From positions 124,001 to 188,000 of the forward strand of contig MKUO01000004.1 in NCBI GenBank assembly GCA_001897855.1: 64,000 nucleotides of DNA, written 5' to 3'. Positions 1-64,000 of this stretch are shown here, in pieces. Under the pieces are notes generated by a model that saw only the letters and a list, made by a program, of their open reading frames with translations, did no database searches and had not been told where the DNA came from. The position numbers were made by a program, and so were the translations under genes. Source of the stretch: Bacteroidetes bacterium 43-93 (GTDB lineage Bacteria; Bacteroidota; Bacteroidia; Chitinophagales; Chitinophagaceae). Numbering within the stretch: the stretch's first letter is position 1; each line of letters begins with the position of its first letter.

Positions 1-138
1 GATAATTATGTAAGGACAGGGAATACAATTGTATTGTATGCTGATAGCGAATATTTTAAAAAATACCCGGATAATACATCTAATATATGGATACACCATT
101 TCATAGGTCCATACCTGTTCCTGGCTGAAAAGCTATAA
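1..138 (+). CDS. C-terminal fragment of an unidentified protein (cut by window start)
   Basis: An open frame runs from the first base to a TAA at 136-138 and gives 45 residues ending in FLAEKL. The composition, rich in aromatic and polar residues with no low complexity, looks like a real protein C-terminus. The following gene is on the other strand and convergent, with only 24 bases between the two stops. The upstream part lies outside the window, so family and function cannot be assigned. The main alternative is that the open frame is fortuitous. Confidence 0.5.
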   Translation, partial: DNYVRTGNTIVLYADSEYFKKYPDNTSNIWIHHFIGPYLFLAEKL

Positions 139-162
139 TTTATAAATAACCGGTATGTGCAG

Positions 163-609
163 TTAATTTTTTTTACCGTTAATAAATGCCTGGTATAAAA
201 CGAAGCCACCTGAACCACCCCTGTAGGTACGACATGACAATGTTGCGCTATCTGACGGAGGGAAATAATGAAATTCAGTAAACGCATCATGCGGGTCGCC
301 GGATGTATGCTGTTCGTTTGCTTTAGTATATCTGAGTATGCCATGTGATATGGGATAGTTGTCTACCGAAACACGAATTGTTGAGTCATCCAGCTTTGTA
401 ACTGTCATCACCCCAGCATATGTTGAGTCCGAAATGGTAGGCGGGCCTCCTACAGAAATTTCTGTATCTACCACTATGTTACAATTATAGGTGCCAATAA
501 TACTATCAACAGGCAGCGGTTTTTTGATGGCAATTGCTGTGTCCGTCGTTTGGTTTTTATGGCATGAAATCAATATCAGGGCACAAACAATGTAAAGCAT
601 AGCTTTCAT
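163..609 (-). CDS. Small secreted lipoprotein, unknown function
   Basis: This 148-residue protein starts at an ATG (607-609) with a short hydrophobic segment ending in the lipobox LISC, so it should be cleaved and lipidated at Cys16 and held in the envelope. The mature part has a Thr/Ser-rich segment and a predicted beta-rich region starting near GTYNC, which resembles small single-domain Bacteroidota lipoproteins. I recognise no catalytic motif. It is transcribed divergently from the acyltransferase-like gene at 697, with about 90 bases between the starts. Function unknown. Confidence 0.7.
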   Translation of the reverse strand: MKAMLYIVCALILISCHKNQTTDTAIAIKKPLPVDSIIGTYNCNIVVDTEISVGGPPTISDSTYAGVMTVTKLDDSTIRVSVDNYPISHGILRYTKANEQHTSGDPHDAFTEFHYFPPSDSATLSCRTYRGGSGGFVLYQAFINGKKN

Positions 610-683
610 AAACGGGAGTTGGTGATACCAAAATAGATAAATAATCGTATGTATTCGTCGTGCGAATGTAATAAGTGTGTGCC

Positions 684-691
684 TATCTTTG
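684..691 (+). promoter_or_regulatory. Bacteroidota -7 promoter box TATCTTTG
   Basis: The box matches TAnnTTTG exactly and ends five bases before the ATG at 697. Transcription would begin at or within a base or two of the start codon, so this mRNA is probably leaderless. The box also argues against the longer reading frame that opens at 649, because that start would lie upstream of the transcript. Confidence 0.65.
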
Positions 692-696
692 CATAC

Positions 697-2376
697 ATGA
701 GGTTTTTGAAGTGGGTATTAAAATGCCTGGCAATATTCATAGGCATCCTGCTGTTGATTCTTATAGTATTTAGCGCTTACGTTTATAGTGTTTCTGATGA
801 TATACAGCCACCAAAGGTTGCAGATACTTCTGCGTTTGCGCTGAAAAAGCAACATGTAGAAGGCAGCTTGTACACCATAGGCGATAACTGGATCCGCAAA
901 AACGAATTTGGGCTTTATGAAATGTATGTGTCCGGAAAGCCTTTTGAGCGGGGCGTAAAGAATGGGAGACTATCGCAACAGCAGATCGTAGACCAGGAAA
1001 TAGCATTTACCCAGCAAATAAAGCAAATGATTCCCTCCCCGGGATACCTGAAGTTCCTGAAGTACATAGTAGGCTTTATGAACAGGGACCTGCCAGACCA
1101 TGTAACGGAAGAGTATAAAGAAGAGATCTATGGCATCTCCCATGCTGCAGCAGATTCTTTCAACTGGATAGGCAACAATTATGCACGCATATTGAACTAT
1201 CATGCCGCGCATGATATCGGGCACGCTTTACAGAACCTGATGCTCGTAGGGTGTACATCGTTCGGTGCCTGGGATACCAAAACTGCCGATGGATCCATGC
1301 TTTTAGGACGGAACTTTGACTTTTGGGTGGGAGATAAGTTTGCAGAAGAGAAGATCGTAGCTTTCTATAACCCTGACCAGGGGCATAAATTCATGTTCGT
1401 TACCTGGGGCGGCTTTACCGGTGTGGTGTCTGGTATGAATGACAAAGGGCTTACGGTAACTATCAACGCAGCACGTTCCGATATCCCATTTAGTGCCTGC
1501 ACCCCTGTTTCTTTGGTGGCACGCGAAGTGCTGCAATATGCAGGTAATATTAAAGAGGCCATTGCTATTGCGAAAAAAAGGAAAATGTTTGTAAGCGAGA
1601 GCTTTTTAGTAGGCAGCGCAGCAGATCATAAAGCTGTAATCATTGAGAAAACACCGAAGCAACTAGCGATCTACGACCCGAATAAGGATAATATTGAATG
1701 CACCAACCACTATCAGAGTAAAGAGTTTGAAACCCAAAAGCTGAATATAGAGCAAAAGGCTACCAGCGCTTCTGTGTATCGGTACCAGAGGTTGCAGGAA
1801 TTAATGCAGCAGAACTATCCGCTGACGCCACAGAAGGTTGCCAATATACTGCGCGACAGGCGCGGCCTTGGCAATACAGATATAGGTGAGGGTAATGAAA
1901 AAGCAGTGAACCAGATGATAGCGCATCACTCGGTAATATTTCAGCCTGATAGCCTGCGCATGTGGGTGAGCACTTCTCCCTGGCAATTGGGCACCTATGT
2001 TTGCTATGATATGAGAAAAGTACTGGCGATGCATGGTTTGCAACGCGATACCGACATATCAATTAACAACCTGAATATTGCACCTGATAGTTTTCTTTAT
2101 TCGAAAACGTATAGGGATTTCCTGAAGTTTAGGAAAAATAAACTGGCATTACTGGCGCACCAGCCGGTAGATACTGCTGAAGTGGTAAACAGCAATCCTG
2201 AGTTTTATGATGCCTACAGGATAGCGGGCGATTATTGCATGCAAAGGAAATGGTACGATGCGGCCGAAAATTATTATGAACATGCGCTTCACCTGGAGAT
2301 AGCTACTGTTACAGAACGTAAAGCGATCCTGAATAAAATTAAGGCTTGCGAAAAACAGAAGAAAAACGAAGAATAA
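697..2376 (+). CDS. C45-family acyltransferase/hydrolase-like protein, membrane-anchored
   Basis: This 559-residue protein has one N-terminal hydrophobic helix (residues about 5-28) and a large exported domain. The segment LVGCTSFGAWDTKTADGSML, followed by GRNFDF and a later GMNDKGL, is typical of the C45 (acyl-CoA:6-aminopenicillanate acyltransferase-like) N-terminal-nucleophile fold. The Cys of GCTSF is the likely nucleophile. The C-terminal 80 residues look helical and TPR-like. Family members hydrolyse or transfer acyl amides, but the substrate here cannot be told. The start is placed at 697 rather than 649 because a promoter box lies between them and the membrane anchor follows directly. 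The next gene begins 50 bases downstream on the same strand. Confidence 0.78.
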   Translation: MRFLKWVLKCLAIFIGILLLILIVFSAYVYSVSDDIQPPKVADTSAFALKKQHVEGSLYTIGDNWIRKNEFGLYEMYVSGKPFERGVKNGRLSQQQIVDQEIAFTQQIKQMIPSPGYLKFLKYIVGFMNRDLPDHVTEEYKEEIYGISHAAADSFNWIGNNYARILNYHAAHDIGHALQNLMLVGCTSFGAWDTKTADGSMLLGRNFDFWVGDKFAEEKIVAFYNPDQGHKFMFVTWGGFTGVVSGMNDKGLTVTINAARSDIPFSACTPVSLVAREVLQYAGNIKEAIAIAKKRKMFVSESFLVGSAADHKAVIIEKTPKQLAIYDPNKDNIECTNHYQSKEFETQKLNIEQKATSASVYRYQRLQELMQQNYPLTPQKVANILRDRRGLGNTDIGEGNEKAVNQMIAHHSVIFQPDSLRMWVSTSPWQLGTYVCYDMRKVLAMHGLQRDTDISINNLNIAPDSFLYSKTYRDFLKFRKNKLALLAHQPVDTAEVVNSNPEFYDAYRIAGDYCMQRKWYDAAENYYEHALHLEIATVTERKAILNKIKACEKQKKNEE

Positions 2377-2425
2377 ACGCAAAGCATTAAATTTACCCCT
2401 TACTACGATAATATACTGAAGATCA

Positions 2426-3616
2426 ATGCCTGAAGCCGGCTTATACGATAACCTGTTTAAGAAGAATAAAGCTTGTGTGCTGATACCTACCTATAATAAT
2501 GCAGGTACGCTCGCGGGGGTGATAAAGGATGTATTAAAGTATAGCACAGATGTAATTGTAGTAAATGATGGCAGTACAGATAATACACAACAAATACTCG
2601 ATGGTTTTCCGCAGGTGAATTCGGTGAGTTATGAGCCTAATAGGGGTAAAGGAATAGCGCTGCAAACAGGAATACGCGAGGCTGCAAAGCTTGGTTATGA
2701 CTATGCCATTGCCATGGATAGCGATGGGCAGCATTATGCCAGCGACCTGAAAGTATTCCTGGATAAGATCGAAGAATTTCCCGGTGCATTGATAATAGGT
2801 GCCCGTAACCTTAGTGAGGAGGAAAATGTACCGCAGAAAAGCAGCTTTGGTAATAAGTTTAGCAATTTTTGGTTTTGGGTAAATACCGGCTTGCGTATGC
2901 CCGATACCCAATCCGGCTACCGGTTGTATCCCGTCCAGAAGCTGGCGTCTAAGAAATACTATACACGCAAATATGAGTTTGAAATAGAGGTAATGGTAAG
3001 GGCATCGTGGAGTGGTGTACCGATCATTAGTGTACCCATATCCGTATATTATCCCAAACCTGAAGAAAGGGTTTCGCACTTCCGGCCATTTAAAGATTTT
3101 ACCCGCATTAGCATACTCAATACCGTATTGGTACTGATAGCACTGCTGTACATTAAACCGCGGGATTTCTTCCGCTTACTAAGCAACAAAGAAGGCTGGC
3201 GGAAAATATGGCGGACTGTGTTTGCCAACCCTGAGGAAAGCAACCAAACCAAGGCTGCTTCCATAGGCTTTGGTATATTCATGGGTATTGTTCCTGTCTG
3301 GGGTTTTCAGCTGGCCATAGGTATTCCATTATCTATAGCCTTTAAGATGAACAAGGCACTTTTTATTCTTGCCGCACATATTAGCGTATTCCCGTTTACA
3401 CCTATCATTTGGGTAGCTAGTTTGATGACAGGTAAATTATTACTTCGCCAGGATAAATGGTTTGTGAGCTTTGACCATCTAACCCTGCAGCGCTTTATGC
3501 AGGAGGGGGCGGCTTTTTTTCTTGGCGGCACTGTACTTGCCATTGTTGCCGGGTTATTGAGTTACCTGATTGCCTATATGTCGCTGGCTACTTTCAGAAA
3601 ACCTAAAGCCATATAG
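2426..3616 (+). CDS. Family 2 glycosyltransferase fused to DUF2062
   Basis: Residues about 15-240 form a GT-A fold of the DPM1-like GT2 family: the opening VLIPTYNNAGTL, the VNDGSTDNT motif and AMDSDGQH as the metal-binding DxD region. It should transfer a sugar from a nucleotide or polyprenyl donor at the cytoplasmic face of the membrane. A hydrophobic helix follows (about 222-238), and then a C-terminal DUF2062 module (about 280-390) with the characteristic GFGIFMGIVPVWGFQLAIGI and two or three further membrane segments. The fusion is known in Bacteroidota. Acceptor unknown. The neighbours do not form a polysaccharide cluster. Confidence 0.85.
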   Translation: MPEAGLYDNLFKKNKACVLIPTYNNAGTLAGVIKDVLKYSTDVIVVNDGSTDNTQQILDGFPQVNSVSYEPNRGKGIALQTGIREAAKLGYDYAIAMDSDGQHYASDLKVFLDKIEEFPGALIIGARNLSEEENVPQKSSFGNKFSNFWFWVNTGLRMPDTQSGYRLYPVQKLASKKYYTRKYEFEIEVMVRASWSGVPIISVPISVYYPKPEERVSHFRPFKDFTRISILNTVLVLIALLYIKPRDFFRLLSNKEGWRKIWRTVFANPEESNQTKAASIGFGIFMGIVPVWGFQLAIGIPLSIAFKMNKALFILAAHISVFPFTPIIWVASLMTGKLLLRQDKWFVSFDHLTLQRFMQEGAAFFLGGTVLAIVAGLLSYLIAYMSLATFRKPKAI

Positions 3617-3803
3617 GTTCATGCCGATATATCAAGAATAATAGATTTCCTATATTTTTTGCTAAGAATAAAGAAATCCTGCTTTTAGACACAGGACGTC
3701 GCTCTCAGAAACAATTCATTATCAAAGCATTTACAAAATGCTGATATTTAAATTTTATTGACAGCAATAATCTATTTACTTTTATATTCTGTTTAACTTT
3801 TCT

Positions 3804-4220
3804 ATGTCGCAACATTTTAAAAATTATACAAACGTGAAGATCGTGTATGTAGATGATGATGTGGATGACAGGTTTCTTTTCACGGAAGTGCTGCGTGAGA
3901 TAGACCCTGACATTGCCCTGCATACACTTACCAATGGGCAAGAGCTCATTAATGAGCTTGATAATATTGCAGAACAACCCACATTAATATTCCTGGATGT
4001 AAACATGCCGGGATATAACGGTTTTGAATGCCTTAGCTATATACGGGGTAAGAGCATGTACGATGATATTAGTGTGTATTTACTATCCACATCCGCAACG
4101 GAAAAAAATGTAGAAACCGCCCAAAACCTGGGGGCTAACGGCTACCTGAATAAACCTACAAGCTATGGCGATCTGAAGACGCTTATTTGCAATTGCATTG
4201 AATCCGTTCTTAGCACGTAA
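3804..4220 (+). CDS. Single-domain response regulator (CheY/Rcp1-like)
   Basis: This 138-residue protein is a stand-alone receiver domain with no output domain. All conserved residues are visible: the acidic pair in VYVDDDVDDR, the phosphoacceptor Asp in FLDVNMPG, the Ser/Thr in LLSTSAT and the Lys in LNKPT. It lies 39 bases upstream of the bacteriophytochrome kinase on the same strand, so it is the obvious phosphotransfer partner, like Rcp1 with Cph1, although here the receiver precedes the kinase. Its downstream target is not in the window. The ATG start is preceded by an AT-rich region without a clear canonical promoter box. Confidence 0.88.
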   Translation: MSQHFKNYTNVKIVYVDDDVDDRFLFTEVLREIDPDIALHTLTNGQELINELDNIAEQPTLIFLDVNMPGYNGFECLSYIRGKSMYDDISVYLLSTSATEKNVETAQNLGANGYLNKPTSYGDLKTLICNCIESVLST

Positions 4221-4259
4221 TTTGTATGTTGTTCTATAAGGAACAATAATAACCTGTAA

Positions 4260-6506
4260 ATGGGAATAAAAGATATTGTAAACAGGGATGTTGTAAATAT
4301 CGATAATTGCGAAAGTGAACCTATACATGTCCCAGGCTCTATACAGCCTCATGGTTTTTTACTGGCAATAGATAAGAACACACACGTCATTCTTTACTGC
4401 AGCGCCAATGTTCGCGATTTTTTAGATCGCGAGCCTAAGGATGTATTGGGTAAAAGATTCCACGATCTGTTTGATTGTGAGGATGAATTGAAGCTCGAAA
4501 ACTACGCTGCCGGTAATGAGTTTAATGACTCGAGGCCATTTCAATGCCATTATAATAAGGTGGGTTATAATACTTTGGTTCATCTTTCCGGGGAGCTGCT
4601 AATTCTTGAATTTGAACCGCACCCGGAAAAAATGCCGGAACTTCCGAATCTGTATATACAGATGCAGAAGTTTGTGAACGAGCTGCAGCGTACCACTACA
4701 TTAAAAGAGCTTTGCCAGTCTATTTCTGAAGAAATAAGGCATGTAACCGGTTACGACCGTGTTATGATCTATCGTTTTGATAAAGACTACAACGGAGAAG
4801 TATTTGCAGAAGCCAAACGAGATGACCTGGAAGGATTTCTTGGATTGCATTATCCGCATACGGATATACCGGTACAGGCGAGGATGCTATACCTCCAAAA
4901 CCCACTTCGTATTATTGCAGATGTAGATTATACGCCCTCGCCAATATATACAACAGTAGAGGGAGCCGACCATCAAAGCTTACACCTGGGTAATGCTATA
5001 CTTCGCAGCGTATCTCCCATCCATATTGAATATCTAAAGAATATGGGAGTAGGCGCTACACTCACTATTTCCCTTATTAATGACGGTAAGCTATGGGGCC
5101 TTGTCGCCTGCCATCATTACAGCAAAAAGGAACTGCCTCATTTTTTACGGCACACCGCTTTGCTGGAAGGTAACTTCCTTTCTTCGCAGATAAAGGTTAG
5201 GGAAGCATCCGAAAAATTTGAACTGTCTAAAGAAATAGACGGCAGATTGCAGGAAGTATTAAACGTATTCAATAGCACTGAAAACATAGAAGAGTATATC
5301 CGTCATCATGTTTTGTCGGCATTAGTAGACGCAGATGGTTTTGCAATTGTCTATAATGGCAGGCTATATAGCCAGGGCATTGTGCCGCCTGAAGAAGAAC
5401 TGCTAAAACTTATCAGGTTTCTGCATTCATACAATAAGCCGGAACTGATAACAGATAATCTTATTGCAGTATATCCAAATGCAAGAGAGATCGTACAATA
5501 TGCGGCGGGGCTCATGTTTTTTTCCATCAACAAGCTGAAAAATGACTGTGTTATATGGTTTAGGACAGAAATTGAAAAGACTATTAACTGGGCGGGTGAG
5601 CCGGATAAAGCGATCATTAAAGATCAAAAGGGACTTTCTCCAAGAAAGTCGTTTGCTAGCTGGAAGCAGATCGTAAAGGAGCACAGCCGTATTTGGGAGG
5701 ACATAGAGATCAATGCTGCCATAAAATGTGTATTCGCCTTGCAAAAACAATTTACCATAATAGATGCAAGGAAAGAAGAAGAAAAACAGCGTAAGCTTAC
5801 CGAACAGCTCCAGGCTGTGAACGAAGAATTATCGAATCTGAACTGGATAGGATCTCATGACCTAAAGGAGCCTTTGCGTAAGATACAGGTCTTCGCCTCG
5901 CGTATGCTGGATAAAGAACGCTACAGCCTTGCCGATGGAACGACGGATTTGATAGAACGTATCCGCAGATCGGCAGAGCGTATGCAGTTGCTGATAGATG
6001 ATATCCTGCGATATACGAGGTTGTCTAATGTGGAAAATCATTTTTCGGAAATAGACCTGAATCTGTTAATGCAGGAAGTAATGATCGACCTGGACAATGC
6101 TATTGAGGAAAAGAATGCCGTGATAGAAATAGGGCCTTTACCGGTAATAAAAGGTATCCTGTTCCAGGTGCGCCAATTGTTCATCAACCTTGTAGGCAAT
6201 GCTATAAAGTTTTCCAGGCCCGATGAGGCATGTGTTATAAAAATCAATAGTGCAGAAGTAAGTATAGATGGGCAGGATCACTACAAAATCACTGTATCAG
6301 ATAACGGTATAGGCTTTGATAAGAAGTATGAGGATGCAGTATTTAAGGTGTTTCAGCGCCTCAATGATGCATCCGTGTATCAGGGTACAGGTATTGGATT
6401 AGCTATTTGCAAAAAGATTATGGAAATACACCACGGTAGTATCGAAGCCGCAAGCGTGGAAGGGGTTGGAGCAGAATTTTCCGTGTATTTTCCCGTTAAC
6501 AGTTAG
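4260..6506 (+). CDS. Bacteriophytochrome sensor histidine kinase
   Basis: The 748-residue protein has PAS-GAF-PHY-histidine kinase order. Cys17, just before the PAS domain (followed by PGSIQPHG), sits where bacteriophytochromes attach biliverdin. The GAF domain carries PHTDIP (Asp202, a variant of PASDIP), SPIHIEYLKNMGV (His255) and ACHHYS (His285/286), all chromophore-contact positions. The PHY tongue keeps the PRxSF motif as SPRKSF (about residue 460). The kinase has the H-box SHDLKEPLRKI (about 532) and ATPase boxes NLVGNAIKF, DNGIGFD and GTGIGLAIC. It should be a red/far-red photoreceptor that phosphorylates the adjacent receiver. A heme oxygenase gene follows within 12 bases and would supply biliverdin. 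Confidence 0.95.
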   Translation: MGIKDIVNRDVVNIDNCESEPIHVPGSIQPHGFLLAIDKNTHVILYCSANVRDFLDREPKDVLGKRFHDLFDCEDELKLENYAAGNEFNDSRPFQCHYNKVGYNTLVHLSGELLILEFEPHPEKMPELPNLYIQMQKFVNELQRTTTLKELCQSISEEIRHVTGYDRVMIYRFDKDYNGEVFAEAKRDDLEGFLGLHYPHTDIPVQARMLYLQNPLRIIADVDYTPSPIYTTVEGADHQSLHLGNAILRSVSPIHIEYLKNMGVGATLTISLINDGKLWGLVACHHYSKKELPHFLRHTALLEGNFLSSQIKVREASEKFELSKEIDGRLQEVLNVFNSTENIEEYIRHHVLSALVDADGFAIVYNGRLYSQGIVPPEEELLKLIRFLHSYNKPELITDNLIAVYPNAREIVQYAAGLMFFSINKLKNDCVIWFRTEIEKTINWAGEPDKAIIKDQKGLSPRKSFASWKQIVKEHSRIWEDIEINAAIKCVFALQKQFTIIDARKEEEKQRKLTEQLQAVNEELSNLNWIGSHDLKEPLRKIQVFASRMLDKERYSLADGTTDLIERIRRSAERMQLLIDDILRYTRLSNVENHFSEIDLNLLMQEVMIDLDNAIEEKNAVIEIGPLPVIKGILFQVRQLFINLVGNAIKFSRPDEACVIKINSAEVSIDGQDHYKITVSDNGIGFDKKYEDAVFKVFQRLNDASVYQGTGIGLAICKKIMEIHHGSIEAASVEGVGAEFSVYFPVNS

Positions 6507-6518
6507 TGCGTGCAAAGT

Positions 6519-7109
6519 ATGTTTATAGAAGAATTGAGGGCACGGACAAAGGAAGATCATCAGCAGTTAGATAAGCTGTTGATCCCTTACATAAAAGGGT
6601 GCAATACAGTTGCTAAATATGCTGATCTGCTACAATGTTTTTATGGTTATTTTCATCCTCTTGAATCGCTGATCTCGGCTTATATCGATGATGATATTGT
6701 TCCCCAATATAGCCGCAGGCGGAAGTCAAATGTGATAGAAGAAGAATTACAGTCTATGCATGAAAACCTACATGCCATAAATGAAGATGTTCCCCTGCCG
6801 CGTATAGACAATATTGCCGGTGCATTGGGAGCTATGTATGTACTGGAAGGCTCTACAATGGGTGGCAAGATCATCAGCAAGATCCTTGCAGAAAATCTCG
6901 GGAAGCAACCATCAGATATCCGTTTTTTCAATTATTATGGGGATGATACAGATGTTTTATGGGGTCAGTTTGTACAATCACTGAATATGTTTGCTGACGA
7001 GCTGGAGGATGCCGGGAAAGGTGTTGTCATATCTGTAGCACGTAATACCTTTCATTGTTTTAAAGCATGGATCGAATACTATTACCTGCAGAAGGCATCA
7101 GGTTCATGA
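6519..7109 (+). CDS. Biliverdin-producing heme oxygenase (BphO/HO-like)
   Basis: This 196-residue protein matches bacterial heme oxygenases in length and motifs. TKEDHQQLDKLL contains the proximal haem-ligand His, and YVLEGSTMGGKII is the glycine-rich distal helix. It opens haem to biliverdin, releasing CO and iron. Placement directly after the bacteriophytochrome, as in many bphO-bphP pairs, implies it makes that protein's chromophore. ATG 6519 is preferred; an in-frame GTG at 6510 would add three residues. Both leave the gene within a few bases of the kinase stop, so co-transcription is likely. Confidence 0.9.
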   Translation: MFIEELRARTKEDHQQLDKLLIPYIKGCNTVAKYADLLQCFYGYFHPLESLISAYIDDDIVPQYSRRRKSNVIEEELQSMHENLHAINEDVPLPRIDNIAGALGAMYVLEGSTMGGKIISKILAENLGKQPSDIRFFNYYGDDTDVLWGQFVQSLNMFADELEDAGKGVVISVARNTFHCFKAWIEYYYLQKASGS

Positions 7110-7207
7110 TCTGCAGTTCTTTTCCTAATTATTGTTAAGTTCCTGTGAAGTTGTAACCATACATGCTTCAAAACGGCAAAAAAGCCAAAACTGACGCCTA
7201 TTTTATG

Positions 7208-7215
7208 TACCTTTG
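7208..7215 (+). promoter_or_regulatory. -7 promoter box TACCTTTG upstream of the ABC-F gene
   Basis: This is an exact TAnnTTTG match 66 bases upstream of the ATG at 7282, in the first intergenic gap after the phytochrome operon. It predicts a leader of about 60 AT-rich bases for the ABC-F mRNA. Leaders of ABC-F genes often carry control elements, but I could not identify a specific structure here. Confidence 0.55.
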
Positions 7216-7281
7216 CACCTCTTTACAGCATTATATATAGCTGTTTTATAATTTTTCGTTTTTTGATATTTAATTTTTACG

Positions 7282-8913
7282 ATGTTATCAGTATCTAATT
7301 TATCGCTCAGGTATGGCAAGCGCGTGTTGTTTGAAGATGTGAACATAAGGTTTACAGAAGGGAATTGTTATGGTATTATCGGTGCTAACGGTGCGGGTAA
7401 ATCGACATTTCTGAAGATATTGTCGGGAGAGATAGATCCTACTACCGGTAAGGTAGAGATAGGTAAGGATCAGCGTATGAGTGTGCTAAAACAGAACCAC
7501 TATGTTTACGATGAGTTTACTGTACTCGAAACCGTGATCATGGGTAACGATAAGCTGTATAGCATCATGAAAGAAAAAGATGCTATCTATGCTAAAGAAG
7601 ATTTTACTGAAGAAGATGGCATCAAGGCGGGTGAGCTGGAAGGACTGTTTGCAGAGATGGACGGCTGGAATGCAGAAAACGATGCAGCAACATTATTGAG
7701 TAACCTGGGTATCAAAGAAGAATTCCATACAAGGCAGGTAAAAGAACTGGATGGTAACCAAAAAGTACGCGTGCTCCTGGCACAGGCTATCTTTGGTAAC
7801 CCGGATATCCTGCTGCTCGATGAACCTACCAACGACCTGGACCTGGAAACAATCAGTTGGCTGGAAAACTTCCTTGCTGATTATGACAAGATAGTATTGG
7901 TGGTATCGCACGATCGTCACTTCCTGGATGCTGTGTGTACGCACGTTGCGGATATAGATTTCGGAAAGATCACCATATTTACCGGTAACTATAGTTTCTG
8001 GTATGAATCGAGCCAGTTGTTGCTGAAACAACGCACAGATGCTAACAAGAAGGCAGAAGATAAGATCGCTGAACTGAAAGAGTTCATTGCCCGATTCTCT
8101 GCGAATGCATCTAAATCAAAACAGGCTACCAGCCGTAAGAAAGCGTTGGATAAGATAAAGCTGGAGGATATGACTGCATCCACGCGTAAATATCCTGCGA
8201 TATTATTCAATAACCAGGTACGTGACGCCGGCGACCAGATATTAGAAGTGAAAGGCCTTGGTAAGACATTGAATGGTGAAGTGATGTTTAAAGATATCAG
8301 CTTCGATTTGAAACGCGGACAGAAAATTGCTATCCTTTCAGAAAATGGCCTTGCAACATCTGCTTTTTATAAAATACTGGCGGGTGAGGATACTGATTTC
8401 CAGGGAACTTTTAAATGGGGTGTTACCATTACCACTACCTATCTGCCTAACGATAACACCAGCTATTTTGAAGGTAAAGACCTGAACTTGATAGACTGGC
8501 TTCGCCAATATTCTGAAGAAAAGGATGAAACTTTCATCCGTGGTTTCTTAGGACGTATGTTGTTTACAGGTGAAGAGACACTGAAGAAATGTACCGTATT
8601 GAGCGGTGGTGAGAAAATGCGTTGTATGATAAGCCGCATGATGATGCTGAAAGGTAATGTGCTGATGCTGGATGAACCTACCAACCACCTGGACCTGGAA
8701 AGTATCACCGCGCTGAACAATGGCATGAAAGATTTCAAGGGTACTATACTGTTTACCACACGCGACCATGAACTGGCGGAAACCGTTGCTGACAGGGTCA
8801 TTGAAATAACACCTAATGGCGCTATAGACCGGGAGATGAGCTTTGATGAATACCGTAATGACGCCCGTGTAAAAGCACTACGTGCAGAAATGTACGGTTT
8901 GCAACCAGCGTAA
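7282..8913 (+). CDS. ABC-F family ATPase
   Basis: This 543-residue soluble protein has two tandem ABC domains and no membrane segment, as in ABC-F translation factors (YbiT/YdiF/Uup group). NBD1 has Walker A GANGAGKS and Walker B LLLDEPTNDLD; its signature position reads VKELDGNQKVRV instead of LSGGQ. NBD2 has signature LSGGEKMR and Walker B LMLDEPTNHLD, but its Walker A is degenerate (LSENGLATSAF, about residue 350), without the GK[ST]. A charged linker of about 80 residues joins the domains, where ABC-F proteins reach into the ribosome. The likely role is rescue or quality control at the ribosomal E site. Antibiotic resistance cannot be inferred from sequence alone. Confidence 0.9.
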   Translation: MLSVSNLSLRYGKRVLFEDVNIRFTEGNCYGIIGANGAGKSTFLKILSGEIDPTTGKVEIGKDQRMSVLKQNHYVYDEFTVLETVIMGNDKLYSIMKEKDAIYAKEDFTEEDGIKAGELEGLFAEMDGWNAENDAATLLSNLGIKEEFHTRQVKELDGNQKVRVLLAQAIFGNPDILLLDEPTNDLDLETISWLENFLADYDKIVLVVSHDRHFLDAVCTHVADIDFGKITIFTGNYSFWYESSQLLLKQRTDANKKAEDKIAELKEFIARFSANASKSKQATSRKKALDKIKLEDMTASTRKYPAILFNNQVRDAGDQILEVKGLGKTLNGEVMFKDISFDLKRGQKIAILSENGLATSAFYKILAGEDTDFQGTFKWGVTITTTYLPNDNTSYFEGKDLNLIDWLRQYSEEKDETFIRGFLGRMLFTGEETLKKCTVLSGGEKMRCMISRMMMLKGNVLMLDEPTNHLDLESITALNNGMKDFKGTILFTTRDHELAETVADRVIEITPNGAIDREMSFDEYRNDARVKALRAEMYGLQPA

Positions 8914-8935
8914 TAATTATTAGTTAATAATCTTT

Positions 8936-8960
8936 AAGCCCCTATTAACGGGGCTTTTTC
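8936..8960 (+). terminator. Intrinsic terminator after the ABC-F gene
   Basis: A perfect 7-bp stem, AAGCCCC with GGGGCTT, encloses a 7-base loop and runs directly into five T residues. It begins 23 bases after the ABC-F stop. Confidence 0.85.
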
Positions 8961-9019
8961 ATTGGTCGGAAGGTAGCGTTCATTTTGAATATCCTTACCA
9001 ATAGCTGTATCATTGCAGT

Positions 9020-9214
9020 ATGCCGAGTGAAAAGAAATGTTCCAGGTGCGGAGAGGCCTTTGCATGTACCAATGATGCCGATGGTTGCTGGTGCCAGCAA
9101 TACACGCTTTCGCTTGATGTATTAAAGCACCTAAAGGAGAACTTTGATAATTGTTTATGTCCGGAATGTCTGCGGGGGTATGCTATTGATGCTACGAATA
9201 ACACAGCCAATTAG
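9020..9214 (+). CDS. Cysteine-rich CWC family protein
   Basis: This 64-residue protein has six Cys: KCSRCGEAFAC, the CWC motif in DGCWC, and LCPEC near the C-terminus. The paired CxxC-type elements suggest a small zinc-binding fold, matching the Cys_rich_CWC family. A near-consensus promoter box TATCATTG (9008-9015) ends only four bases before the ATG. The stop is 15 bases before the rlmB-like gene, so the two may be co-transcribed. Molecular function is unknown. Confidence 0.75.
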   Translation: MPSEKKCSRCGEAFACTNDADGCWCQQYTLSLDVLKHLKENFDNCLCPECLRGYAIDATNNTAN

Positions 9215-9229
9215 TTACCTTTACAGCCA

Positions 9230-9979
9230 ATGAAACCAACACGCTCGTTGCCTTTACTGATCGGCCGTAAGCCGGTGATGGAAGCTATTGAACAGGGAAA
9301 GCCGATAGAAAAGATATTTCTGCTGCGCAGCGCCAGCGGCGAGGAGATCAACCAGATAAAGAAATTAGCGAGGGAACATCATATTCCTATCAGCCAGGTA
9401 CCTGTAGAAAAGCTGAATAACCTGACACGTGCCCAGCACCAGGGCGTAGTAGCATGGGCCAGCTTATTACAGTATGTAGAGTTGCAGGATGCCATATCCT
9501 TGGTGGTAGAGCAGGGTAAAGTCCCTTTATTTGTATTGCTGGATGGTGTTACCGATGTCCGTAATGTAGGCGCTATAGCCAGGACAGCATGGTGCTGTGG
9601 TGCGCAGGGTATAATATTGCCCACTTCTTCATCAGCATCACTTACCGAAGAAGCTATCAAAACATCTGCAGGGGCATTGCATAAGATCATGCTGTGCAGG
9701 ATACCATCTGTTCCCCAGGCAATAGATGTATTGAGGCTGAATGGCGTGCAGGTACTGGGTACAGAGATGAAGGGTAGTGTGCCTGTTTTCGAAAGCGATC
9801 TCACCATTCCATCCTGCATAGTGATGGGGGCGGAAGATACCGGCATTAGTAAAGATGTGCTGAAGCGTGCCGACCAGCTGATACGCATACCGATGGCAAA
9901 CAGCTTCGATTCTCTGAATGTATCTGTTGCAACAGGAATGATCTTGTATGAAGCTGCAAAACAAAGGCTTACCCAATAG
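9230..9979 (+). CDS. rlmB: TrmH/SpoU family 23S rRNA 2'-O-methyltransferase (RlmB-like)
   Basis: The 249-residue length fits RlmB. The N-terminal substrate-binding domain (about 1-85) contains PLLIGRKPVMEAIEQGKPIE. The SPOUT catalytic domain follows, with the motifs LDGVTDVRNVGAIARTA (motif 1), IVMGAEDTGIS (motif 2) and IPMANSFDSLNVSVATGMIL (motif 3). These form the knotted SAM site and the catalytic Asn/Arg. The enzyme should methylate a ribose 2'-OH in 23S rRNA, G2251 in E. coli RlmB. The exact target nucleotide is inferred from family membership. A near-consensus promoter box TACCTTTA lies at 9216-9223. Confidence 0.88.
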   Translation: MKPTRSLPLLIGRKPVMEAIEQGKPIEKIFLLRSASGEEINQIKKLAREHHIPISQVPVEKLNNLTRAQHQGVVAWASLLQYVELQDAISLVVEQGKVPLFVLLDGVTDVRNVGAIARTAWCCGAQGIILPTSSSASLTEEAIKTSAGALHKIMLCRIPSVPQAIDVLRLNGVQVLGTEMKGSVPVFESDLTIPSCIVMGAEDTGISKDVLKRADQLIRIPMANSFDSLNVSVATGMILYEAAKQRLTQ

Positions 9980-10002
9980 CATCTTTTCTGTTTAAATTTT
10001 AT

Positions 10003-10033
10003 TTTGGTTTCTTTATCCAAGTTTATACATTTG
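10003..10033 (+). promoter_or_regulatory. Promoter of the cobalamin riboswitch transcript
   Basis: A TTTG (-33 element, 10003-10006) is separated by 19 bases from an exact -7 box TACATTTG (10026-10033). This is the full two-part Bacteroidota promoter layout. Transcription should begin a few bases later, just ahead of the riboswitch aptamer. Confidence 0.75.
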
Positions 10034-10040
10034 CGGCACT

Positions 10041-10200
10041 GAAGGTTTCCGCCTAAAAACGGAATGAAAAGGGAACCGGGTGTGAATCCCGGACATTACC
10101 CGATGCTGTAAGCTTCTTTATAGCCTTTTGTATCCTCATTGCCACTGTTCTTGCAACGGGAAGGCCGCAAAAGGTGAAGTAAGTCAGAAGACCTGCCTTT
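10041..10200 (+). ncRNA. Cobalamin riboswitch (AdoCbl/B12 box)
   Basis: The conserved aptamer elements appear in order: GAAAAGGGAACCGGGTG, AATCCCGG, the CCCGATGCTGTAA segment, then GCCACTG, ACGGGAAGGCCG, and the closing AAGTCAGAAGACCTGCC. The arrangement is the standard B12-box architecture. It sits in the 367-base gap before the T9SS/BtuG/BtuB operon, with its own promoter just upstream. When B12 is bound it should lower expression of those genes. The 146 bases between aptamer and start codon must hold the expression platform. There is a small GC hairpin at 10203-10217 and a T-rich run near 10285-10291, but I could not decide between transcriptional and translational control. Confidence 0.93.
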
Positions 10201-10346
10201 AGCCCGATGATATCGGGAACTTATCGCTGCTTTCGGGAAGAAAAGCACAGGTAAGAGAAGGCGCTGCTTCTTCATGATGTCTGCTTTTTTTCTGTATCTG
10301 AAATTTTTCCGTAGCTGCATTTATTAATTGTTTTAAACCAATTTTT

Positions 10347-12023
10347 ATGCGCAGATTTACACTAACGATCTTTGCAATTGCTGCTCTTACCGCAGCCCAT
10401 GCCCAAACCGTGGCAACTTTTGAAAGCCTTAGCCTGCCTAAGGCCGACACCTTTTACGTTAACTATTCCAACTCTGGCAATGATGTAGGCTTTGATGATG
10501 GCCTCGCGCATTTTCCATGTGTATATAATTCTTCCTGGGGAGGGTTCTGGAGCAGTGGCTTTGCTTATTCAAACATGACGGATAGTGTTACCAGCGGCTT
10601 TGGCAACCAGTATTCAGCAAAGACTGCTAAAGGCTATAATGGTTCTGATAAATACCTGGTATCTACCGGAAGCAGCAATTATGTCAATTTGAAAGCGGCC
10701 GGTAAAGGCGGTTTCGTAAAAGGCGTTTATGTTACTAATAGTACGTATGCTTATAATTCCATGAGGGATGGAGATGCGTTTGCCAAGAAGTTTGGTGGTG
10801 CAACTGGTAATGATGCCGATTGGTTCAAGCTGGTGATACGTGGATATAAAGAAGGGGTGCTGAAACAAGATAGCGTTGAAGTATACCTGGCCGATTTCCG
10901 ATTTACAGACAATAGCAAAGATTATATATTAAAGACCTGGAAGTTTGTAAACCTCATGCCATTAGGCAAGGTAGATAGCCTGGATCTGTCGCTCAGTTCA
11001 AGCGATGTTGGTGCCTTCGGGATGAATACGCCTGCTTTGTATTGTTTAGATAATTTTACTACGCAGGAAATCATCGCCCCTTATGCGCCGCAAGCTACAG
11101 TTAGTGGTTCTACTGCTATAGAAAAGACGAGTAGTAAAATAATGGGCTGGGGCACTTCCTGCACCGTAAATCGGGGCTTTATGGATATAGCTGATCCTTC
11201 TTTGGGAAAGGTTACATCTGGTACAGACAGCAACGCAATAGGTGTGCCGGATAATATTCCCGTGAGCCTGGGAGACAGTGGTGTGGCAGAAGTTCGTTTC
11301 AATAATATCATTTATAATGGTGCCGGTGCCGACTTCGTAGTTTTTGAAAATGGTTTCCCAAATCCATCTAATCCGGAAGAGGGTTTTCTTGAGTTGGCAT
11401 TTGTAGAAGTGAGCTCCAATGGTACAGACTTCTTTCGCTTTCCCGCATCTTGCCTGATAGATACCGCACAGGTACCTGTTGCAGGTGTTTATAGCAATGC
11501 AAGGGAAGTGAATAATCTTGCAGGTAAGTACATTGGTGGATATGGTACTCCATTCGACCTGCAGGAACTGGCAGGCATCCCGGGGCTTGATATAGATAAT
11601 ATCATTGCTATACGTATTGTGGATGCCGTTGGTTCTATTGGTGCACACGGACAAGCAGATGCAGATGGCAGGAAGATCAATGACCCATATCCTACTGCAA
11701 TCCCTTCTGGTGGTTTTGACCTGGATGCTGTAGGTGCTTTATACCTGAAATGGCCAACAAATATTGCAGCTGTCAACACTATTGAAAATATGCGCGTGGT
11801 TCCCAATCCGGCTTCAGATTACATCAACATTAGTTTTGCGACGATGCCGCAGGGTACACTTAACGCAAACATTACTGATGTAACAGGTAAAACATTGATC
11901 AGGTCTGCAATAACTACAACCAACAATTCTATTAATATCACATCCCTTGCAAAAGGTATTTATTATCTTACAGTAAGCGATGCAACCGGTAATAAATGGG
12001 TACAAAAAATATCCAAAATATAA
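10347..12023 (+). CDS. T9SS-exported DUF4465 protein of the B12 operon
   Basis: The 558-residue protein begins with a signal peptide ending AAHAQ. Residues about 25-245 match the DUF4465 pattern (FESLSLP..FY, WGGFWSSGFAYSNMTD, LDNF). A second beta-rich domain (about 255-470) contains GAGADFVVFENGF and VEVSSNGTDFFRFP. The last 75 residues are a type A T9SS sorting domain (RVVPNPASDYINI to the C-terminal KWVQKISKI). It should therefore be exported through the outer membrane and surface-attached or released. As first gene after a cobalamin riboswitch and before BtuG- and BtuB-like genes, a role in capturing corrinoids is likely. That function is inferred from context. Confidence 0.82.
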   Translation: MRRFTLTIFAIAALTAAHAQTVATFESLSLPKADTFYVNYSNSGNDVGFDDGLAHFPCVYNSSWGGFWSSGFAYSNMTDSVTSGFGNQYSAKTAKGYNGSDKYLVSTGSSNYVNLKAAGKGGFVKGVYVTNSTYAYNSMRDGDAFAKKFGGATGNDADWFKLVIRGYKEGVLKQDSVEVYLADFRFTDNSKDYILKTWKFVNLMPLGKVDSLDLSLSSSDVGAFGMNTPALYCLDNFTTQEIIAPYAPQATVSGSTAIEKTSSKIMGWGTSCTVNRGFMDIADPSLGKVTSGTDSNAIGVPDNIPVSLGDSGVAEVRFNNIIYNGAGADFVVFENGFPNPSNPEEGFLELAFVEVSSNGTDFFRFPASCLIDTAQVPVAGVYSNAREVNNLAGKYIGGYGTPFDLQELAGIPGLDIDNIIAIRIVDAVGSIGAHGQADADGRKINDPYPTAIPSGGFDLDAVGALYLKWPTNIAAVNTIENMRVVPNPASDYINISFATMPQGTLNANITDVTGKTLIRSAITTTNNSINITSLAKGIYYLTVSDATGNKWVQKISKI

Positions 12024-13084
12024 TCCTTCTTATCCTTTACACATGCCTGGTGGCGTGTGTAAAGGATAAGCCCGGAAATTCGTCATCCGCCGGCAACCCG
12101 GTCGTGATTGATACTGCAGAAAGACAGGTGTACGTGATTTGTGAAGGCAGCCTGGGCAACGGGGATGCTAGCTTATATCAGTACGATGTAAAATCAAGCT
12201 CAGTAGCGGGCGATGTTTTCGCTTCTGTTAACGCAGGCGGTAAACTGGGCGATGTATTTCAAAGTATGACAAGAATTGGTGATCGGTATTTTCTTTGCAT
12301 CAATAATTCTGATAAGATCGTGGTGCTAAACCGATCAGATAAAAAAGTTGTAGGAAATATATCTGTACCTAAGCCAAGGTATATTTTGCCTATAAATGAT
12401 ACAAAAGCCTACGTATCTGGTCTGTTTAGCAATAAAGTTTATATCATCAATCCACAAACAATGCAAGTTTCCGGAACGATAGATATGCCTTATCAAAACC
12501 CTGAAGGAATGCGGCTATACAACGGCAAAGCCTATGTTTGCACCTGGGATACTGCTTGTAGTAAAGTGTATACTATTAATACCGCTACTGATGCCGTTGA
12601 AACTTCTATACCTGTTTCCGGTGCTGCCCCTCAAGAAGCCCTGGAAGATGCACAGGGAAGGCTTTGGGTGTTGTCAGGCAATGTTTCAAAGAATAAAAGT
12701 TCTTCCTTAACGGTTATTGATAAAGCAGGCAACATTGTCAGGTCCTATCATTTTCCGGATAAAGCAGATGTAATAAGGCCTGTATTTAATCCAACACTGG
12801 ATAGTTTATATTTCATAGAAGTTAATTATTCAGGTGGTAATGATTACAACGGTATTTATAGAATGTCTATAAATGATGCCAATATTCCATCTGTTCCATT
12901 TATAGCAGCACAGGCTTATCAATATTTTTGGGCGTTAGGTATAGACCCTAAAGACGGTAAGATATATATAGGCGACCCCAAAGGCTTTATACAAAAAGGT
13001 TTTGTTTCTGTTTATAATCAAGATGGCACCCAGGTAAATAGTTTTAGCGTAGGCCTGGGCCCCGGCCATTTTTATTTTGATTAA
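11996..13084 (+). CDS. btuG: BtuG-like surface lipoprotein (beta-propeller) for B12 capture
   Basis: The 362-residue protein has a signal peptide with lipobox LVAC (Cys21). The remainder is built from repeated YVSG/YVCT-type blades (KVYIINPQTMQVSGTI, KVYTINTATDAVETSI, LTVIDKAGNIV), as in YncE/DUF5074 propellers. In Bacteroides, BtuG proteins of this type bind B12 very tightly and cap the BtuB transporter. Its place between a cobalamin riboswitch and a TonB-dependent receptor gene supports the same role. The start codon lies 28 bases inside the end of the preceding gene in another frame, which suggests translational coupling. The symbol is assigned by architecture and context. Confidence 0.82.
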   Translation: MGTKNIQNIILLILYTCLVACVKDKPGNSSSAGNPVVIDTAERQVYVICEGSLGNGDASLYQYDVKSSSVAGDVFASVNAGGKLGDVFQSMTRIGDRYFLCINNSDKIVVLNRSDKKVVGNISVPKPRYILPINDTKAYVSGLFSNKVYIINPQTMQVSGTIDMPYQNPEGMRLYNGKAYVCTWDTACSKVYTINTATDAVETSIPVSGAAPQEALEDAQGRLWVLSGNVSKNKSSSLTVIDKAGNIVRSYHFPDKADVIRPVFNPTLDSLYFIEVNYSGGNDYNGIYRMSINDANIPSVPFIAAQAYQYFWALGIDPKDGKIYIGDPKGFIQKGFVSVYNQDGTQVNSFSVGLGPGHFYFD

Positions 13085-13122
13085 CTACAGTATTTAAGAT
13101 AATGTATCAACTCCCCGCCATC

Positions 13123-15027
13123 ATGAAGAAGAAACAAATAGCATTGCTTATTGCAGTGCTATTTTGTTTTCCTGCGCACGGGCAGCTAAGAGATACACTG
13201 AATGAAGTGCGGATAAAGACGGCGAAGAAGAATATGTATGGTGATGAGCGCATCGATCATTTTTCTCCGGGACAAAAAATAACGCATATCGATAGCGTTG
13301 TATTGCAGCAATATAAATTTCAAAACCTAAGTACATTGCTATCTCAGCAAGTTCCGGTTTTTGTTAAGTCTTATGGCATCAATGGGCTGGCTACACTCAA
13401 TTTCAGAGGGGCTTCCGCTGCACAGTCACAGGTTTATTGGAACGGTATACCTATTCAGAATGCTGCTTTGGGTATTACCGATATATCCTTACTAAAAACC
13501 TCATCATTTAACCAGGTAGATATTGTATATGGTGGGTCCTCCGCATTATGGGGATCGGGGAATGTGGGCGGTGCTTTGTTGCTCAATAATGCAACCCCCG
13601 TTTTTAAAAACGAGGAGGAATATCATGTTGGTGTTTCATTGGCAGCAGGTAGCTTTGGTCAGCATCAGTTACAGGCAAATAGCAGTGCAAGCCGGCAACG
13701 TTGGTATATGGCCTCAAACATTATCCTTCAAACAGCAAGGAACAATTTTGAGTATACCACGGACGATAAAACATATAAAACCGTCAATAGTGAGCTTGCA
13801 GGGCTAAGTGCTCAGTTAGCCGCAGCGTATAAAGCAAACGATAAAAATACGATTTCATTCGCTGCATGGGGTCAGGGTTATAATAGGGAAATACCCAAAA
13901 CAATTTTTGAGCAGCAGTCTGTAAAAAAACAAAAGGATGTAAGCCTTCGTGTTTTATTCAATTGGGATCGAACTACAGCCAAAGATCACCGGTATGCAAA
14001 ACTGGCTTACCTGCAAGACTATATGCATTACCAGGACAGCGCTGTGCTGCAGGATACCAAAAATGCGGTTAACCAGTTGTATGGAGAACTGGGATGGAAG
14101 TATCAATTCAACACGCATCACCGCTTGCTGTTATTTGCTCCCATCCAATATAGCTGGATGAGAAGGCAGTTGATGAATGATATAGTTTCACAGAGCCGGA
14201 TATCTTTGGCGGGCGCATATTCCTATGTCGCTTTCAATAACAAGTTGCAATTGGCTGTAAATGTCAGGGGAATGCTTGTAGATAGTAACCTGGTACCCAT
14301 GTTGGGTGCCAACGCTTCTTATGCATTAACTAGATGGTTCAGTATCCGGGCCAATGTTCAAAGAAGCTATCGCGTGCCTACCTTAAACGAATTGTACTAT
14401 GTACCGGGCGGCAACGATCAGTTGAAGTCGGAACAGGGATGGAGTAAGGATATTGGGTATTTAATAAAGACAAATGCATCCAAAAGATTTTCCATAATAC
14501 ACGACCTTTCGTACTTCGATCGTACCATGCACGACTGGATCATCTGGTTTGGTAGCTCTATATGGACACCTCATAATATTGCTACAGTACATAGCAGGGG
14601 TGTGGAAACCGAGAATAAGATACAATTGAAAGCAGGAGACTGGACCATACATGCAGGTGTAAATACAGCTTATGTACTGGCTACAACAGAGCAAAGCTAT
14701 ATTGCCGGTGATGGCAGTATAGGCAAACAAATTCCGTACTCGCCACGTTACAATGGCCAGCTTAATATTGGTTTTTATTTCAGGGATATTTATTTCAATT
14801 ACAATCACACTTATACCGGTTACAGGTTTATTACCGTAGATGAGTCGAGCTGGCTGATGCCGTATAATACAGGAAACGTATCGGCGGGTTATGATCTCAA
14901 ACTGAGCAGATCAAGCCTGCAATTCAGCCTTCAGTGCAATAACCTGTGGAATGAAAGATACTATGTTGTAAGCGGGCGCCCTATGCCCGGCAGGAACTGG
15001 CTGGCGGGTATATCATTCAGCATGTAG
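13123..15027 (+). CDS. btuB: TonB-dependent receptor, BtuB-like vitamin B12 transporter
   Basis: The 634-residue protein starts with a signal peptide ending in AHGQ, followed by a candidate TonB box region DTLNEVRIKT. It has a plug domain (NLSTLLSQQVPVFVKSYG, LNFRGASAAQSQVYWNGIPI, VDIVYGGSSALWGSGNVGGA) and a roughly 450-residue barrel ending in the aromatic-rich C-terminus NWLAGISFSM. The size fits BtuB rather than the larger SusC class, and no SusD partner is present. It should move corrinoids across the outer membrane using TonB energy, together with the BtuG-like protein upstream. An in-frame ATG at 13102 would add seven residues; ATG 13123 gives a cleaner signal peptide. Confidence 0.87.
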   Translation: MKKKQIALLIAVLFCFPAHGQLRDTLNEVRIKTAKKNMYGDERIDHFSPGQKITHIDSVVLQQYKFQNLSTLLSQQVPVFVKSYGINGLATLNFRGASAAQSQVYWNGIPIQNAALGITDISLLKTSSFNQVDIVYGGSSALWGSGNVGGALLLNNATPVFKNEEEYHVGVSLAAGSFGQHQLQANSSASRQRWYMASNIILQTARNNFEYTTDDKTYKTVNSELAGLSAQLAAAYKANDKNTISFAAWGQGYNREIPKTIFEQQSVKKQKDVSLRVLFNWDRTTAKDHRYAKLAYLQDYMHYQDSAVLQDTKNAVNQLYGELGWKYQFNTHHRLLLFAPIQYSWMRRQLMNDIVSQSRISLAGAYSYVAFNNKLQLAVNVRGMLVDSNLVPMLGANASYALTRWFSIRANVQRSYRVPTLNELYYVPGGNDQLKSEQGWSKDIGYLIKTNASKRFSIIHDLSYFDRTMHDWIIWFGSSIWTPHNIATVHSRGVETENKIQLKAGDWTIHAGVNTAYVLATTEQSYIAGDGSIGKQIPYSPRYNGQLNIGFYFRDIYFNYNHTYTGYRFITVDESSWLMPYNTGNVSAGYDLKLSRSSLQFSLQCNNLWNERYYVVSGRPMPGRNWLAGISFSM

Positions 15028-15033
15028 TTTAAG

Positions 15034-15225
15034 CTAGCGTGCTTTAGACAAAAGTTTTACAGTAGATTTAGCCTCCTTCTCGCTTTGGGCTTTTACCAGT
15101 GCAAAGACAAGATGGTCTTTGTTTGGGTTGAACATGATAACATGCTCCTTTGGGGGTAGCATCTGTGCCGTTTCCCTGCAGGAGATTACTTTTCCTTCTA
15201 ATGAAACAATTCGGTAGTAGGGCAT
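15034..15225 (-). CDS. Hypothetical small protein
   Basis: This 63-residue cytoplasmic protein begins MPYYRIVSLEGKVISCR and has a Lys/Glu-rich C-terminus. It looks like a compact alpha/beta domain. I recognise no family. It is convergent with the btuB-like gene, with six bases between the stops. A TTG 15 bases upstream could extend it by five residues, but the ATG is preferred. Confidence 0.5.
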   Translation of the reverse strand: MPYYRIVSLEGKVISCRETAQMLPPKEHVIMFNPNKDHLVFALVKAQSEKEAKSTVKLLSKAR

Positions 15226-15426
15226 GGCATTAGTTTTCAAATTTTGCTAAAAAACCGTGCTATCAAATACATTAGCAATTTTAATATTCAATATTTGTTT
15301 ATATAAGACCATTTACTAAGTTATCTTTACCCTCTATTCGTTAATTATTAAAAATGTAACGGTTTTCACCCAACGCATCATTTATAGATTCAGTCTATTA
15401 TGTTGTAAATCTTTAATACCCGTTAC

Positions 15427-16002
15427 TTGTCTATAGCGTTGAGTTATAATATACAAGGGCAAGCGAGCGAGCTGCATGATCTGATCCAAGGGTGTATACG
15501 CAATGAACGCGGTGCACAGGAAAAGATGTATAGCCTGTTTTATGCCCGAATGATGGGAGTAGTAAAAAGGTATATAGATCACCAGGAACAAGCCGAGGAG
15601 GTGTTGAACAATGGCTTTTTAAGAGCGTTCCAGAAGATCGAGCAATATACCTTTCAAGGTTCTTTCGAAGGTTGGTTAAGAAAAATTGTTTTTCACTCCG
15701 TTTCAGACTATGTTAAGCAGAATGCACGTTATAATGAAAAGGTGGTGCTGGCAGAAAAAGATCAGTTTGTGCACAAAGACCATGCGGATAACCTGTACTA
15801 TAATGAGTTATTGCAGATGGTCCAAAGCTTGCCGGAAGCCACAAGAAACGTGTTCAACATGTATGTGATGGAAGGATTTGCGCACAAAGAGATAGGCAAA
15901 ATGCTCGGAATAAGCGAGGGAACCTCTAAATGGCACCTTTCTGAAGGGCGACGGATATTGAAAGACAAGATTGAAAAACTGAACTTACATTTAAAAAAAT
16001 AA
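15427..16002 (+). CDS. ECF-type RNA polymerase sigma factor
   Basis: The 191-residue protein has sigma region 2 (about 20-95: FYARMMGVVKRYI, AEEVLNNGFLRAFQKI, FEGWLRKIVFHSVSDY) and region 4 (about 125-180: LPEATRNVFNMYVMEGFAHK, EIGKMLGISEGTSKWHLSEG), the usual ECF arrangement. No ATG is available near the N-terminus and an in-frame TAA lies 21 bases upstream, so translation probably begins at TTG 15427 (or TTG 15439). The gene for a membrane-spanning anti-sigma-like protein starts 12 bases after the stop, so the pair is surely co-transcribed. Confidence 0.92.
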   Translation: MSIALSYNIQGQASELHDLIQGCIRNERGAQEKMYSLFYARMMGVVKRYIDHQEQAEEVLNNGFLRAFQKIEQYTFQGSFEGWLRKIVFHSVSDYVKQNARYNEKVVLAEKDQFVHKDHADNLYYNELLQMVQSLPEATRNVFNMYVMEGFAHKEIGKMLGISEGTSKWHLSEGRRILKDKIEKLNLHLKK

Positions 16003-16014
16003 AATTTTATCCCG

Positions 16015-17913
16015 ATGGATAAAAACATGATAAATATTGATGACCTGGTGCGGCTAAAACTAGCCGGTGGAGAAGAGAAGGAGCGGCCCGGCGCCTGGTT
16101 GCAAATGAGGGAGCTCCTGGATAAGGAGATGCCCGTGCAGGCCCCGCCGGCAGTATTTAACTGGAGGCGTACACTCTCCGCTGCAGCCCTGCTGCTGGCT
16201 TTGGGTACTGTAACCATTGGTGGTTACCAGTTATACAATAATAGAAATGCAAAGACAAACAGCAATACCGGCACCCCGGTGGTAGTTGCTCCCAATATGC
16301 ATGCTATTAACAATGCTCCTGCATCTAATTCTGTTCCTGCAAATAACAACGTTTCAACCGGTTCTGCATCAACAAATAATACTTTAATAAACAATAACGA
16401 GCCCGGCGATGGCCACGATAATCAGCCACAGCATATAGCTGTTTCATCTGCTACTGGTGGCGCTAATAAAGGCACCACAGAGAAACGTACCACTCATCAT
16501 ACAGTTAAAGGCTCAGTTGCAGTTAACAATATTGCTGGTCAAAATGACGCGACCGGTAATACTACATCAGGAGAAAATACCATTGTAAACAATACTGCTA
16601 AAGGCACTCAACCGAAAACTTCTAAAAAGAATCATTCTAATAATGTGTTTGCCTCTGCAGGTAAATTACCTGCTAATGGTTTAAATAAACCTACAAAACA
16701 TTCCGGTAATAACAATGGTACCGGTAATGGTATTGCTAAAGGAAATAAAGAAAATAAAAATAATAGCCGTAAGGGTACAGCCCCTGTAAACAATCCATCC
16801 AGCACCTATACTCCCCCTGTTTATAACACAGGCAATAATGGAGTGACTAACCCTGCAAATTTTGCAGTGAATACGCCTCGCGAAAAAAGGCCGGTTTTAG
16901 ATTACCACAAAACCAATCCGAGGTATGTGGACTCTATCAACTTTACTTATGTGCAGGAAAAGAGCCGCAGAGGTGCAAAGCGTATCGATACGATCGACAA
17001 AGGTTTGATGGCTGTTAATCAAAACGAAATAGAACCTGCATCCGCCGCTTCAGGCAATGCTGCTGCAAATGCAGAAGTAAATCCTGCCGCAAACAGCTCT
17101 ATTGAAGATGTAAAATTGACAAGAGCTGAAAGACGTGCGGAAAGAAATAAATACGAACACGAGTCTATCTTCGAAAGAATGGTGGAAAATGCTAAGGTTA
17201 ATTTCAATGAAGTGTCATTCCACCCGGGTTTGATGTTCGGTGTAAGCAGTACAATGGGTAAGTATAACATGTTTGGTGTACAAGGCGGATTTTCAGGTTC
17301 GCTTAATCTAAGCGAGCGTTGGGGAATCTTTGCAGAATTGAAATACCTGTATCGCTTTGGTAATGGTAAATCACTTGCCAATAATTATAATAGTATAGAC
17401 CAGGCACCACCACAATATATTTCACCAAACTATTTCCGCTTCACAGTAGATTCTCAGGAGCACTCATTTAACATATCTTCTTCAGGGCTGGTTGAATTAC
17501 CACTTGCTGTTAGATATAGGGTACAGAAATTGAATTTCTTTGCCGGCGTTGACCTCGCCTACAACTTTGCAGTAAACGTAGAAGAAAGGTTTGATAAGTT
17601 GCATACCTCTTATTACTATGGTAATAATACAGAGAGCTTGCAGAATAACTGGAAGAACAACAACGATCCTAAGCTGACACCTGCTGAATTTGGAAGTCGT
17701 TTCTCCATGGGCTATATGTTTGGTGTAGGTTACCAGGTTTCTCCGGTTATAGGTCTTGATCTTAGGGCTACACAAGTATTCTGGGATAATGGTAAAGTAC
17801 ATTCCGAAGGTGCATACTTTGTATCTAAACAAATGTATCGCTCTCCATGTGTACAGTTCAACCTCACTTATAGCTTTATAGGTAACAAAAATGGCCCGAT
17901 GAAAGCGAGGTAA
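16015..17913 (+). CDS. Putative dual-membrane-spanning anti-sigma factor with outer-membrane barrel
   Basis: The 632-residue protein has four parts. Residues 1-50 are charged and resemble the short cytoplasmic anti-sigma segment of Bacteroidota (LVRLKLAGGE, then PGAWLQMRELLDKE). Residues about 53-72 form one inner-membrane helix. Residues about 75-395 are low-complexity, rich in Asn/Thr/Ser/Gly with basic patches, long enough to cross the periplasm. Residues about 400-632 look like an outer-membrane beta-barrel (GVQGGFSGSLNLSERWGIFA, ELKYLYRF, ending VQFNLTYSFIG). It directly follows the ECF sigma gene. I infer that it holds the sigma factor at the inner membrane and reports on outer-membrane state. 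The same architecture has been reported in Bacteroides as Dma-type anti-sigma factors. Confidence 0.78.
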   Translation: MDKNMINIDDLVRLKLAGGEEKERPGAWLQMRELLDKEMPVQAPPAVFNWRRTLSAAALLLALGTVTIGGYQLYNNRNAKTNSNTGTPVVVAPNMHAINNAPASNSVPANNNVSTGSASTNNTLINNNEPGDGHDNQPQHIAVSSATGGANKGTTEKRTTHHTVKGSVAVNNIAGQNDATGNTTSGENTIVNNTAKGTQPKTSKKNHSNNVFASAGKLPANGLNKPTKHSGNNNGTGNGIAKGNKENKNNSRKGTAPVNNPSSTYTPPVYNTGNNGVTNPANFAVNTPREKRPVLDYHKTNPRYVDSINFTYVQEKSRRGAKRIDTIDKGLMAVNQNEIEPASAASGNAAANAEVNPAANSSIEDVKLTRAERRAERNKYEHESIFERMVENAKVNFNEVSFHPGLMFGVSSTMGKYNMFGVQGGFSGSLNLSERWGIFAELKYLYRFGNGKSLANNYNSIDQAPPQYISPNYFRFTVDSQEHSFNISSSGLVELPLAVRYRVQKLNFFAGVDLAYNFAVNVEERFDKLHTSYYYGNNTESLQNNWKNNNDPKLTPAEFGSRFSMGYMFGVGYQVSPVIGLDLRATQVFWDNGKVHSEGAYFVSKQMYRSPCVQFNLTYSFIGNKNGPMKAR

Positions 17914-18693
17914 TTATTCCTCGCCCATAGCTGCGGCCTTCATAGCAGCTGTGGTCTCAGGCCCCAGATAGGCTACGATACGATGTTCAATAAAGTAGAT
18001 CAATGGCGTTAATATTAACGCCATTGTTGCTTTATAGCTATAGTTTACCAGCCCTATAGCTAAAACTCTCTGGTAGCTCCAGCCATTTCCTATTTTAAAA
18101 GCAATAAATAGTACTACAAAACTATCTATCAGTTGAGATATAATGGTGGAACCGGTGGCACGCAGCCATACCTTCTTCTCCCCGGTTACTTTTTTGATCT
18201 TATGAAATACCCATACATCTAATACCTGGCTTACCAGGAAGGCAGTAAGGCTACCCACGATGATCCACATTCCTTGTCCGAATATGCCTGAGAACGCTGC
18301 CTGCATGTCCGGTATGCCATCAGCGGCATGGCTACCTATCCAAAACTCCCTGTTTGCAGGTACTTTTATAGCTGCGTAGAACATGATGAAAGCATAAGTG
18401 ATCAGGCCCACGGCTATATAAGAAATTCTTCTAACAGCTTTCGGGCCATAAAACTCATTTACTATATCCGTCATTATAAATTCCAGTGGCCATAACAGCA
18501 CACCACATGTAAGTGTGTAAGTGAGCCCATTTTCCCCCAGCAGGCTAAATGGCTTTGGCTCCATGCCAAACAATCGCTCCAGTGAAAATAGTTTACCGCC
18601 GATACACTCTGCTATCAATGCATTGGCAACAAAGAAAGATGCCATGAAGATGAAAAGGCGGGTTGCTTTATCATTAAGAATACTACGGATCAT
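17914..18693 (-). CDS. yhhQ: Queuosine precursor transporter (YhhQ family)
   Basis: This 259-residue integral membrane protein has about six hydrophobic segments. It shows the YhhQ/VUT family pattern: ANALIAECIGGKLFS near the N-terminus, LWPLEFIMTDIVNEFYG, and SQLIDSFVVLFIAFKIG. The family imports the queuosine precursors preQ0/preQ1 for tRNA modification. Its stop abuts, with no gap, that of the convergent anti-sigma-like gene. The neighbouring genes are unrelated to queuosine, so the assignment rests on sequence alone. Confidence 0.87.
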   Translation of the reverse strand: MIRSILNDKATRLFIFMASFFVANALIAECIGGKLFSLERLFGMEPKPFSLLGENGLTYTLTCGVLLWPLEFIMTDIVNEFYGPKAVRRISYIAVGLITYAFIMFYAAIKVPANREFWIGSHAADGIPDMQAAFSGIFGQGMWIIVGSLTAFLVSQVLDVWVFHKIKKVTGEKKVWLRATGSTIISQLIDSFVVLFIAFKIGNGWSYQRVLAIGLVNYSYKATMALILTPLIYFIEHRIVAYLGPETTAAMKAAAMGEE

Positions 18694-18779
18694 AACGGAT
18701 TTTGTTGACGTAAAACTAATACCTGCGGCCTAATGCTGCTAATTATTAGGTTACATTATAATATATTGAACTCCTTAAC

Positions 18780-18787
18780 TATATTTG
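18780..18787 (+). promoter_or_regulatory. -7 promoter box TATATTTG for the cytochrome gene
   Basis: An exact TAnnTTTG match 20 bases before the ATG at 18808. Because it lies inside the longer open frame that begins at 18733, it supports the later start codon for the cytochrome. Confidence 0.6.
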
Positions 18788-18807
18788 CGCCTACAAACCA
18801 ATTATGT

Positions 18808-19794
18808 ATGAGAAAGTTCATGAAATGGACGGGATATATTATCCTGGTCATAGCCATACTTATTATAGGTATAGTCGGCTATATTAAGTTTTCTAAGCCT
18901 GATGTAGGTAAGGCCCCTGACCTGAAAGTGGAGATAACACCGCAAAGGGTAGAGCGGGGTAAGTACTTGGCTAATTCAGTTACGCTTTGCATGGACTGCC
19001 ATTCCACACGTGATTGGACATTATATTCTGCACCGCCTGTAGCTGGTACGGAAGGGGTAGGCGGTGAAAAGTTTGATCAGACAATGGGTTTTCCCGGGGT
19101 GTTTTATTCAAGGAACATCACTCCATATCGTTTGAAAAACTGGACAGACGGAGAGTTGTATCGTACCATCACCACCGGTGTAGATAAGAACGGCGAACCG
19201 TTGATGCCTGTGATGCCTTATCATAATTACGGTAAAATGGATACCGAAGATATTTATTCTATCATAGCTTATGTAAGAAGCCTGCCCGAGGTGAAAAAAG
19301 ATGTTCCGTCTTCAGCGCCCGATTTCCCATTCAGCGTAATCATGCGCCTGATACCAAAGAAAGCAGAGCCGCAAAAACTTCCTGCGGAAAGCGATACACT
19401 TGCTTATGGCAGGTACCTGGTAAATGCTGCAGGCTGTGCTGAATGTCACACCAAATTTGAAAAAGGTGATTTTGTGAAGGGTACGGAATATGGCGGTGGC
19501 CGTCAGTTTCAAATGCCGGGTGGTGTTCTTACTACGCCTAATATCAGTCCGGATATGGAAACAGGTATTGGTAGCTGGACTAAGGACATGTTTGTTTCAC
19601 GCTTTAAAGCTTATACCGATTCTTCTTTTGTTCCCCCACATGTAGATCCCGCAAAAGATTTTATGACTATTATGCCGTGGATGATGTATGGCAAAATGAA
19701 AGAAAGTGACTTGTCTGCCATATATGCATACCTCCGTACGGTAGATAAACGAAGTAATAAAGTAGTGAAATGGCAGCCCGGTGTCAAAATCTGA
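18808..19794 (+). CDS. Membrane-anchored dihaem c-type cytochrome
   Basis: The 328-residue protein has an N-terminal hydrophobic anchor (MKWTGYIILVIAILIIGIVG) and two cytochrome c domains. Haem-binding motifs are CMDCH (about residue 61) and CAECH (about 210). The likely axial Met ligands lie in PLMPVMPYH and MTIMPWMMY. It should carry electrons on the periplasmic face. The two-domain layout resembles cytochrome subunits of periplasmic dehydrogenases, but no dehydrogenase gene is adjacent, so the partner is unknown. Confidence 0.88.
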   Translation: MRKFMKWTGYIILVIAILIIGIVGYIKFSKPDVGKAPDLKVEITPQRVERGKYLANSVTLCMDCHSTRDWTLYSAPPVAGTEGVGGEKFDQTMGFPGVFYSRNITPYRLKNWTDGELYRTITTGVDKNGEPLMPVMPYHNYGKMDTEDIYSIIAYVRSLPEVKKDVPSSAPDFPFSVIMRLIPKKAEPQKLPAESDTLAYGRYLVNAAGCAECHTKFEKGDFVKGTEYGGGRQFQMPGGVLTTPNISPDMETGIGSWTKDMFVSRFKAYTDSSFVPPHVDPAKDFMTIMPWMMYGKMKESDLSAIYAYLRTVDKRSNKVVKWQPGVKI

Positions 19795-19796
19795 TA

Positions 19797-19832
19797 AAAA
19801 ATTAGAGCCCGCTAACAGCGGGCTCTAATTTT
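19797..19832. terminator. Bidirectional intrinsic terminator
   Basis: A perfect inverted repeat, AAAATTAGAGCCCGCT with AGCGGGCTCTAATTTT and a 4-base loop, lies between the convergent cytochrome and acetyltransferase genes. Flanking A and T runs on both sides let it work in either direction. Confidence 0.88.
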
Positions 19833-19842
19833 ATGAATGAGT

Positions 19843-20412
19843 TTAGATATCCCAATCTTCTACAAGCGTATTATATAGTTGGTAAGTATTAGCAAGTGCG
19901 GCTTCATTTTCATGTTCATAATAATTCCAGATGAATACCCGGTCGTCCATACTAAAGGCCCGCTCGCCAATATAGGAAAAGCCTGTTTTTTGCAATACGT
20001 TGTCAGATGCATCATTCCCCGCTACGGTTCGGGCGCATACGCTATCCAATAGCAGGTTGTCAAATGCATAATTAAGAAGTTCGCTAACGATCTCGGTCGC
20101 CAGTCCTTGTCCCCAGTATTCGGGCATCAGCAGGTATCCGATCTCGTATAAGTTAACTTCAGGGATAAAGCAATAACCTGCGCGTCCAAGAAATTTACCA
20201 TTTTTGTCGGTCACTACACAAAATCCTACACCATGCTCGTCATGGTGTGCAATATATGTGTCTAACCTCTCGCGTATTTGTTGATCTGTTTCTGTACCAA
20301 AGTGAGGTGGGATAAACTCCATTACCTTAATAGAAGTGCAAAGTTGCTTCAGCAAGCCGAAGTCGTTTTCCATAAACGGACGCATGATTGTGCGTTTGGT
20401 TTGAACTAACAT
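19843..20412 (-). CDS. GNAT family N-acetyltransferase (RimJ/RimL-like)
   Basis: This 189-residue protein opens with LVQTKRTIMRPFMENDFGLL, the start of RimJ/RimL-type GNATs. The acetyl-CoA site is YLMPEYWGQGLATEIVSELL, matching the Q/RxxGxG/A loop. The later segment VCARTVAGNDASDNVLQKTG, with GFSYIGE after it, is also typical. It acetylates an amine on a protein or small molecule; the substrate is not predictable. It is a single gene converging on the cytochrome gene. Confidence 0.85.
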   Translation of the reverse strand: MLVQTKRTIMRPFMENDFGLLKQLCTSIKVMEFIPPHFGTETDQQIRERLDTYIAHHDEHGVGFCVVTDKNGKFLGRAGYCFIPEVNLYEIGYLLMPEYWGQGLATEIVSELLNYAFDNLLLDSVCARTVAGNDASDNVLQKTGFSYIGERAFSMDDRVFIWNYYEHENEAALANTYQLYNTLVEDWDI

Positions 20413-20713
20413 AGCTTTAATCTTTACATACTCTAAGTTAATAAATTTTTAGAATACATGAAAATAGTTTTCTATGTGTGGGTTGGTAATAAATAATTAA
20501 TACATTTTTCACTTATCAGCAAAATGTATGATAGAAATTAGAGTTTATAGAAAAGGATGAGAACAGCACCGAAGACTGGGCAGACCTTACCGGTTGATCT
20601 ATCACACATTTGTCAAAAAGATCGATTTACATGGTCTTATGATTTCTTTAATCAAAACTGGCATAGTTTTTTGTCCGTATATGTATATACGTTAACCTGT
20701 AAAAAGGTATTAT
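20413..20713. other. 301-base AT-rich intergenic region between divergent genes
   Basis: The stretch separates the divergent acetyltransferase and pseudo-receiver genes. It is AT-rich and presumably holds both promoters, though no exact TAnnTTTG box stands out. It includes a short inverted repeat at 20676-20691. A 62-codon frame beginning at 20557 overlaps the next gene and does not look like a protein. I see no RNA gene. Confidence 0.5.
20676..20691. repeat. 16-bp inverted repeat upstream of the pseudo-receiver gene
   Basis: CGTATAT and ATATACG form a perfect 7-bp inverted repeat with a GT spacer, ending 22 bases before ATG 20714. Size and position would suit an operator for a dimeric regulator. 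AT-rich palindromes also occur by chance, so the assignment is tentative. Confidence 0.35.
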
Positions 20714-21148
20714 ATGCGATTCAGGATTTTAATGGTAACAAATAAAGAAGGAAGCCAATACGCAGATGCTGAAATGCTCAAGGAACGCGGCTTCCTGGTA
20801 TATAATTGCACAGACACGGTAGTAACAGGGATGATATCCGAGGTAAAACCGGATGTTGTTTTCATTAATCCTGAATCTCCGGATCTTCATATTACCAAAG
20901 TATATCACAGCATTTTAAAAGATAAGGAACTGGCAAATATCCCGGTCATTTACGCATTGAACGAAGACGATCTTTATCTCGTAAGTTGCCAGCGAAATTC
21001 GCGTAGTAAAAAGAATGTCACCACAGACAATGTGATGGATGGTATAAGAATGTCATTGGCACCTGCCATAGACAAGCGCGCTAAAGAACCGCTAAATCTC
21101 TTGGGTAGGCAAGTGGACCTGTGGCCGGCTAACGTTCATGTAGCTTAG
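20714..21148 (+). CDS. Degenerate receiver-like (pseudo-response-regulator) protein
   Basis: The 144-residue protein follows the receiver fold pattern: beta1 FRILMVTN, a helix ADAEMLKERG, then KPDVVFINPE where beta3 should be, and IPVIYALNE at beta4. Every active-site position appears altered. The acidic pair is TN, the phosphoacceptor Asp is Asn in FINPE, and the Ser/Thr of beta4 is Leu or Asn. It probably cannot be phosphorylated by the normal chemistry and may act by protein contact only. No kinase gene is adjacent. It could also be an unrelated Rossmann-like domain. Confidence 0.6.
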   Translation: MRFRILMVTNKEGSQYADAEMLKERGFLVYNCTDTVVTGMISEVKPDVVFINPESPDLHITKVYHSILKDKELANIPVIYALNEDDLYLVSCQRNSRSKKNVTTDNVMDGIRMSLAPAIDKRAKEPLNLLGRQVDLWPANVHVA

Positions 21149-21444
21149 CGTATTTTATATCCGGGCTTTTGCTCCAGGTAATTACAGTCACTTACATCAC
21201 CCACTCTTAACCTAAATGGTATTTTAGTGATCTTTTCCAGTTTATTTTCCTGCCTGCAAAAGAACGGAAGCTTTTGTGTGGCATAGTTTGCGGGTAGTGG
21301 TGTGAATGAAAAATTCCTATCAGCAGATATTGAATATATAGACTGCTTCTTTATGTGGTCGTTTGTTATAGAGTCTGCCTTATTCTGTGCAATTGCAGCA
21401 TTGCAAAACAAACCAGCGAACAATAGGAAGTATGCCTTCTTCAT
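21145..21444 (-). CDS. Small exported protein, unknown function
   Basis: This 99-residue protein has a clear signal peptide (MKKAYFLLFAGLFCNAAIAQ) and a short mature domain of about 80 residues with two Cys. It lies directly downstream of the DoxX gene: on the minus strand the DoxX stop and this start share a base (TAATG), so they form an operon. Its own 3' end overlaps the convergent pseudo-receiver gene by four bases. No family recognised. Confidence 0.6.
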   Translation of the reverse strand: MKKAYFLLFAGLFCNAAIAQNKADSITNDHIKKQSIYSISADRNFSFTPLPANYATQKLPFFCRQENKLEKITKIPFRLRVGDVSDCNYLEQKPGYKIR

Positions 21445-21851
21445 TACGATTTATCAATAGAATACGAGCCCGGCCCCATAATAAATAATGCAAGAAATAC
21501 TGTTGCCAGCTCTATTGCTTCTGTGGCATCTGAGAGTCCGCGTGCGCCCGATAATAACTTTGCTGCAGCAACTATCATATTAAACAGTAACAGAAAACAA
21601 ACAGGCCGGAAAAATAATCCAAGTAATAGAAACAGCCCGCCAATGCTTTCCGTAATAGCGCACATAAATCCCCAAAATGTATAGCCAAAGTGTATGCCTA
21701 CAAGCTCTATAGCCCCGCCCAGTTTTTCCCACTTTTCAGGGCCGCCGGATAATTTGGGATAGCCATGCAGCATCATCATGATGCCGATACCGATGCGAAG
21801 TAGCAACAATGCTGTATTGGTATATTTACCAAGTTTAGTAAAAAGGGGCAT
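21444..21851 (-). CDS. DoxX family membrane protein
   Basis: The 135-residue protein has four hydrophobic segments. The DoxX pattern is visible in ALLLLRIGIGIMMMLHGYPK, the loop SGGPEKWEKLGGAIEL, and SIGGLFLLLGLFFRPVCFLL. DoxX-like proteins are quinone-associated or redox-related inner-membrane proteins, but their biochemical activity is poorly defined. It is the first gene of a two-gene unit with the small exported protein at 21145-21444. Confidence 0.85.
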   Translation of the reverse strand: MPLFTKLGKYTNTALLLLRIGIGIMMMLHGYPKLSGGPEKWEKLGGAIELVGIHFGYTFWGFMCAITESIGGLFLLLGLFFRPVCFLLLFNMIVAAAKLLSGARGLSDATEAIELATVFLALFIMGPGSYSIDKS

Positions 21852-21933
21852 TCAGGAAGAGGTTGATCAAGTTGTGTAAATGAATAGATAGCAATTTACA
21901 AAACTTCGGGCTAAACCGATCACTGCAGTTGCA

Positions 21934-22104
21934 CTATTGTATCCTTGTCGCAGCGTACCTCGCGCAATCGATATTCACGGAATGAAAATGCCTGCAATGT
22001 TTGCAGTAAGCATTGCTCCCGGCAACATTATTGCTTGTGGCCGACGGAATCATCATAACGCCACCCGTCAGTAAAAAAACTGAAATTGTTATGAGTAATT
22101 TCAT
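21934..22104 (-). CDS. Very small exported Cys/His-containing protein
   Basis: This 56-residue frame begins MKLLITISVFLLTGGVMM, a plausible signal peptide, and continues with a short mature peptide holding YCKHCRHFHS and a third Cys. The CxxC with nearby His could bind metal. A TTG further upstream would add nine residues, but the ATG gives the better signal peptide. The gene lies 32 bases after the acyltransferase gene on the same strand. It may be real but its shortness leaves doubt. Confidence 0.4.
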   Translation of the reverse strand: MKLLITISVFLLTGGVMMIPSATSNNVAGSNAYCKHCRHFHSVNIDCARYAATRIQ

Positions 22105-22136
22105 AGCTATAATCTTTTTGACTCCCAACAAAATAT

Positions 22137-23228
22137 TTAAATATTTTCATATTTCATAGTGTTTCTGCGTGCTAGTAACAATCTTTTAATATGCAGGTTG
22201 GCCGGATGCTCGAAAAGCAGGTAAATGATGATAGATAGAATGAGCGTTAAAAAGAATTCACTCACTACAAGGAGGTCATACCTGGTACCGGCGAAGAGAT
22301 TAGTAAATGTATGCATGGGCCCGATGATAAGCATGTGCAATAGGTAAAAAGTATAAGAACTTTTGCCAAAGAGGTTCATTAAATTTCCTGATAAAAAACG
22401 GGACGCAACTGTATTTTCCGTGCACAGGCCTCTATAGAATACCACAACGGGAAAGGGCAGTACAATGTTAAACAGCATTTGCGTGGCCATCAGCCTTACT
22501 GTGCCATGCAATAGCAACGTGCCGCCAACGCAAAGGACTACCAGCAAAATACCGGCTGATCCGTAGTAAGTATAATTGCCGGTTTTTCGACCACTTGTCT
22601 TGCCTTTTAGGAAGCGCATGGCCAGGACTGCGCCCATATAAAATTCAAAGAACCTGCCCACGTATGTAAGCATGAACATGTAATGGTTAGCAACAAAAAC
22701 ATTGGGTTTATTATCTTTTAAAAGCAAGGTTGTTGTTAGTAACACTATGTAGATCATCAACGGACTCCACACGCCATATTTTCTGATGAGCAGAAAAATG
22801 ACGGGTGCAGACAGGTAAAAGCATTCCTCTACAGTTAACGACCAGCTGGGGCTGATAGCTATATCTCCGTAATCGAAAAGGCTATGTGTCAGGGTATAAT
22901 TTTCAATAATATAGCCCAGGTTATGCGGGGCGGATACGATCAGTACGATCGTTACCAGGAAAAAATACACCGGGTAAATACGAGCGAAACGCCTGATAAA
23001 ATATTTTGAAAACCAGTCTTCTGAAAACGAAAAGCTTGGGTAATATCTGTAAGTGATGAGAAACCCGCTTAGCACAAAGAAAAGCGATACCCCTGAGCTG
23101 AAACCTGCCTGCAGATACTGGAAAAATGGAAAATAAAGATGTAGTGGCAAATGGTTAAAGAAAACCATAAAGGCTGCTATAGCCCTGATGCCGGTCAATG
23201 CCCTGAATTGTTGTTGATCGTACGCCAT
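22137..23228 (-). CDS. Acyltransferase family 3 membrane protein (OafA/YrhL-like)
   Basis: The 363-residue protein has about ten membrane segments and the acyltransferase_3 signature. FRALTGIRAIAAFMVFFNHL carries the R-x10-H catalytic pair (Arg of GIRA and His of NHL). SGVSLFFVLSGFLITYRY and RRFARIYPVYF follow. Members transfer O-acyl groups to sugars of lipopolysaccharide, capsule or peptidoglycan across the inner membrane. There is no SGNH extension and no polysaccharide cluster nearby, so the acceptor is unknown. Confidence 0.87.
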   Translation of the reverse strand: MAYDQQQFRALTGIRAIAAFMVFFNHLPLHLYFPFFQYLQAGFSSGVSLFFVLSGFLITYRYYPSFSFSEDWFSKYFIRRFARIYPVYFFLVTIVLIVSAPHNLGYIIENYTLTHSLFDYGDIAISPSWSLTVEECFYLSAPVIFLLIRKYGVWSPLMIYIVLLTTTLLLKDNKPNVFVANHYMFMLTYVGRFFEFYMGAVLAMRFLKGKTSGRKTGNYTYYGSAGILLVVLCVGGTLLLHGTVRLMATQMLFNIVLPFPVVVFYRGLCTENTVASRFLSGNLMNLFGKSSYTFYLLHMLIIGPMHTFTNLFAGTRYDLLVVSEFFLTLILSIIIYLLFEHPANLHIKRLLLARRNTMKYENI

Positions 23229-23312
23229 CCCTGTTAATAGCTAACAGGAACACAGAAGATTTTTTAGAAAACGGCAGTAGTAAACATAGCGGTTGTAATA
23301 AATATACGGAAA

Positions 23313-23828
23313 TCAATTGGATTTTAGCAGTCCATAATAATTCAGATCTATTAATGTGCCGTCGCTTTTCATATGATCGTCGCGCAAAACGCCTTCCAGC
23401 TTAAAACCATTCCTTAGCACGAGGTTATTGCTTTTTTCATTGTCTATACCTATCCTGCAGTAGATCTTATGAAGGCCCAGGTCGTTAAACGCAATGTTGA
23501 TGGTTTCCTTTATAGCTTCGCTCATGATCCCTTTGCCCTCTTCATCTTTATCAATAAAATATCCCAGTTCACATTTACGGTTTTTAGGGTCTATATTCTT
23601 AATAAAAACAAGGCCTATGATTTTTGCTTCATCATTCTCTATCAGTAAAGTGTACAGCTCCCCTTTTTCCAGCAACACCTGGTACATCTTTATAGATTCG
23701 GCGGTGATATCAGGTGTAGCTGCTTTCTCAAGTGTTACAGGAAAATAATCGGCAAGGCGATCTTTATTCTTCTGGATCAGGTGATAGAAAGCATCCCGGT
23801 CACCGGCGGTGATGTGTCTGAATTTCAT
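23313..23828 (-). CDS. GNAT family N-acetyltransferase
   Basis: The 171-residue protein is RimJ/RimL-like. It begins MKFRHITAGDRDAFYHLIQK, has ELGYFIDKDEEGKGIMSEAI for the acetyl-CoA-binding loop (EGKG in the Q/RxxGxG position), and ends with IDNEKSNNLVLRNGFKLEGV, a hallmark of the subfamily. It is shorter and distinct from the GNAT at 19843-20412. Substrate unknown. It is preceded by an AT-rich gap and followed by the acyltransferase gene on the same strand. Confidence 0.86.
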   Translation of the reverse strand: MKFRHITAGDRDAFYHLIQKNKDRLADYFPVTLEKAATPDITAESIKMYQVLLEKGELYTLLIENDEAKIIGLVFIKNIDPKNRKCELGYFIDKDEEGKGIMSEAIKETINIAFNDLGLHKIYCRIGIDNEKSNNLVLRNGFKLEGVLRDDHMKSDGTLIDLNYYGLLKSN

Positions 23829-23892
23829 GTGACTCTCTCTTAGTTGCCACTAATTTAATAATTATCATTTACATATATATTAGATTCAACAT

Positions 23893-23930
23893 TAAAAAAA
23901 AAGAACCTCATCCGTAATAGATGAGGTTCT
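23893..23930 (-). terminator. Intrinsic terminator of ndk
   Basis: On the minus strand an 11-bp perfect stem (AGAACCTCATC with GATGAGGTTCT, 7-base loop) is followed by nine T residues. It starts 21 bases after the ndk stop. Confidence 0.9.
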
Positions 23931-23951
23931 AAAAGGAAGTTTAATTGCTGG

Positions 23952-24368
23952 TTAGAATTGTTCCAGTCCGTTGAAGAAGAAGCTGCTTTCGATAGCCGCG
24001 TTTTCATCGCTGTCAGAACCGTGTACTGCATTTTCGCCGATAGAAGTAGCATATTTTTTACGGATAGTGCCTTCTTCTGCCTGTGCAGGGTTAGTGGCAC
24101 CTATCAGTGTACGGAAATCTGCAACAGCATTGTCTTTTTCAAGAATAGCTGCTACGATGGGGCCGCTGCTCATAAATTCGCAAAGCTCGCCGTAAAAAGG
24201 ACGCTCCTTATGCACTTCATAGAATTTACCGGCCTGGTCCATGGTAAGGCGGGTATATTTCATAGCTACGATACGGAAGCCTGCTGCGTTGATCATTTGC
24301 AGGATATTTCCTATGTTGCCGGCCTTAACTGCATCCGGCTTGATCATTGTGAAAGTACGATTAGACAT
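23952..24368 (-). CDS. ndk: Nucleoside-diphosphate kinase
   Basis: The 138-residue length is standard for [14 protein letters not shown] opens the fold. The active-site region [12 protein letters not shown] contains the phosphorylated His and the serine that follows it. [20 protein letters not shown] is also diagnostic. It transfers the gamma phosphate between nucleoside triphosphates and diphosphates to balance NTP/dNTP pools. It is a single-gene unit with its own promoter box and terminator. Confidence 0.97.
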
Positions 24369-24399
24369 ATAGATCTTGGATATTTCTGATTTGACGGCG

Positions 24400-24407
24400 C
24401 AAAGGTA
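24400..24407 (-). promoter_or_regulatory. -7 promoter box TACCTTTG for ndk
   Basis: An exact TAnnTTTG match on the minus strand, 31 bases upstream of the ndk ATG. Confidence 0.6.
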
Positions 24408-24517
24408 GGTTAAATTTGACTAGATAACGCTGTTTTTTTGGCCTTTCACTGGGTATTACTAATGTTTAACTGTAAATTAGCGCCTTCCTGATTATAGGGG
24501 GTTACTTAAGATTATTG

Positions 24518-25519
24518 ATGTTACCAATACAAGACGTACTACCATTATTACAAACACCGCGCAGGATATTTATTACAACGCATCATAAGCCCGATGGCGA
24601 TGCTATTGGCAGTATCATGGCGCTGTATCATTACCTCACGGCCAAAGGCCATAAGGCTACGCCGGTTATCACCAGCGAAATGCCTGATTTCCTTACCTGG
24701 ATACCGGGAGCAGAGGATCATATTATCAATTACGAAGCAGAATCAAAAAAGGCAGAAGCGGCTTTAAATGATGCAGAGATCATTTTTGGCCTTGATTTTA
24801 ATGATTTCAGCCGGACGAAGCACCTGGAGCAACAGCTGGCAAACGCAACGCAACCCAAAGTGCTGATAGACCATCACCTTTTTCCAAAACCGGTTTGGGA
24901 TTATGGCATCAGTATACCAGATAAGAGCAGTACCTGCGAAATGGTATATGATTTTATAAACCTGTGCGAAGACAATGCTTTGATCTCTGTGCCGATTGCT
25001 GAATGCCTGTACACCGGCGTGATGACCGATACCGGCTCTTTCAGGTTCCCGGTAACTACATCTGCAGTTCACCTGATGGTTGCAGACCTGATATCTAAAG
25101 GATTGGAACATAGTCATATACATGAAAAAGTGTACGACTCCTGGAGCATTAAGCGCATGCAGTTTTTGGGCTATGTATTGCTGGAGAAAATGGAGATATT
25201 TCCTAAATATAATGCAGGGCTTATTTGCCTTACCCGCAAAGACCTGAAACTTTTTGAAGTAAATACGGGCGATACAGAAGGGTTGGTTAATTACCCTTTA
25301 AGTATTGGTTCCGTAAGATTTGCTACCTTAATAACAGAGCGTAGCGATGAGGTAAAGCTCTCTTTCCGCAGTAAAGGCGACTTTGATGTAAGCGACTTTG
25401 CCCGAAAACATTTTAACGGCGGAGGACACTTTAACGCGTCCGGCGGAAGGTCTACTTCCTCTTTTCTTGACACAGTATCTTATTTTAAGCAAATTTTATC
25501 CGATATTCACCCCCGATAA
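24518..25519 (+). CDS. nrnA: DHH-family oligoribonuclease/pAp-phosphatase (NrnA-like)
   Basis: The 333-residue protein has the DHH domain motifs THHKPDGDAIGS, GLDFNDF, IDHHLFPKP (the DHH motif as IDHH) and TGVMTDTGSFRF. The C-terminal DHHA1 RNA-binding motif reads HFNGGGHFNASGG. NrnA enzymes degrade short oligoribonucleotides and dephosphorylate pAp; both roles are inferred from the family. Translation starts at ATG 24518. It leads a tight run with the four FKBP genes and the M1 peptidase; the first FKBP gene starts 11 bases after its stop. Confidence 0.92.
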   Translation: MLPIQDVLPLLQTPRRIFITTHHKPDGDAIGSIMALYHYLTAKGHKATPVITSEMPDFLTWIPGAEDHIINYEAESKKAEAALNDAEIIFGLDFNDFSRTKHLEQQLANATQPKVLIDHHLFPKPVWDYGISIPDKSSTCEMVYDFINLCEDNALISVPIAECLYTGVMTDTGSFRFPVTTSAVHLMVADLISKGLEHSHIHEKVYDSWSIKRMQFLGYVLLEKMEIFPKYNAGLICLTRKDLKLFEVNTGDTEGLVNYPLSIGSVRFATLITERSDEVKLSFRSKGDFDVSDFARKHFNGGGHFNASGGRSTSSFLDTVSYFKQILSDIHPR

Positions 25520-25530
25520 TTTAAAAATCA

Positions 25531-26433
25531 ATGATAAATAAGTTAACAACAGCAGCATTAAGTATTGCAGTTATCAGTTTCAGCGCATGTTCTAACAAAG
25601 GCGGAAGCGGAGATTATGAAAAAACCAAAGACGGCCTTGAGTACAAGATCGTAAAAGATGTAAAAGAAGGTACCAATCCCGGCGATAGCGATATAGTAAA
25701 AGTAAAACTGCGCATGTACTACATGGAGCCTGGCAAAAAAGATTCTCTGCTGCAGGACATGGTAGAGATGAATGGTGGCCAGCCATTGGAAATACCTGTT
25801 GCTATGCCAATGCCATTTAAAAGTTACTGGCCTTCAGGCTTGAAATTCATGACAGCAGGCGATAGTGCTATTTTCCGCACTCCGGTTGATACATTTAAAA
25901 AATATTCGCAGGGACAACCGTTGCCTCCTTTCATGAAGAGCAATGGTTACATAGCTACTTCTGTTGTGCTTGTATCATTCAAGCCTGAAGCGGAGATGAA
26001 AAAAGAACAGGAAGCTAAGTCTGCCGCGCAGAAAGAAACAGATGATAAACTGTTGCAGGAATATTTTGCAAAGAATAACCTGCAGCCTAATAAAACTGCA
26101 TCAGGTTTATACTACATCATCGATAAAGAAGGTACAGGTGCTACACCTCAGGTTGGTCAGAATGTTACTGTAAATTATACAGGTAAAACATTAGACGGCA
26201 CTCCGTTCGATTCAAATGTAGATCCTGCTTTCAAACACGTAGAGCCATTTACATTCCCTGCCGGTAAAGGACAAATGATACCCGGATGGGACGAAGGTGT
26301 GATGTTGCTGAAAAAAGGCAGCAAAGCAAGGTTGTTTATCCCTTCACCTTTGGCTTATGGTGCTCAAGGTAGCCAGGCATTGCCTCCAAACTCTATCCTG
26401 GTTTTCAATTTAGAGGTAACAGATATTAAATAA
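25531..26433 (+). CDS. FKBP-type peptidyl-prolyl isomerase lipoprotein (array member 1)
   Basis: The 300-residue protein has a lipobox signal (ending SFSAC, Cys20), so it is an envelope lipoprotein. Residues about 30-155 look like a degenerate FKBP fold (DSDIVKVKLRMYYMEPGKK, GDSAIFRTP). Residues about 175-300 are a canonical FKBP domain with NYTGKTLDGTPFDSN, MIPGWDEGVMLLKKGSKARL and PSPLAYG. A helix DDKLLQEYFAKNNLQPNKTA joins the two and recurs in all four array members. The likely role is prolyl isomerisation and chaperoning of exported proteins. The next FKBP gene starts 23 bases downstream. Confidence 0.9.
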   Translation: MINKLTTAALSIAVISFSACSNKGGSGDYEKTKDGLEYKIVKDVKEGTNPGDSDIVKVKLRMYYMEPGKKDSLLQDMVEMNGGQPLEIPVAMPMPFKSYWPSGLKFMTAGDSAIFRTPVDTFKKYSQGQPLPPFMKSNGYIATSVVLVSFKPEAEMKKEQEAKSAAQKETDDKLLQEYFAKNNLQPNKTASGLYYIIDKEGTGATPQVGQNVTVNYTGKTLDGTPFDSNVDPAFKHVEPFTFPAGKGQMIPGWDEGVMLLKKGSKARLFIPSPLAYGAQGSQALPPNSILVFNLEVTDIK

Positions 26434-26456
26434 GGCATTAGCTGCTTGCAGTATCA

Positions 26457-27341
26457 ATGAAACAAACAGGAATAATACTATTCTGTGCCGGGCTGCTATT
26501 GCTGGGTGCTTGTAATACCGCTAAGAAAACGTCTTCTAAAGCGGCGTTTAAAACAACTCCCGGTGGCATCAGGTATCGTATGTTGTACGATAAGCCCGGC
26601 TCCAATGCAGCGGTTGGCGATTTGATGGAATTGGATATCAGGACCAGCATTAACGATAGCCTGGTATTCAGTTCAAAGAATATCAACGAAGGCAAGCCTG
26701 TAAAGTTGCCGTTGAATAAGCCTAAATTTAACGGAGACCTGGCGGAAGCCCTCGCGTTAATGAGCCCCGGTGATAGTATGATCGCTATGGTTTCTGTTGA
26801 TTCCTTGAAAGCTGCCGGCCAGCGCACACAGCCCTGGATGAAAGATGGCGGCAACATTACCTATGTCATCCACATGTATTCTGTTTTATCGAAAGAAGAA
26901 ATAGAAAAGAAAGAAAGGGAGGGCAGCACCGCGCAGATGTCGGCTGACGATAAGCAGTTGCAGCAATATTTTGCCAAACATGGCATTAAGCCTATGAAGA
27001 CCGCCAGTGGTTTGTATTATACCATAAATACACAAGGCTCCGGTGCAAACGCAAGGTCAGCACAATCTGTCTATGTCAATTATACAGGACATACAATGGA
27101 TGGTAATGTATTTGATTCCAATATTGATCCTAAGTTCAATCACGTAGAGCCACTGGTATTTCCTGTAGGTGAGGGGCGTGTGATCAAGGGCTGGGACGAA
27201 GGGCTTCAGTTATTGAATAAAGGTGCAAAGGCCAGTTTTTATATTCCTTCCCCGTTAGCGTACGGAGAGAATAGTCCAAGCGCTGCGATACCTGCAAATT
27301 CCATATTAATATTTGACGTAGAATTATTAGATATTAAATAA
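26457..27341 (+). CDS. FKBP-type peptidyl-prolyl isomerase lipoprotein (array member 2)
   Basis: The 294-residue protein has a lipobox signal ending LLGAC. The N-terminal half is a diverged FKBP-like domain (SNAAVGDLMELDIRTSINDS, SPGDSMIAMVSVDSL). The C-terminal half keeps the FKBP core (NYTGHTMDGNVFDSN, VIKGWDEGLQLLNKGAKASF, PSPLAYG, PANSILIFDVELLDIK). The linker helix LQQYFAKHGIKPMKTASGLY matches the other members. It shares architecture with member 1 but only moderate identity, so the duplication is not recent. Confidence 0.9.
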   Translation: MKQTGIILFCAGLLLLGACNTAKKTSSKAAFKTTPGGIRYRMLYDKPGSNAAVGDLMELDIRTSINDSLVFSSKNINEGKPVKLPLNKPKFNGDLAEALALMSPGDSMIAMVSVDSLKAAGQRTQPWMKDGGNITYVIHMYSVLSKEEIEKKEREGSTAQMSADDKQLQQYFAKHGIKPMKTASGLYYTINTQGSGANARSAQSVYVNYTGHTMDGNVFDSNIDPKFNHVEPLVFPVGEGRVIKGWDEGLQLLNKGAKASFYIPSPLAYGENSPSAAIPANSILIFDVELLDIK

Positions 27342-27361
27342 CTTACTAAAAAGCTTACAAA

Positions 27362-27829
27362 ATGAAAAAACTATTAGGCCTGCTTTCACTTGTTTCTATT
27401 TCGTTTGTGTCTTTTGCGCAAACACAGGCAGAAAAAGATGATGCGATCCTGCAAAAGTATTTTGCGGAGCATAAGATCAAGGCTACAAAAACACCTTCGG
27501 GCTTGTATTACGTGATCAATCAAAAAGGTAGCGGTGATAATGCTAAAGCGGGGCAAAACGTTACAGTTAACTATACCGGTAAACTGCTTGATGGTAAACC
27601 ATTTGATTCTAACGTAGATCCGCAGTTTAATCACGTGCAGCCTTTTTCATTTACTTTAGGCAACCACCAGGTTATCTCCGGCTGGGATGAAGGCATAGCC
27701 CATTATAACAAAGGCGCTAAAGGAACGCTGTACGTGCCTTCTACACTTGGATACGGCCCGCAGGCCCGTGGCCCTTTGCCTGCCAATGCGATCATGATAT
27801 TTGATGTAGAATTGGTCGATGCCAAATAA
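27362..27829 (+). CDS. Single-domain exported FKBP-type prolyl isomerase (array member 3)
   Basis: The 155-residue protein has a signal peptide ending SFAQ and no lipobox, so it should be soluble in the periplasm. It holds only the linker helix (ILQKYFAEHKIKATKTPSGL) and the canonical FKBP domain (NYTGKLLDGKPFDSN, VISGWDEGIAHYNKGAKGTL, PANAIMIFDVELVDAK). It corresponds to the C-terminal half of its neighbours. It starts 20 bases after member 2 and ends 28 bases before member 4. Confidence 0.92.
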   Translation: MKKLLGLLSLVSISFVSFAQTQAEKDDAILQKYFAEHKIKATKTPSGLYYVINQKGSGDNAKAGQNVTVNYTGKLLDGKPFDSNVDPQFNHVQPFSFTLGNHQVISGWDEGIAHYNKGAKGTLYVPSTLGYGPQARGPLPANAIMIFDVELVDAK

Positions 27830-27857
27830 TTTTCAGAAGTAAAACATTTTAAAATAG

Positions 27858-28853
27858 ATGAATAAGTCACTGAAGGCATTATGCCTGCTATCTCTCGTGG
27901 TAACAACAACAGGTTATGCGCAGAAAAAGAAACCTACCGAAAAGGCTGCTGCCACTAAAGAAAACAAAACTCAGAAAAACGATAACGAAGGCTTTTCTAA
28001 AGCTCCCAGTGGTATGTTATATAAGATCGTTAGTCATGGTACCGGTACAAAAAAGCCTGTTCCCAGCGATTTTATTTCCATACATATGATGTATAAACTT
28101 GGTGACAGCGTATTGTTCAGCACCAGGCAGATGATGAATGGCCAGCCTGCAGAAATACAGATGCAGCCAATAACACCCGGCGACATTGCGGAAGGTTATA
28201 CCTATATGGTTGCCGGCGATAGTGCTATTTTCAAGGTGTATATAGATAGCTTGGCTAAGCTTCCGGGTTTCCAGGTGCAGCCATGGATGAAAACCGGTGT
28301 AGGTCAGACGATCGATTATTATACCACACTGGTAGCTGTAAAAACGCAGGCAGAGAAACAAGCGGAAATGAAAATGCAGTCCGAACAGCAAAAAACTGTA
28401 GATGACGAGAAACTGCAGGCTTATTTTAAAGAAAAGAACCTGAAGCCCAGCAAAACTGCATCTGGTATGTATTATACCATAGAAAAGCAGGGCGCAGGTG
28501 CTCAGGCTAATATGGGAGATACTGCTGTTGTGAATTATACGGGTAAAACATTAGAGGGTAAGCCGTTCGATTCAAACACCGACCCTCAATTTGGCCACGT
28601 TCAGCCTTTTTCATTCCCGGTAGGCATGGGTATGGTCATAAAAGGTTGGGACGAAGCTTTCCAGCTTTTTAAAGTAGGTACTAAAGGAACTATTTACATA
28701 CCATCAGGTTTAGCTTACGGTCCTAATAGCCCTGATCCAAACCGTATTCCTGTTAATGGTATTCTTATTTTTGATGTGGAGTTAAAGGATGTAAAAGCAT
28801 TAAATAGCGCTCCAAGGCAAATGAATAAAACAGAAGCTAAGAAAAAGGGTTAA
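27858..28853 (+). CDS. Exported FKBP-type prolyl isomerase (array member 4)
   Basis: The 331-residue protein has a signal peptide ending TGYAQ, then a Lys/Glu-rich segment. A degenerate FKBP-like domain follows (about 50-165: PSDFISIHMMYKLGDSVLFS, GDSAIFKVYIDSL), and then a canonical one (about 200-315: NYTGKTLEGKPFDSN, MVIKGWDEAFQLFKVGTKGT, YIPSGLAYG). A short basic tail ends the protein. Unlike members 1 and 2 it has no lipobox and should be soluble. Its stop overlaps the start of the M1 peptidase by one base (TAATG), which indicates coupled translation. Confidence 0.9.
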   Translation: MNKSLKALCLLSLVVTTTGYAQKKKPTEKAAATKENKTQKNDNEGFSKAPSGMLYKIVSHGTGTKKPVPSDFISIHMMYKLGDSVLFSTRQMMNGQPAEIQMQPITPGDIAEGYTYMVAGDSAIFKVYIDSLAKLPGFQVQPWMKTGVGQTIDYYTTLVAVKTQAEKQAEMKMQSEQQKTVDDEKLQAYFKEKNLKPSKTASGMYYTIEKQGAGAQANMGDTAVVNYTGKTLEGKPFDSNTDPQFGHVQPFSFPVGMGMVIKGWDEAFQLFKVGTKGTIYIPSGLAYGPNSPDPNRIPVNGILIFDVELKDVKALNSAPRQMNKTEAKKKG

Positions 28854-30493
28854 TGAACAGGATCTCTTTTTTCGTGACAATAATGGTGTGGTATTTGCTG
28901 AAAGCAAATACCACATTTGCTTATAGCCGGCAGGATACCTTACGCGGTACGAATGGCAGTGGAAGGAGTTGGTGGGATGTTACGAAGTATGAATTAAATA
29001 TCAGTTTCGATACTGCTACGCAGAGCATCCATGGTTATGTGGATATGAAGTTCAAATTGGTGCAGCATGCTGGAGATAGTATGCAGTTGGATCTACAGGA
29101 ACCAATGGTGATGGACAGCATCATGAGTGCCGTCGGTAAACTATTATTTGTTAGAGAAGGGAACGTTCTTTGGGTCAATACACCTTCGAAGGCCTGGCAA
29201 AACGGAAGTGTTCAGCAACTGCGTTTATATTATCATGGTTCGCCGAGAAAAGCAAAAATGCCTCCCTGGGACGGTGGTTTTATATGGGCTCATGACAGTA
29301 CCGGAAAGCCGTGGATAGCCGTGGCCTGCCAGGGTTTAGGCGCAAGTGTTTGGTGGCCCTGCAAAGACTACCAGGGCGATGAACCGGATAGTGGTGCACG
29401 AATGACTTTTGATATGGGGCAGATGCAGGAGATGGTAGTATCTAATGGTCGTGAATTGGCTGCGCCGGTTCATGAAAATACCGCCAGTAGTATATGGGCA
29501 TGGGAGGTGCAGAACCCTATCAATACTTACGATATTACTTTTTACATCGGCGATTATATATCATGGCAGGATACGATCATGGGGGAAAAGGGAAAATTAG
29601 ACCTTTCGTTTTATGCTCTGCGGTATAACGAGGCGAAGGCCAGGAAACAATTTGCAGTTGTAAAGCAAATGCTGCATTGCTTTGAATACTGGATGGGGCC
29701 ATATCCTTTTTACGAAGATGGATACAAGCTGGTAGAAGCTCCTTACCTGGGTATGGAGCATCAAAGTGCTGTTGCTTATGGCAATCAGTACAAGATGGGT
29801 TACCTGGGGGATGACAGGAGCCACACGGGCGTTGGTACTCTTTTCGACTTTATTATTGTACACGAAAGCGGGCACGAATGGTTTGGCAATAATATTACGG
29901 CTGCAGATATTGCTGATAACTGGATACATGAAGGTATCACAACATATTCTGAAGCCCTGTTTGCCGAATGTGCATTTGGGAAGGAGAAAGCTTTTGCCTA
30001 CACCACAGGCGAGTGGAAAAATATCCGTAATGACCGTAATATAATTGGTGATTACGGCGTGCAGGACGAAGGTAGCGGTGATAAATATGACAAGGGTAGC
30101 GCTTTAATTCATACCATCCGTTTGTTGATGAATAACGATGAGCAATTTCGCCAGCTTCTGCGGGGACTAAACAAAGATTTTTACCATCGCTTGGTTACCT
30201 CAGCAGAGATTGAAAATTATATAATAAAACATACAGGATTAAAACTGGAACCGATATTCAACCAGTATTTGCGAACAACCGATATACCACAGCTGGAATA
30301 TTATATCAAAGACAGGCAGTTATACTTTAGGTTCAATAATGTTGTGGCTGGCTTTTCATTGCCGTTACATGCTGTCAGTGGTAATCAGGATATTTCAATC
30401 AATCCCACGAGTGAATGGCAGAGCGTAAGCTGGAAGGGGCATCGTTATAATGTCGATTTTCCGCAAAACTTCTTGTTTACCGTAAAGCAATAA
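28853..30493 (+). CDS. Exported M1-family zinc metallopeptidase
   Basis: The 546-residue protein has an N-terminal hydrophobic export signal. The M1 zinc site is complete: HESGH (about residue 336) followed after 18 residues by Glu in IHEGITTYSE. Upstream, APYLGMEHQSAVAYG replaces the usual GAMEN exopeptidase loop with GMEHQ. The first 200 residues are the M1 beta-sandwich. It lacks the long C-terminal helical domain of PepN, giving a short aminopeptidase-like form. It probably trims peptides in the periplasm, and being in one operon with the prolyl isomerases suggests envelope protein turnover. Confidence 0.9.
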   Translation: MNRISFFVTIMVWYLLKANTTFAYSRQDTLRGTNGSGRSWWDVTKYELNISFDTATQSIHGYVDMKFKLVQHAGDSMQLDLQEPMVMDSIMSAVGKLLFVREGNVLWVNTPSKAWQNGSVQQLRLYYHGSPRKAKMPPWDGGFIWAHDSTGKPWIAVACQGLGASVWWPCKDYQGDEPDSGARMTFDMGQMQEMVVSNGRELAAPVHENTASSIWAWEVQNPINTYDITFYIGDYISWQDTIMGEKGKLDLSFYALRYNEAKARKQFAVVKQMLHCFEYWMGPYPFYEDGYKLVEAPYLGMEHQSAVAYGNQYKMGYLGDDRSHTGVGTLFDFIIVHESGHEWFGNNITAADIADNWIHEGITTYSEALFAECAFGKEKAFAYTTGEWKNIRNDRNIIGDYGVQDEGSGDKYDKGSALIHTIRLLMNNDEQFRQLLRGLNKDFYHRLVTSAEIENYIIKHTGLKLEPIFNQYLRTTDIPQLEYYIKDRQLYFRFNNVVAGFSLPLHAVSGNQDISINPTSEWQSVSWKGHRYNVDFPQNFLFTVKQ

Positions 30494-30543
30494 CTATTCC
30501 ACAAGTGTGAATTTTGTCTGCCGCGGTTTCGATGCTTTTTAGT

Positions 30544-30551
30544 TAGGTTTG
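30544..30551 (+). promoter_or_regulatory. -7 promoter box TAGGTTTG for mutS
   Basis: An exact TAnnTTTG match that ends six bases before the mutS ATG (30558), so the transcript is probably leaderless or nearly so. Confidence 0.6.
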
Positions 30552-30557
30552 CCATGC

Positions 30558-33164
30558 ATGGCAAAGACAGAAACACCACTCATGAAGCAACACAGCGATA
30601 TTAAGGCAAAATATCCTGATGCAGTGCTTTTGTTTCGTGTCGGTGATTTTTATGAAACATTCGGTGAGGATGCACTGATTGCATCCCGTGTGCTGGGCAT
30701 TACGCTTACCAAGCGGTCAAATGGCTCTGCCTCTGCTGTTGAACTGGCAGGTTTTCCGCATCATTCGGTAGATACTTACCTGCATAAATTGGTAAAGGCC
30801 GGCTACCGTGTTGCTATCTGCGATCAGCTCGAAGATCCTAAGACAGTAAAAGGAATTGTAAAGCGCGGGGTTACGGAATTGGTGACGCCGGGTGTGGCGA
30901 CGAATGATAAACTTCTTGAAAACAAAACCAATAATTTTCTTGCAGCATTACACCTCACAGATGCTATTTGCGGGGTGGCATTCCTCGATATCAGTACGGG
31001 TGAGTTTTACGTTGCCCAGGGCAATGCGGAGTATATGGATAAACTGCTGCAGAGCTTTCAGCCTTCAGAGATTATCCTTTCCAAATCTAAACAGAAACAA
31101 TTTAAAGAGCAGTTTGATTCCCGTGTTTATACCTTTCAACTGGAGGAATGGATATTCCAGGAACAGTACTGCTACGATACCTGCCTGCAGCATTTCAACA
31201 CTACATCGCTTAAAGGATACGGTATAGAAGAGATGCGTGCAGGGATCATTGCTGCGGGTGCTGCATTGCATTACCTGAAAGATACAGAGCATAGCCACCT
31301 GCAGCATATTAATACCATACAAAGGATCATTGCCGAAGATTTCCTTTGGATGGACAGGTTTACTATTCGTAACCTGGAACTGCTGAATAGCAGCGATGAA
31401 AAAGGCAGTTGTCTCCTTCAGGCATTAGATCATACACAAACGCCAATGGGTGCCCGTTTGCTGAAGCGGTGGATGATCTTTCCGTTGTTTGATATGGCAA
31501 GGATAGAGCAACGTTTAGACCTGGTGAGCCATTTTATCCTCGATCAGGAACTCAGCCATAATCTGCTGACATGCGTAAAGCAGGTGGGCGATGTAGAAAG
31601 GCTTATCAGTAAGATACCTCTGCGAAAAGCAAACCCCAGGGAGGTGTTGCAACTCGCCAAAGGAATGGAATGCATAGAGCACACCCAAAAAATGTGCCTT
31701 GATAGTGCCTTTGCTCCGCTAATAACCTTAGGTGATTCTATCCGGCCGCTTACAGATGTGTACAACCGTATCAAGTCGGTGATAGTGGATGATGCACCGG
31801 CTTTAGCAACCAAAGGCGGTATGATACGCGATGGTATTCATGCAGAACTTGATGATCTTCGAAACATATCACGCAGCGGCAAAAATTACTTGTTGCAGAT
31901 TCAGCAAAAAGAATCTGAGCGCACTAATATCGGGTCGCTTAAGATTGCCTATAATAATGTGTTTGGATATTACCTGGAGGTAACCAATTCGCACAAAGAC
32001 AAGGTACCGCAAGACTGGATACGGAAGCAGACACTGGCTAACGCAGAGCGCTACATTACTCCCGAACTGAAAGAATATGAAGAAAAAATATTAGGCGCGG
32101 AGGAGAAAATGCTGGAGATTGAGATGAATATCTACCAGCAATTACTCGGCGAAATTGAACCCTATATTGCTACTATCCAGGTAAATGCCCATGCCATAGC
32201 GCAATTAGATTGTTTACTGTGCTTCGCTAACAATGCCATCCAATATAAATATCGCAGGCCGGAGATATTGCAGGATGCCATCCTGGATATTAAACAAGGA
32301 AGACACCCTGTTATTGAGCAGCAGCTACCACCGGGAGAAAGCTATGTAGCCAACGATATAAAACTCGATAAAGAGGAACAGCAGGTAATTATCCTTACAG
32401 GTCCTAACATGAGTGGTAAGTCGGCTCTATTAAGACAAACAGCCATAATAACGCTCATGGCCCACATGGGCAGCTTTGTACCGGCAGATTCGGCTGCTAT
32501 AGGGCTGACGGATAAGATTTTTACACGTGTAGGCGCATCTGATAATTTGAGCGGCGGCGAAAGTACCTTCATGGTAGAAATGAATGAAACTGCCAGCATC
32601 ATCAATAACATCAGCGATAGAAGCCTTGTATTGTTGGATGAAATAGGGCGTGGTACCAGCACATACGATGGTATATCTATAGCCTGGTCTATTGTGGAAT
32701 ACCTGCATAATACTGCTGCAAAACCCAAGACCTTATTTGCCACGCACTATCATGAACTGAATGAACTGGAACACCAGCTGCCGCGGGTAAAGAATTATCA
32801 CATAACACATAAAGAAACGGGCAATAAAGTTATTTTCCTCCGCAAACTGGCACCAGGTGGTAGCAGGCATAGCTTTGGTATACAAGTAGCGCGCATGGCA
32901 GGTATGCCGCCGGCGCTATTAAATCGTGCCGATGAGATACTGGCATTACTGGAAGAAAAACACGGGGAATCGGGTAGTGCTGCGAAGAAAGTGAAGGATA
33001 TCAAACAACTGCCTCAGTTTCAGCTCAATATTTTTGATGGCGTCACGGAAGATCTGCGGAGAGTACAGGAAATACTCGTGGCAACAGAGATCAATACGTT
33101 AACGCCGGTAGAAGCTTTATTGAAACTGAACGAGCTGAAAAACATAGTGAAGGAATATAGCTAA
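30558..33164 (+). CDS. mutS: DNA mismatch repair protein MutS
   Basis: The 868-residue protein is full length for MutS. The mismatch-binding domain carries the Phe-x-Glu motif (VGDFYETFGEDA, the FYETF segment). The connector, lever and clamp regions follow. The ATPase has Walker A GPNMSGKSALLRQ (about residue 617), Walker B LVLLDEIGRGTSTYDG and the FATHYHEL motif. It recognises base mismatches and small loops and recruits MutL. It sits just after the FKBP/M1 operon but has its own promoter box. Starting at TTG 30549 would add three residues, but ATG 30558 fits the promoter better. Confidence 0.97.
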   Translation: MAKTETPLMKQHSDIKAKYPDAVLLFRVGDFYETFGEDALIASRVLGITLTKRSNGSASAVELAGFPHHSVDTYLHKLVKAGYRVAICDQLEDPKTVKGIVKRGVTELVTPGVATNDKLLENKTNNFLAALHLTDAICGVAFLDISTGEFYVAQGNAEYMDKLLQSFQPSEIILSKSKQKQFKEQFDSRVYTFQLEEWIFQEQYCYDTCLQHFNTTSLKGYGIEEMRAGIIAAGAALHYLKDTEHSHLQHINTIQRIIAEDFLWMDRFTIRNLELLNSSDEKGSCLLQALDHTQTPMGARLLKRWMIFPLFDMARIEQRLDLVSHFILDQELSHNLLTCVKQVGDVERLISKIPLRKANPREVLQLAKGMECIEHTQKMCLDSAFAPLITLGDSIRPLTDVYNRIKSVIVDDAPALATKGGMIRDGIHAELDDLRNISRSGKNYLLQIQQKESERTNIGSLKIAYNNVFGYYLEVTNSHKDKVPQDWIRKQTLANAERYITPELKEYEEKILGAEEKMLEIEMNIYQQLLGEIEPYIATIQVNAHAIAQLDCLLCFANNAIQYKYRRPEILQDAILDIKQGRHPVIEQQLPPGESYVANDIKLDKEEQQVIILTGPNMSGKSALLRQTAIITLMAHMGSFVPADSAAIGLTDKIFTRVGASDNLSGGESTFMVEMNETASIINNISDRSLVLLDEIGRGTSTYDGISIAWSIVEYLHNTAAKPKTLFATHYHELNELEHQLPRVKNYHITHKETGNKVIFLRKLAPGGSRHSFGIQVARMAGMPPALLNRADEILALLEEKHGESGSAAKKVKDIKQLPQFQLNIFDGVTEDLRRVQEILVATEINTLTPVEALLKLNELKNIVKEYS

Positions 33165-33221
33165 GATTAAATATTTTTGGCATGTTTTTATGGGGTATTA
33201 AACAATCCATGTCAGTAACTG

Positions 33222-33944
33222 TTGTGGAATAAAATAATAACGAAATTGAAACGTAATCTTGTTTTTATACTAACCATAACGATGCTATCATCATTGTTGC
33301 TGCAACTGGTTTCCTGTATCACTCCCCGTAGAGGCCCGCAAAGGCTGTATAATACTGCAGTAGCCAATAATATGTCTTTCGATGCTATTATCGTACCGGG
33401 CATACCTTATCATGGCCATAGCTGGGATTCTGTAATGAAGGCACGTGTCATCTGGTCATGGATATTGTATAAAAACGGATTGGCAAAGAATGTTATTTAT
33501 TCAGGCGATGCCGTTTATACACCTTATAAAGAAGCCATAGTAATGGGGCTGTACGGGCAAAAACTGGGCATTCCCAAAGAGCACATTTTTTATGATACCA
33601 ATGCCCGGCATAGTACAGAAAATGTTTATTATTCCTACATCGTCGCAAAAAAGCTGGGATTTAAGTCTATAGCTCTTGCATCAGATCCATTTCAGACCTT
33701 CCTGTTAAAAGGCTTTTTAAAGCGCAGGTTCGGTACTCCTATATATCGTCTGCCATTTATTACTGATACACTTGCGGTTTATAATCATCTCAATCCGCAT
33801 ATTAATGCCAGGCCGGCGTTGGTACAGGATACCAGTTTCCTGCCTATTACCCAGCAAGAGTCTTTTTTCAAAAGGCTTAGGGGAACTTTTGGGCGGGATA
33901 TAGACTGGGCCCAATACAAGGACGGCAAGCTGGAATCCTTATAG
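33222..33944 (+). CDS. YdcF/ElyC-type DUF218 membrane protein
   Basis: The protein is up to 240 residues, with an N-terminal membrane segment (about 12-30) followed by a DUF218 Rossmann-like domain. Visible motifs are DAIIVPGIPY, KNVIYSGDAVYTPYKEA, IFYDTNARHSTENVYYS and ALASDPFQTFLLKGFL. DUF218 proteins such as SanA, ElyC and YdcF act in envelope integrity, with unclear chemistry. No ATG lies near the N-terminus; TTG 33222 is the best start, though ATG 33279 inside the hydrophobic segment is possible. LVSC at the end of that segment could be a lipobox. Confidence 0.78.
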   Translation: MWNKIITKLKRNLVFILTITMLSSLLLQLVSCITPRRGPQRLYNTAVANNMSFDAIIVPGIPYHGHSWDSVMKARVIWSWILYKNGLAKNVIYSGDAVYTPYKEAIVMGLYGQKLGIPKEHIFYDTNARHSTENVYYSYIVAKKLGFKSIALASDPFQTFLLKGFLKRRFGTPIYRLPFITDTLAVYNHLNPHINARPALVQDTSFLPITQQESFFKRLRGTFGRDIDWAQYKDGKLESL

Positions 33945-33981
33945 GGCGCGCATTTCATTACTTTTTACCTGGTTTTAGTTT

Positions 33982-34020
33982 GTTAATCACCGGTTAACAG
34001 GTTGCAAAAACGGCGTTAAC
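33982..34020 (+). promoter_or_regulatory. Phased GTTAA control block upstream of the secreted protein gene
   Basis: GTTAA at 33982, GTTAAC at 33993 and GTTAAC at 34015 are spaced 11 and 22 bp apart, one and two helical turns. The same arrangement with the same intervening GGTTGCAAA occurs at 53561-53599 before the paralogous gene. Conservation between two unlinked loci indicates a shared regulator binding one face of the DNA. A weak -7-like ATATTTG follows at 34071. The regulator is unknown. Confidence 0.65.
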
Positions 34021-34046
34021 AGGGCTGCATTTTTTGCATGTGCGCC

Positions 34047-34070
34047 ATGCTTGCCCCCATGCTTGCCCCC
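34047..34070 (+). repeat. Two exact tandem copies of ATGCTTGCCCCC
   Basis: A 12-base unit is repeated head to tail with no mismatch between the GTTAA block and the putative -7 box. The homologous upstream region at 53.6 kb lacks it. Removing one copy makes the spacing between the last GTTAAC and the -7-like box nearly equal in the two loci (38 versus 37 bases). Confidence 0.85.
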
Positions 34071-34147
34071 ATATTTGCATCATCAAACGAACAAACAACA
34101 ACAAACAATAACAACAAACCATAACCACACAACAAACAACAAACCAA

Positions 34148-34696
34148 ATGAAAAAGTTAATCGCAATCGCAGCTATCCTTACTTCAACTTACGCAGCTAA
34201 TGCCCAGGTTTCTTCTACAGCTACGCAAACTGTAAACCTGAACCTCTCTAACGCTATCGAGATCACTTTTACCGGTTCTTCCAGCGCAACTGGCGCTGCT
34301 GTTAACCTGGCGTTTAATACGGTGAACGATTATGCAAACGGTGTAACTTCTGCTGCCCAGGAACTGAAAGTACGTTCTAACAAGAACTTCACTGTAGCGA
34401 TCAAAGCCAACTCAACCAACTTTTCTTATACCGGTACCACTTCACCTGCACCGGTAATGCCGGTAGCATCTGTACTGGATGTAATGGTATCTGCTAACGG
34501 TACAGGTGGTACTATCGCCACACCGTTCTCATCTACTGCTTATGCAGATGTAACAGCAAGCAACCAAAACCTGATCAGCAATGGCAGCAGGGGCGGTAAC
34601 CAAACATTCTCTGTAAAATACCAGGCGACTCCCGGCTTCAGCTACCCTGCAGGTACTTATACTACAGATGTAGTATACACTGCAACTCAACTGTAA
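34148..34696 (+). CDS. Small secreted beta-rich protein, paralogue A (unknown family)
   Basis: The 182-residue protein has a signal peptide ending AANAQ and a mature part rich in Ser/Thr/Ala/Asn with no Cys. It looks all-beta, and the last strand reads YPAGTYTTDVVYTATQL. That ending resembles small beta-sandwich surface proteins such as spore-coat-U/DUF4402-like domains. It is clearly paralogous to the protein at 53665-54195: both contain FNTVNDYANG, a run like VRSNKNFTV and the same C-terminus. Clean gene structure, strong terminator and an A/C-rich leader suggest high expression. Function unknown; a fibre or surface-layer subunit is one possibility. Confidence 0.72.
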   Translation: MKKLIAIAAILTSTYAANAQVSSTATQTVNLNLSNAIEITFTGSSSATGAAVNLAFNTVNDYANGVTSAAQELKVRSNKNFTVAIKANSTNFSYTGTTSPAPVMPVASVLDVMVSANGTGGTIATPFSSTAYADVTASNQNLISNGSRGGNQTFSVKYQATPGFSYPAGTYTTDVVYTATQL

Positions 34697-34723
34697 GTAA
34701 TAGATTCTAAAAAAATATAAATG

Positions 34724-34753
34724 CAAAGCAGCCTCTGTAGGGCTGCTTTGTTT
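34724..34753 (+). terminator. Intrinsic terminator after secreted protein A
   Basis: A 10-bp stem, CAAAGCAGCC with GGCTGCTTTG, begins 27 bases after the stop. The T tract after the stem is short (TTT). Confidence 0.75.
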
Positions 34754-34781
34754 ACAAGAGGGGTTGATAATAATTAGTTAT

Positions 34782-35987
34782 TTATCTGCCGGGGTTATAT
34801 TCATATGCTACCCGGTAAGAGGTTGTACTTAACTCCGGGTTTGTTTCTCCTATAGATAATAATGGAGAAGTAGGCTCACAGATAGCATACTGGTTGCCTT
34901 TGTAGGTAAAGCTTTTTGCAGGAGGATTATCAAATTTCACTGCAATAGTAAGATGTGTTGGATACAATAACGCCACCATCGGCAGGTTATATATTTCCTT
35001 TACCAGGTAAAAGAAGAAGGCTGCACGGTCATCGCAATCACTGTAATTATATAGCAGCGTTTGCTCCGGCGACATGCGTTTTTCCTTGCCAAAGTTTTCC
35101 TTATCGTCTTTGTACAAAAAAGCATTACGGGTAAACTCCATCAGGTAATCTACACCTGTTTGCTGATCCATTTTACTTACATTTTTCTTCAACTCCGGGA
35201 TCAGGGAATTATAAGTCTCATCACTCAGCGGGATGTTGAAGTACGATTCAATATCTGTAACCGGGTAGTTAGCAAATATGGTATTGATCTGTGGATTGAC
35301 TTTTACTTTAAACTGGTAGGCTTTATGCCCGAATTTGAACTGGATGTCTTTTTCGGCATAGTATGTGGGCGAAAAACTGGGAATCCGCGTTACCTTGTAC
35401 GAGAAGGATTGAACTCCTTCCTGTACCGTGATGTCTGTAGGATAAATTCCATCCTTCTCAAAATCAAAGCTTTTATTGGCATAATCGTGCATATTCAGGC
35501 ATACATAATGTTTGCCCTCCCTGGTGTAGTAGGGGATATCATAGATGCTATCCTCGCTTCTTACATAAAATATCAGTTGCCCGTCGCTTATGGCCAGGTT
35601 GGCATCGTACCCCGATTTGGCAAGGAAAAACCATTTGTATAAAGTATATCTCGGATAATTATCTTCCTTAGGGCTGATGGATTGTGCAGTTTTCCGTATC
35701 AATTGATAGTAAAACCAATCATTTAATTGATTTCGTTCCCTGAATGCCAATAAAGAATCTATGACGGGTTGGTATGCTGCGGCATTTGCCTTGTCATAAA
35801 AATGCTGAACCGCTTCTTTGGTAACAGGCTCATCAAAGTTGATTACCAGCGATTTGCCTATTGGTAATAAAGCAGTGTCGCCGTAAAAATCAATAAGCGT
35901 AAATGAATTATTTTCCCTGCTGTATAGACTCTGCGGATGAATGGTTAGTATAACCACAATGGATAATATGAAGCCCCATGCTTTCAC
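34782..35987 (-). CDS. Exported transglutaminase-like (papain-fold) protein
   Basis: The 401-residue protein has a hydrophobic N-terminal export signal. The C-terminal third carries a transglutaminase-like core: YNYSDCDDRAAFFFYLVKEI with the candidate catalytic Cys, THLTIAVKF with the His, and CEPTSP at the acidic position. The first 250 residues are a beta-rich region without a recognised family. Such proteins can be amide-bond hydrolases or cross-linkers in the envelope; the target is unknown. The start is GTG 35987, immediately preceded in frame by a stop codon. It converges on the secreted protein A gene. Confidence 0.78.
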   Translation of the reverse strand: MKAWGFILSIVVILTIHPQSLYSRENNSFTLIDFYGDTALLPIGKSLVINFDEPVTKEAVQHFYDKANAAAYQPVIDSLLAFRERNQLNDWFYYQLIRKTAQSISPKEDNYPRYTLYKWFFLAKSGYDANLAISDGQLIFYVRSEDSIYDIPYYTREGKHYVCLNMHDYANKSFDFEKDGIYPTDITVQEGVQSFSYKVTRIPSFSPTYYAEKDIQFKFGHKAYQFKVKVNPQINTIFANYPVTDIESYFNIPLSDETYNSLIPELKKNVSKMDQQTGVDYLMEFTRNAFLYKDDKENFGKEKRMSPEQTLLYNYSDCDDRAAFFFYLVKEIYNLPMVALLYPTHLTIAVKFDNPPAKSFTYKGNQYAICEPTSPLLSIGETNPELSTTSYRVAYEYNPGR

Positions 35988-36079
35988 TTATCAAAGCGTT
36001 CTATACTAAGTTACGATTACTTAACAATTATTTAATGTTAAGTTTTTGGCAATCAGCTGGCTTTAACAGGTGGGTAACA

Positions 36080-37774
36080 TCAGTTGGCCAGCCTGCTCTT
36101 TTTACGGCCGTAGAGAAAGTAAACAACCAGCCCTATTACAAGCCATATCAGGAAACGTTCCCAGTTGCTGGTGCCGCTCTCGCAAAGCAGGTAGGTGCAG
36201 CATAAAAAGCCTAGCACCGGTATCAAAGAATAGCTGCGGAGGAAAGAGAGTATCGCTGTGACGAAGAACACAATACCAAAGGCTATATACGGTATCTTTT
36301 CACGGATCCCTTCCCAGCCCTGGTCATCATTATGCCAGAAAGATGATAATGCATCCGGTGTGCTTTTAAGCCATACGGCAATGCTAATGATCAATAAAGC
36401 AGGCACTATCCATTTGCCGTTGATATAGGGTGTCTGGAATTTGCTTTTAGGTATTTCCACTACCGTCTCACCATTTGCTATTGCTTTTTTTCGCTGCTGC
36501 TGCAGTCTTATGATGCCACCACAAACCAATACAAAGGCAAACAGAGTACCTACGCTGCAAAGATCTACTACTACAGTAAGATTGAGGAACAATGCAGGTA
36601 TACCCACTACGCATCCCGTAAGGATGGTAGAGAAAGAAGGTGTTTTATATTTTGGATGTATCCTGGAAAAGATTGGCGGCAACAATCCGTCGCGGCTCAT
36701 GCTCATCCAGATGCGTGGCTGCCCTAGCTGAAAGACCAGCAGCACACTCGCAGTTGCTATAACGGCACTCACTGCAATAATGCCCGCCAGTCCATCCAGG
36801 CCATTTGCTTTAAAAACATAAGCCAGCGGATCGCCTACATCAAGATGCACATAGCTGGTCATACCGGTCAATACCAGCGCAATGGCAACGTAGATAATAG
36901 TACAGATCACCAGGGAGTTAAACATGGCTCTCGGCAAATCCTTTTGCGGATTACGGCATTCTTCAGCAGTTGTAGAGATAGCATCAAACCCTATGTAGGA
37001 AAAGAATACTGCCGCCGTGCCGCTAAGTATGCCAGACATGCCATTGGGCACAAAAGGAACCCAGTTGCCCGGCTTCACATAAAATGCACCTGCCACAATT
37101 ACCAGCAAGATCACAGCCATTTTCAGGATCACCATAGCATTGGTGGTGCGTTTGCTTTCTTTAATGCCTACATATATGATCCATGTAATAATAACAGTGA
37201 TAAGAAACGCAGGCAGGTCACATATCAGCTTTATGTTGCCAACGGATGGGGCGTTGTTCCAGGCTATTTTGGCTGCTTCGCTTAGTCCATCTTTGGCAGT
37301 CCAGTAGTCCATGGTCAGGTATTCGGGTATATGGATGCCAAAACCATCCAGCAGGGTAGTGAAGTAATCGCTCCAGGATATGGCTACCGCAATATTACCA
37401 ATAGCATATTCCATTAATAGGTCCCAGCCTATGATCCATGCAATGATCTCGCCGAATGCGACATAGCTATATGTATATGCACTGCCCGATACAGGTATCA
37501 TGCTGGCAAACTCTGCATAGCACACCGCGGCAAACCCGCAGGCTACGGATACAAAAAGAAACAGGAAGATTATACCCGGGCCGCCATCATGGCTGGCCTT
37601 GCCAATGGTACTGAATATTCCGGCCCCTACTATGGCCGCTATGCCCATAAAGGTAAGGTCACGCACGCCTAATACTTTATTCATGCCCGATGCATGGGCC
37701 GCATCTGATGCACCCTCAGCAATGTCTTTCTCTATTTGTGTAAGTGTTTTTCTGCGAAACAGCGTTTGCCACAT
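36080..37774 (-). CDS. APC-superfamily amino acid permease
   Basis: The 564-residue protein has 12 or more membrane segments of the APC fold. MNKVLGVRDLTFMGIAAIVG is the N-terminal cytoplasmic lead into helix 1, with the GAGIF motif following. FFSYIGFDAISTTAEECRNP in helix 6 and QPRIWMSMSRDGLLPPIFSR are typical of the CAT/YfnA-like group. It should import amino acids by proton symport. It is divergent from the pruA gene across a 167-base gap, so it may feed amino acids into that pathway, although its specificity is not shown. Confidence 0.9.
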   Translation of the reverse strand: MWQTLFRRKTLTQIEKDIAEGASDAAHASGMNKVLGVRDLTFMGIAAIVGAGIFSTIGKASHDGGPGIIFLFLFVSVACGFAAVCYAEFASMIPVSGSAYTYSYVAFGEIIAWIIGWDLLMEYAIGNIAVAISWSDYFTTLLDGFGIHIPEYLTMDYWTAKDGLSEAAKIAWNNAPSVGNIKLICDLPAFLITVIITWIIYVGIKESKRTTNAMVILKMAVILLVIVAGAFYVKPGNWVPFVPNGMSGILSGTAAVFFSYIGFDAISTTAEECRNPQKDLPRAMFNSLVICTIIYVAIALVLTGMTSYVHLDVGDPLAYVFKANGLDGLAGIIAVSAVIATASVLLVFQLGQPRIWMSMSRDGLLPPIFSRIHPKYKTPSFSTILTGCVVGIPALFLNLTVVVDLCSVGTLFAFVLVCGGIIRLQQQRKKAIANGETVVEIPKSKFQTPYINGKWIVPALLIISIAVWLKSTPDALSSFWHNDDQGWEGIREKIPYIAFGIVFFVTAILSFLRSYSLIPVLGFLCCTYLLCESGTSNWERFLIWLVIGLVVYFLYGRKKSRLAN

Positions 37775-37909
37775 AAGACTGCAAGGTAAAATACTAAAGC
37801 CTAATATCAGAGCAGATGCAGGAAATCATAATTATAGACTATTACTTATATATGGATAGGTGCCGTCTATCTTATACCCACAAGATTCTGCCGGATATAT
37901 ATTATTAGC

Positions 37910-37917
37910 TAACTTTG
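37910..37917 (+). promoter_or_regulatory. -7 promoter box TAACTTTG for pruA
   Basis: An exact TAnnTTTG match in the divergent gap between the permease and pruA genes, 24 bases before the pruA ATG. Confidence 0.62.
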
Positions 37918-37941
37918 CGCATCCAATTCTAAAATAATTTT

Positions 37942-39576
37942 ATGCATAACGCGTATTTTCATTACGACCAACCTAAGAATGAACCGGTATTAGGCTATGC
38001 ACCTAAAAGCGCAGAGCGAATCGCCTTACAAAAAGCATTGGCAGAAATGAAATCTGCCACCCGCGATATACCGATGTATATTAACGGTAAAGAGGTAAGG
38101 TCGGGTGATAAACACGAGATCCGTCCGCCACATGAAACCGGCCACCTGCTGGGGCATTACCACGCGGGCACTGCAGACCATGTGAAACAGGCGATCGATG
38201 CTGCATTGGCCGCAAGAGAAAACTGGGCTGCAATGCCATGGGAACATCGCGCTGGCATCTTCCTGAAAGCTGCTGAATTGCTGGCTACCAAATATCGTTT
38301 CAAAATGAATGCTGCTACTATGCTGGGTCAGAGCAAAAATGCTTACCAGGCGGAGATTGACAGCGCATGTGAATTGATCGACTTCCTTCGTTTTAATGTA
38401 CACTTCTTAAGTAAAATATATAACGAACAGCCTATCTCTACGCCGGCATTCCATAATCGCATGGAATATCGTCCGCTGGAAGGCTTTGTGCTGGCTGTTA
38501 CACCGTTCAACTTTACGGCAATTGGCGGCAACCTGCCTACTGCGCCTGCTATGTGCGGTAATGTGGTAGTATGGAAACCTGCCAATACACAGATATATAG
38601 TGCCAGTGTATTTATGGAGATCCTGGTGGAAGCCGGTTTACCTGCAGGTGTTATCAACCTGGTTTATCCTCCCGGCCCTGTTATAGGAGATGTATGTTTT
38701 GAGCACCCTGATTTTGCGGGCGTACACTTTACTGGTTCTACAGGTGTATTCCAAACCATGTGGAAGAACATTGGTACTAACATTGCCAAATACAAATCAT
38801 ATCCACGTATAGTTGGCGAAACAGGTGGTAAAGACTTCGTGATGGTGCACCCGTCTGCAGATGTAGATGCTGTAGCTGCTAACCTGGCACGTGGTGCATT
38901 CGAATACCAGGGTCAAAAATGTTCTGCTGCAAGCAGGGCATATCTGCCGAGCAACATTGCTGACGCGATCAAAACAAAACTGGTAGCCGAATTGAAGACC
39001 ATGAAGATGGGCCCTGTGGATGATTTTACCAACTTCATCAATGCGGTAATAGATGAAAAAGCATTTAACAGCATCACAAAATATATTGATGGTGTTAAGA
39101 ACAGCAATGGCCAGGCATCCATTTTATATGGTGGTAGCTACGATAAGTCTAAAGGCTGGTTCATAGAGCCAACAGTTATAGAAGCCAAGTCGACAGACTA
39201 TGTTACTTTATGTGAAGAGATCTTCGGCCCTGTGCTGACCATCTATACCTATGATGCTGACAAATGGATGGATATATTAGATACAGTAGATCATACCAGC
39301 GGCTATGCACTTACGGGTGCCATCTTTGCGCAAGACAGGGAAGCTATTGAGTACATGACCCGCAAACTGGTAAATGCTGCAGGTAACTTCTACATCAATG
39401 ATAAACCAACCGGCGCTGTGGTAGGGCAGCAGCCATTTGGTGGCGCGCGTGCCTCAGGTACCAATGATAAAGCAGGCTCTTTGCTCAACCTGTATCGCTG
39501 GCTGAGTGCCCGCACTATTAAAGAAACATATGTGCCTGTTACAAATTACAGGTATCCTTTCCACCAGGCCGATTAA
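37942..39576 (+). CDS. pruA: 1-pyrroline-5-carboxylate dehydrogenase
   Basis: The 544-residue protein is an aldehyde dehydrogenase of the PruA/ALDH4 type. GETGGKDFVMVHPSADVDAV holds the general-base Glu, GAFEYQGQKCSAASRAYLPS the catalytic Cys, and EEIFGPVLTIYTYD and AGNFYINDKPTGAVVGQQPF are also typical. It oxidises glutamate semialdehyde to glutamate with NAD+ as the second step of proline catabolism. The proline dehydrogenase is not fused and is not in the window. A strong terminator follows. Confidence 0.95.
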   Translation: MHNAYFHYDQPKNEPVLGYAPKSAERIALQKALAEMKSATRDIPMYINGKEVRSGDKHEIRPPHETGHLLGHYHAGTADHVKQAIDAALAARENWAAMPWEHRAGIFLKAAELLATKYRFKMNAATMLGQSKNAYQAEIDSACELIDFLRFNVHFLSKIYNEQPISTPAFHNRMEYRPLEGFVLAVTPFNFTAIGGNLPTAPAMCGNVVVWKPANTQIYSASVFMEILVEAGLPAGVINLVYPPGPVIGDVCFEHPDFAGVHFTGSTGVFQTMWKNIGTNIAKYKSYPRIVGETGGKDFVMVHPSADVDAVAANLARGAFEYQGQKCSAASRAYLPSNIADAIKTKLVAELKTMKMGPVDDFTNFINAVIDEKAFNSITKYIDGVKNSNGQASILYGGSYDKSKGWFIEPTVIEAKSTDYVTLCEEIFGPVLTIYTYDADKWMDILDTVDHTSGYALTGAIFAQDREAIEYMTRKLVNAAGNFYINDKPTGAVVGQQPFGGARASGTNDKAGSLLNLYRWLSARTIKETYVPVTNYRYPFHQAD

Positions 39577-39593
39577 TTGTCTGGGTAAATATT

Positions 39594-39624
39594 AAAGCCC
39601 ATAGCAATCCGCTATGGGCTTTTT
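39594..39624 (+). terminator. Intrinsic terminator after pruA
   Basis: A perfect 12-bp stem, AAAGCCCATAGC with GCTATGGGCTTT around a 5-base loop, runs into a T tract 18 bases after the pruA stop. Confidence 0.9.
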
Positions 39625-39642
39625 GTTTTTAAGGCGTTCACT

Positions 39643-39650
39643 TATCTTTG
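39643..39650 (+). promoter_or_regulatory. -7 promoter box TATCTTTG for the small lipoprotein gene
   Basis: An exact TAnnTTTG match ends six bases before ATG 39657, again suggesting a leaderless transcript. It rules out the TTG at 39648, which lies inside the box. Confidence 0.62.
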
Positions 39651-39656
39651 ATATAC

Positions 39657-39986
39657 ATGAGGAAGCTAAGCCTGTTGTTGATCCTTTTCGCCGGCCTTTG
39701 TAGTTGCGACTGCAGCAAATACACAAAGAATATAGTTGCAGATAGCAAATCGCATGAAGGCATCCCTAATGCTATGGTGTACAGCGTCGCGGCAACAGGT
39801 GGTAATCAAACGCAGGAGAAAACCACTTATACAGACTCCGTAGGTAGTTTCGAAGCGAGCTTTTCCGTAAGCGGGATTGCTAAATGCCCTACGCTAAAAC
39901 TTACCATCAGTAAACCGGATTATGATACAAGACGTATCACCGAACCGCAGCCCGGCGATACTATCTTTCTTACAAAGCTGAACTAA
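39657..39986 (+). CDS. Small lipoprotein with a carboxypeptidase-regulatory-like domain
   Basis: The 109-residue protein has a signal ending in LFAGLCSC, a probable lipobox, so it should be membrane-attached. The mature part (KNIVADSKSHEGIPNAMVYS, YTDSVGSFEASF, LKLTISKPDYDTRRI) follows the beta-sandwich pattern of CarboxypepD_reg-like domains that decorate Bacteroidota surface proteins. It stands alone, not attached to a receptor or enzyme. Its stop directly abuts that of the convergent MATE gene. Confidence 0.72.
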   Translation: MRKLSLLLILFAGLCSCDCSKYTKNIVADSKSHEGIPNAMVYSVAATGGNQTQEKTTYTDSVGSFEASFSVSGIAKCPTLKLTISKPDYDTRRITEPQPGDTIFLTKLN

Positions 39987-41396
39987 TTACACTTTCACCA
40001 GCTTCCATTTACCCCTCCTAAATAGAAGAATAGCAGCTATAGCCATCAGGCTTTCTGCAATGGATATGGCAAGGAATACACCCGTTGGGCCCATATTCAA
40101 TACCTTAGCCATCACATAAGCTATAGGTATCTGGAATGCCCAGAAGCCTAAGAGGTTAATGATCGTGGGTGTTTTCGTATCGCCGGCACCGTTAAAGGAT
40201 TGGGATACCACCATGCCATAGCCATAGAAGGCATACCCGAGGCTCACAAAGCGCAGGCAAGCCACCCCGTAGGCTACCACAGCATCTTCATGTGTAAACA
40301 GATGGATGATTGGCTCTGCGCAAGTAAAAAATATTACCGCCACCGATACCAGGAATAGCATATTGTATCTTGCTGTTTTCCATACAGATTGTTCTGCGCG
40401 GTCTGGCTGTTTTGCGCCCAGGTTTTGTCCCACTAACGTTGCAGCTGCGTTGGCCATGCCCCATGCCGGCAATATCGTGAATATGATCACACGTATACCT
40501 ATGGTATATCCTGCCAGTGCGTCACTGCCAAAGCCAGATAATATCCTCACCAGGAATATCCAGCTGGCAGAGCCTATTAAGAATTGGGCCGTAGCACCGG
40601 ACGCGATCTTAATGACATTAGTAATAACAGGTATATCTAACCTTATATGCTTGCGGTGAAATTTGATAATGCCCTTACCACCAAATAAGTGATACAGTTG
40701 ATAACATACGCCAATGCCCCTGCCGATGGTAGTAGCCAATGCAGCGCCCGTTAATCCCATAGCAGGTATCGGCCCTAATCCGTTTATCAGCGTGGGGCAT
40801 AGTATGATGTTCAGTGTATTGGCGATCCATAGCGATCGCATGGCTATAGACGCATCACCGGCACCACGAAAGATACCGTTGATCAGGAAAAGCATCACAA
40901 TAACCATATTGCTGCCCATTAGTAGCTGGGTATAATGATAGTTTTCATTAGCCACTTCGGGTGCGGCGCCCATAATTATCAACAGGTTTTTTGCATATAA
41001 GATGCCGGTTACAGATACCAGCAGGCTGAAGAACGCACCAATATATAGCGCTTGCAGGCCTGCGTGTGCAGCCCCGTCCGTATTTTTTTCACCCACGCGG
41101 CGTGCTACTATAGCCGTAGCTCCCATACTCAGGCCCATGGCTATGGAATAGAGTAGGGTAAGCATCGACTCGGTAAGTCCCACGGTTGCTACGGCATTTA
41201 CGCCCAGCTTGCCAACGAAGAACACATCCACTACGGCAAATAAAGATTCCATGGCCATCTCTAGTATCATGGGCACGGATAGCAGGAAAATGGCTTTTTT
41301 GATACTGCCGGTGGTGAAATCCTGTTCGCCGCCGGTTACTGCTTGTTTAAACAGTTGTAATAAATATATAGTACGTGATGATGCACGTGATTGCAT
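39987..41396 (-). CDS. MATE family efflux transporter
   Basis: The 469-residue protein has 12 membrane segments in two homologous halves. IKKAIFLLSVPMILEMAMES opens helix 1, ATVGLTESMLTLLYSIAMGL and VARRVGEKNTDGAAHAG follow, and the second half has AAATLVGQNLGAKQPDRAEQ. MATE proteins export cationic drugs or metabolites using a Na+ or H+ gradient. Substrate unknown. The first few residues before the TM region carry a short basic N-terminus. No regulator gene is adjacent. Confidence 0.93.
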   Translation of the reverse strand: MQSRASSRTIYLLQLFKQAVTGGEQDFTTGSIKKAIFLLSVPMILEMAMESLFAVVDVFFVGKLGVNAVATVGLTESMLTLLYSIAMGLSMGATAIVARRVGEKNTDGAAHAGLQALYIGAFFSLLVSVTGILYAKNLLIIMGAAPEVANENYHYTQLLMGSNMVIVMLFLINGIFRGAGDASIAMRSLWIANTLNIILCPTLINGLGPIPAMGLTGAALATTIGRGIGVCYQLYHLFGGKGIIKFHRKHIRLDIPVITNVIKIASGATAQFLIGSASWIFLVRILSGFGSDALAGYTIGIRVIIFTILPAWGMANAAATLVGQNLGAKQPDRAEQSVWKTARYNMLFLVSVAVIFFTCAEPIIHLFTHEDAVVAYGVACLRFVSLGYAFYGYGMVVSQSFNGAGDTKTPTIINLLGFWAFQIPIAYVMAKVLNMGPTGVFLAISIAESLMAIAAILLFRRGKWKLVKV

Positions 41397-41662
41397 AACA
41401 GTTTAATTTTCAGATTATTGATGTATGTAAATAGAATGATCTCCGGCGATGTATGCCGGAAATACTGGGCTGAGAATCATCGCCCGAACGCGTCAGGCGG
41501 AATGTTAAAACACCATAGGATGGAAGAAATGATGCGCTAAAATAAAGGAAATATTCCATGCTAAAAACTTTGTTATGTAAAAATATCTTACATAGCAAAG
41601 TAAGGATAGGAAACTGATAAGCAGCAGGTGCTGTTGCGACAATAAAAGGGTCGTTACAACCC

Positions 41663-42223
41663 CTATTTATTATACAAGCTCATCGTCTTGGCAATTCCCT
41701 GAAAGGCAAAGCTTTCTATAATATCTATGCAGCGTACTATTTTATCTTTTACAACAGGTAATTCGTCCGGCTTCCAGCGGCTCAGCACGAACTCTGCCTG
41801 TCTGCCTTTGGCAAAATTGTTACCAATACCAAATCTCAGCCGTGCATATTGGTCGGTCTGTAGTAACAATTCAATGTTTTTCAATCCGTTATGGCCTGCA
41901 GCACTACCTGCGCCACGCAGCCGAAGGGCTTCTATGGGTAATGCCAGTTCATCAACTATCACTAATATATTTTCTATCGATATTTTTTCTTTATCCATCC
42001 AATACTTCACTGCCTTGCCGCTCAGGTTCATGTAGGTAGTGGGTTTTATTACCACAAATTGCTTGCCCTTAATTTTAACATTTGCCACAAATGCGTGCCT
42101 GTCCAGCTCAAAACTGCCCCCGTGTTTTATCACAAATGCATCCGCCACTTCAAATCCTATATTATGCCTCGTCATATCATATTCTGCGCCAATGTTGCCC
42201 AAACCAACGATCAGGTATTTCAT
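41663..42223 (-). CDS. pth: Peptidyl-tRNA hydrolase
   Basis: The 186-residue length is standard. KYLIVGLGNIGAEYDMTRHN holds the conserved Asn and the catalytic His, FVVIKPTTYMNLSGKAV is the substrate cleft, and LRGAGSAAGHNGLKNIELLL with LRFGIGNNF completes the signature. It recycles tRNA from peptidyl-tRNAs released early from the ribosome. The catalytic Asp loop reads VIVDELALP, a slight variant of the more common HDDLDLP. It stands alone, 266 bases from the MATE gene with nothing recognisable in the gap. Confidence 0.95.
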   Translation of the reverse strand: MKYLIVGLGNIGAEYDMTRHNIGFEVADAFVIKHGGSFELDRHAFVANVKIKGKQFVVIKPTTYMNLSGKAVKYWMDKEKISIENILVIVDELALPIEALRLRGAGSAAGHNGLKNIELLLQTDQYARLRFGIGNNFAKGRQAEFVLSRWKPDELPVVKDKIVRCIDIIESFAFQGIAKTMSLYNK

Positions 42224-42385
42224 TTCGCGAAGATAATTGCTATTCTGATGAGGGTTTAGAGAAAAAAATTATTATTTACCCAACTAAAAAATTTAAGATT
42301 TTGTCTTTATATTAGTAGCTTATAATAGAAATGTAGGATTGAATCACTCCAATCAAACATTGTATTTTTTTTAAACGTTTGCTAA

Positions 42386-44725
42386 ATGCGAAAACTTTTA
42401 TTACTAACCTTTCTGGGTTTCTTAGGTATTAATGCGTTTGCACAAAACTATACACCGGCGTTTACCCATACATCTGGCACGCAGGTATATAACACTGCAT
42501 CCCCGGTAATACCTATATCTGTTACCATAACTCCTGTTGGCAATCCCGGTAGTACTACACCATATTGCGCAACCGGGCCTTATTTCGTAGCCTACGATGC
42601 ATCTCACACAGGTGGGTACCATTATAGCTTTTCACCCGCGGTAACGCATGTGAAATTCGAGATTGCTGACTTTCAGGCAGATGATACGTTGTATATGCGT
42701 GTTAACGGTACTTTGACACCTATTACATCCGGCATGCTGTCTGGCTATTTGCCGGGATGTACTACACCTGCTCCTACCAGCTCTTATGTAGCTATTGGTG
42801 GCAAGCTTACCAGCACACTTGGCGCGGGTAATAATGGGGTAACATTAACCTATGCGTCTGCTCCCGGTACCATTAGCTCTATAGAACTGGTGCACGACAG
42901 GTTAAATACCAGTTCCGGAGGTGTTGTATGGTCTACTTATGCCGCGTTAGATAGTTGTATGCAGCCATTCCAGGTAACTGCCGATTCACCGTTTTGTACA
43001 GGACGTAATCTGAATCTGCACGTTCCTAATTTTCCGAATACTAGTTTTAGCTGGACGACGACTGCTAGCATCCCTATGCCTGTTGCCCAAACAACAATTG
43101 CGGATCCTGTAGTCCCCAACCTGCAGCTTCCGGCCTCTAACGGTACTTATACTTGTGTAGCTACGCGTGGCGTTTGTACATATACAGCCAGTAAAGATAT
43201 TAGTGTTGACCTGACACCTAAAAAGCCTGTAGTTTCTCAGGTAGGCCCTAAATGCGCAGGAGAAGCTGATACGGTTAAAGTCAATACAAGCCCGAACGTT
43301 TCCAATATTATCTTTGATAACTTTGGTGTTGCGCATCCATGTACTATAAGTCCATTTAACTTTTACGCGATTCCTAACATACAGATATCAAATGCAGGCA
43401 TATATAAAGCTGTATCTATTTCGCTTTTAGGCTGCCCTTCTGATACCGGTTCTGCTAATATCACTTTAAATTCTTTAGCAGTTGCTAATTTCTCTTTCGA
43501 TCTGATGCTGGGTTGTAAAGAAGATAGTGTTCAGTTCCATGACCTGTCCTTAGGTAATACGCAATGGCATTGGGATTTTGGTGATTCCAAGACAGATACA
43601 TTACCTAACCCATTGCATATTTACGATCAGCAAGGTAGCTATCGTGTGAGGTTGATCGTTAATAATGCAAGATGTGTAGATAGTATGACCAAACCATTTT
43701 CGATCAATCACCCGATCGAGGCGAAGTTTGCGATCAGTGATGACAGTATTTGCCAGGGAGATACGATCTATTTTACTAATCAATCTACAGTAACACCGGG
43801 TACAGCTACACCGTTCGACTGGGATTTTAAAGATGGCTATACAAGCAATCTTTTTGAACCTAAACATGGATATACTTATTACGGTTCTTATAATGTTCGG
43901 CTGGTCGTAACAGACTACCTTGGGTGTCACGATACTGCCTATAAAATAATCGCAGTAGACTCTTTAGGTTCCGCGAGCTTCTTCTCTGATACGGTAATAT
44001 GCGCAGGCGAAACCATAAAATTTGCCGGTGACTATTCTACCATCGGTGGTACCTATGCCCTTTGGGATTTTGGCGACGGCCATACCATACAAGATCAGTT
44101 CAGCATTCAGCACGCTTTCGATAATCCGGGTATTTATGATGTTCAGTTGAATGCGCACTACAGGGTATGTAAGGATACTACTTATCATCAGAACATATAT
44201 GTAAATGCATATCCGAATGTTGACCTTGGCCCTGATACAGCAATTTGCCCCGGAGGCCAGCCAATATCAATAGGCGATCTTATCAATAGCCCGGTATCTA
44301 ATCCAAACTATCATTGGAGGTGGAATACAGAAACCAAGGATACCACCGCGAATATTATGGTTCACCACCCCGGTACCTATTCTGTAACGGTAGATAACAA
44401 TGGTTGTACTGCTGCCGATAGTATTGTGGTGAAGAAGAATTGCTACATTGATATTCCTAATGTATTTACACCTAACAACGACGGGTATAACGATTACTTC
44501 CTTCCAAGGCAGTTCCTGTCCCGCAACGTTAGCAAGTTCGATATGACTATCTATAACCGTTGGGGTCAAAAAGTATTTGAAACAAATACACTTGAAGGAC
44601 GCGGTTGGGATGGTAAATTCAACGGTACGGATCAACCTGAAGGTGTATATATATATGTGATCAAGGTTTCGTTCGGTAATGATACTAATGAAAGCTATGA
44701 TGGCAATATCACCTTGCTGCGATAA
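42386..44725 (+). CDS. Large secreted PKD-domain protein with T9SS type B (gliding-type) sorting domain
   Basis: The 779-residue protein has a signal peptide ending NAFAQ. The N-terminal 180 residues form a beta-rich domain, followed by an Ig-like stretch. Three PKD domains are visible from their cores: WHWDFGDSKTDTLPNPLHIY, FDWDFKDGYTSNLFEPKHGY and ALWDFGDGHTIQDQFSIQHA. The last 90 residues are the gliding motility-associated C-terminal domain (IPNVFTPNNDGYNDYF, YNRWGQKVFET, GWDGKFNG, PEGVYIYVIKV). That domain directs type B T9SS export. It probably acts at the cell surface as an adhesin-like protein. The terminator shows it is transcribed alone. Confidence 0.9.
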   Translation: MRKLLLLTFLGFLGINAFAQNYTPAFTHTSGTQVYNTASPVIPISVTITPVGNPGSTTPYCATGPYFVAYDASHTGGYHYSFSPAVTHVKFEIADFQADDTLYMRVNGTLTPITSGMLSGYLPGCTTPAPTSSYVAIGGKLTSTLGAGNNGVTLTYASAPGTISSIELVHDRLNTSSGGVVWSTYAALDSCMQPFQVTADSPFCTGRNLNLHVPNFPNTSFSWTTTASIPMPVAQTTIADPVVPNLQLPASNGTYTCVATRGVCTYTASKDISVDLTPKKPVVSQVGPKCAGEADTVKVNTSPNVSNIIFDNFGVAHPCTISPFNFYAIPNIQISNAGIYKAVSISLLGCPSDTGSANITLNSLAVANFSFDLMLGCKEDSVQFHDLSLGNTQWHWDFGDSKTDTLPNPLHIYDQQGSYRVRLIVNNARCVDSMTKPFSINHPIEAKFAISDDSICQGDTIYFTNQSTVTPGTATPFDWDFKDGYTSNLFEPKHGYTYYGSYNVRLVVTDYLGCHDTAYKIIAVDSLGSASFFSDTVICAGETIKFAGDYSTIGGTYALWDFGDGHTIQDQFSIQHAFDNPGIYDVQLNAHYRVCKDTTYHQNIYVNAYPNVDLGPDTAICPGGQPISIGDLINSPVSNPNYHWRWNTETKDTTANIMVHHPGTYSVTVDNNGCTAADSIVVKKNCYIDIPNVFTPNNDGYNDYFLPRQFLSRNVSKFDMTIYNRWGQKVFETNTLEGRGWDGKFNGTDQPEGVYIYVIKVSFGNDTNESYDGNITLLR

Positions 44726-44751
44726 AAGTGAAGTTTAGATGTTTTATAATT

Positions 44752-44787
44752 ATTAAGAGCTACCAAACAGGTAGCTCTTAATTTTTT
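44752..44787 (+). terminator. Intrinsic terminator after the PKD protein
   Basis: A 13-bp inverted repeat, ATTAAGAGCTACC with GGTAGCTCTTAAT around a 5-base loop, is followed by six T residues. Confidence 0.9.
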
Positions 44788-44829
44788 ATGAGTATTCGGA
44801 AATTTCAGCAATGCTGCAATAAAGTGCAA

Positions 44830-45810
44830 CTAATAGTAAGAATGTGTCGAAAGATAGTTAGCTACATAATCTTTTACGCCCTCTTCCAGCGAATGGAAAT
44901 CTTTACCGTAACCGGCAGCTTTTAGTTTGTGCATATCAGCTTCGGTAAAATATTGGTACTTGTCCCTGATGTCAGCCGGGGTGTCAACGAAAATAATATT
45001 CGCAGGTAACCCTAGTGAGCTAAACACAGCTGTTGCCAGGTCTTTAAATGTTCTTGCATGTCCTGTGCCGCAATTGTACAATCCATTTTCGGGTTGTTGC
45101 CGCATCAGCCAGGTACAGATAGATACTACGTCCTGTACATATATAAAGTCACGCAGCTGTTCGCCATCCTTATAGTTCGGGTTGTGCGATCTGAACAATT
45201 TTACAGTACCTGTCTCCTTTATCTGGTTGTATGCATGGAAGATGACCGATGCCATACGGCTCTTATGGTATTCATTAGGGCCATATACATTAAAGAACTT
45301 TACACCTGCCCAAAACGGTGGCATAGCATCTTGCGCCAAAGCCCAGATGTCAAATTCATTTTTGGATACACCATAAGGATTCAGCGGTTGCAGTTGAGAA
45401 ACTATCTTATGGTCATCTTTATAGCCTAGCTCTCCATTACCATACGTGGCTGCCGATGACGCATATACCAATGGTATTCGTTGTTGCGTACATACCGCCC
45501 AGATAGCTTTCGAATAATCCAGGTTCCATTTTATATGCACTGCATAATCCATCTCAGTGGTATCCGTCCTGGCACCAAGGTGAAACATGTATTGTATATA
45601 GCCGGGCTTACGATCGCACCAATCTATAAATTCATTACGATCTATTTGTTCAAGAAACTTTTTGCCTTCGAGGTTTGGCTGCTTGGCAGGGTTTGAGAAA
45701 TCGTCTACAAGGATCAGGTTGTTGTAGCCCCTGCTATTTAAGTATCCAACCAGGCAGCTGCCGATAAAACCGGCAGCCCCTGTAATGGCTATAATATCAT
45801 TATTATTCAT
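44830..45810 (-). CDS. hldD: ADP-L-glycero-D-manno-heptose 6-epimerase
   Basis: The 326-residue short-chain epimerase has the Rossmann motif ITGAAGFIGSCLVGYLNSRG, LGARTDTTEMDYAVHIKWNL, the catalytic YASSAATYG and YGVSK (Tyr-x3-Lys), and KFFNVYGPNEYHKSRMASV. This pattern is specific to HldD/RfaD within the SDR family. It makes ADP-L-glycero-beta-D-manno-heptose for lipopolysaccharide core. No other heptose or LPS genes are in the window, so it is an isolated copy. Confidence 0.9.
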   Translation of the reverse strand: MNNNDIIAITGAAGFIGSCLVGYLNSRGYNNLILVDDFSNPAKQPNLEGKKFLEQIDRNEFIDWCDRKPGYIQYMFHLGARTDTTEMDYAVHIKWNLDYSKAIWAVCTQQRIPLVYASSAATYGNGELGYKDDHKIVSQLQPLNPYGVSKNEFDIWALAQDAMPPFWAGVKFFNVYGPNEYHKSRMASVIFHAYNQIKETGTVKLFRSHNPNYKDGEQLRDFIYVQDVVSICTWLMRQQPENGLYNCGTGHARTFKDLATAVFSSLGLPANIIFVDTPADIRDKYQYFTEADMHKLKAAGYGKDFHSLEEGVKDYVANYLSTHSYY

Positions 45811-45834
45811 GCAAACATGATAAAAACAAAGCGG

Positions 45835-46113
45835 TTATTCTGCTTTGTGGCTTGCTGTATCTGCTACAGTTGCTGCAGCAGCAGGCGCTTCTTCTTTTGG
45901 TGCTGTGGCTTCTTCGTGAGATGCTTCTTTAGCACCCATCATTTCATGTGTTTCCGCATGTTCAGCGCCTTCATGCTCACTGCCCATTACATTTACAAAG
46001 TTAACTGCTGCAATAAACAGGCAGGCAAGCAGTAATGTAAACCAAAATGCCGCGCTTAAAGGCGCTTTCCTGGGTGCTGCGTGAGAATCGTGTGTATGTT
46101 CTTCGTGTGACAT
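45835..46113 (-). CDS. Small single-pass membrane protein with His-rich head and Ala/Glu-rich tail
   Basis: The 92-residue protein begins MSHEEHTHDSHAAPRK, has one membrane helix (FWFTLLLACLFIAAVNFVNV) and ends in a tail rich in Ala, Glu and His. The His clusters could bind metal, but low complexity is an equal explanation. It lies between hldD and the dioxygenase gene on the same strand, with its own promoter box. I do not recognise a family. ATG 46113 is preferred over an upstream TTG. Confidence 0.6.
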   Translation of the reverse strand: MSHEEHTHDSHAAPRKAPLSAAFWFTLLLACLFIAAVNFVNVMGSEHEGAEHAETHEMMGAKEASHEEATAPKEEAPAAAATVADTASHKAE

Positions 46114-46134
46114 GTTGCTTTTTTGTGTTGTGCG

Positions 46135-46142
46135 CAAAAGTA
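46135..46142 (-). promoter_or_regulatory. -7 promoter box TACTTTTG
   Basis: An exact TAnnTTTG match on the minus strand, 21 bases before the ATG of the small membrane protein at 46113. Confidence 0.55.
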
Positions 46143-46188
46143 ATTGTTTACCCTGATTATTAAAATAGCCGGGCCTGTTTATCCACCG

Positions 46189-46716
46189 CTATTTTTTAGG
46201 TGCAGGCGGTTCCATTACCGTGCCGCATTTTTTGCAAGTGCGTTTCTCTACGTCCGAATAAAAGCGTTCCATCAGCGGAGGAAGTTGTGACACTATATCT
46301 GTCAGGTCGAGATATTCTTCATACAGTTTTTCGTGGCAGTTTTCACAAAACCACATAAAGGCATCTTTTTCCGAATGTTCTCTTTTTTTCTCAATTACCA
46401 GTCCTACGGTGTTTTCGCCACGTTGTGGAGAGTGGGGTACTTTACCCGGCAGCATAAACATCTCGCCTTCCTTTATGGGTATATCTACTATTTTCCCGTC
46501 TTCTTGTATGCGTACCACGATATCGCCCTGCAATTGATAAAAGAGTTCTTCACTTTCGTTGTAGTGAAAATCCTTACGGCTATTAGGTCCGCCAACTATC
46601 ATTACAATAAAATCTCCTGCATCTTTATATAATTGCTGATTGCCTACAGGGGGCTTTAATAAATGACGGTTCTCTTCTATCCACTGACTTAGGTTGAACG
46701 GGCGTTTCACTGCCAT
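46189..46716 (-). CDS. 3-hydroxyanthranilate 3,4-dioxygenase
   Basis: The 175-residue cupin has the iron ligands His51, Glu57 (FHYNESEELFYQ) and His95 (GKVPHSPQR), and substrate-binding Arg47 and Arg99. These are the same residue numbers I recall for the well-studied Cupriavidus enzyme. Two C-terminal Cys pairs (FCENCH, CKKCG) form the extra rubredoxin-like metal site of bacterial members. It opens the ring of 3-hydroxyanthranilate in kynurenine degradation or quinolinate synthesis. No other kynurenine-pathway gene is nearby. Confidence 0.94.
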   Translation of the reverse strand: MAVKRPFNLSQWIEENRHLLKPPVGNQQLYKDAGDFIVMIVGGPNSRKDFHYNESEELFYQLQGDIVVRIQEDGKIVDIPIKEGEMFMLPGKVPHSPQRGENTVGLVIEKKREHSEKDAFMWFCENCHEKLYEEYLDLTDIVSQLPPLMERFYSDVEKRTCKKCGTVMEPPAPKK

Positions 46717-46743
46717 GGCTATTGATATTTTAGTAGTTTAAAT

Positions 46744-48009
46744 TTACTTTAAAATTTTCATTTTCACCGTTTCGATGCGGGTGTCGCTAACCAGCAGTAT
46801 GTCAAATTCATAACGGTTGATAATGATACGGTCTTTATGTTTGGGTATGGTTTCGTGGTTGTTGATGATGAAGCCCGATAACGTTTCAGACTCATCTGTA
46901 GGGAAATTGAAATCGTATTTGTTGTTTAGGTATTCCAGTTCCAGGCGGCCCGACAAAATGTATTCATTTTCAGAGATCTGTTTCTCTACGTGCTCCTGCT
47001 CATCATATTCGTCATTGATCTCCCCGAATATTTGCTCCAGTACATCTTCCATAGTAACAATACCCGCGGTGCCGCCAAATTCATCTATCACCCAGGCGAT
47101 GCTCTTGCGTTCCTTGGTAAATCTGTTCATCAGGTCAACAGCGCTCATAGTTTCCGGCACGGCAGTGATCGTGTGCAGCACTTCTTTTATCAGTTTGGGC
47201 CTGCGGTTCAGGTCCAGGTGGTGCAGGTAGCCTACAATATTGTCTATGTTGTTTTCATAGACCACTATTTTAGAAAGCTTGGTATCAATAAACTTCTTTT
47301 TTACGTCTGCAATAGGTGTATTTATGTCCACAGCCTCTACCTCATTCCTCGGTATCATACACTTCCTGATCTTTACGTTTACCAGGTAAAGGGCGTTTTC
47401 AAAAAGTTCAGTATTAACTTCTGCCGTATCTGTTTCGTGGCCATGCAGGCTTTGCTTTACAAATACTTCAAGATCCACACGGTTAAATACTTTTTGGTTC
47501 TCTTTGATGCGAACGTTAAATAGGTATTTCAGGATGAATTCAGAGATCGACACGAATATTTTTGCCAGCCACGAAAGCAGGTAATAACTGATCTGCATGG
47601 GCACAGCAAATAAGGTAAGCACTTGTTCTGCTTTGCTGCGGAATATGGCTTTGGGCAGAAACTCTGCAAACACAAGTATGATGAGGGTAGCCAGTACGGT
47701 GTCTATCAGCAAATGCACATACTGAGAGTCGAACGGTGGCGGAAGCATATCCAGGTAGGGCTTCACCAGTTGGGTCATCAGCAAGCCATAGATCACCAGC
47801 AGTATATTTACACCCAGCAGGCTGGTACCGATAAATTCGGCTGGGTCTTCCATGAATTTAGACAAGATGCGGCCCGACATAGTGCCTTGCTTCTTGCGCA
47901 ATTCTATATTCAGTTTGTTTACAGAGGTGAATGCTATTTCAATACCTGCAAAGAATCCCATCAGGATAATGCAGCCAATGATATATAGTATTAAATGGGA
48001 TGTATCCAT
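46744..48009 (-). CDS. CNNM/CorC (HlyC) family membrane protein with CBS domains
   Basis: The 421-residue protein has an N-terminal DUF21 domain with about four membrane segments (residues 1-190; GCIILMGFFAGIEIAFTSVN). A CBS-domain pair follows (about 200-335: MIPRNEVEAVDINTPIADVK, AWVIDEFGGTAGIVTMEDVL), then a C-terminal CorC_HlyC domain. Family members are linked to magnesium or cobalt export and ion homeostasis. The motif VIDEFGGTAGIVTMEDVLEQ is highly characteristic. The gene has its own -7 box. Confidence 0.92.
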   Translation of the reverse strand: MDTSHLILYIIGCIILMGFFAGIEIAFTSVNKLNIELRKKQGTMSGRILSKFMEDPAEFIGTSLLGVNILLVIYGLLMTQLVKPYLDMLPPPFDSQYVHLLIDTVLATLIILVFAEFLPKAIFRSKAEQVLTLFAVPMQISYYLLSWLAKIFVSISEFILKYLFNVRIKENQKVFNRVDLEVFVKQSLHGHETDTAEVNTELFENALYLVNVKIRKCMIPRNEVEAVDINTPIADVKKKFIDTKLSKIVVYENNIDNIVGYLHHLDLNRRPKLIKEVLHTITAVPETMSAVDLMNRFTKERKSIAWVIDEFGGTAGIVTMEDVLEQIFGEINDEYDEQEHVEKQISENEYILSGRLELEYLNNKYDFNFPTDESETLSGFIINNHETIPKHKDRIIINRYEFDILLVSDTRIETVKMKILK

Positions 48010-48016
48010 ATTAAAC

Positions 48017-48024
48017 CAAAGATA
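48017..48024 (-). promoter_or_regulatory. -7 promoter box TATCTTTG for the CNNM-like gene
   Basis: An exact TAnnTTTG match on the minus strand whose last base is seven bases before ATG 48009. The leader would be very short or absent. Confidence 0.6.
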
Positions 48025-48040
48025 GTAAAAAGCTGCCGAC

Positions 48041-48610
48041 CTATGCGTTAAGGAATTCCTCTACTGTTTGTATGAGTTCCTGTGTGGCTATTTCCAGGTC
48101 GTCATTCACAACAATGCGGTCAAATTGTGGTGCAAATGTCAATTCATAACGTGCTTTATCCAGCCGCTCCTGCAATGTTTCCGGTGTTTCTGTATTTCTC
48201 ATCATCAGGCGCTCTTTTAATATTTCCAGCGACGGTGCCTGTATGAAAATAGTAAGCGAATTGTGCGGGTATTTTTGTCGTATAGACAAAGCGCCATGTA
48301 CATCTATATCTACCAATGGTGCTTTCTCCAGGTTCCAAATCCGCTCCACTTCGGTTTTAAGCGTGCCATAATATTTGCCGGTATATACCATTTCCCATTC
48401 CACAAAGGCATCCTGTTTTATCAGGTCTTTAAATTCTTCTTCGCTGTAGAAATAGTAGTCTTTACCGTGCTGTTCGCCGGGCCTTGGGCTACGCGTACAG
48501 GCAGATATGGAAAATGCAAGATGATGATACCGGGCAAGCAAACGTTTTACAAGTGTGGTTTTGCCGGAACCCGATGGAGCAGTAATGATAATGATCTTAC
48601 CTTCTGTCAA
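48041..48610 (-). CDS. gmk: Guanylate kinase
   Basis: The 189-residue protein has the P-loop ITAPSGSGKTTLVKRLLARY, the GMP-binding segment STRSPRPGE-like CTRSPRPGEQHGKDYYF, FVEWEMVYTGKYYGT and VDIDVHGALSIRQKYP. It phosphorylates GMP to GDP. No ATG precedes the P-loop and an in-frame stop lies close upstream, so the start is TTG 48610. It is downstream of the bacilliredoxin gene, separated by a terminator. Confidence 0.95.
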   Translation of the reverse strand: MTEGKIIIITAPSGSGKTTLVKRLLARYHHLAFSISACTRSPRPGEQHGKDYYFYSEEEFKDLIKQDAFVEWEMVYTGKYYGTLKTEVERIWNLEKAPLVDIDVHGALSIRQKYPHNSLTIFIQAPSLEILKERLMMRNTETPETLQERLDKARYELTFAPQFDRIVVNDDLEIATQELIQTVEEFLNA

Positions 48611-48642
48611 GACAAATAATTAATGGGCTGCAAGATAATAAT

Positions 48643-48672
48643 AAAAAAAGGTGCGCTATCGCACACCTTTTC
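48643..48672 (-). terminator. Intrinsic terminator after the bacilliredoxin gene
   Basis: On the minus strand GGTGTGCG and CGCACC form a stem with a small bulge around ATAG, followed by seven T residues. It lies between the bacilliredoxin stop and the gmk start. Confidence 0.7.
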
Positions 48673-48690
48673 ATCAATATCAAAAAATTA

Positions 48691-49104
48691 TTAGCAATAC
48701 TCTTCAAAAGCCTGCATCAGGTTAGCTGCGATCATTTGCGCAGGGCGGCCTTCTATCATGTGACGTTCTATCATATGAACCAGTTTGCCATCTTTAAAAA
48801 GGGCTATCGCCGGTGATGATGGCGGGTAAGGCAGTAAATAATGCCTTGCCTGTGCAACGCCTTCCATATCGTAGCCTGCAAAGCTGGTATATAAATGATC
48901 TGGTTTTTTTGTGGCATTTTTTACAGCCAGCACTACACCCGGACGGGCAGTACCTGCTGCGCAACCGCATACAGAATTGATGAACAACAGGCTGGTGCCC
49001 GATTGCTTCATTGCGTTATCTGCATCAGCGGCAGTCTTTATTTCTTCAAAACCGTTGCTTGTAACTTCAGCCTTCATTGGGGCCACTATTTCTGTAGGAT
49101 ACAT
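48691..49104 (-). CDS. Bacilliredoxin BrxA/BrxB family (YphP/YqiW)
   Basis: The 137-residue thioredoxin-fold protein carries the CGC active site in LLFINSVCGCAAGTARPGV. MYPTEIVAPMKAEVTSNGF, YLLPYPPSSPAIALFKDGKL and MIERHMIEGRPAQMIAANLM are all family hallmarks. In Bacillus these proteins remove bacillithiol from mixed disulfides; some Bacteroidota also make bacillithiol. It should act in thiol redox repair in the cytoplasm. ATG 49104 is used; an upstream TTG would add two residues. Confidence 0.93.
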   Translation of the reverse strand: MYPTEIVAPMKAEVTSNGFEEIKTAADADNAMKQSGTSLLFINSVCGCAAGTARPGVVLAVKNATKKPDHLYTSFAGYDMEGVAQARHYLLPYPPSSPAIALFKDGKLVHMIERHMIEGRPAQMIAANLMQAFEEYC

Positions 49105-49125
49105 CTTCAATTAAAATTTGTTACG

Positions 49126-49133
49126 CAAAATTA
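49126..49133 (-). promoter_or_regulatory. -7 promoter box TAATTTTG for the bacilliredoxin gene
   Basis: An exact TAnnTTTG match on the minus strand, 21 bases before ATG 49104. Confidence 0.5.
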
Positions 49134-49269
49134 AGATTTATGCGGCTAACTGTGGTGATTATACTATAACGAAAAATGATACATCTTTTTTTAATTCCCC
49201 CTATAAATAACCTTTTCATATTGAATATGCATCCTTATCTTTTCGTTCTTTTGTACCCAGCGCACTTAT

Positions 49270-51033
49270 ATGAAGAAATATATATTATTCGTAGCCTGTA
49301 TATTAACTATTACAGCCTGCAACCACAAAGAAAAGACTGATAATCGCAGTTCTTTTCAAAAAATACTGGACAATTACTGGGAAGAAAGAATGCAGCTATT
49401 TCCGCTGGAGGCTACTGCCAATGGCGATAACAGGTATAACGATAGGATGACTATAACCATCGCAGAAAGCTTCCGCGATAGCCTCAACCGTTTTTATCAA
49501 AAGCAGCTTCATCTTATAGAGGCAGTCGATACAGCCAAGCTTAATGAAGAGGAAAAATTGAGCTATACTTTATTCAGCTACGAAATGAATATGAACCTGG
49601 AAGGCTTGAAGTTCCCAACTCATTATCTTCCTATCAACCAGTTTTGGTCGCCTACATTAGATCTGCCGCAATTAGGTTCAGGTAAGGGCAATCAGCCTTT
49701 TAAGACTGTAAAAGACTATAAAGATTTTTTGAAAAGGGTATCTGTTTTTCCGGCCTGGGGCGATACGGCTATCGCAAATATGCGGGTGGGCATAACCAAA
49801 GGCTGGGTATTGCCTAAAGCCCTTGTAGTGAAAATATTGCCACAGCTAAAAGCGATGATCGTTAACGATGCGAAAGAAAGTATTTTCTATGGCCCGCTCA
49901 ATGACATACCTAAGACCTTTTCACCGGAGGACAAGCAAAAACTCACGGCGGATTACGAGGCAGCTATAGTCAATGAGATCATCCCTACTTATAAAAAGTT
50001 GTATGATTTTTTTGAAACCGAATATATGCCAAAGGCAAGAACAACCACAGGGGTAGGGGATTTACCAGATGGTAAAGCATATTATGAGTATTGCGCCCGC
50101 TACTGGACAACAACAAGCCTATCGCCGGATAGCATATACCAGATAGGGCTTGCCGAAGTGAACCGCCTCGAAGCGGAAATGAACAAGGTAAAAGAACAAA
50201 CAGGCTACGCAGGTGATTTGAAAAGTTTCTTTCAATACACCACTACCGATCCTAAGTTTTTTCCATTCCATACACCACAGGAGGTGCTGGATAGCTTCTG
50301 GAATATTAAAAAGGAAGAAGATCCCCAGCTAAAACGTTTGTTTAAACACACACCTAAAACACCATTCACCATCAGGCAGACTGAAGCCTTCCGCGCAGCT
50401 TCTGCAAGTGCAGAATATAATCCGGGTTCAGAAGATGGAAGCCGCCCGGGTGTATTTTATGTGCCTATCCTCGATGCAACCAAGTATAACGCTGTAGGAA
50501 TGCAAACGCTTTTTCTACACGAAGCTATTCCCGGCCATCACTACCAGATAAGCCTGGCGCAGGAAAACGACGGATTGCCTAAGTTTCGCAAGTTTCTATG
50601 GTATGGAGCTTATGGCGAGGGCTGGGCATTATATAGCGAATCGTTAGGTAAAGAACTGGGATTATACAAAGACCCCTATCAATACTTCGGCCATCTGAGC
50701 GATGGCATACATCGCGCCATACGCTTGGTTGTAGATGTAGGCATGCATACCAAAGGCATGACAAGAGAAGATGCTATTGCATATATGCGCGCGCACGAAA
50801 GCATTGATGAAGCAGGCGCTACTGCTGAGATAGAAAGATATATGGCAATACCGGGGCAGGCACTTTCGTATAAAATGGGGCAGCTGCATATAGCTGCTTT
50901 GCGCAGGAAATATGAGACGCAGCTGGGAGCTAAATTCAATATAGCCTCTTTTCATGATGAGGTGCTGAAAGATGGCTGCCTGCCATTAGATGTGCTCACC
51001 GCAAAGATGGATAAGTGGGCTGCAAAGCAATAG
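49270..51033 (+). CDS. DUF885 family lipoprotein (putative metallopeptidase)
   Basis: The 587-residue protein has a lipobox signal ending TITAC (Cys17). The DUF885 hallmark FLHEAIPGHHYQISLAQEND is present with its HExxxGHH pattern (about residue 417), consistent with a zinc-peptidase-like site. YGEGWALYSESLGKELGLY and TKGMTREDAIAYMRAHE also fit. Members are mostly uncharacterised exported hydrolases; peptide substrates are assumed. It stands alone, with no partner gene. Confidence 0.9.
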   Translation: MKKYILFVACILTITACNHKEKTDNRSSFQKILDNYWEERMQLFPLEATANGDNRYNDRMTITIAESFRDSLNRFYQKQLHLIEAVDTAKLNEEEKLSYTLFSYEMNMNLEGLKFPTHYLPINQFWSPTLDLPQLGSGKGNQPFKTVKDYKDFLKRVSVFPAWGDTAIANMRVGITKGWVLPKALVVKILPQLKAMIVNDAKESIFYGPLNDIPKTFSPEDKQKLTADYEAAIVNEIIPTYKKLYDFFETEYMPKARTTTGVGDLPDGKAYYEYCARYWTTTSLSPDSIYQIGLAEVNRLEAEMNKVKEQTGYAGDLKSFFQYTTTDPKFFPFHTPQEVLDSFWNIKKEEDPQLKRLFKHTPKTPFTIRQTEAFRAASASAEYNPGSEDGSRPGVFYVPILDATKYNAVGMQTLFLHEAIPGHHYQISLAQENDGLPKFRKFLWYGAYGEGWALYSESLGKELGLYKDPYQYFGHLSDGIHRAIRLVVDVGMHTKGMTREDAIAYMRAHESIDEAGATAEIERYMAIPGQALSYKMGQLHIAALRRKYETQLGAKFNIASFHDEVLKDGCLPLDVLTAKMDKWAAKQ

Positions 51034-51120
51034 GATGTAGCTTATTAATTCAGGCGCACGTATTATAGGCTATACAATATCAGGCGCGCATTACCGTTAT
51101 TTTCTAAAACCTGGAAATAT

Positions 51121-51717
51121 ATGCGATACCTGATTGTTCCCGTTTTGCTGCTGTTATCAGCAAGTACGTTTGCACAAACGCATAATGCAGCTAAGAATGC
51201 TATAGCTATTACTGCGGCTACTTTAACCCAAACCACGCCACTGGGCTTCGGTGCCCAGTACGACCGCTCCATTGATAAGTCCGGCAAATGGAACTTTACT
51301 GTGCCGGTATCTTATTCTTTTGGTAATAGTAATCCTTGCGACCCAACTATAAAAACAAGAATGTTCAGGGCGTACCCCGGTGTAAAATTTTATCCCGCCG
51401 GCAACGATCACAGGGTGAACTATGCTATCGGTGCATCTGCTGTGGTAGGCGTTGGCTCTTCTAACTGTAATTGCGATGCCATTACTGATGATAAGCAAAA
51501 AACGCAGTTGGATGCCACTGCTCCGGCAAGCGATAAACAATTTTCTAAACGCACAGAAGCTGGTGTAATGATTAATAATGCACTGACCGTGCAGGCATGT
51601 AAGCATACGTTTATCGGCGCAGAATTAGGTTTGGGAAGTAACTATGTTAATTATAGATCAATTGCGGGCGCTGAATTCGCCTTCCGTTTCAGCTTTAATA
51701 TTGGCTATAGATTTTAA
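51121..51717 (+). CDS. Small outer-membrane beta-barrel-like protein
   Basis: The 198-residue protein has a signal peptide ending STFAQ and alternating hydrophobic strands through the mature part (LGFGAQYDRSI, WNFTVPVSYSF, VNYAIGASAVVG). It ends with the C-terminal aromatic signature RFSFNIGYRF expected for outer-membrane barrels. A cluster SSNCNCDAI carries two Cys, probably in a loop. Function unknown. It is 87 bases after the DUF885 gene and has a strong terminator. Confidence 0.75.
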   Translation: MRYLIVPVLLLLSASTFAQTHNAAKNAIAITAATLTQTTPLGFGAQYDRSIDKSGKWNFTVPVSYSFGNSNPCDPTIKTRMFRAYPGVKFYPAGNDHRVNYAIGASAVVGVGSSNCNCDAITDDKQKTQLDATAPASDKQFSKRTEAGVMINNALTVQACKHTFIGAELGLGSNYVNYRSIAGAEFAFRFSFNIGYRF

Positions 51718-51734
51718 GCAATCTTCCTGTAAAG

Positions 51735-51765
51735 AAAAAGGCTACCTGGAAGGGTAGCCTTTTTT
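51735..51765. terminator. Intrinsic terminator between convergent genes
   Basis: AAAAAGGCTACC and GGTAGCCTTTTTT form a 12-bp stem around a 6-base loop with T and A runs at the two ends. It can serve the small barrel gene and the convergent ftcD gene. Confidence 0.9.
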
Positions 51766-51781
51766 ATCTTTTATAGAGCAG

Positions 51782-53470
51782 CTATTTGATCTTACTTACT
51801 ACGATCTCCATTATTTCTTTTTCACGTGTATCTGCTGTTTCGCTCATCGCTATTGCCTTTTCTACAAGTGGTTTCACCTCAGGATGCTCTTTAAGGTCCT
51901 GGGCATTGATGATGACGTTCAGATACGCTCCCTTTACAGCTGTTCGCGCGCATAACGCGGCTACACCGGCATCACTTACGCTGTTAGGGTTACCTTTTTC
52001 TGCCATTGCCTTAGCAAGATCGAACGACTGGAACGCAAGCTCCATGGTGCGATAAGGTACTTTGATTGCTGTTATGGTAGCGGCTTCTATAGCTAGTTTA
52101 CGCGCGGCTTTTTCCTCCTCATTTCCTTTGGGCAATCCAAATGCCGCCATGATCAGGTTAAAGGCATTGGTATCTTCATCCACAAGGGCCAGCATTTCTT
52201 TCATCATTGCCTGCCCGCGGTCTGCATAGTCTGAAAACTCTTTCCATCGGTCGTCCCAGCCTTTTTTATGAGAAGAAAGGTTTGCAACCATGGTACTCAA
52301 TGCCGCGCTCAACGCCCCGCAATAGGCAGCAATAGAGCCTCCACCCGGCGCGGGAGATTCACTTGCAGTTTCTGCTGCAAATGCAGTTACCGTCATGTCC
52401 ACAAGCTTCTTCACATTCGTGTCCTGCATCCGGTACTCAATGATCTTTTTCTGTGGGTCAAATGGCGATAGCTCATCCAGTCCCATAGATTTGATGGCTA
52501 TTCTTATCAGCTCTGCATCACCAACACCTACACTGCGCTTTTGTTTTTCCAGGAAGTACTTACCTGCATCCAGCATAGCTTTTAGTGGCACCAGGCCCAC
52601 CAGCTCACTGCCTGTAACACGCATTCCTCTTGCTGCTGCTCTTTCACAGGCTGTATCAAATGCAATATGCATAGGTGTTACATTCATATTGGTAAGGTTC
52701 ATTGATATCTGGGCAATGCCATATTCTTCAATAAACCAGCCTATGCCTTTTACGCTTTTCAATAATCCCGGCTCCCATACCGCTTCTCCGTTGGCATCTT
52801 TTACAGGCTTTCCTTTCTCATCTTTTTTCTGGCGGCCTTTTTCACGTATATCAAAAGCAACGGCATTAGCGCGCCTTGTAGATGTTGTATTGAGGTTTAC
52901 ATTATAAGCGATCAGGAAATCGCGAACACCAATAACGGTCGCTCCGCTTCTTTCGTTGAATGCTGCCGCCCCGTAATCAGGTTTCCATTCCGGTTTTATT
53001 ATTTTAGCTGCAAAGCCTTCGTATTCACCGCTGCGTATATCTGCCAGGTTTTTCCTGTAATCTGCCGATGCCGCGTATTCGTACAGGTAAACAGGTATGT
53101 TCAGTTCTTCGCCCACACGCTTACCCAGCATTTTGGCAAATTCAACGGTTTCTTCCATCGTTATTCCGCTGATGGGGATTAGCGGGCATACATCGGTAGC
53201 GCCCATGCGCGGGTGTTCCCCTTTATGGGTACGCATATCTATTAGTTCGCCTGCTTTTTTTATAGCCTGGTAAGCAGCTTCTACAACAGCATAGGGGTTA
53301 CCAACGATAGTCACTACTGTTCTGTTGGTAGCCTTACCCGGATCTACGTCCAGCAGTTTGGCTCCTTCTACTTTTTCTATTTCGTCAGTTATTTGCTTAA
53401 TGATATCCATATTGCAGCCTTCGCTGAAATTGGGCACGCATTCTATAATGGCGTTTTTGAAGTCTTTCAT
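51782..53470 (-). CDS. ftcD: Bifunctional glutamate formimidoyltransferase/formimidotetrahydrofolate cyclodeaminase
   Basis: The 562-residue protein fuses two enzymes. Residues 1 to about 330 are the formiminotransferase (IIECVPNFSEG, DVDPGKATNRTVVTIVGNP, THKGEHPRMGATDVCPLIPI). Residues about 355-562 are the cyclodeaminase (AETASESPAPGGGSIAAYCG, LVDEDTNAFN). Together they move the formimino group of formiminoglutamate onto tetrahydrofolate and release ammonia, near the end of histidine degradation. The fusion is standard in animals and common in Bacteroidota. No hut gene is in the window. Confidence 0.95.
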   Translation of the reverse strand: MKDFKNAIIECVPNFSEGCNMDIIKQITDEIEKVEGAKLLDVDPGKATNRTVVTIVGNPYAVVEAAYQAIKKAGELIDMRTHKGEHPRMGATDVCPLIPISGITMEETVEFAKMLGKRVGEELNIPVYLYEYAASADYRKNLADIRSGEYEGFAAKIIKPEWKPDYGAAAFNERSGATVIGVRDFLIAYNVNLNTTSTRRANAVAFDIREKGRQKKDEKGKPVKDANGEAVWEPGLLKSVKGIGWFIEEYGIAQISMNLTNMNVTPMHIAFDTACERAAARGMRVTGSELVGLVPLKAMLDAGKYFLEKQKRSVGVGDAELIRIAIKSMGLDELSPFDPQKKIIEYRMQDTNVKKLVDMTVTAFAAETASESPAPGGGSIAAYCGALSAALSTMVANLSSHKKGWDDRWKEFSDYADRGQAMMKEMLALVDEDTNAFNLIMAAFGLPKGNEEEKAARKLAIEAATITAIKVPYRTMELAFQSFDLAKAMAEKGNPNSVSDAGVAALCARTAVKGAYLNVIINAQDLKEHPEVKPLVEKAIAMSETADTREKEIMEIVVSKIK

Positions 53471-53560
53471 TGAAAATTATTGGAGCATAAAAATAGAGAT
53501 TTTACCCTTTGGTATATATTCTACTATTGTTATATGCGTAGCGAAAGCCTGGTAATGCTT

Positions 53561-53599
53561 GTTAAACGCTGGTTAACGGGTTGCAAATGCAGGGTTAAC
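53561..53599 (+). promoter_or_regulatory. Phased GTTAA control block upstream of secreted protein B
   Basis: GTTAA at 53561, GTTAAC at 53572 and GTTAAC at 53594 repeat the 11- and 22-bp spacing seen at 33982-34020, with the same GGTTGCAAA between the last two sites. A second conserved element, ATATTTACATCACCAAACGA (53637 onward), matches the other locus at all but two of its twenty bases and includes a weak -7-like box. Confidence 0.65.
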
Positions 53600-53664
53600 C
53601 CGGACTGTTTTTTCTGAAACCTGCGTTTAGTGGTGCATATTTACATCACCAAACGAACATACTC

Positions 53665-54195
53665 ATGAAAAGAATCATCTACATCGCAATCCTGCTCACC
53701 TTTACGGTGACGGGGGCTTTTGCCCAAACAGCGGGGGCGGGTGCTTCGCAAACTACCAACCTGCAGTTGTCTGATGCCATAGAATTGAGCCTGCTAACCA
53801 GCAGCAGTGTAGCGATGGAATTTAATACAGTAAACGACTATGCAAATGGTATAGAATCTGACGAACATACCTTCCAGGTTAAATCTAATAAAAGGTTTGT
53901 GGTTCGCGTAAAGGTGCAATCTTCTAAGTTTACCTATGTTGGCTCTTCCAGCAATCCTAATATGAGCACCAGTTCTGTTTTGAAGTTTAAAGTAACTGCT
54001 AATAATACCGGCGGCACATTGACTTCAGGTTATAACAATTACAAATCGATGTCTACCAGTGGCGCTAAAGTAATTAATAATGGTACTGCAGGTGGCAACA
54101 ATACTTTCTCTGTAAAGTATAAGGCTACACCCGGTTTCACCTATCCGGCCGGTACTTATACAGTTGACGTAGTATATACTGCTACGCAATCCTGA
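53665..54195 (+). CDS. Small secreted beta-rich protein, paralogue B (unknown family)
   Basis: The 176-residue protein has a signal peptide ending GAFAQ and a Ser/Thr/Asn-rich mature part with no Cys. It shares with the protein at 34148-34696 the segments FNTVNDYANG, VKSNKRFVVRV, NTFSVKYKATPGFTYPAGTY and the terminal VVYTATQS. The central parts differ more, so the duplication is not recent. It is followed, 134 bases on, by an outer-membrane protein gene on the same strand, which could be a partner, although a terminator separates them. Function unknown. Confidence 0.72.
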   Translation: MKRIIYIAILLTFTVTGAFAQTAGAGASQTTNLQLSDAIELSLLTSSSVAMEFNTVNDYANGIESDEHTFQVKSNKRFVVRVKVQSSKFTYVGSSSNPNMSTSSVLKFKVTANNTGGTLTSGYNNYKSMSTSGAKVINNGTAGGNNTFSVKYKATPGFTYPAGTYTVDVVYTATQS

Positions 54196-54216
54196 TTCGG
54201 GACCAACTAATATTTA

Positions 54217-54251
54217 TCAAAGCCTGCTCTACAGCAGGCTTTGATGTTTTT
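54217..54251 (+). terminator. Intrinsic terminator after secreted protein B
   Basis: An 11-bp perfect stem, TCAAAGCCTGC with GCAGGCTTTGA, has a 6-base loop and is followed by TGTTTTT. Confidence 0.88.
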
Positions 54252-54329
54252 AATTATCAAAAAAGGCATTTCTTTAACCAGCGGCTAACATCATATTATT
54301 TTTTAGTGTTTTACATTTACGGTTGAATT

Positions 54330-55160
54330 ATGAGACGGATTTCATATTTGATCGTTCTGCCTGCGTTATCTTTTATTGTGAATACTGCTAACGCGCAATT
54401 TGCCGAAGAGGTGCGTGCTTTGCGGCCCGGACAAAGTGTAACACCACGAACAGTAGGTGAAAGTTGTTTTCAGCTGGGTGTTACAGGCGAAACGGGCTGG
54501 TCAGAGAAAAGCGATGATGTCGTAGACTCGTACAATAAATATCAATCAGCAACCGGCTATCTGTACTTTGGTATTTCTCATAGGTTAGATGTGCAGGCAT
54601 TGGGCGGTATGCGCGATGATAAATTCCTGGTGAATGGTGTCGATTCCAGGGTGTCGGGCTGGAACCTGGCTGCCCTGGGTTTGAAGTATAATATTTTCAA
54701 TACCAGGTCAAACAATTTTGCATTGGGTCTGCAGGCGCTTGCTAAGATCCCGAATATATCTTCAGATTATCCTACCGATAAGGTGGCGCCTCGTGTATCA
54801 TTACTGGCAGAATATAACCCGGCAGGGCAGGTTTCATTATTGGCAAATGTGGGCATAGATTACGATGGTGTCAGCAATGATCCTAAAGGCATATATGGTT
54901 TCCAATCGGCTTTTATGCTCAACAATTGGCTGGGCAGTTTTATAGAAACCTATGGTACCTACCAATATCGTGTCTTCTATAACCATATCGATCTGGGTGT
55001 TTTCGCGCATGTAGCGCATCATTTTATGATCCATGCATCCTGCGGTATGGGTGTCATAGGCAATAGGCAGGACGAGGGCTTTTTTGCAGCCGGCCTCGCT
55101 TATCGTTTCTCAACCATCAGCAACCGTCATAGGTGGATATATGGAGAATACAAAGATTAA
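54330..55160 (+). CDS. Outer-membrane beta-barrel-like protein
   Basis: The 276-residue protein has a signal peptide ending TANAQ. The mature part shows repeated amphipathic strands (ATGYLYFGISHRLDVQALGG, GWNLAALGLKYNIF, FALGLQALAKIP, VSLLAEYNPAGQVSLLANVG). This resembles the 'transporter'/phenol-degradation MetA-type outer-membrane family. Its 3' end overlaps the convergent metallopeptidase gene by four bases. A near-consensus box TACATTTA lies about 10 bases upstream. Substrate or role unknown. Confidence 0.72.
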   Translation: MRRISYLIVLPALSFIVNTANAQFAEEVRALRPGQSVTPRTVGESCFQLGVTGETGWSEKSDDVVDSYNKYQSATGYLYFGISHRLDVQALGGMRDDKFLVNGVDSRVSGWNLAALGLKYNIFNTRSNNFALGLQALAKIPNISSDYPTDKVAPRVSLLAEYNPAGQVSLLANVGIDYDGVSNDPKGIYGFQSAFMLNNWLGSFIETYGTYQYRVFYNHIDLGVFAHVAHHFMIHASCGMGVIGNRQDEGFFAAGLAYRFSTISNRHRWIYGEYKD

Positions 55161-56008
55161 AGGTCTTCGGTATCAAAAGTATTGCCCTGCCTGATATCGC
55201 CTGTTTCATAGCCTTTTTTAAACCACTTCATCCGTTGGGCCGATGTGCCATGTGTAAATGCATCCGGTACTACATACCCCTGCGATTGCTTTTGCAGCCT
55301 GTCGTCGCCAATAGCCTCTGCTGCGTTTAGCGCTTCATCAATATCTCCCGGTTCTACAATTCCTTTTGTTTCTGTATAGTGCGCCCATACGCCGGCATAA
55401 AAATCTGCCTGCAATTCCAGCCGAACGGATAGCTGGTTATATTCTTTTTCACTTAGCCTGCTGCGCAGTTGTTGCATTTGTTCCGATACGCCCAATAGGT
55501 TCTGTACGTGATGGCCTACTTCGTGTGCCACTACGTATGCCATGGTAAAATCGCCGGGGGCATGAAACCTGTTTTTCAGTTCGTCGTAGAAGGATAGGTC
55601 TATATAGACCTTTTCATCTGCGGGACAGTAAAAAGGGCCCATGCTGGCCATCGCATTACCGCACGCCGATTCCACGGGATCAGTAAACAGCACAAGCTTC
55701 GGCTTTTGATAGGTTTTACCCATCTTCCGGAATATATCTGTCCATACATCTTCCGTCTCAGCCAGCACTACTTTTACAAAATGCCGTGCTTCGCCTTCTT
55801 GTTGTGTTTCCTGGTAAGGTTCGTTCTGGGTAGCCTTGGGCATGGTAGGGCTTTCCTGCAATACCTGGCCGGGGTCGCCGCCAAGAAAATAAACAATAAT
55901 AGCTATGATGATGGTGCCAATGCCGCCGCCAATTACTTTGCCGCCAATACCCCCGCTGCCGCGCATGTCTTCTACATTATCGCTTTCTCTTCTGCCTTTC
56001 CAGAGCAT
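55157..56008 (-). CDS. Neutral zinc metallopeptidase (YpfJ/KPN_02809 family)
   Basis: The 283-residue protein has a Gly-rich N-terminus and one membrane helix (VIGGGIGTIIIAIIVYFLGG). The domain contains the zinc motif AYVVAHEVGHHVQNLLGVSE (HEVGH) with the later ELQADFYAGVWAHYTE supplying the third ligand. ACGNAMASMGPFYCPADEKV matches the family's Cys-containing loop. It is a predicted membrane-anchored peptidase of unknown substrate. Confidence 0.92.
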   Translation of the reverse strand: MLWKGRRESDNVEDMRGSGGIGGKVIGGGIGTIIIAIIVYFLGGDPGQVLQESPTMPKATQNEPYQETQQEGEARHFVKVVLAETEDVWTDIFRKMGKTYQKPKLVLFTDPVESACGNAMASMGPFYCPADEKVYIDLSFYDELKNRFHAPGDFTMAYVVAHEVGHHVQNLLGVSEQMQQLRSRLSEKEYNQLSVRLELQADFYAGVWAHYTETKGIVEPGDIDEALNAAEAIGDDRLQKQSQGYVVPDAFTHGTSAQRMKWFKKGYETGDIRQGNTFDTEDL

Positions 56009-56113
56009 ACATAAACTGTTTAGGTAAAACTATAGGTTTTCAAATTATTGTTCAGATAGGGTATCAATTAAAATTTCGTTCCATTGGCATGAGTTTTACC
56101 AACACTGTACTAT

Positions 56114-56644
56114 ATGCAGTCCGAATTACCTAAAGTGAAGACAGTAAAACCTACGGGTTTTAAAAAGTACTTCAACAGCTTTGCCAATAAGGTAACAACA
56201 GCTACAGGTAGTCCCTGGGCATTTATTCTTGCTTTAATCACGGTGATAGTATGGGCCGTAACGGGGCCTGTTTTTAAGTTTTCAGAAACCTGGCAGCTGG
56301 TTATTAATACAGGTACTACTATTGTTACTTTCTTAATGGTGTTTGTGATACAGCATGCGCAAAATAAGGATACTGTTGCCCTGCATCTTAAGATGAATGA
56401 ACTGATAGCATCAACGCAGCACGCCAGCAACAGGCTTATTAATATCGAGGATTTAACGGAGGAAGAGTTAATTACATTAAAGCAATTTTACATAAAATTA
56501 TCCGAGCTATCCAAAAAGAATAATGATTTGTTTTCTACTCATTCGCTCGACGAGGCCGAAGATAACAACGAGGAGAAAGCAGGTCATTACAATGCACGCA
56601 GAACAAGCAGGGTGCCCAAAACTACTGGCTCAGAGAACAGCTAG
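56114..56644 (+). CDS. Low-affinity iron permease family protein
   Basis: The 176-residue protein has two membrane segments (about 36-52 and 58-80). It matches the low-affinity iron permease family at FNSFANKVTTATGSPWAF, VWAVTGPVFKFSETWQLVIN and QHAQNKDTVALHLKMNELIA. A Glu-rich helical tail follows. The family name comes from fungal Fet4; transport by the short bacterial forms is not established. Its last 23 bases overlap the convergent lipoprotein gene. Confidence 0.88.
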   Translation: MQSELPKVKTVKPTGFKKYFNSFANKVTTATGSPWAFILALITVIVWAVTGPVFKFSETWQLVINTGTTIVTFLMVFVIQHAQNKDTVALHLKMNELIASTQHASNRLINIEDLTEEELITLKQFYIKLSELSKKNNDLFSTHSLDEAEDNNEEKAGHYNARRTSRVPKTTGSENS

Positions 56645-56852
56645 TGTACACCAGGTATTGAGAACCTGCAGGTGGCTGGTAGCTATCATTCAGTTCCTGG
56701 CATTTCTTCTTAGCGTTCTTTTCAGTAATATTCAGGTAAGGCTTTTCTTCAACAATCTGGTTGTTCGATTTACAAACACATGTATAATCGTTATGTTGAT
56801 AACAGGATGATAAACTGCAAATTGCCAGGGCGAAAAGTAAATAGCGGATCAT
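56622..56852 (-). CDS. Small Cys-containing lipoprotein
   Basis: The 76-residue protein has a signal ending SLSSC (lipobox, Cys17). The short mature part holds YTCVCKSNNQ and two more Cys, suggesting one or two disulfides, and a helical segment EKNAKKKCQELNDSY. It resembles other very small Bacteroidota lipoproteins of unknown role. It is convergent with, and overlaps, the iron-permease-family gene. Confidence 0.62.
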   Translation of the reverse strand: MIRYLLFALAICSLSSCYQHNDYTCVCKSNNQIVEEKPYLNITEKNAKKKCQELNDSYQPPAGSQYLVYTSCSLSQ

Positions 56853-56908
56853 CTTTTATTGTTTTATATCCTAATGTATGTAAAACAATAGAAAACGCAT
56901 AGTAATAC

Positions 56909-57442
56909 CTACACTTTTTTATAATGTAACTGTACCAGTCCCGATGGATAAGCAGTGGAGGATAACAGTTTGAGCGGCATCTCTGGCTTATCACCTGTTT
57001 TGAACAGCCGAATTCCTTGCCCGAGCAGTACCGGGATGATGGAAATTATATATTCATCTACCAGGTTTTGCTGCATAAAGGCAGCAATCAGTTCTCCACC
57101 GCCATCCAGGTGAATATCCTTACCTGGTTTCGCCCTTAGCTCATGCACCAGCTTATCTATACCTGCGCTATAGAAATGCAGATTATCTACAGACGGCCTG
57201 CCATTACGGGTGATAACATAAGTCTGCCTGTCATCGTGCGGAAAGGTGCCGCCAAACGTCAATACTTTATCATAGGTTTTGCGTCCCAGAATAAAAGTAT
57301 CTGTCTGTTCTACTATTTTGCTATATCCATAATCCTCACCGGGTGTGCCTACCACATCCAGCCACGATATATCTCCGTCTTCTTTTGCAATATAGCCATC
57401 CAGGCTGCACGCTATAAAAAGTATGATCTTGCGTTCGCTCAT
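56909..57442 (-). CDS. Dihydrofolate reductase/RibD C-terminal-like protein (1 of 3)
   Basis: The 177-residue protein has the DHFR/RibD_C fold: KIILFIACSLDGYIAKEDGD at the N-terminus, TFILGRKTYDKVLTFGG, and a C-terminal GGGELIAAFMQQNLVDEYII with IIPVLLGQGIRLF. The family contains NADPH-dependent reductases of pteridine- or riboflavin-like substrates, but single-domain members are mostly uncharacterised. Two relatives lie at 62525 and 63186. They are not clustered with folate or riboflavin genes. Confidence 0.85.
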   Translation of the reverse strand: MSERKIILFIACSLDGYIAKEDGDISWLDVVGTPGEDYGYSKIVEQTDTFILGRKTYDKVLTFGGTFPHDDRQTYVITRNGRPSVDNLHFYSAGIDKLVHELRAKPGKDIHLDGGGELIAAFMQQNLVDEYIISIIPVLLGQGIRLFKTGDKPEMPLKLLSSTAYPSGLVQLHYKKV

Positions 57443-57544
57443 AACTGCAAATATCGGGTCTCGGCATTTAAAGAAAATCGCCTATTCCTTTTACCCGTTT
57501 AATTTTTTATCGGTTTAGTTGTAATACCAGGACACTGTACTGAT

Positions 57545-58075
57545 TTATTGTATCGGTTGGTATTGTTTTCCGCGGGTCCTTGTAATTAAAGCAGCTACCA
57601 GCGTTACGATGATACCAATTGGTAAAGGTTCCATTAATGAAGTAGCGAGGAAATTGACAACTGGCTTATCCCAGATATTCTCCTTAAACCATTGTGCTTG
57701 TTCAACCGCCTTTTGAATTTCGACAGCGCTTTTACCTGCTTTTTTCATGCCCGCTACCGTGGCATTTGTATAATGAGCGGCGAAATCTGTCAGCACTGTA
57801 TTATATAATATTACCCAAATCAATCCATAAATAGCGCTGGCAATAAGGCTTATCAGGATACCCACTTTGAAGGCCTGTCCGAAACTGATATTTCCCCCCT
57901 GCTGTTTTTTTAAGGATGTTTGTGCAAAATAAATAAGGCTGAACCCTAATAACATAGTGGTGTATCCGATCACCATGCCGTTCGCCGGACGAATGCCGAA
58001 AATAACCGTCAGCAAAAATCCGCTGATGACAATAAAGCCAGAAATAAGGCCGTAATTAAGTACAATGCGTTTCAT
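57545..58075 (-). CDS. DUF4199 membrane protein
   Basis: The 176-residue protein has four membrane segments. The DUF4199 pattern is visible in VLNYGLISGFIVISGFLLTV, the loop GGNISFGQAFKVGILISLIA, the soluble helix with GMKKAGKSAVEIQKAVEQAQ, and LMEPLPIGIIVTLVAALITR near the C-terminus. Function unknown. It lies 106 bases downstream of the membrane-tethered LuxR gene on the same strand, an association that suggests a shared membrane signalling role. Confidence 0.85.
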   Translation of the reverse strand: MKRIVLNYGLISGFIVISGFLLTVIFGIRPANGMVIGYTTMLLGFSLIYFAQTSLKKQQGGNISFGQAFKVGILISLIASAIYGLIWVILYNTVLTDFAAHYTNATVAGMKKAGKSAVEIQKAVEQAQWFKENIWDKPVVNFLATSLMEPLPIGIIVTLVAALITRTRGKQYQPIQ

Positions 58076-58181
58076 AAATATGTGCTTGAATTTTTGACAA
58101 AATAAGGTTCAGGCAAGGGATTTGGCCTCATACTTTCGGATGATTTTACCGGAAATCGCACTTTTCCTACTAAAGTACCAG

Positions 58182-58625
58182 CTATTCTATCAGTTTCATA
58201 GCCCGCGCATTGGTCACTGCCTGCGTCCTTCTTTTCGCATCTAGTTTTAATAATATATTTGATACATGGGTCTTTACGGTGTTTACAGATACAAAGCTTT
58301 TATCAGCTATTTCCTGGTTGCTCATGCCCTGCGCCATTAATTGCAAAACTTCATATTCTCTTTTGCTGATACCAAGCTTGTTCAATTGTTCATCTACCGG
58401 CAATCTTGGAATAGCAACCGGCTCAACAATCTTCTCGACAATAATTTCTTTAGGGTTTACAAGTTTTCTTCCCAATACCACCCCTAATATGATGAATATC
58501 GCTGCGATGACCCCTGAATAGATCTCTACCTGGTTATCGAATATCACAAAGCGATACTTGGCAATTTCTAATAAGATTGCGAGGAGGCCGAATAGAACAC
58601 CATAAAATAAAAGACGCTTATTCAT
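58182..58625 (-). CDS. Membrane-tethered LuxR/GerE transcriptional regulator
   Basis: The 147-residue protein has two N-terminal membrane helices (about 5-22 and 36-53) and then a LuxR-type HTH domain (about 83-147: LGISKREYEVLQLMAQGMSN, QEIADKSFVSVNTVKTHVSN, ILLKLDAKRRTQAV). There is no receiver or periplasmic sensor domain, so it must read the membrane itself or a membrane partner. The DUF4199 gene downstream is the obvious candidate. ATG 58625 is chosen because an exact promoter box ends six bases upstream of it. Confidence 0.88.
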   Translation of the reverse strand: MNKRLLFYGVLFGLLAILLEIAKYRFVIFDNQVEIYSGVIAAIFIILGVVLGRKLVNPKEIIVEKIVEPVAIPRLPVDEQLNKLGISKREYEVLQLMAQGMSNQEIADKSFVSVNTVKTHVSNILLKLDAKRRTQAVTNARAMKLIE

Positions 58626-58631
58626 CAAAGG

Positions 58632-58639
58632 CAAATCTA
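58632..58639 (-). promoter_or_regulatory. -7 promoter box TAGATTTG for the LuxR gene
   Basis: An exact TAnnTTTG match on the minus strand whose last base is six bases before ATG 58625, another likely leaderless transcript. Confidence 0.58.
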
Positions 58640-58654
58640 GAATGTTTTGAAAGA

Positions 58655-58684
58655 CAAAAAAACCACCCTGGAAAGGATGGTTTG
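58655..58684 (-). terminator. Intrinsic terminator after the T9SS cargo gene
   Basis: On the minus strand AAACCATCC pairs with GGGTGGTTT (one G-T pair) around a short loop and is followed by a run of T residues. It lies 22 bases after the stop of the upstream T9SS cargo gene. Confidence 0.85.
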
Positions 58685-58706
58685 TGAAATGCGAGGATAT
58701 TATATT

Positions 58707-59465
58707 TTATTGCTTGATAAATGTGTTTGTATAGTAGCTGTTAGAACCGCTAAGAACGATATGGTAAGTTCCCGGCGCGAGATTTCCTAACGATATGATA
58801 GGATTGGACGTACCCTTACTAAATTCCCCTCTTGTTACCGTTGCGCCCGTCGCGTTAGTTATGATCATCGTTGTATTTTCGTCCGCATCATATTTCAATT
58901 GTAAATAGTCTTTTGCTGGATTGGGGTAAATGGTTACGAGTTTCGCCTGCATAGTACTGATTCCAGTAGTACCTACCTGTCCGGCATTTATCTTGCTACC
59001 GGTAGTGTTATATGCCCATTCTTTAACGGTAAATGAAGAGGCTCCGGCTCCTACAGACATTTTTAACCATCCGTAGTACCATGTATTACCGCTGTTCTTA
59101 AACCGAAAGCCTATGTATTTATCAGTTGCATTTGTTACCCAGTTACCGGTACCACCGCTGCTTAGCGCATCATAATCCCCGGCGATCCAATGCCCGGAAG
59201 GTGCGATGCTATCTCCGGCATTTAGTTTTGCCGGTAAGGCCGATGAGGTCTCAAATAATATTTCTGCATTCCCATGTGTTTGTATCACCACTTCCGGCGA
59301 CGGGTGCCACCAGATAACGATATCAGTACTGCCGGGAGTTGGCTGTATCACAAAGGCATTCCAGGTATTAACCGTAGTATCGGGGTTAATATCATGATAG
59401 TTGATTTGTCCGAACGATATGGTTGCTAAAAGGACAAACAGTTGCGTAAAGAGAATTTTTTTCAT
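58707..59465 (-). CDS. Secreted protein with T9SS type A sorting domain
   Basis: The 252-residue protein has a signal peptide ending ISFGQ. The central domain (about 20-165) is beta-rich with several Trp (WWHPSPEVVIQTHG, WIAGDYDALSSGGTG, YIGFRFKNSGNTWYYGWLKM) and looks like a lectin-like or 'LVIVD'-free surface domain; I do not recognise it. The last 75 residues are a T9SS type A sorting domain (VTIYPNPAKDYLQL, NLAPGTYHIVL, NTFIKQ). It should be exported to the cell surface or medium. Confidence 0.82.
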   Translation of the reverse strand: MKKILFTQLFVLLATISFGQINYHDINPDTTVNTWNAFVIQPTPGSTDIVIWWHPSPEVVIQTHGNAEILFETSSALPAKLNAGDSIAPSGHWIAGDYDALSSGGTGNWVTNATDKYIGFRFKNSGNTWYYGWLKMSVGAGASSFTVKEWAYNTTGSKINAGQVGTTGISTMQAKLVTIYPNPAKDYLQLKYDADENTTMIITNATGATVTRGEFSKGTSNPIISLGNLAPGTYHIVLSGSNSYYTNTFIKQ

Positions 59466-59633
59466 CGCTATTACTTTAATGATTTGAATGATTATTTATA
59501 CCCAAAACACAGATAATTCCACTAAACCACTATTAAGAATGCCTCGAAATGCAGAACATTTTGACGAATGGCTTTCATCAAAGATTTATCGTCACATCCA
59601 CGTCAAATATTTGGCATTTATTAACTTACGTAT

Positions 59634-60674
59634 GTGATTCAAAGAATAGCCGATAGCTTTTTATTGCGCAACCTCGTAATATGCTTTTTATATGTCAGCC
59701 CCGATATGTTTCAGGATATCGCAGCCCTGGAGCAGATGGGCATACCTCATCTTGTTACCGATGTAGGTGGCCATATAGCGTTCTATATATTCTTTGTTTT
59801 TCACAGCCGGGTGCTGTACGAAAAACTGTTCGCCACAAAAAAATATGCACTCTACCTTGTGGGGTTCTTTGTTACAATGTTTGTGTGGAGGGAAAGCACT
59901 CAATATGTTTTTTGGCTCTACACAAGGCCAGCCGGTGAAACTGTTTACCAAATAGAAGAGCTCAGGAATTACAACTGGTTGTTCTGGCTGTTTATTTATT
60001 GGGCCGATTTTGTGTACTCTTGGTTTGCATTGGGCGTTTACCTGGCATTTAAGTATTTTAAGGAACGTACCAGGTTTTTGCAGGTAGAAAACCTGAAAAA
60101 GGAACTGGAATTAAAGCAGCTGAACGAACAGTTGAACCCGCATTTTCTGTTCAATGCATTGAATAATATCTATAGCCATCTGCTTGATAATACCAACGAC
60201 GGTAAAGAACTCATCCTGAAATTAAGTGAGCTGATGCGTTATATCCTCGACAGCAGCAAGCATACAACGGTTTCTTTGCAAAACGAGCTAAAGTTTATAG
60301 AGCATTATATTGCGTTCGAACAAGAAAGGCTGGGGGAGCGCTGCCGGGTACATTATACTAAGTCTATCGATGCGAAAGACTTCAATATCGTTCCGCTCAT
60401 CATGTTTAATTTTATTGAAAATGCTTTTAAGTACGGCACCGCGTCATTAAGCAGGTCAGATATTTACATTGATGTTACCACGGATAAAGATTTACTCAGT
60501 TTAAAAGTGTCGAATCCCATACTGAATAACAGCTCCGCATCTATGCAGATAGGTATGGATAATACAAGGAAAAGGCTATCATTGGTGTACCCCAATAAGT
60601 ACGACCTTAGCATCTTAGGAAACGAAAAAGAATATACAGCCATTCTTCAATTACAAAATGTCAATGTCGCTTAG
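59634..60674 (+). CDS. LytS-type sensor histidine kinase
   Basis: The 346-residue protein has about four N-terminal membrane segments (to residue 145), then a coiled-coil (LQVENLKKELELKQLNEQ) and the His_kinase domain NEQLNPHFLFNALNNIYSHL with the phosphorylated His. The ATPase part has FNFIENAFKYG and a reduced GMDNTRKRL box. It starts at GTG 59634; the overlapping ATG is followed at once by a stop. Its last 17 bases overlap the LytTR regulator gene, its cognate partner. The signal sensed is unknown. Confidence 0.92.
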   Translation: MIQRIADSFLLRNLVICFLYVSPDMFQDIAALEQMGIPHLVTDVGGHIAFYIFFVFHSRVLYEKLFATKKYALYLVGFFVTMFVWRESTQYVFWLYTRPAGETVYQIEELRNYNWLFWLFIYWADFVYSWFALGVYLAFKYFKERTRFLQVENLKKELELKQLNEQLNPHFLFNALNNIYSHLLDNTNDGKELILKLSELMRYILDSSKHTTVSLQNELKFIEHYIAFEQERLGERCRVHYTKSIDAKDFNIVPLIMFNFIENAFKYGTASLSRSDIYIDVTTDKDLLSLKVSNPILNNSSASMQIGMDNTRKRLSLVYPNKYDLSILGNEKEYTAILQLQNVNVA

Positions 60675-61359
60675 TTGCATCATAGTAGATGACGAGCCCG
60701 GTGCAAGGCTTATACTGGAGAACTACATCAGTAAGCTCCCGCATGTTTCTTTGCTCCATAAGTTTAGCAATGCTGTAGACGCTTTCCAATTTCTTAGAAA
60801 CAATAAGGTCGATATAATACTGCTTGATATCAATATGCCTGAGGTGGACGGCTTTAGCCTTATAGATATGTTAAGCCATAAACCAATGGTCATATTTACA
60901 ACTGCCTATTCAGATTTTGCACTGAGAGGTTTCGAGTATAATGCTATCGATTACCTGCAAAAGCCCATCCGTTTCGAGCGTTTTGTACAGGCAATAGAAA
61001 AAGCTATTAGATGGAACAAAGCCGATAACACGGAGGAACCCGAACCTGAGCATATCACCGTTAAAGCAGATGGCATTACCCGGCGCGTATTGTTGTCAGA
61101 TATATATTATATAGAAAGCCTGGGCAATTATTTAAAGATCTGCTGCAGAAACGCAAAATACATGGTGCACATGACAATGGCCGAAATGGAAGCCCAGCTG
61201 CCGCCCATGTCTTTCATTCGCATACACAAGTCCTACACTGTTAATACAAAATATGTCACGTCAGCCAATGATACACAGCTCCGGGTCGCAGATGCAACTT
61301 TACCCATTGGTAAGACCTATAAAAAATATGTTACCGAAATGCTGAAACGCATAAAATAA
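60658..61359 (+). CDS. LytTR family response regulator
   Basis: The 233-residue protein has a receiver (residues 5-120: SCIIVDDEPGARLILENYIS, IILLDINMPEVDGFSLIDML with the phosphoacceptor Asp, FTTAYSD, YLQKPI) and a C-terminal LytTR DNA-binding domain (about 135-233: ITVKADGITRRVLLSDIYYI, ESLGNYLKI, FIRIHKSYTVN). It is overlapped and presumably translated together with the upstream LytS kinase. It should bind direct repeats near its targets, none of which is obvious here. Confidence 0.94.
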   Translation: MSMSLSCIIVDDEPGARLILENYISKLPHVSLLHKFSNAVDAFQFLRNNKVDIILLDINMPEVDGFSLIDMLSHKPMVIFTTAYSDFALRGFEYNAIDYLQKPIRFERFVQAIEKAIRWNKADNTEEPEPEHITVKADGITRRVLLSDIYYIESLGNYLKICCRNAKYMVHMTMAEMEAQLPPMSFIRIHKSYTVNTKYVTSANDTQLRVADATLPIGKTYKKYVTEMLKRIK

Positions 61360-61381
61360 AAACCACTCAGATGAGTGGTTT
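61360..61381 (+). terminator. Probable terminator after the LytTR gene
   Basis: AAACCACTC and GAGTGGTTT form a 9-bp stem around AGAT directly after the stop codon. The T tract is short, so this could also act only as a 3' stabilising hairpin. The 279 bases from here to the next gene are AT-rich and hold no other recognisable feature. Confidence 0.65.
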
Positions 61382-61660
61382 AAAATATCTGGATAGCAAG
61401 TAAGAGTTGTATGCAAACATAGCACTTTAGCAACGCTTAATTGTATCTGATTTTTATTTTTTTACTTTTTCTATAAAATGAGGTGTCTTAGAACAGCTAT
61501 TGGTGAAGTGCCTGATTTTTTTGATAGGGACAAAAAGAGTTAAGATTGGTCTGCGTATTTATGTAACAGAGTAAAATCTACTAATGTTCATATCCGCTAA
61601 GTATTTTTTTTAAGCGCCATTCAGGCATACAAATTGCTGTAAACAGGAAAAAATAAAACT

Positions 61661-62404
61661 ATGGAATTTAACCCCGCCAACAATGTGGTGAAGCTCTGCC
61701 TCCAGGGTATGGCTATGGAAGAACAAGGAAAACACGCAGAAGCACATGGCTTGTTCCTGCAGGCATGGAATGAAGCTACAGACGATTTCGAAAAATTCAC
61801 CGCGGCTCATTATGTTGCTCGGCATCAAACCAATGTGGCCGACAAATTAAACTGGCACGAAACAACTTTGCAGCATGCATTAAGAGTGAATGATAATACG
61901 GTTAACAGTGCATTTCCTTCTATATATTCAAATATTGCCAAATGCTACGAAGCGCTTGGTGATCTTGCTAATGCAAAGAAACATTATGACTTGGCCGCAT
62001 CGGCTACTGATAACATTGCTGATGATGGCCCTTTTTATCACGGCACGCGTGCCGATTTGCAGGTAGGTGATCTACTCACTGCAGGCCGCCTTTCCAATTA
62101 CCACGCAGATGTCATTATGAACCATATTTACTTTACAGCCCAGGTCAATGGCGCGGGATTTGCTGCCGCGTTAGCCAAAGGTAATGGCCGCGAACGTGTG
62201 TATATAGTAGAGCCTACCGGTAGCTTCGAGAACGACCCTAATGTTACCGATAAAAAATTCCCCGGCAATCCCACACGCTCCTATCGCACAAAGGACCCGT
62301 TAAAGATCGTTGGCGAAGTAGAAGAATGGGTACGGCTGTCAGACGAAGACCTGCAGAAATTCCGCGAAAAACTGGTACAGAGTAAAGGCGAGATCATTAA
62401 TTAG
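61661..62404 (+). CDS. TPR-like domain fused to Arr rifampin ADP-ribosyltransferase
   Basis: The 247-residue protein has an unusual two-part layout. Residues 1 to about 118 are helical and TPR-like (QGMAMEEQGKHAEAHGLFLQ, YSNIAKCYEALGDLANAKKH). Residues about 122-247 match Arr almost end to end: GPFYHGTRADLQVGDLLTAG, MNHIYFTAQVNGAGFAAALA, RERVYIVEPTGSFENDPNVT, KKFPGNPTRSYRTKDPL. The Arr catalytic residues are His127, Tyr157 and Asp192, spaced 30 and 35 as in the known enzymes. Arr uses NAD+ to ADP-ribosylate the C23 hydroxyl of rifamycins. What the TPR-like part does is unknown. Confidence 0.9.
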   Translation: MEFNPANNVVKLCLQGMAMEEQGKHAEAHGLFLQAWNEATDDFEKFTAAHYVARHQTNVADKLNWHETTLQHALRVNDNTVNSAFPSIYSNIAKCYEALGDLANAKKHYDLAASATDNIADDGPFYHGTRADLQVGDLLTAGRLSNYHADVIMNHIYFTAQVNGAGFAAALAKGNGRERVYIVEPTGSFENDPNVTDKKFPGNPTRSYRTKDPLKIVGEVEEWVRLSDEDLQKFREKLVQSKGEIIN

Positions 62405-62524
62405 TTTTTGCTGATATCATTGATTCGCGGCATCTGCGCATTTTGCCCTCAATATTGTCGTATTTCCCCCGCAATAGTATCTTATTTGTTGCCGAGATTT
62501 GTGTCATAACAAACCTTCATTGAC

Positions 62525-63133
62525 ATGAGAAAAATAACGGTCATATCCATGATTTCATTAGACGGCGTATTACAGGCACCGGGCGGCCCGAAGGAAGATA
62601 CATCAGGTGGCTTCAAATACAGTGGATGGAGCGCTACTTATAATGATGAGCTATTTGGCAAAGTAATGCAGGAAGAGCTGAAGCCTGCAGATTATTTGCT
62701 CGGCAGAAATACTTACCAGATATGGGCCGGCTACTGGCCGCAGCATGGCGATTTCTGGCCCGGCATCAATGAGGGTACTAAGTATGTGTTTTCCAAAACC
62801 CTTGGCAAGAAAGATCCAATGGTTACCGGCTGGAAAAACTCTGTGGTCCTCAAAACCGTCGCAGATATAAAAAAGCTCAAAAACTCTGAAGGTAGCGATA
62901 TACAGGTATGGGGTAGTAGCGAGCTTATCCAGTTATTATTCAAGCACGATCTTGTAGATGAGCTCCGGTTAAAGATATATCCGCTTACGCTGGGCAAGGG
63001 CAAGAAGCTGTTTGGCAATGGCACCATCCCGGCTGCATTCAGGCTCACGGAGAGCATCGTTACCACCAAGGGCGTTATCATTGCAAACTACAAACGCGAC
63101 GGCGATGTAAAAACCGGATCTATTGAGGTATAG
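62525..63133 (+). CDS. Dihydrofolate reductase/RibD C-terminal-like protein (2 of 3)
   Basis: The 202-residue protein starts RKITVISMISLDGVLQAPGG, then has YLLGRNTYQIWAGYWP, IQVWGSSELIQLLFKHDLVD and IYPLTLGKGKKLFGNG, all DHFR/RibD_C-fold hallmarks. It sits 52 bases upstream of a third relative, which begins with a similar RKI..SLDG motif. The two share the fold but differ through the middle. Substrate unknown; NADPH-dependent reduction is inferred. Confidence 0.87.
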   Translation: MRKITVISMISLDGVLQAPGGPKEDTSGGFKYSGWSATYNDELFGKVMQEELKPADYLLGRNTYQIWAGYWPQHGDFWPGINEGTKYVFSKTLGKKDPMVTGWKNSVVLKTVADIKKLKNSEGSDIQVWGSSELIQLLFKHDLVDELRLKIYPLTLGKGKKLFGNGTIPAAFRLTESIVTTKGVIIANYKRDGDVKTGSIEV

Positions 63134-63185
63134 TCTTAAAAAACTTATTTTCATTTATAACCATACACAAAAAAGAAAAATTCAA

Positions 63186-63758
63186 ATGAGAAAAATAATT
63201 TCCTTCATGCACATTTCGCTCGATGGTTTTGTAGCAGGGCCCAATGGAGAAATGAACTGGATCAAAGTCGATCAGGAGATCTTCGATCACGTAGGCAAGC
63301 GCATCGGCGAAACCGATACCGCATTATACGGCCGGGTTACTTACGAAATGATGGAAAACTACTGGCCCTATGCCGGCAGCAAACCCAATGCCAGCAAGCA
63401 CGATGTAGAACATTCCGCCTGGTACAACAAAGCGCATAAGCTCGTGCTCTCACACACCATGAAGGGGCAGAACTTGCCCAACACTACTATTATCAGTGAT
63501 AACCTTGCCGATAGCATCAACGAAATAAAACAACAGCCCGGCAGCGAGATACTCCTTTTCGGCAGCCCCACGGCTACACATGCGCTCATGCAGCACAACT
63601 TAATAGATGGCTACTGGCTGTTTATTAATCCCATCATCCTGGGGCAGGGCATTCCTTTGTTTACAAACATCAAAGACAAGGTAAAATTAAACCTGCTGAG
63701 CAGCCAACAATTTACCAATGGCGTTACAGGGTTGTCCTATTCAGTAGATGGGCAATAA
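63186..63758 (+). CDS. Dihydrofolate reductase/RibD C-terminal-like protein (3 of 3)
   Basis: The 190-residue protein has RKIISFMHISLDGFVAGPNG, ALYGRVTYEMMENYWPYAG, LLFGSPTATHALMQHNLIDG and INPIILGQGIPLF, a standard single-domain DHFR-family protein. ATG 63186 is used because it aligns with its relatives; a TTG at 63123 inside the previous gene would add 21 unrelated residues. It is probably co-transcribed with the preceding homologue. Confidence 0.87.
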   Translation: MRKIISFMHISLDGFVAGPNGEMNWIKVDQEIFDHVGKRIGETDTALYGRVTYEMMENYWPYAGSKPNASKHDVEHSAWYNKAHKLVLSHTMKGQNLPNTTIISDNLADSINEIKQQPGSEILLFGSPTATHALMQHNLIDGYWLFINPIILGQGIPLFTNIKDKVKLNLLSSQQFTNGVTGLSYSVDGQ

Positions 63759-63770
63759 CAACATACTTAT

Positions 63771-63796
63771 ACGCATCCCCTCGTTTGGGGATGCGT
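63771..63796 (+). terminator. Probable terminator after the DHFR-like pair
   Basis: ACGCATCCCC and GGGGATGCGT form a perfect 10-bp stem around TCGTTT. The following TATTATTA is only partly T-rich, so termination may be incomplete. Confidence 0.65.
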
Positions 63797-63827
63797 TATT
63801 ATTAACAACGTATAAACAGATACAACC

Positions 63828-64000
63828 ATGGCAACACATAAACTGCCCCTGATGCACAATATCGGCATCGTAGTAGCCTCGCTCGATGATGCCATCGCTT
63901 TTTTCTCCGAACTCGGCATGGCCCTCGAAGGCCGTGGCATGGTAGAGGGCGAATGGGCCGGCCGTGTCACCGGCCTGGGCAATCAGTCGGTAGAGATTGC
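63828..64000 (+). CDS. VOC family (glyoxalase/dioxygenase-fold) protein, cut by window end
   Basis: From ATG 63828 an open frame runs to the window end (57 residues) and begins MATHKLPLMHNIGIVVASLD, then DAIAFFSELGMALEGRG and GLGNQSVEI. HNIGIVVASLDDAIAFFSEL is the typical opening of a vicinal-oxygen-chelate domain, with the first metal-ligand His. The rest lies outside the window, so the subgroup cannot be given. Confidence 0.8.
   Translation, partial: MATHKLPLMHNIGIVVASLDDAIAFFSELGMALEGRGMVEGEWAGRVTGLGNQSVEI

Follow-up and report, generated by a model that had tools for sequence, protein, structure and literature searches.

The window, that is, the whole 64-kb stretch of DNA that was analysed, contains two open reading frames on the forward strand that were confirmed at 15427-16002 and 16015-17913, with a gap of 12 nt between them. 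The first encodes a protein of 191 aa, starts with TTG, and scores above the Pfam cut-offs for both Sigma70_r2 and Sigma70_r4_2. With sigma-70 regions 2 and 4 in one short protein, it is an ECF sigma factor, here of the Das type; its match to the NCBIfam model TIGR02985 fell below the model cut-off. The second frame starts with ATG and encodes a partner of 632 aa. A sequence-only reading had proposed that the sigma factor is paired with a single protein encoded 12 nt downstream, and the recurrence of the arrangement exceeds chance. The pair is repeated at a spacing of 11-14 nt in all 13 of the nearest loci (the window counted), and a sigma gene was found adjoining the partner gene in 37 of 40 more loci, 7 of which are duplicates of earlier ones, with -8 to 101 nt between the two genes. 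Despite the 11-14 nt range, the sequence ATTTTATCC, which in the window lies in the intergenic gap (16003-16014) immediately 5' of the partner ATG, is retained in 13/13 of the nearest loci, again counting the window.

TTG also stands at the aligned start of the sigma gene in these 13 loci, displaced by one codon in L010. In 27 of 30 additional loci, UUG is the earliest start codon of the sigma open frame; the partner here uses AUG. Such a difference in start codons may hold the level of the sigma factor under that of its inhibitor. Natural read-through of the sigma gene into the partner gene was also considered, since the two are in frame in the window, and was abandoned because they are out of frame in 8 of the 13 nearest loci. 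Downstream, the end of the partner gene abuts a convergent Vut_1 transporter gene at 17913-17914, with a 4-nt overlap between them in three loci (L003, L004, and L009). A small receiver-like ORF lies at 20714-21148. It has a weak match in NCBIfam alone and none in Pfam, and L003 and L009 have look-alikes close to the locus.

The partner could be divided into four segments. Residues 1-50 (16015-16164) form a predicted cytoplasmic segment with short helices at about residues 8-16 and 27-38. Residues 1-40 are strongly conserved, and MDKNMINID is invariant in the 12 rows of the N-terminal alignment A3; this segment is likely an anti-sigma domain. It is followed by a predicted inner-membrane helix, residues 53-71 (16171-16227), which is the best hydrophobic window of the protein (mean hydropathy 1.55; the runner-up elsewhere reached 1.02), giving a single transmembrane helix. 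Residues 72-379 (16228-17151) make up a long, low-complexity periplasmic tether of 308 aa, rich in Asn, Thr, and Ser (N/T/S/Q 38%, hydrophobic residues 16%), which aligns poorly among relatives and, judged by composition, is predicted to be disordered. Finally, an OmpA-like outer-membrane beta-barrel is predicted for residues ~401-620 (17215-17874) from Pfam and an AlphaFold2 model, and the match to our barrel profile spans residues 381-631.

Hydropathy, composition, and the barrel profile therefore agree with the earlier proposal of one chain carrying a short N-terminal segment, one helix, an Asn/Thr/Ser-rich linker, and a C-terminal barrel. The predicted structure of the barrel region had been named beforehand as one of the points at which this proposal could fail. 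The full 632-aa partner gave no Pfam or NCBIfam match at E<=1, anti-sigma models included. Residues 368-632 alone matched Pfam OMP_b-brl_2 at 32.5 bits (cut-off, 27), and the AlphaFold2 model of the C-terminal region is an OmpA-like barrel, with poor Foldseek superpositions on OmpA itself (query TM 0.33-0.37).

A single scan of GTDB species genomes yielded 12 loci, from Chitinophagaceae, Chitinophagales, Taibaiella, Flavipsychrobacter, and similar groups. The N-terminal profile A3 matched 112 of 394 same-family genomes (the window's own genome counted), including 8 of the 9 other genomes listed for the same genus (G679 is the one without), and 7 of 395 genomes across the phylum. A broader N-terminal profile, A8, matched at least 87 of 395 genomes, with at least 136 matches; both counts are lower bounds, at most 14 candidates having been scored per genome. 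We took 40 regions from the A3-positive family and phylum genomes, which together with 11 A1 loci and minus 7 duplicates gave 44 proteins. Forty of these match the barrel profile, 38 of them at E<1e-20, and the four that do not (L119, L120, L124, and L125) are distant proteins of 485-524 aa. Among the 38, the window included, linkers run from 248 to 643 aa with a median of 319.5. The linker of the window had been described as unusually long, a description that does not hold: at 308 aa it is ordinary, ranking 17th of 40. The same genome (G000) also carries a second Dma-type sigma/anti-sigma pair, L174, on contig 23 (353600-358400), with an open frame of 747 aa.

As an indirect check on contact between residues 1-50 and the sigma factor, another point at which the sequence-only proposal could fail, we modelled the sigma factor together with the N-terminus of the partner as a single chain of 276 residues in which the intervening TAA is translated as an amino acid, with an alignment of 11 read-through and 27 sigma-only rows. 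The model had a mean pLDDT of 80 and a pTM of 0.69, with values of 78-91 per ten residues in the N-terminal segment; in addition to the two short helices of the partner described above, it contains a long one across the membrane segment. Superposition of the modelled sigma on SigW from its complex with RsiW gave 5.6 A over 152 residues, on CnrH from its complex with CnrY 6.1 A over 149 residues, and on SigK from its own complex 7.6 A over 146 residues. Six ECF sigmas bound to RNA polymerase, aligned over 138-154 residues, lay 20-27 A away, and ShbA, also polymerase-bound in an initiation complex, gave 10.7 A over 107 residues. The closest fit, 4.9 A over 148 residues, was to SigG1, a crystal structure listed without an anti-sigma partner. 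Sigma-E (RseA complex) and AlgU (its complex) matched over region 2 only. The structural alignments, made with VIA-align, cover mainly residues 9-187, which is the sigma factor and not the N-terminal domain of the partner. The compact arrangement of the sigma is thus weakly consistent with an inhibited state, as SigG1 fits at least as well and joining the two parts in one chain in itself promotes their proximity. The same caution applies to the resemblance of our modelled sigma to those of the CnrY-CnrH and RsiW-SigW systems; to our knowledge, neither CnrY nor RsiW carries an outer-membrane barrel.

Upstream of the sigma gene we observed a predicted ECF promoter, ACCCAAC-N18-GTCTAT (15365-15403, forward strand; core 15369-15398), which at 35.9 bits is the best site in the 64 kb. 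On both strands of the window only one other site exceeded 10 bits, at 42275-42313 on the forward strand (23.2 bits; core 42279-42308); the third best reached 9.6 bits, and the maximum in three mononucleotide shuffles, one strand each, was 6.0 bits. Of 43 family members, the window counted, 39 have CAAC-N18-GTC 5' of the sigma gene, where we estimate that ~0.01 would be expected per 170 nt. Three loci in which no sigma gene was located (L113, L121, and L122) were left out of this count, and the four in which the site is absent (L119, L120, L124, and L125) are the same four that have no match to the barrel profile. The boxes kept 5' of the sigma gene read ACCCAAC-N18-GTCT and so contain the AAC- and GTC-type boxes that are common in, without defining, ECF promoters. 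Invariance is built into the columns used to pick the sites, but not into the T following GTC (39/39) or the flanking A (34/39) and C (35/39). The conservation of the site in front of the sigma gene implies that the operon is self-regulated.

We then counted CCCAAC-N(14-22)-GTCTWT in ten genomes that bear the pair. Of the 103 matches, 44 had a spacing of 18 nt, ten of them belonging to the operon itself; every other spacing had 3-14. The 34 that remain at N18 are above both the average of 7.4 (Poisson P = 9e-13) and the highest count at any other spacing (Poisson P = 4e-6), with the reservation that relatedness among the ten genomes makes sites and counts non-independent: G000 and G775 have near-copy sites, as do G776 and G780. 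As controls we used 16 same-family genomes without a detected pair, chosen from 20 listed among the 282 without an A3 match. In these, 15 of 102 matches fell at N18 and 6-15 at the other spacings, i.e., there was no enrichment. Without the autoregulatory sites, the density of N18 sites was 0.91/Mb in pair-bearing genomes versus 0.20/Mb in pair-less ones (Fisher P = 4e-4); here, presence of the pair tracks phylogeny, and in two of the controls (G292 and G269) the broader profile A8 does detect a distant Dma-like N-terminus.

The second site in the window ends, at its core, 77 nt 5' of a gene at 42386-44725 on the forward strand. Its product, a predicted target, is a secreted protein of 779 aa with PKD domains (Pfam PKD_4) and a T9SS type B sorting domain (CHU_C), which scored 59.4 bits against TIGR04131 (cut-off, 35). 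Across the ten genomes, 20 of the 34 non-autoregulatory sites sit 0-163 nt before members of a single BLAST-linked group of secreted proteins; G777c, one of the 20, additionally falls across an open frame of 143 aa. Fourteen of the 20 linked proteins have a T9SS sorting domain above the cut-off and two more (L153 and L205) fall less than 1 bit below it; the other four (L084, L150, L202, and L204) are truncated where a contig or fetched region stops, and the one of them that was scanned, L150, gave no match. Three sites lie 5' of one second ECF sigma gene (G000, G775, and G777), and two, in two genomes, 5' of one membrane-protein-like family (L066 and L069), for which the L066 product gave no NCBIfam or Pfam match. 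One site precedes a small OMP-like ORF and one a receiver-like ORF in G782. That ORF is a homologue of the one at 20714 in the window, which has no promoter site above 10 bits nearby. The rest comprise five sites within ORFs of at least 208 aa and two that are followed by no ORF of 100 aa in the next 300 nt. Of the five further sites in the window's own genome, two stand before genes for type B proteins and one before a gene for a type A protein; another precedes an incomplete member of the BLAST group, and the last the second ECF sigma gene. These are to be read against a high base rate of T9SS cargo in that genome (22 matches to TIGR04131 and at least 150 to TIGR04183). Taken from sequence, these positions suggest that the switch probably governs large secreted T9SS surface proteins.

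The A8 matches also revealed a different organization. Among the matches listed, 59 lie in open frames of up to 350 aa and 77 in longer ones. We fetched 20 of the 59 short anti-sigmas (L182-L201). All 20 have an ECF sigma gene upstream, as judged by profile, and each has, 7-240 nt downstream and in the same orientation, a gene for a protein of 267-532 aa whose start looks by eye like a signal peptide. Of nine such downstream proteins scanned, six matched OMP_b-brl_2 at E<=0.01, and L182, L186, and L188 gave no match; with L176 added, the counts are 7/10 at this threshold and 4/10 above the model cut-off. The wider group probably comes in both fused and split forms, and the covalent link is therefore not universal.

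A Bacteroides precedent of the same layout, named in the sequence-only reading, proved to be real: the available part of PMC13088901 describes a matching four-part protein next to an ECF sigma gene. In the Dma family the neighbouring cognate sigma belongs to the ECF21 group. By its architecture, the locus is a Dma-type system in another branch of the Bacteroidota. As reported there, loss of Dma1 lifts repression of das1, the effect of Dma2 loss requires Das2, and loss of Dma1 or Dma2 results in hypervesiculation, with PUL expression also affected (PMC13088901). These phenotypes differ from what is indicated here, where promoter sites point to T9SS surface proteins. Dma3 of B. thetaiotaomicron has the same order of parts with the sigma domain at its own N-terminus, in contrast to the separate genes, 12 nt apart, found here (PMC13088901). 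The part of that account available to us gives no promoter motif for Dma systems, and it describes the family as limited to Bacteroidota, the phylum to which our own search for relatives was confined.

Two other systems bear comparison. SigP of Porphyromonas gingivalis is an ECF sigma that controls T9SS genes, as is proposed for the sigma here; however, it depends on PorX/PorY, its targets are genes for T9SS components, and the motif suggested for it differs from the site here, while the descriptions available contain no outer-membrane-spanning anti-sigma factor (PMC4800418, PMC7712824). In Flavobacterium psychrophilum, the SM6 promoters are ECF-type promoters that, like the predicted sites here, precede an ECF/anti-sigma pair and T9SS genes, but according to the portion of the study available their T9SS targets are components (GldN and PorU) rather than cargo, and the motif is given as a CGT box (PMC9723704). 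In our literature search, none of the titles and abstracts among the matches listed connects Dma-type factors to T9SS cargo; one paper, PMC12045153, contains both terms, with Dma in its reference list only. What is new here is the conserved promoter-like site CAAC-N18-GTC, the enrichment of the N18 spacing with the pair, the predicted T9SS cargo targets, and the split relatives.

We favour, at a probability of about 0.73, the reading that the locus is a two-gene, self-regulated, Dma-type switch that carries information from the outer membrane to a sigma factor and drives T9SS surface proteins. The first ~50 residues of the partner would retain the sigma factor in the cytoplasm, the single helix would anchor the partner in the inner membrane, and the flexible tether would traverse the periplasm to a barrel residing in the outer membrane. 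With assumed coil constants, the 308-aa tether would extend ~17 nm relaxed and ~111 nm stretched and would therefore be able to bridge the periplasm. Some change perceived at the outer membrane would release the sigma, through cutting or pulling of the tether, and the freed sigma would use ACCCAAC-N18-GTCTWT promoters in front of its own operon, of genes for surface proteins exported by the T9SS, and, in some of the genomes, of the gene for a second ECF sigma. The direction of control, with the partner as a brake on the sigma, would be as in Bacteroides, by analogy with which we assign it. A much less likely extension of this reading is that the barrel itself senses outer-membrane assembly or the load of surface proteins, such that a barrel that is uninserted, displaced, or lost in vesicles would withdraw the brake and the T9SS coat would be remade.

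The strongest alternative, which we place somewhat below even odds, is a variant of this explanation and overlaps it. Periplasmic and intramembrane proteases would cut the chain when the barrel misassembles or meets a ligand, so that destruction of the brake is itself the signal and the tether provides no mechanical link. Proteolysis is an established route for anti-sigma factors of the RseA type, the slack implied by the calculated tether lengths would make pulling alone a poor signal, and split relatives do without a covalent link. On the other hand, all 38 family proteins whose barrel match is confident retain the fusion, with tethers of 248 aa or more, and a route of proteolysis alone would have no need of it.

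It is also possible, but unlikely, that a different ECF sigma reads the site, for example the second one, encoded on contig 8, with the sigma/Dma pair merely one of its targets. ECF promoters are often similar to one another, and the window's own genome holds other candidate readers, with 21 matches to one ECF family model. Moreover, in addition to the three genomes in which the second ECF gene has the site, its upstream region is near consensus in G776 (24 bits) and G780 (21 bits), weak in G779 (4.6 bits), and without a site in G778. Yet this second ECF sigma was found in 16/16 pair-less genomes, which show no N18 enrichment, and among the 13 in which a short sequence marker allowed it to be placed the site lay 5' of it in none (G396, G402, G416, and the second copy in G399 were unplaced). 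The retention of the site 5' of the das-type gene across the family also argues against this alternative. The promoter site is absent from the second Dma-type pair of the same genome, L174, which we count in favour of the self-regulated switch. The simplest reading is that the sigma factor of the 15427 locus itself reads ACCCAAC-N18-GTCTWT.

Finally, that the barrel is an ordinary outer-membrane protein joined to a membrane segment, with an N-terminal part that is no anti-sigma factor, would fit the lack of any anti-sigma model for that part in Pfam or NCBIfam at the threshold used, but is quite improbable given the linkage to an ECF sigma gene, the strong conservation of the N-terminus, and the genetic precedent of Dma1 and Dma2 in the available part of PMC13088901.

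Dma proteins have so far been reported, in the account available (PMC13088901), for a few Bacteroides genes. Our results suggest that a Dma-type class governs surface proteins in other Bacteroidota, and with a defined promoter, a testable group of T9SS targets, and naturally split versions, a two-membrane anti-sigma factor becomes a hypothesis that can be examined in bacteria from outside the gut. If the barrel does itself sense assembly or surface-protein load, a single chain in both membranes would serve Bacteroidota as a direct gauge for adjusting the secretion of surface proteins to the condition of the outer membrane.
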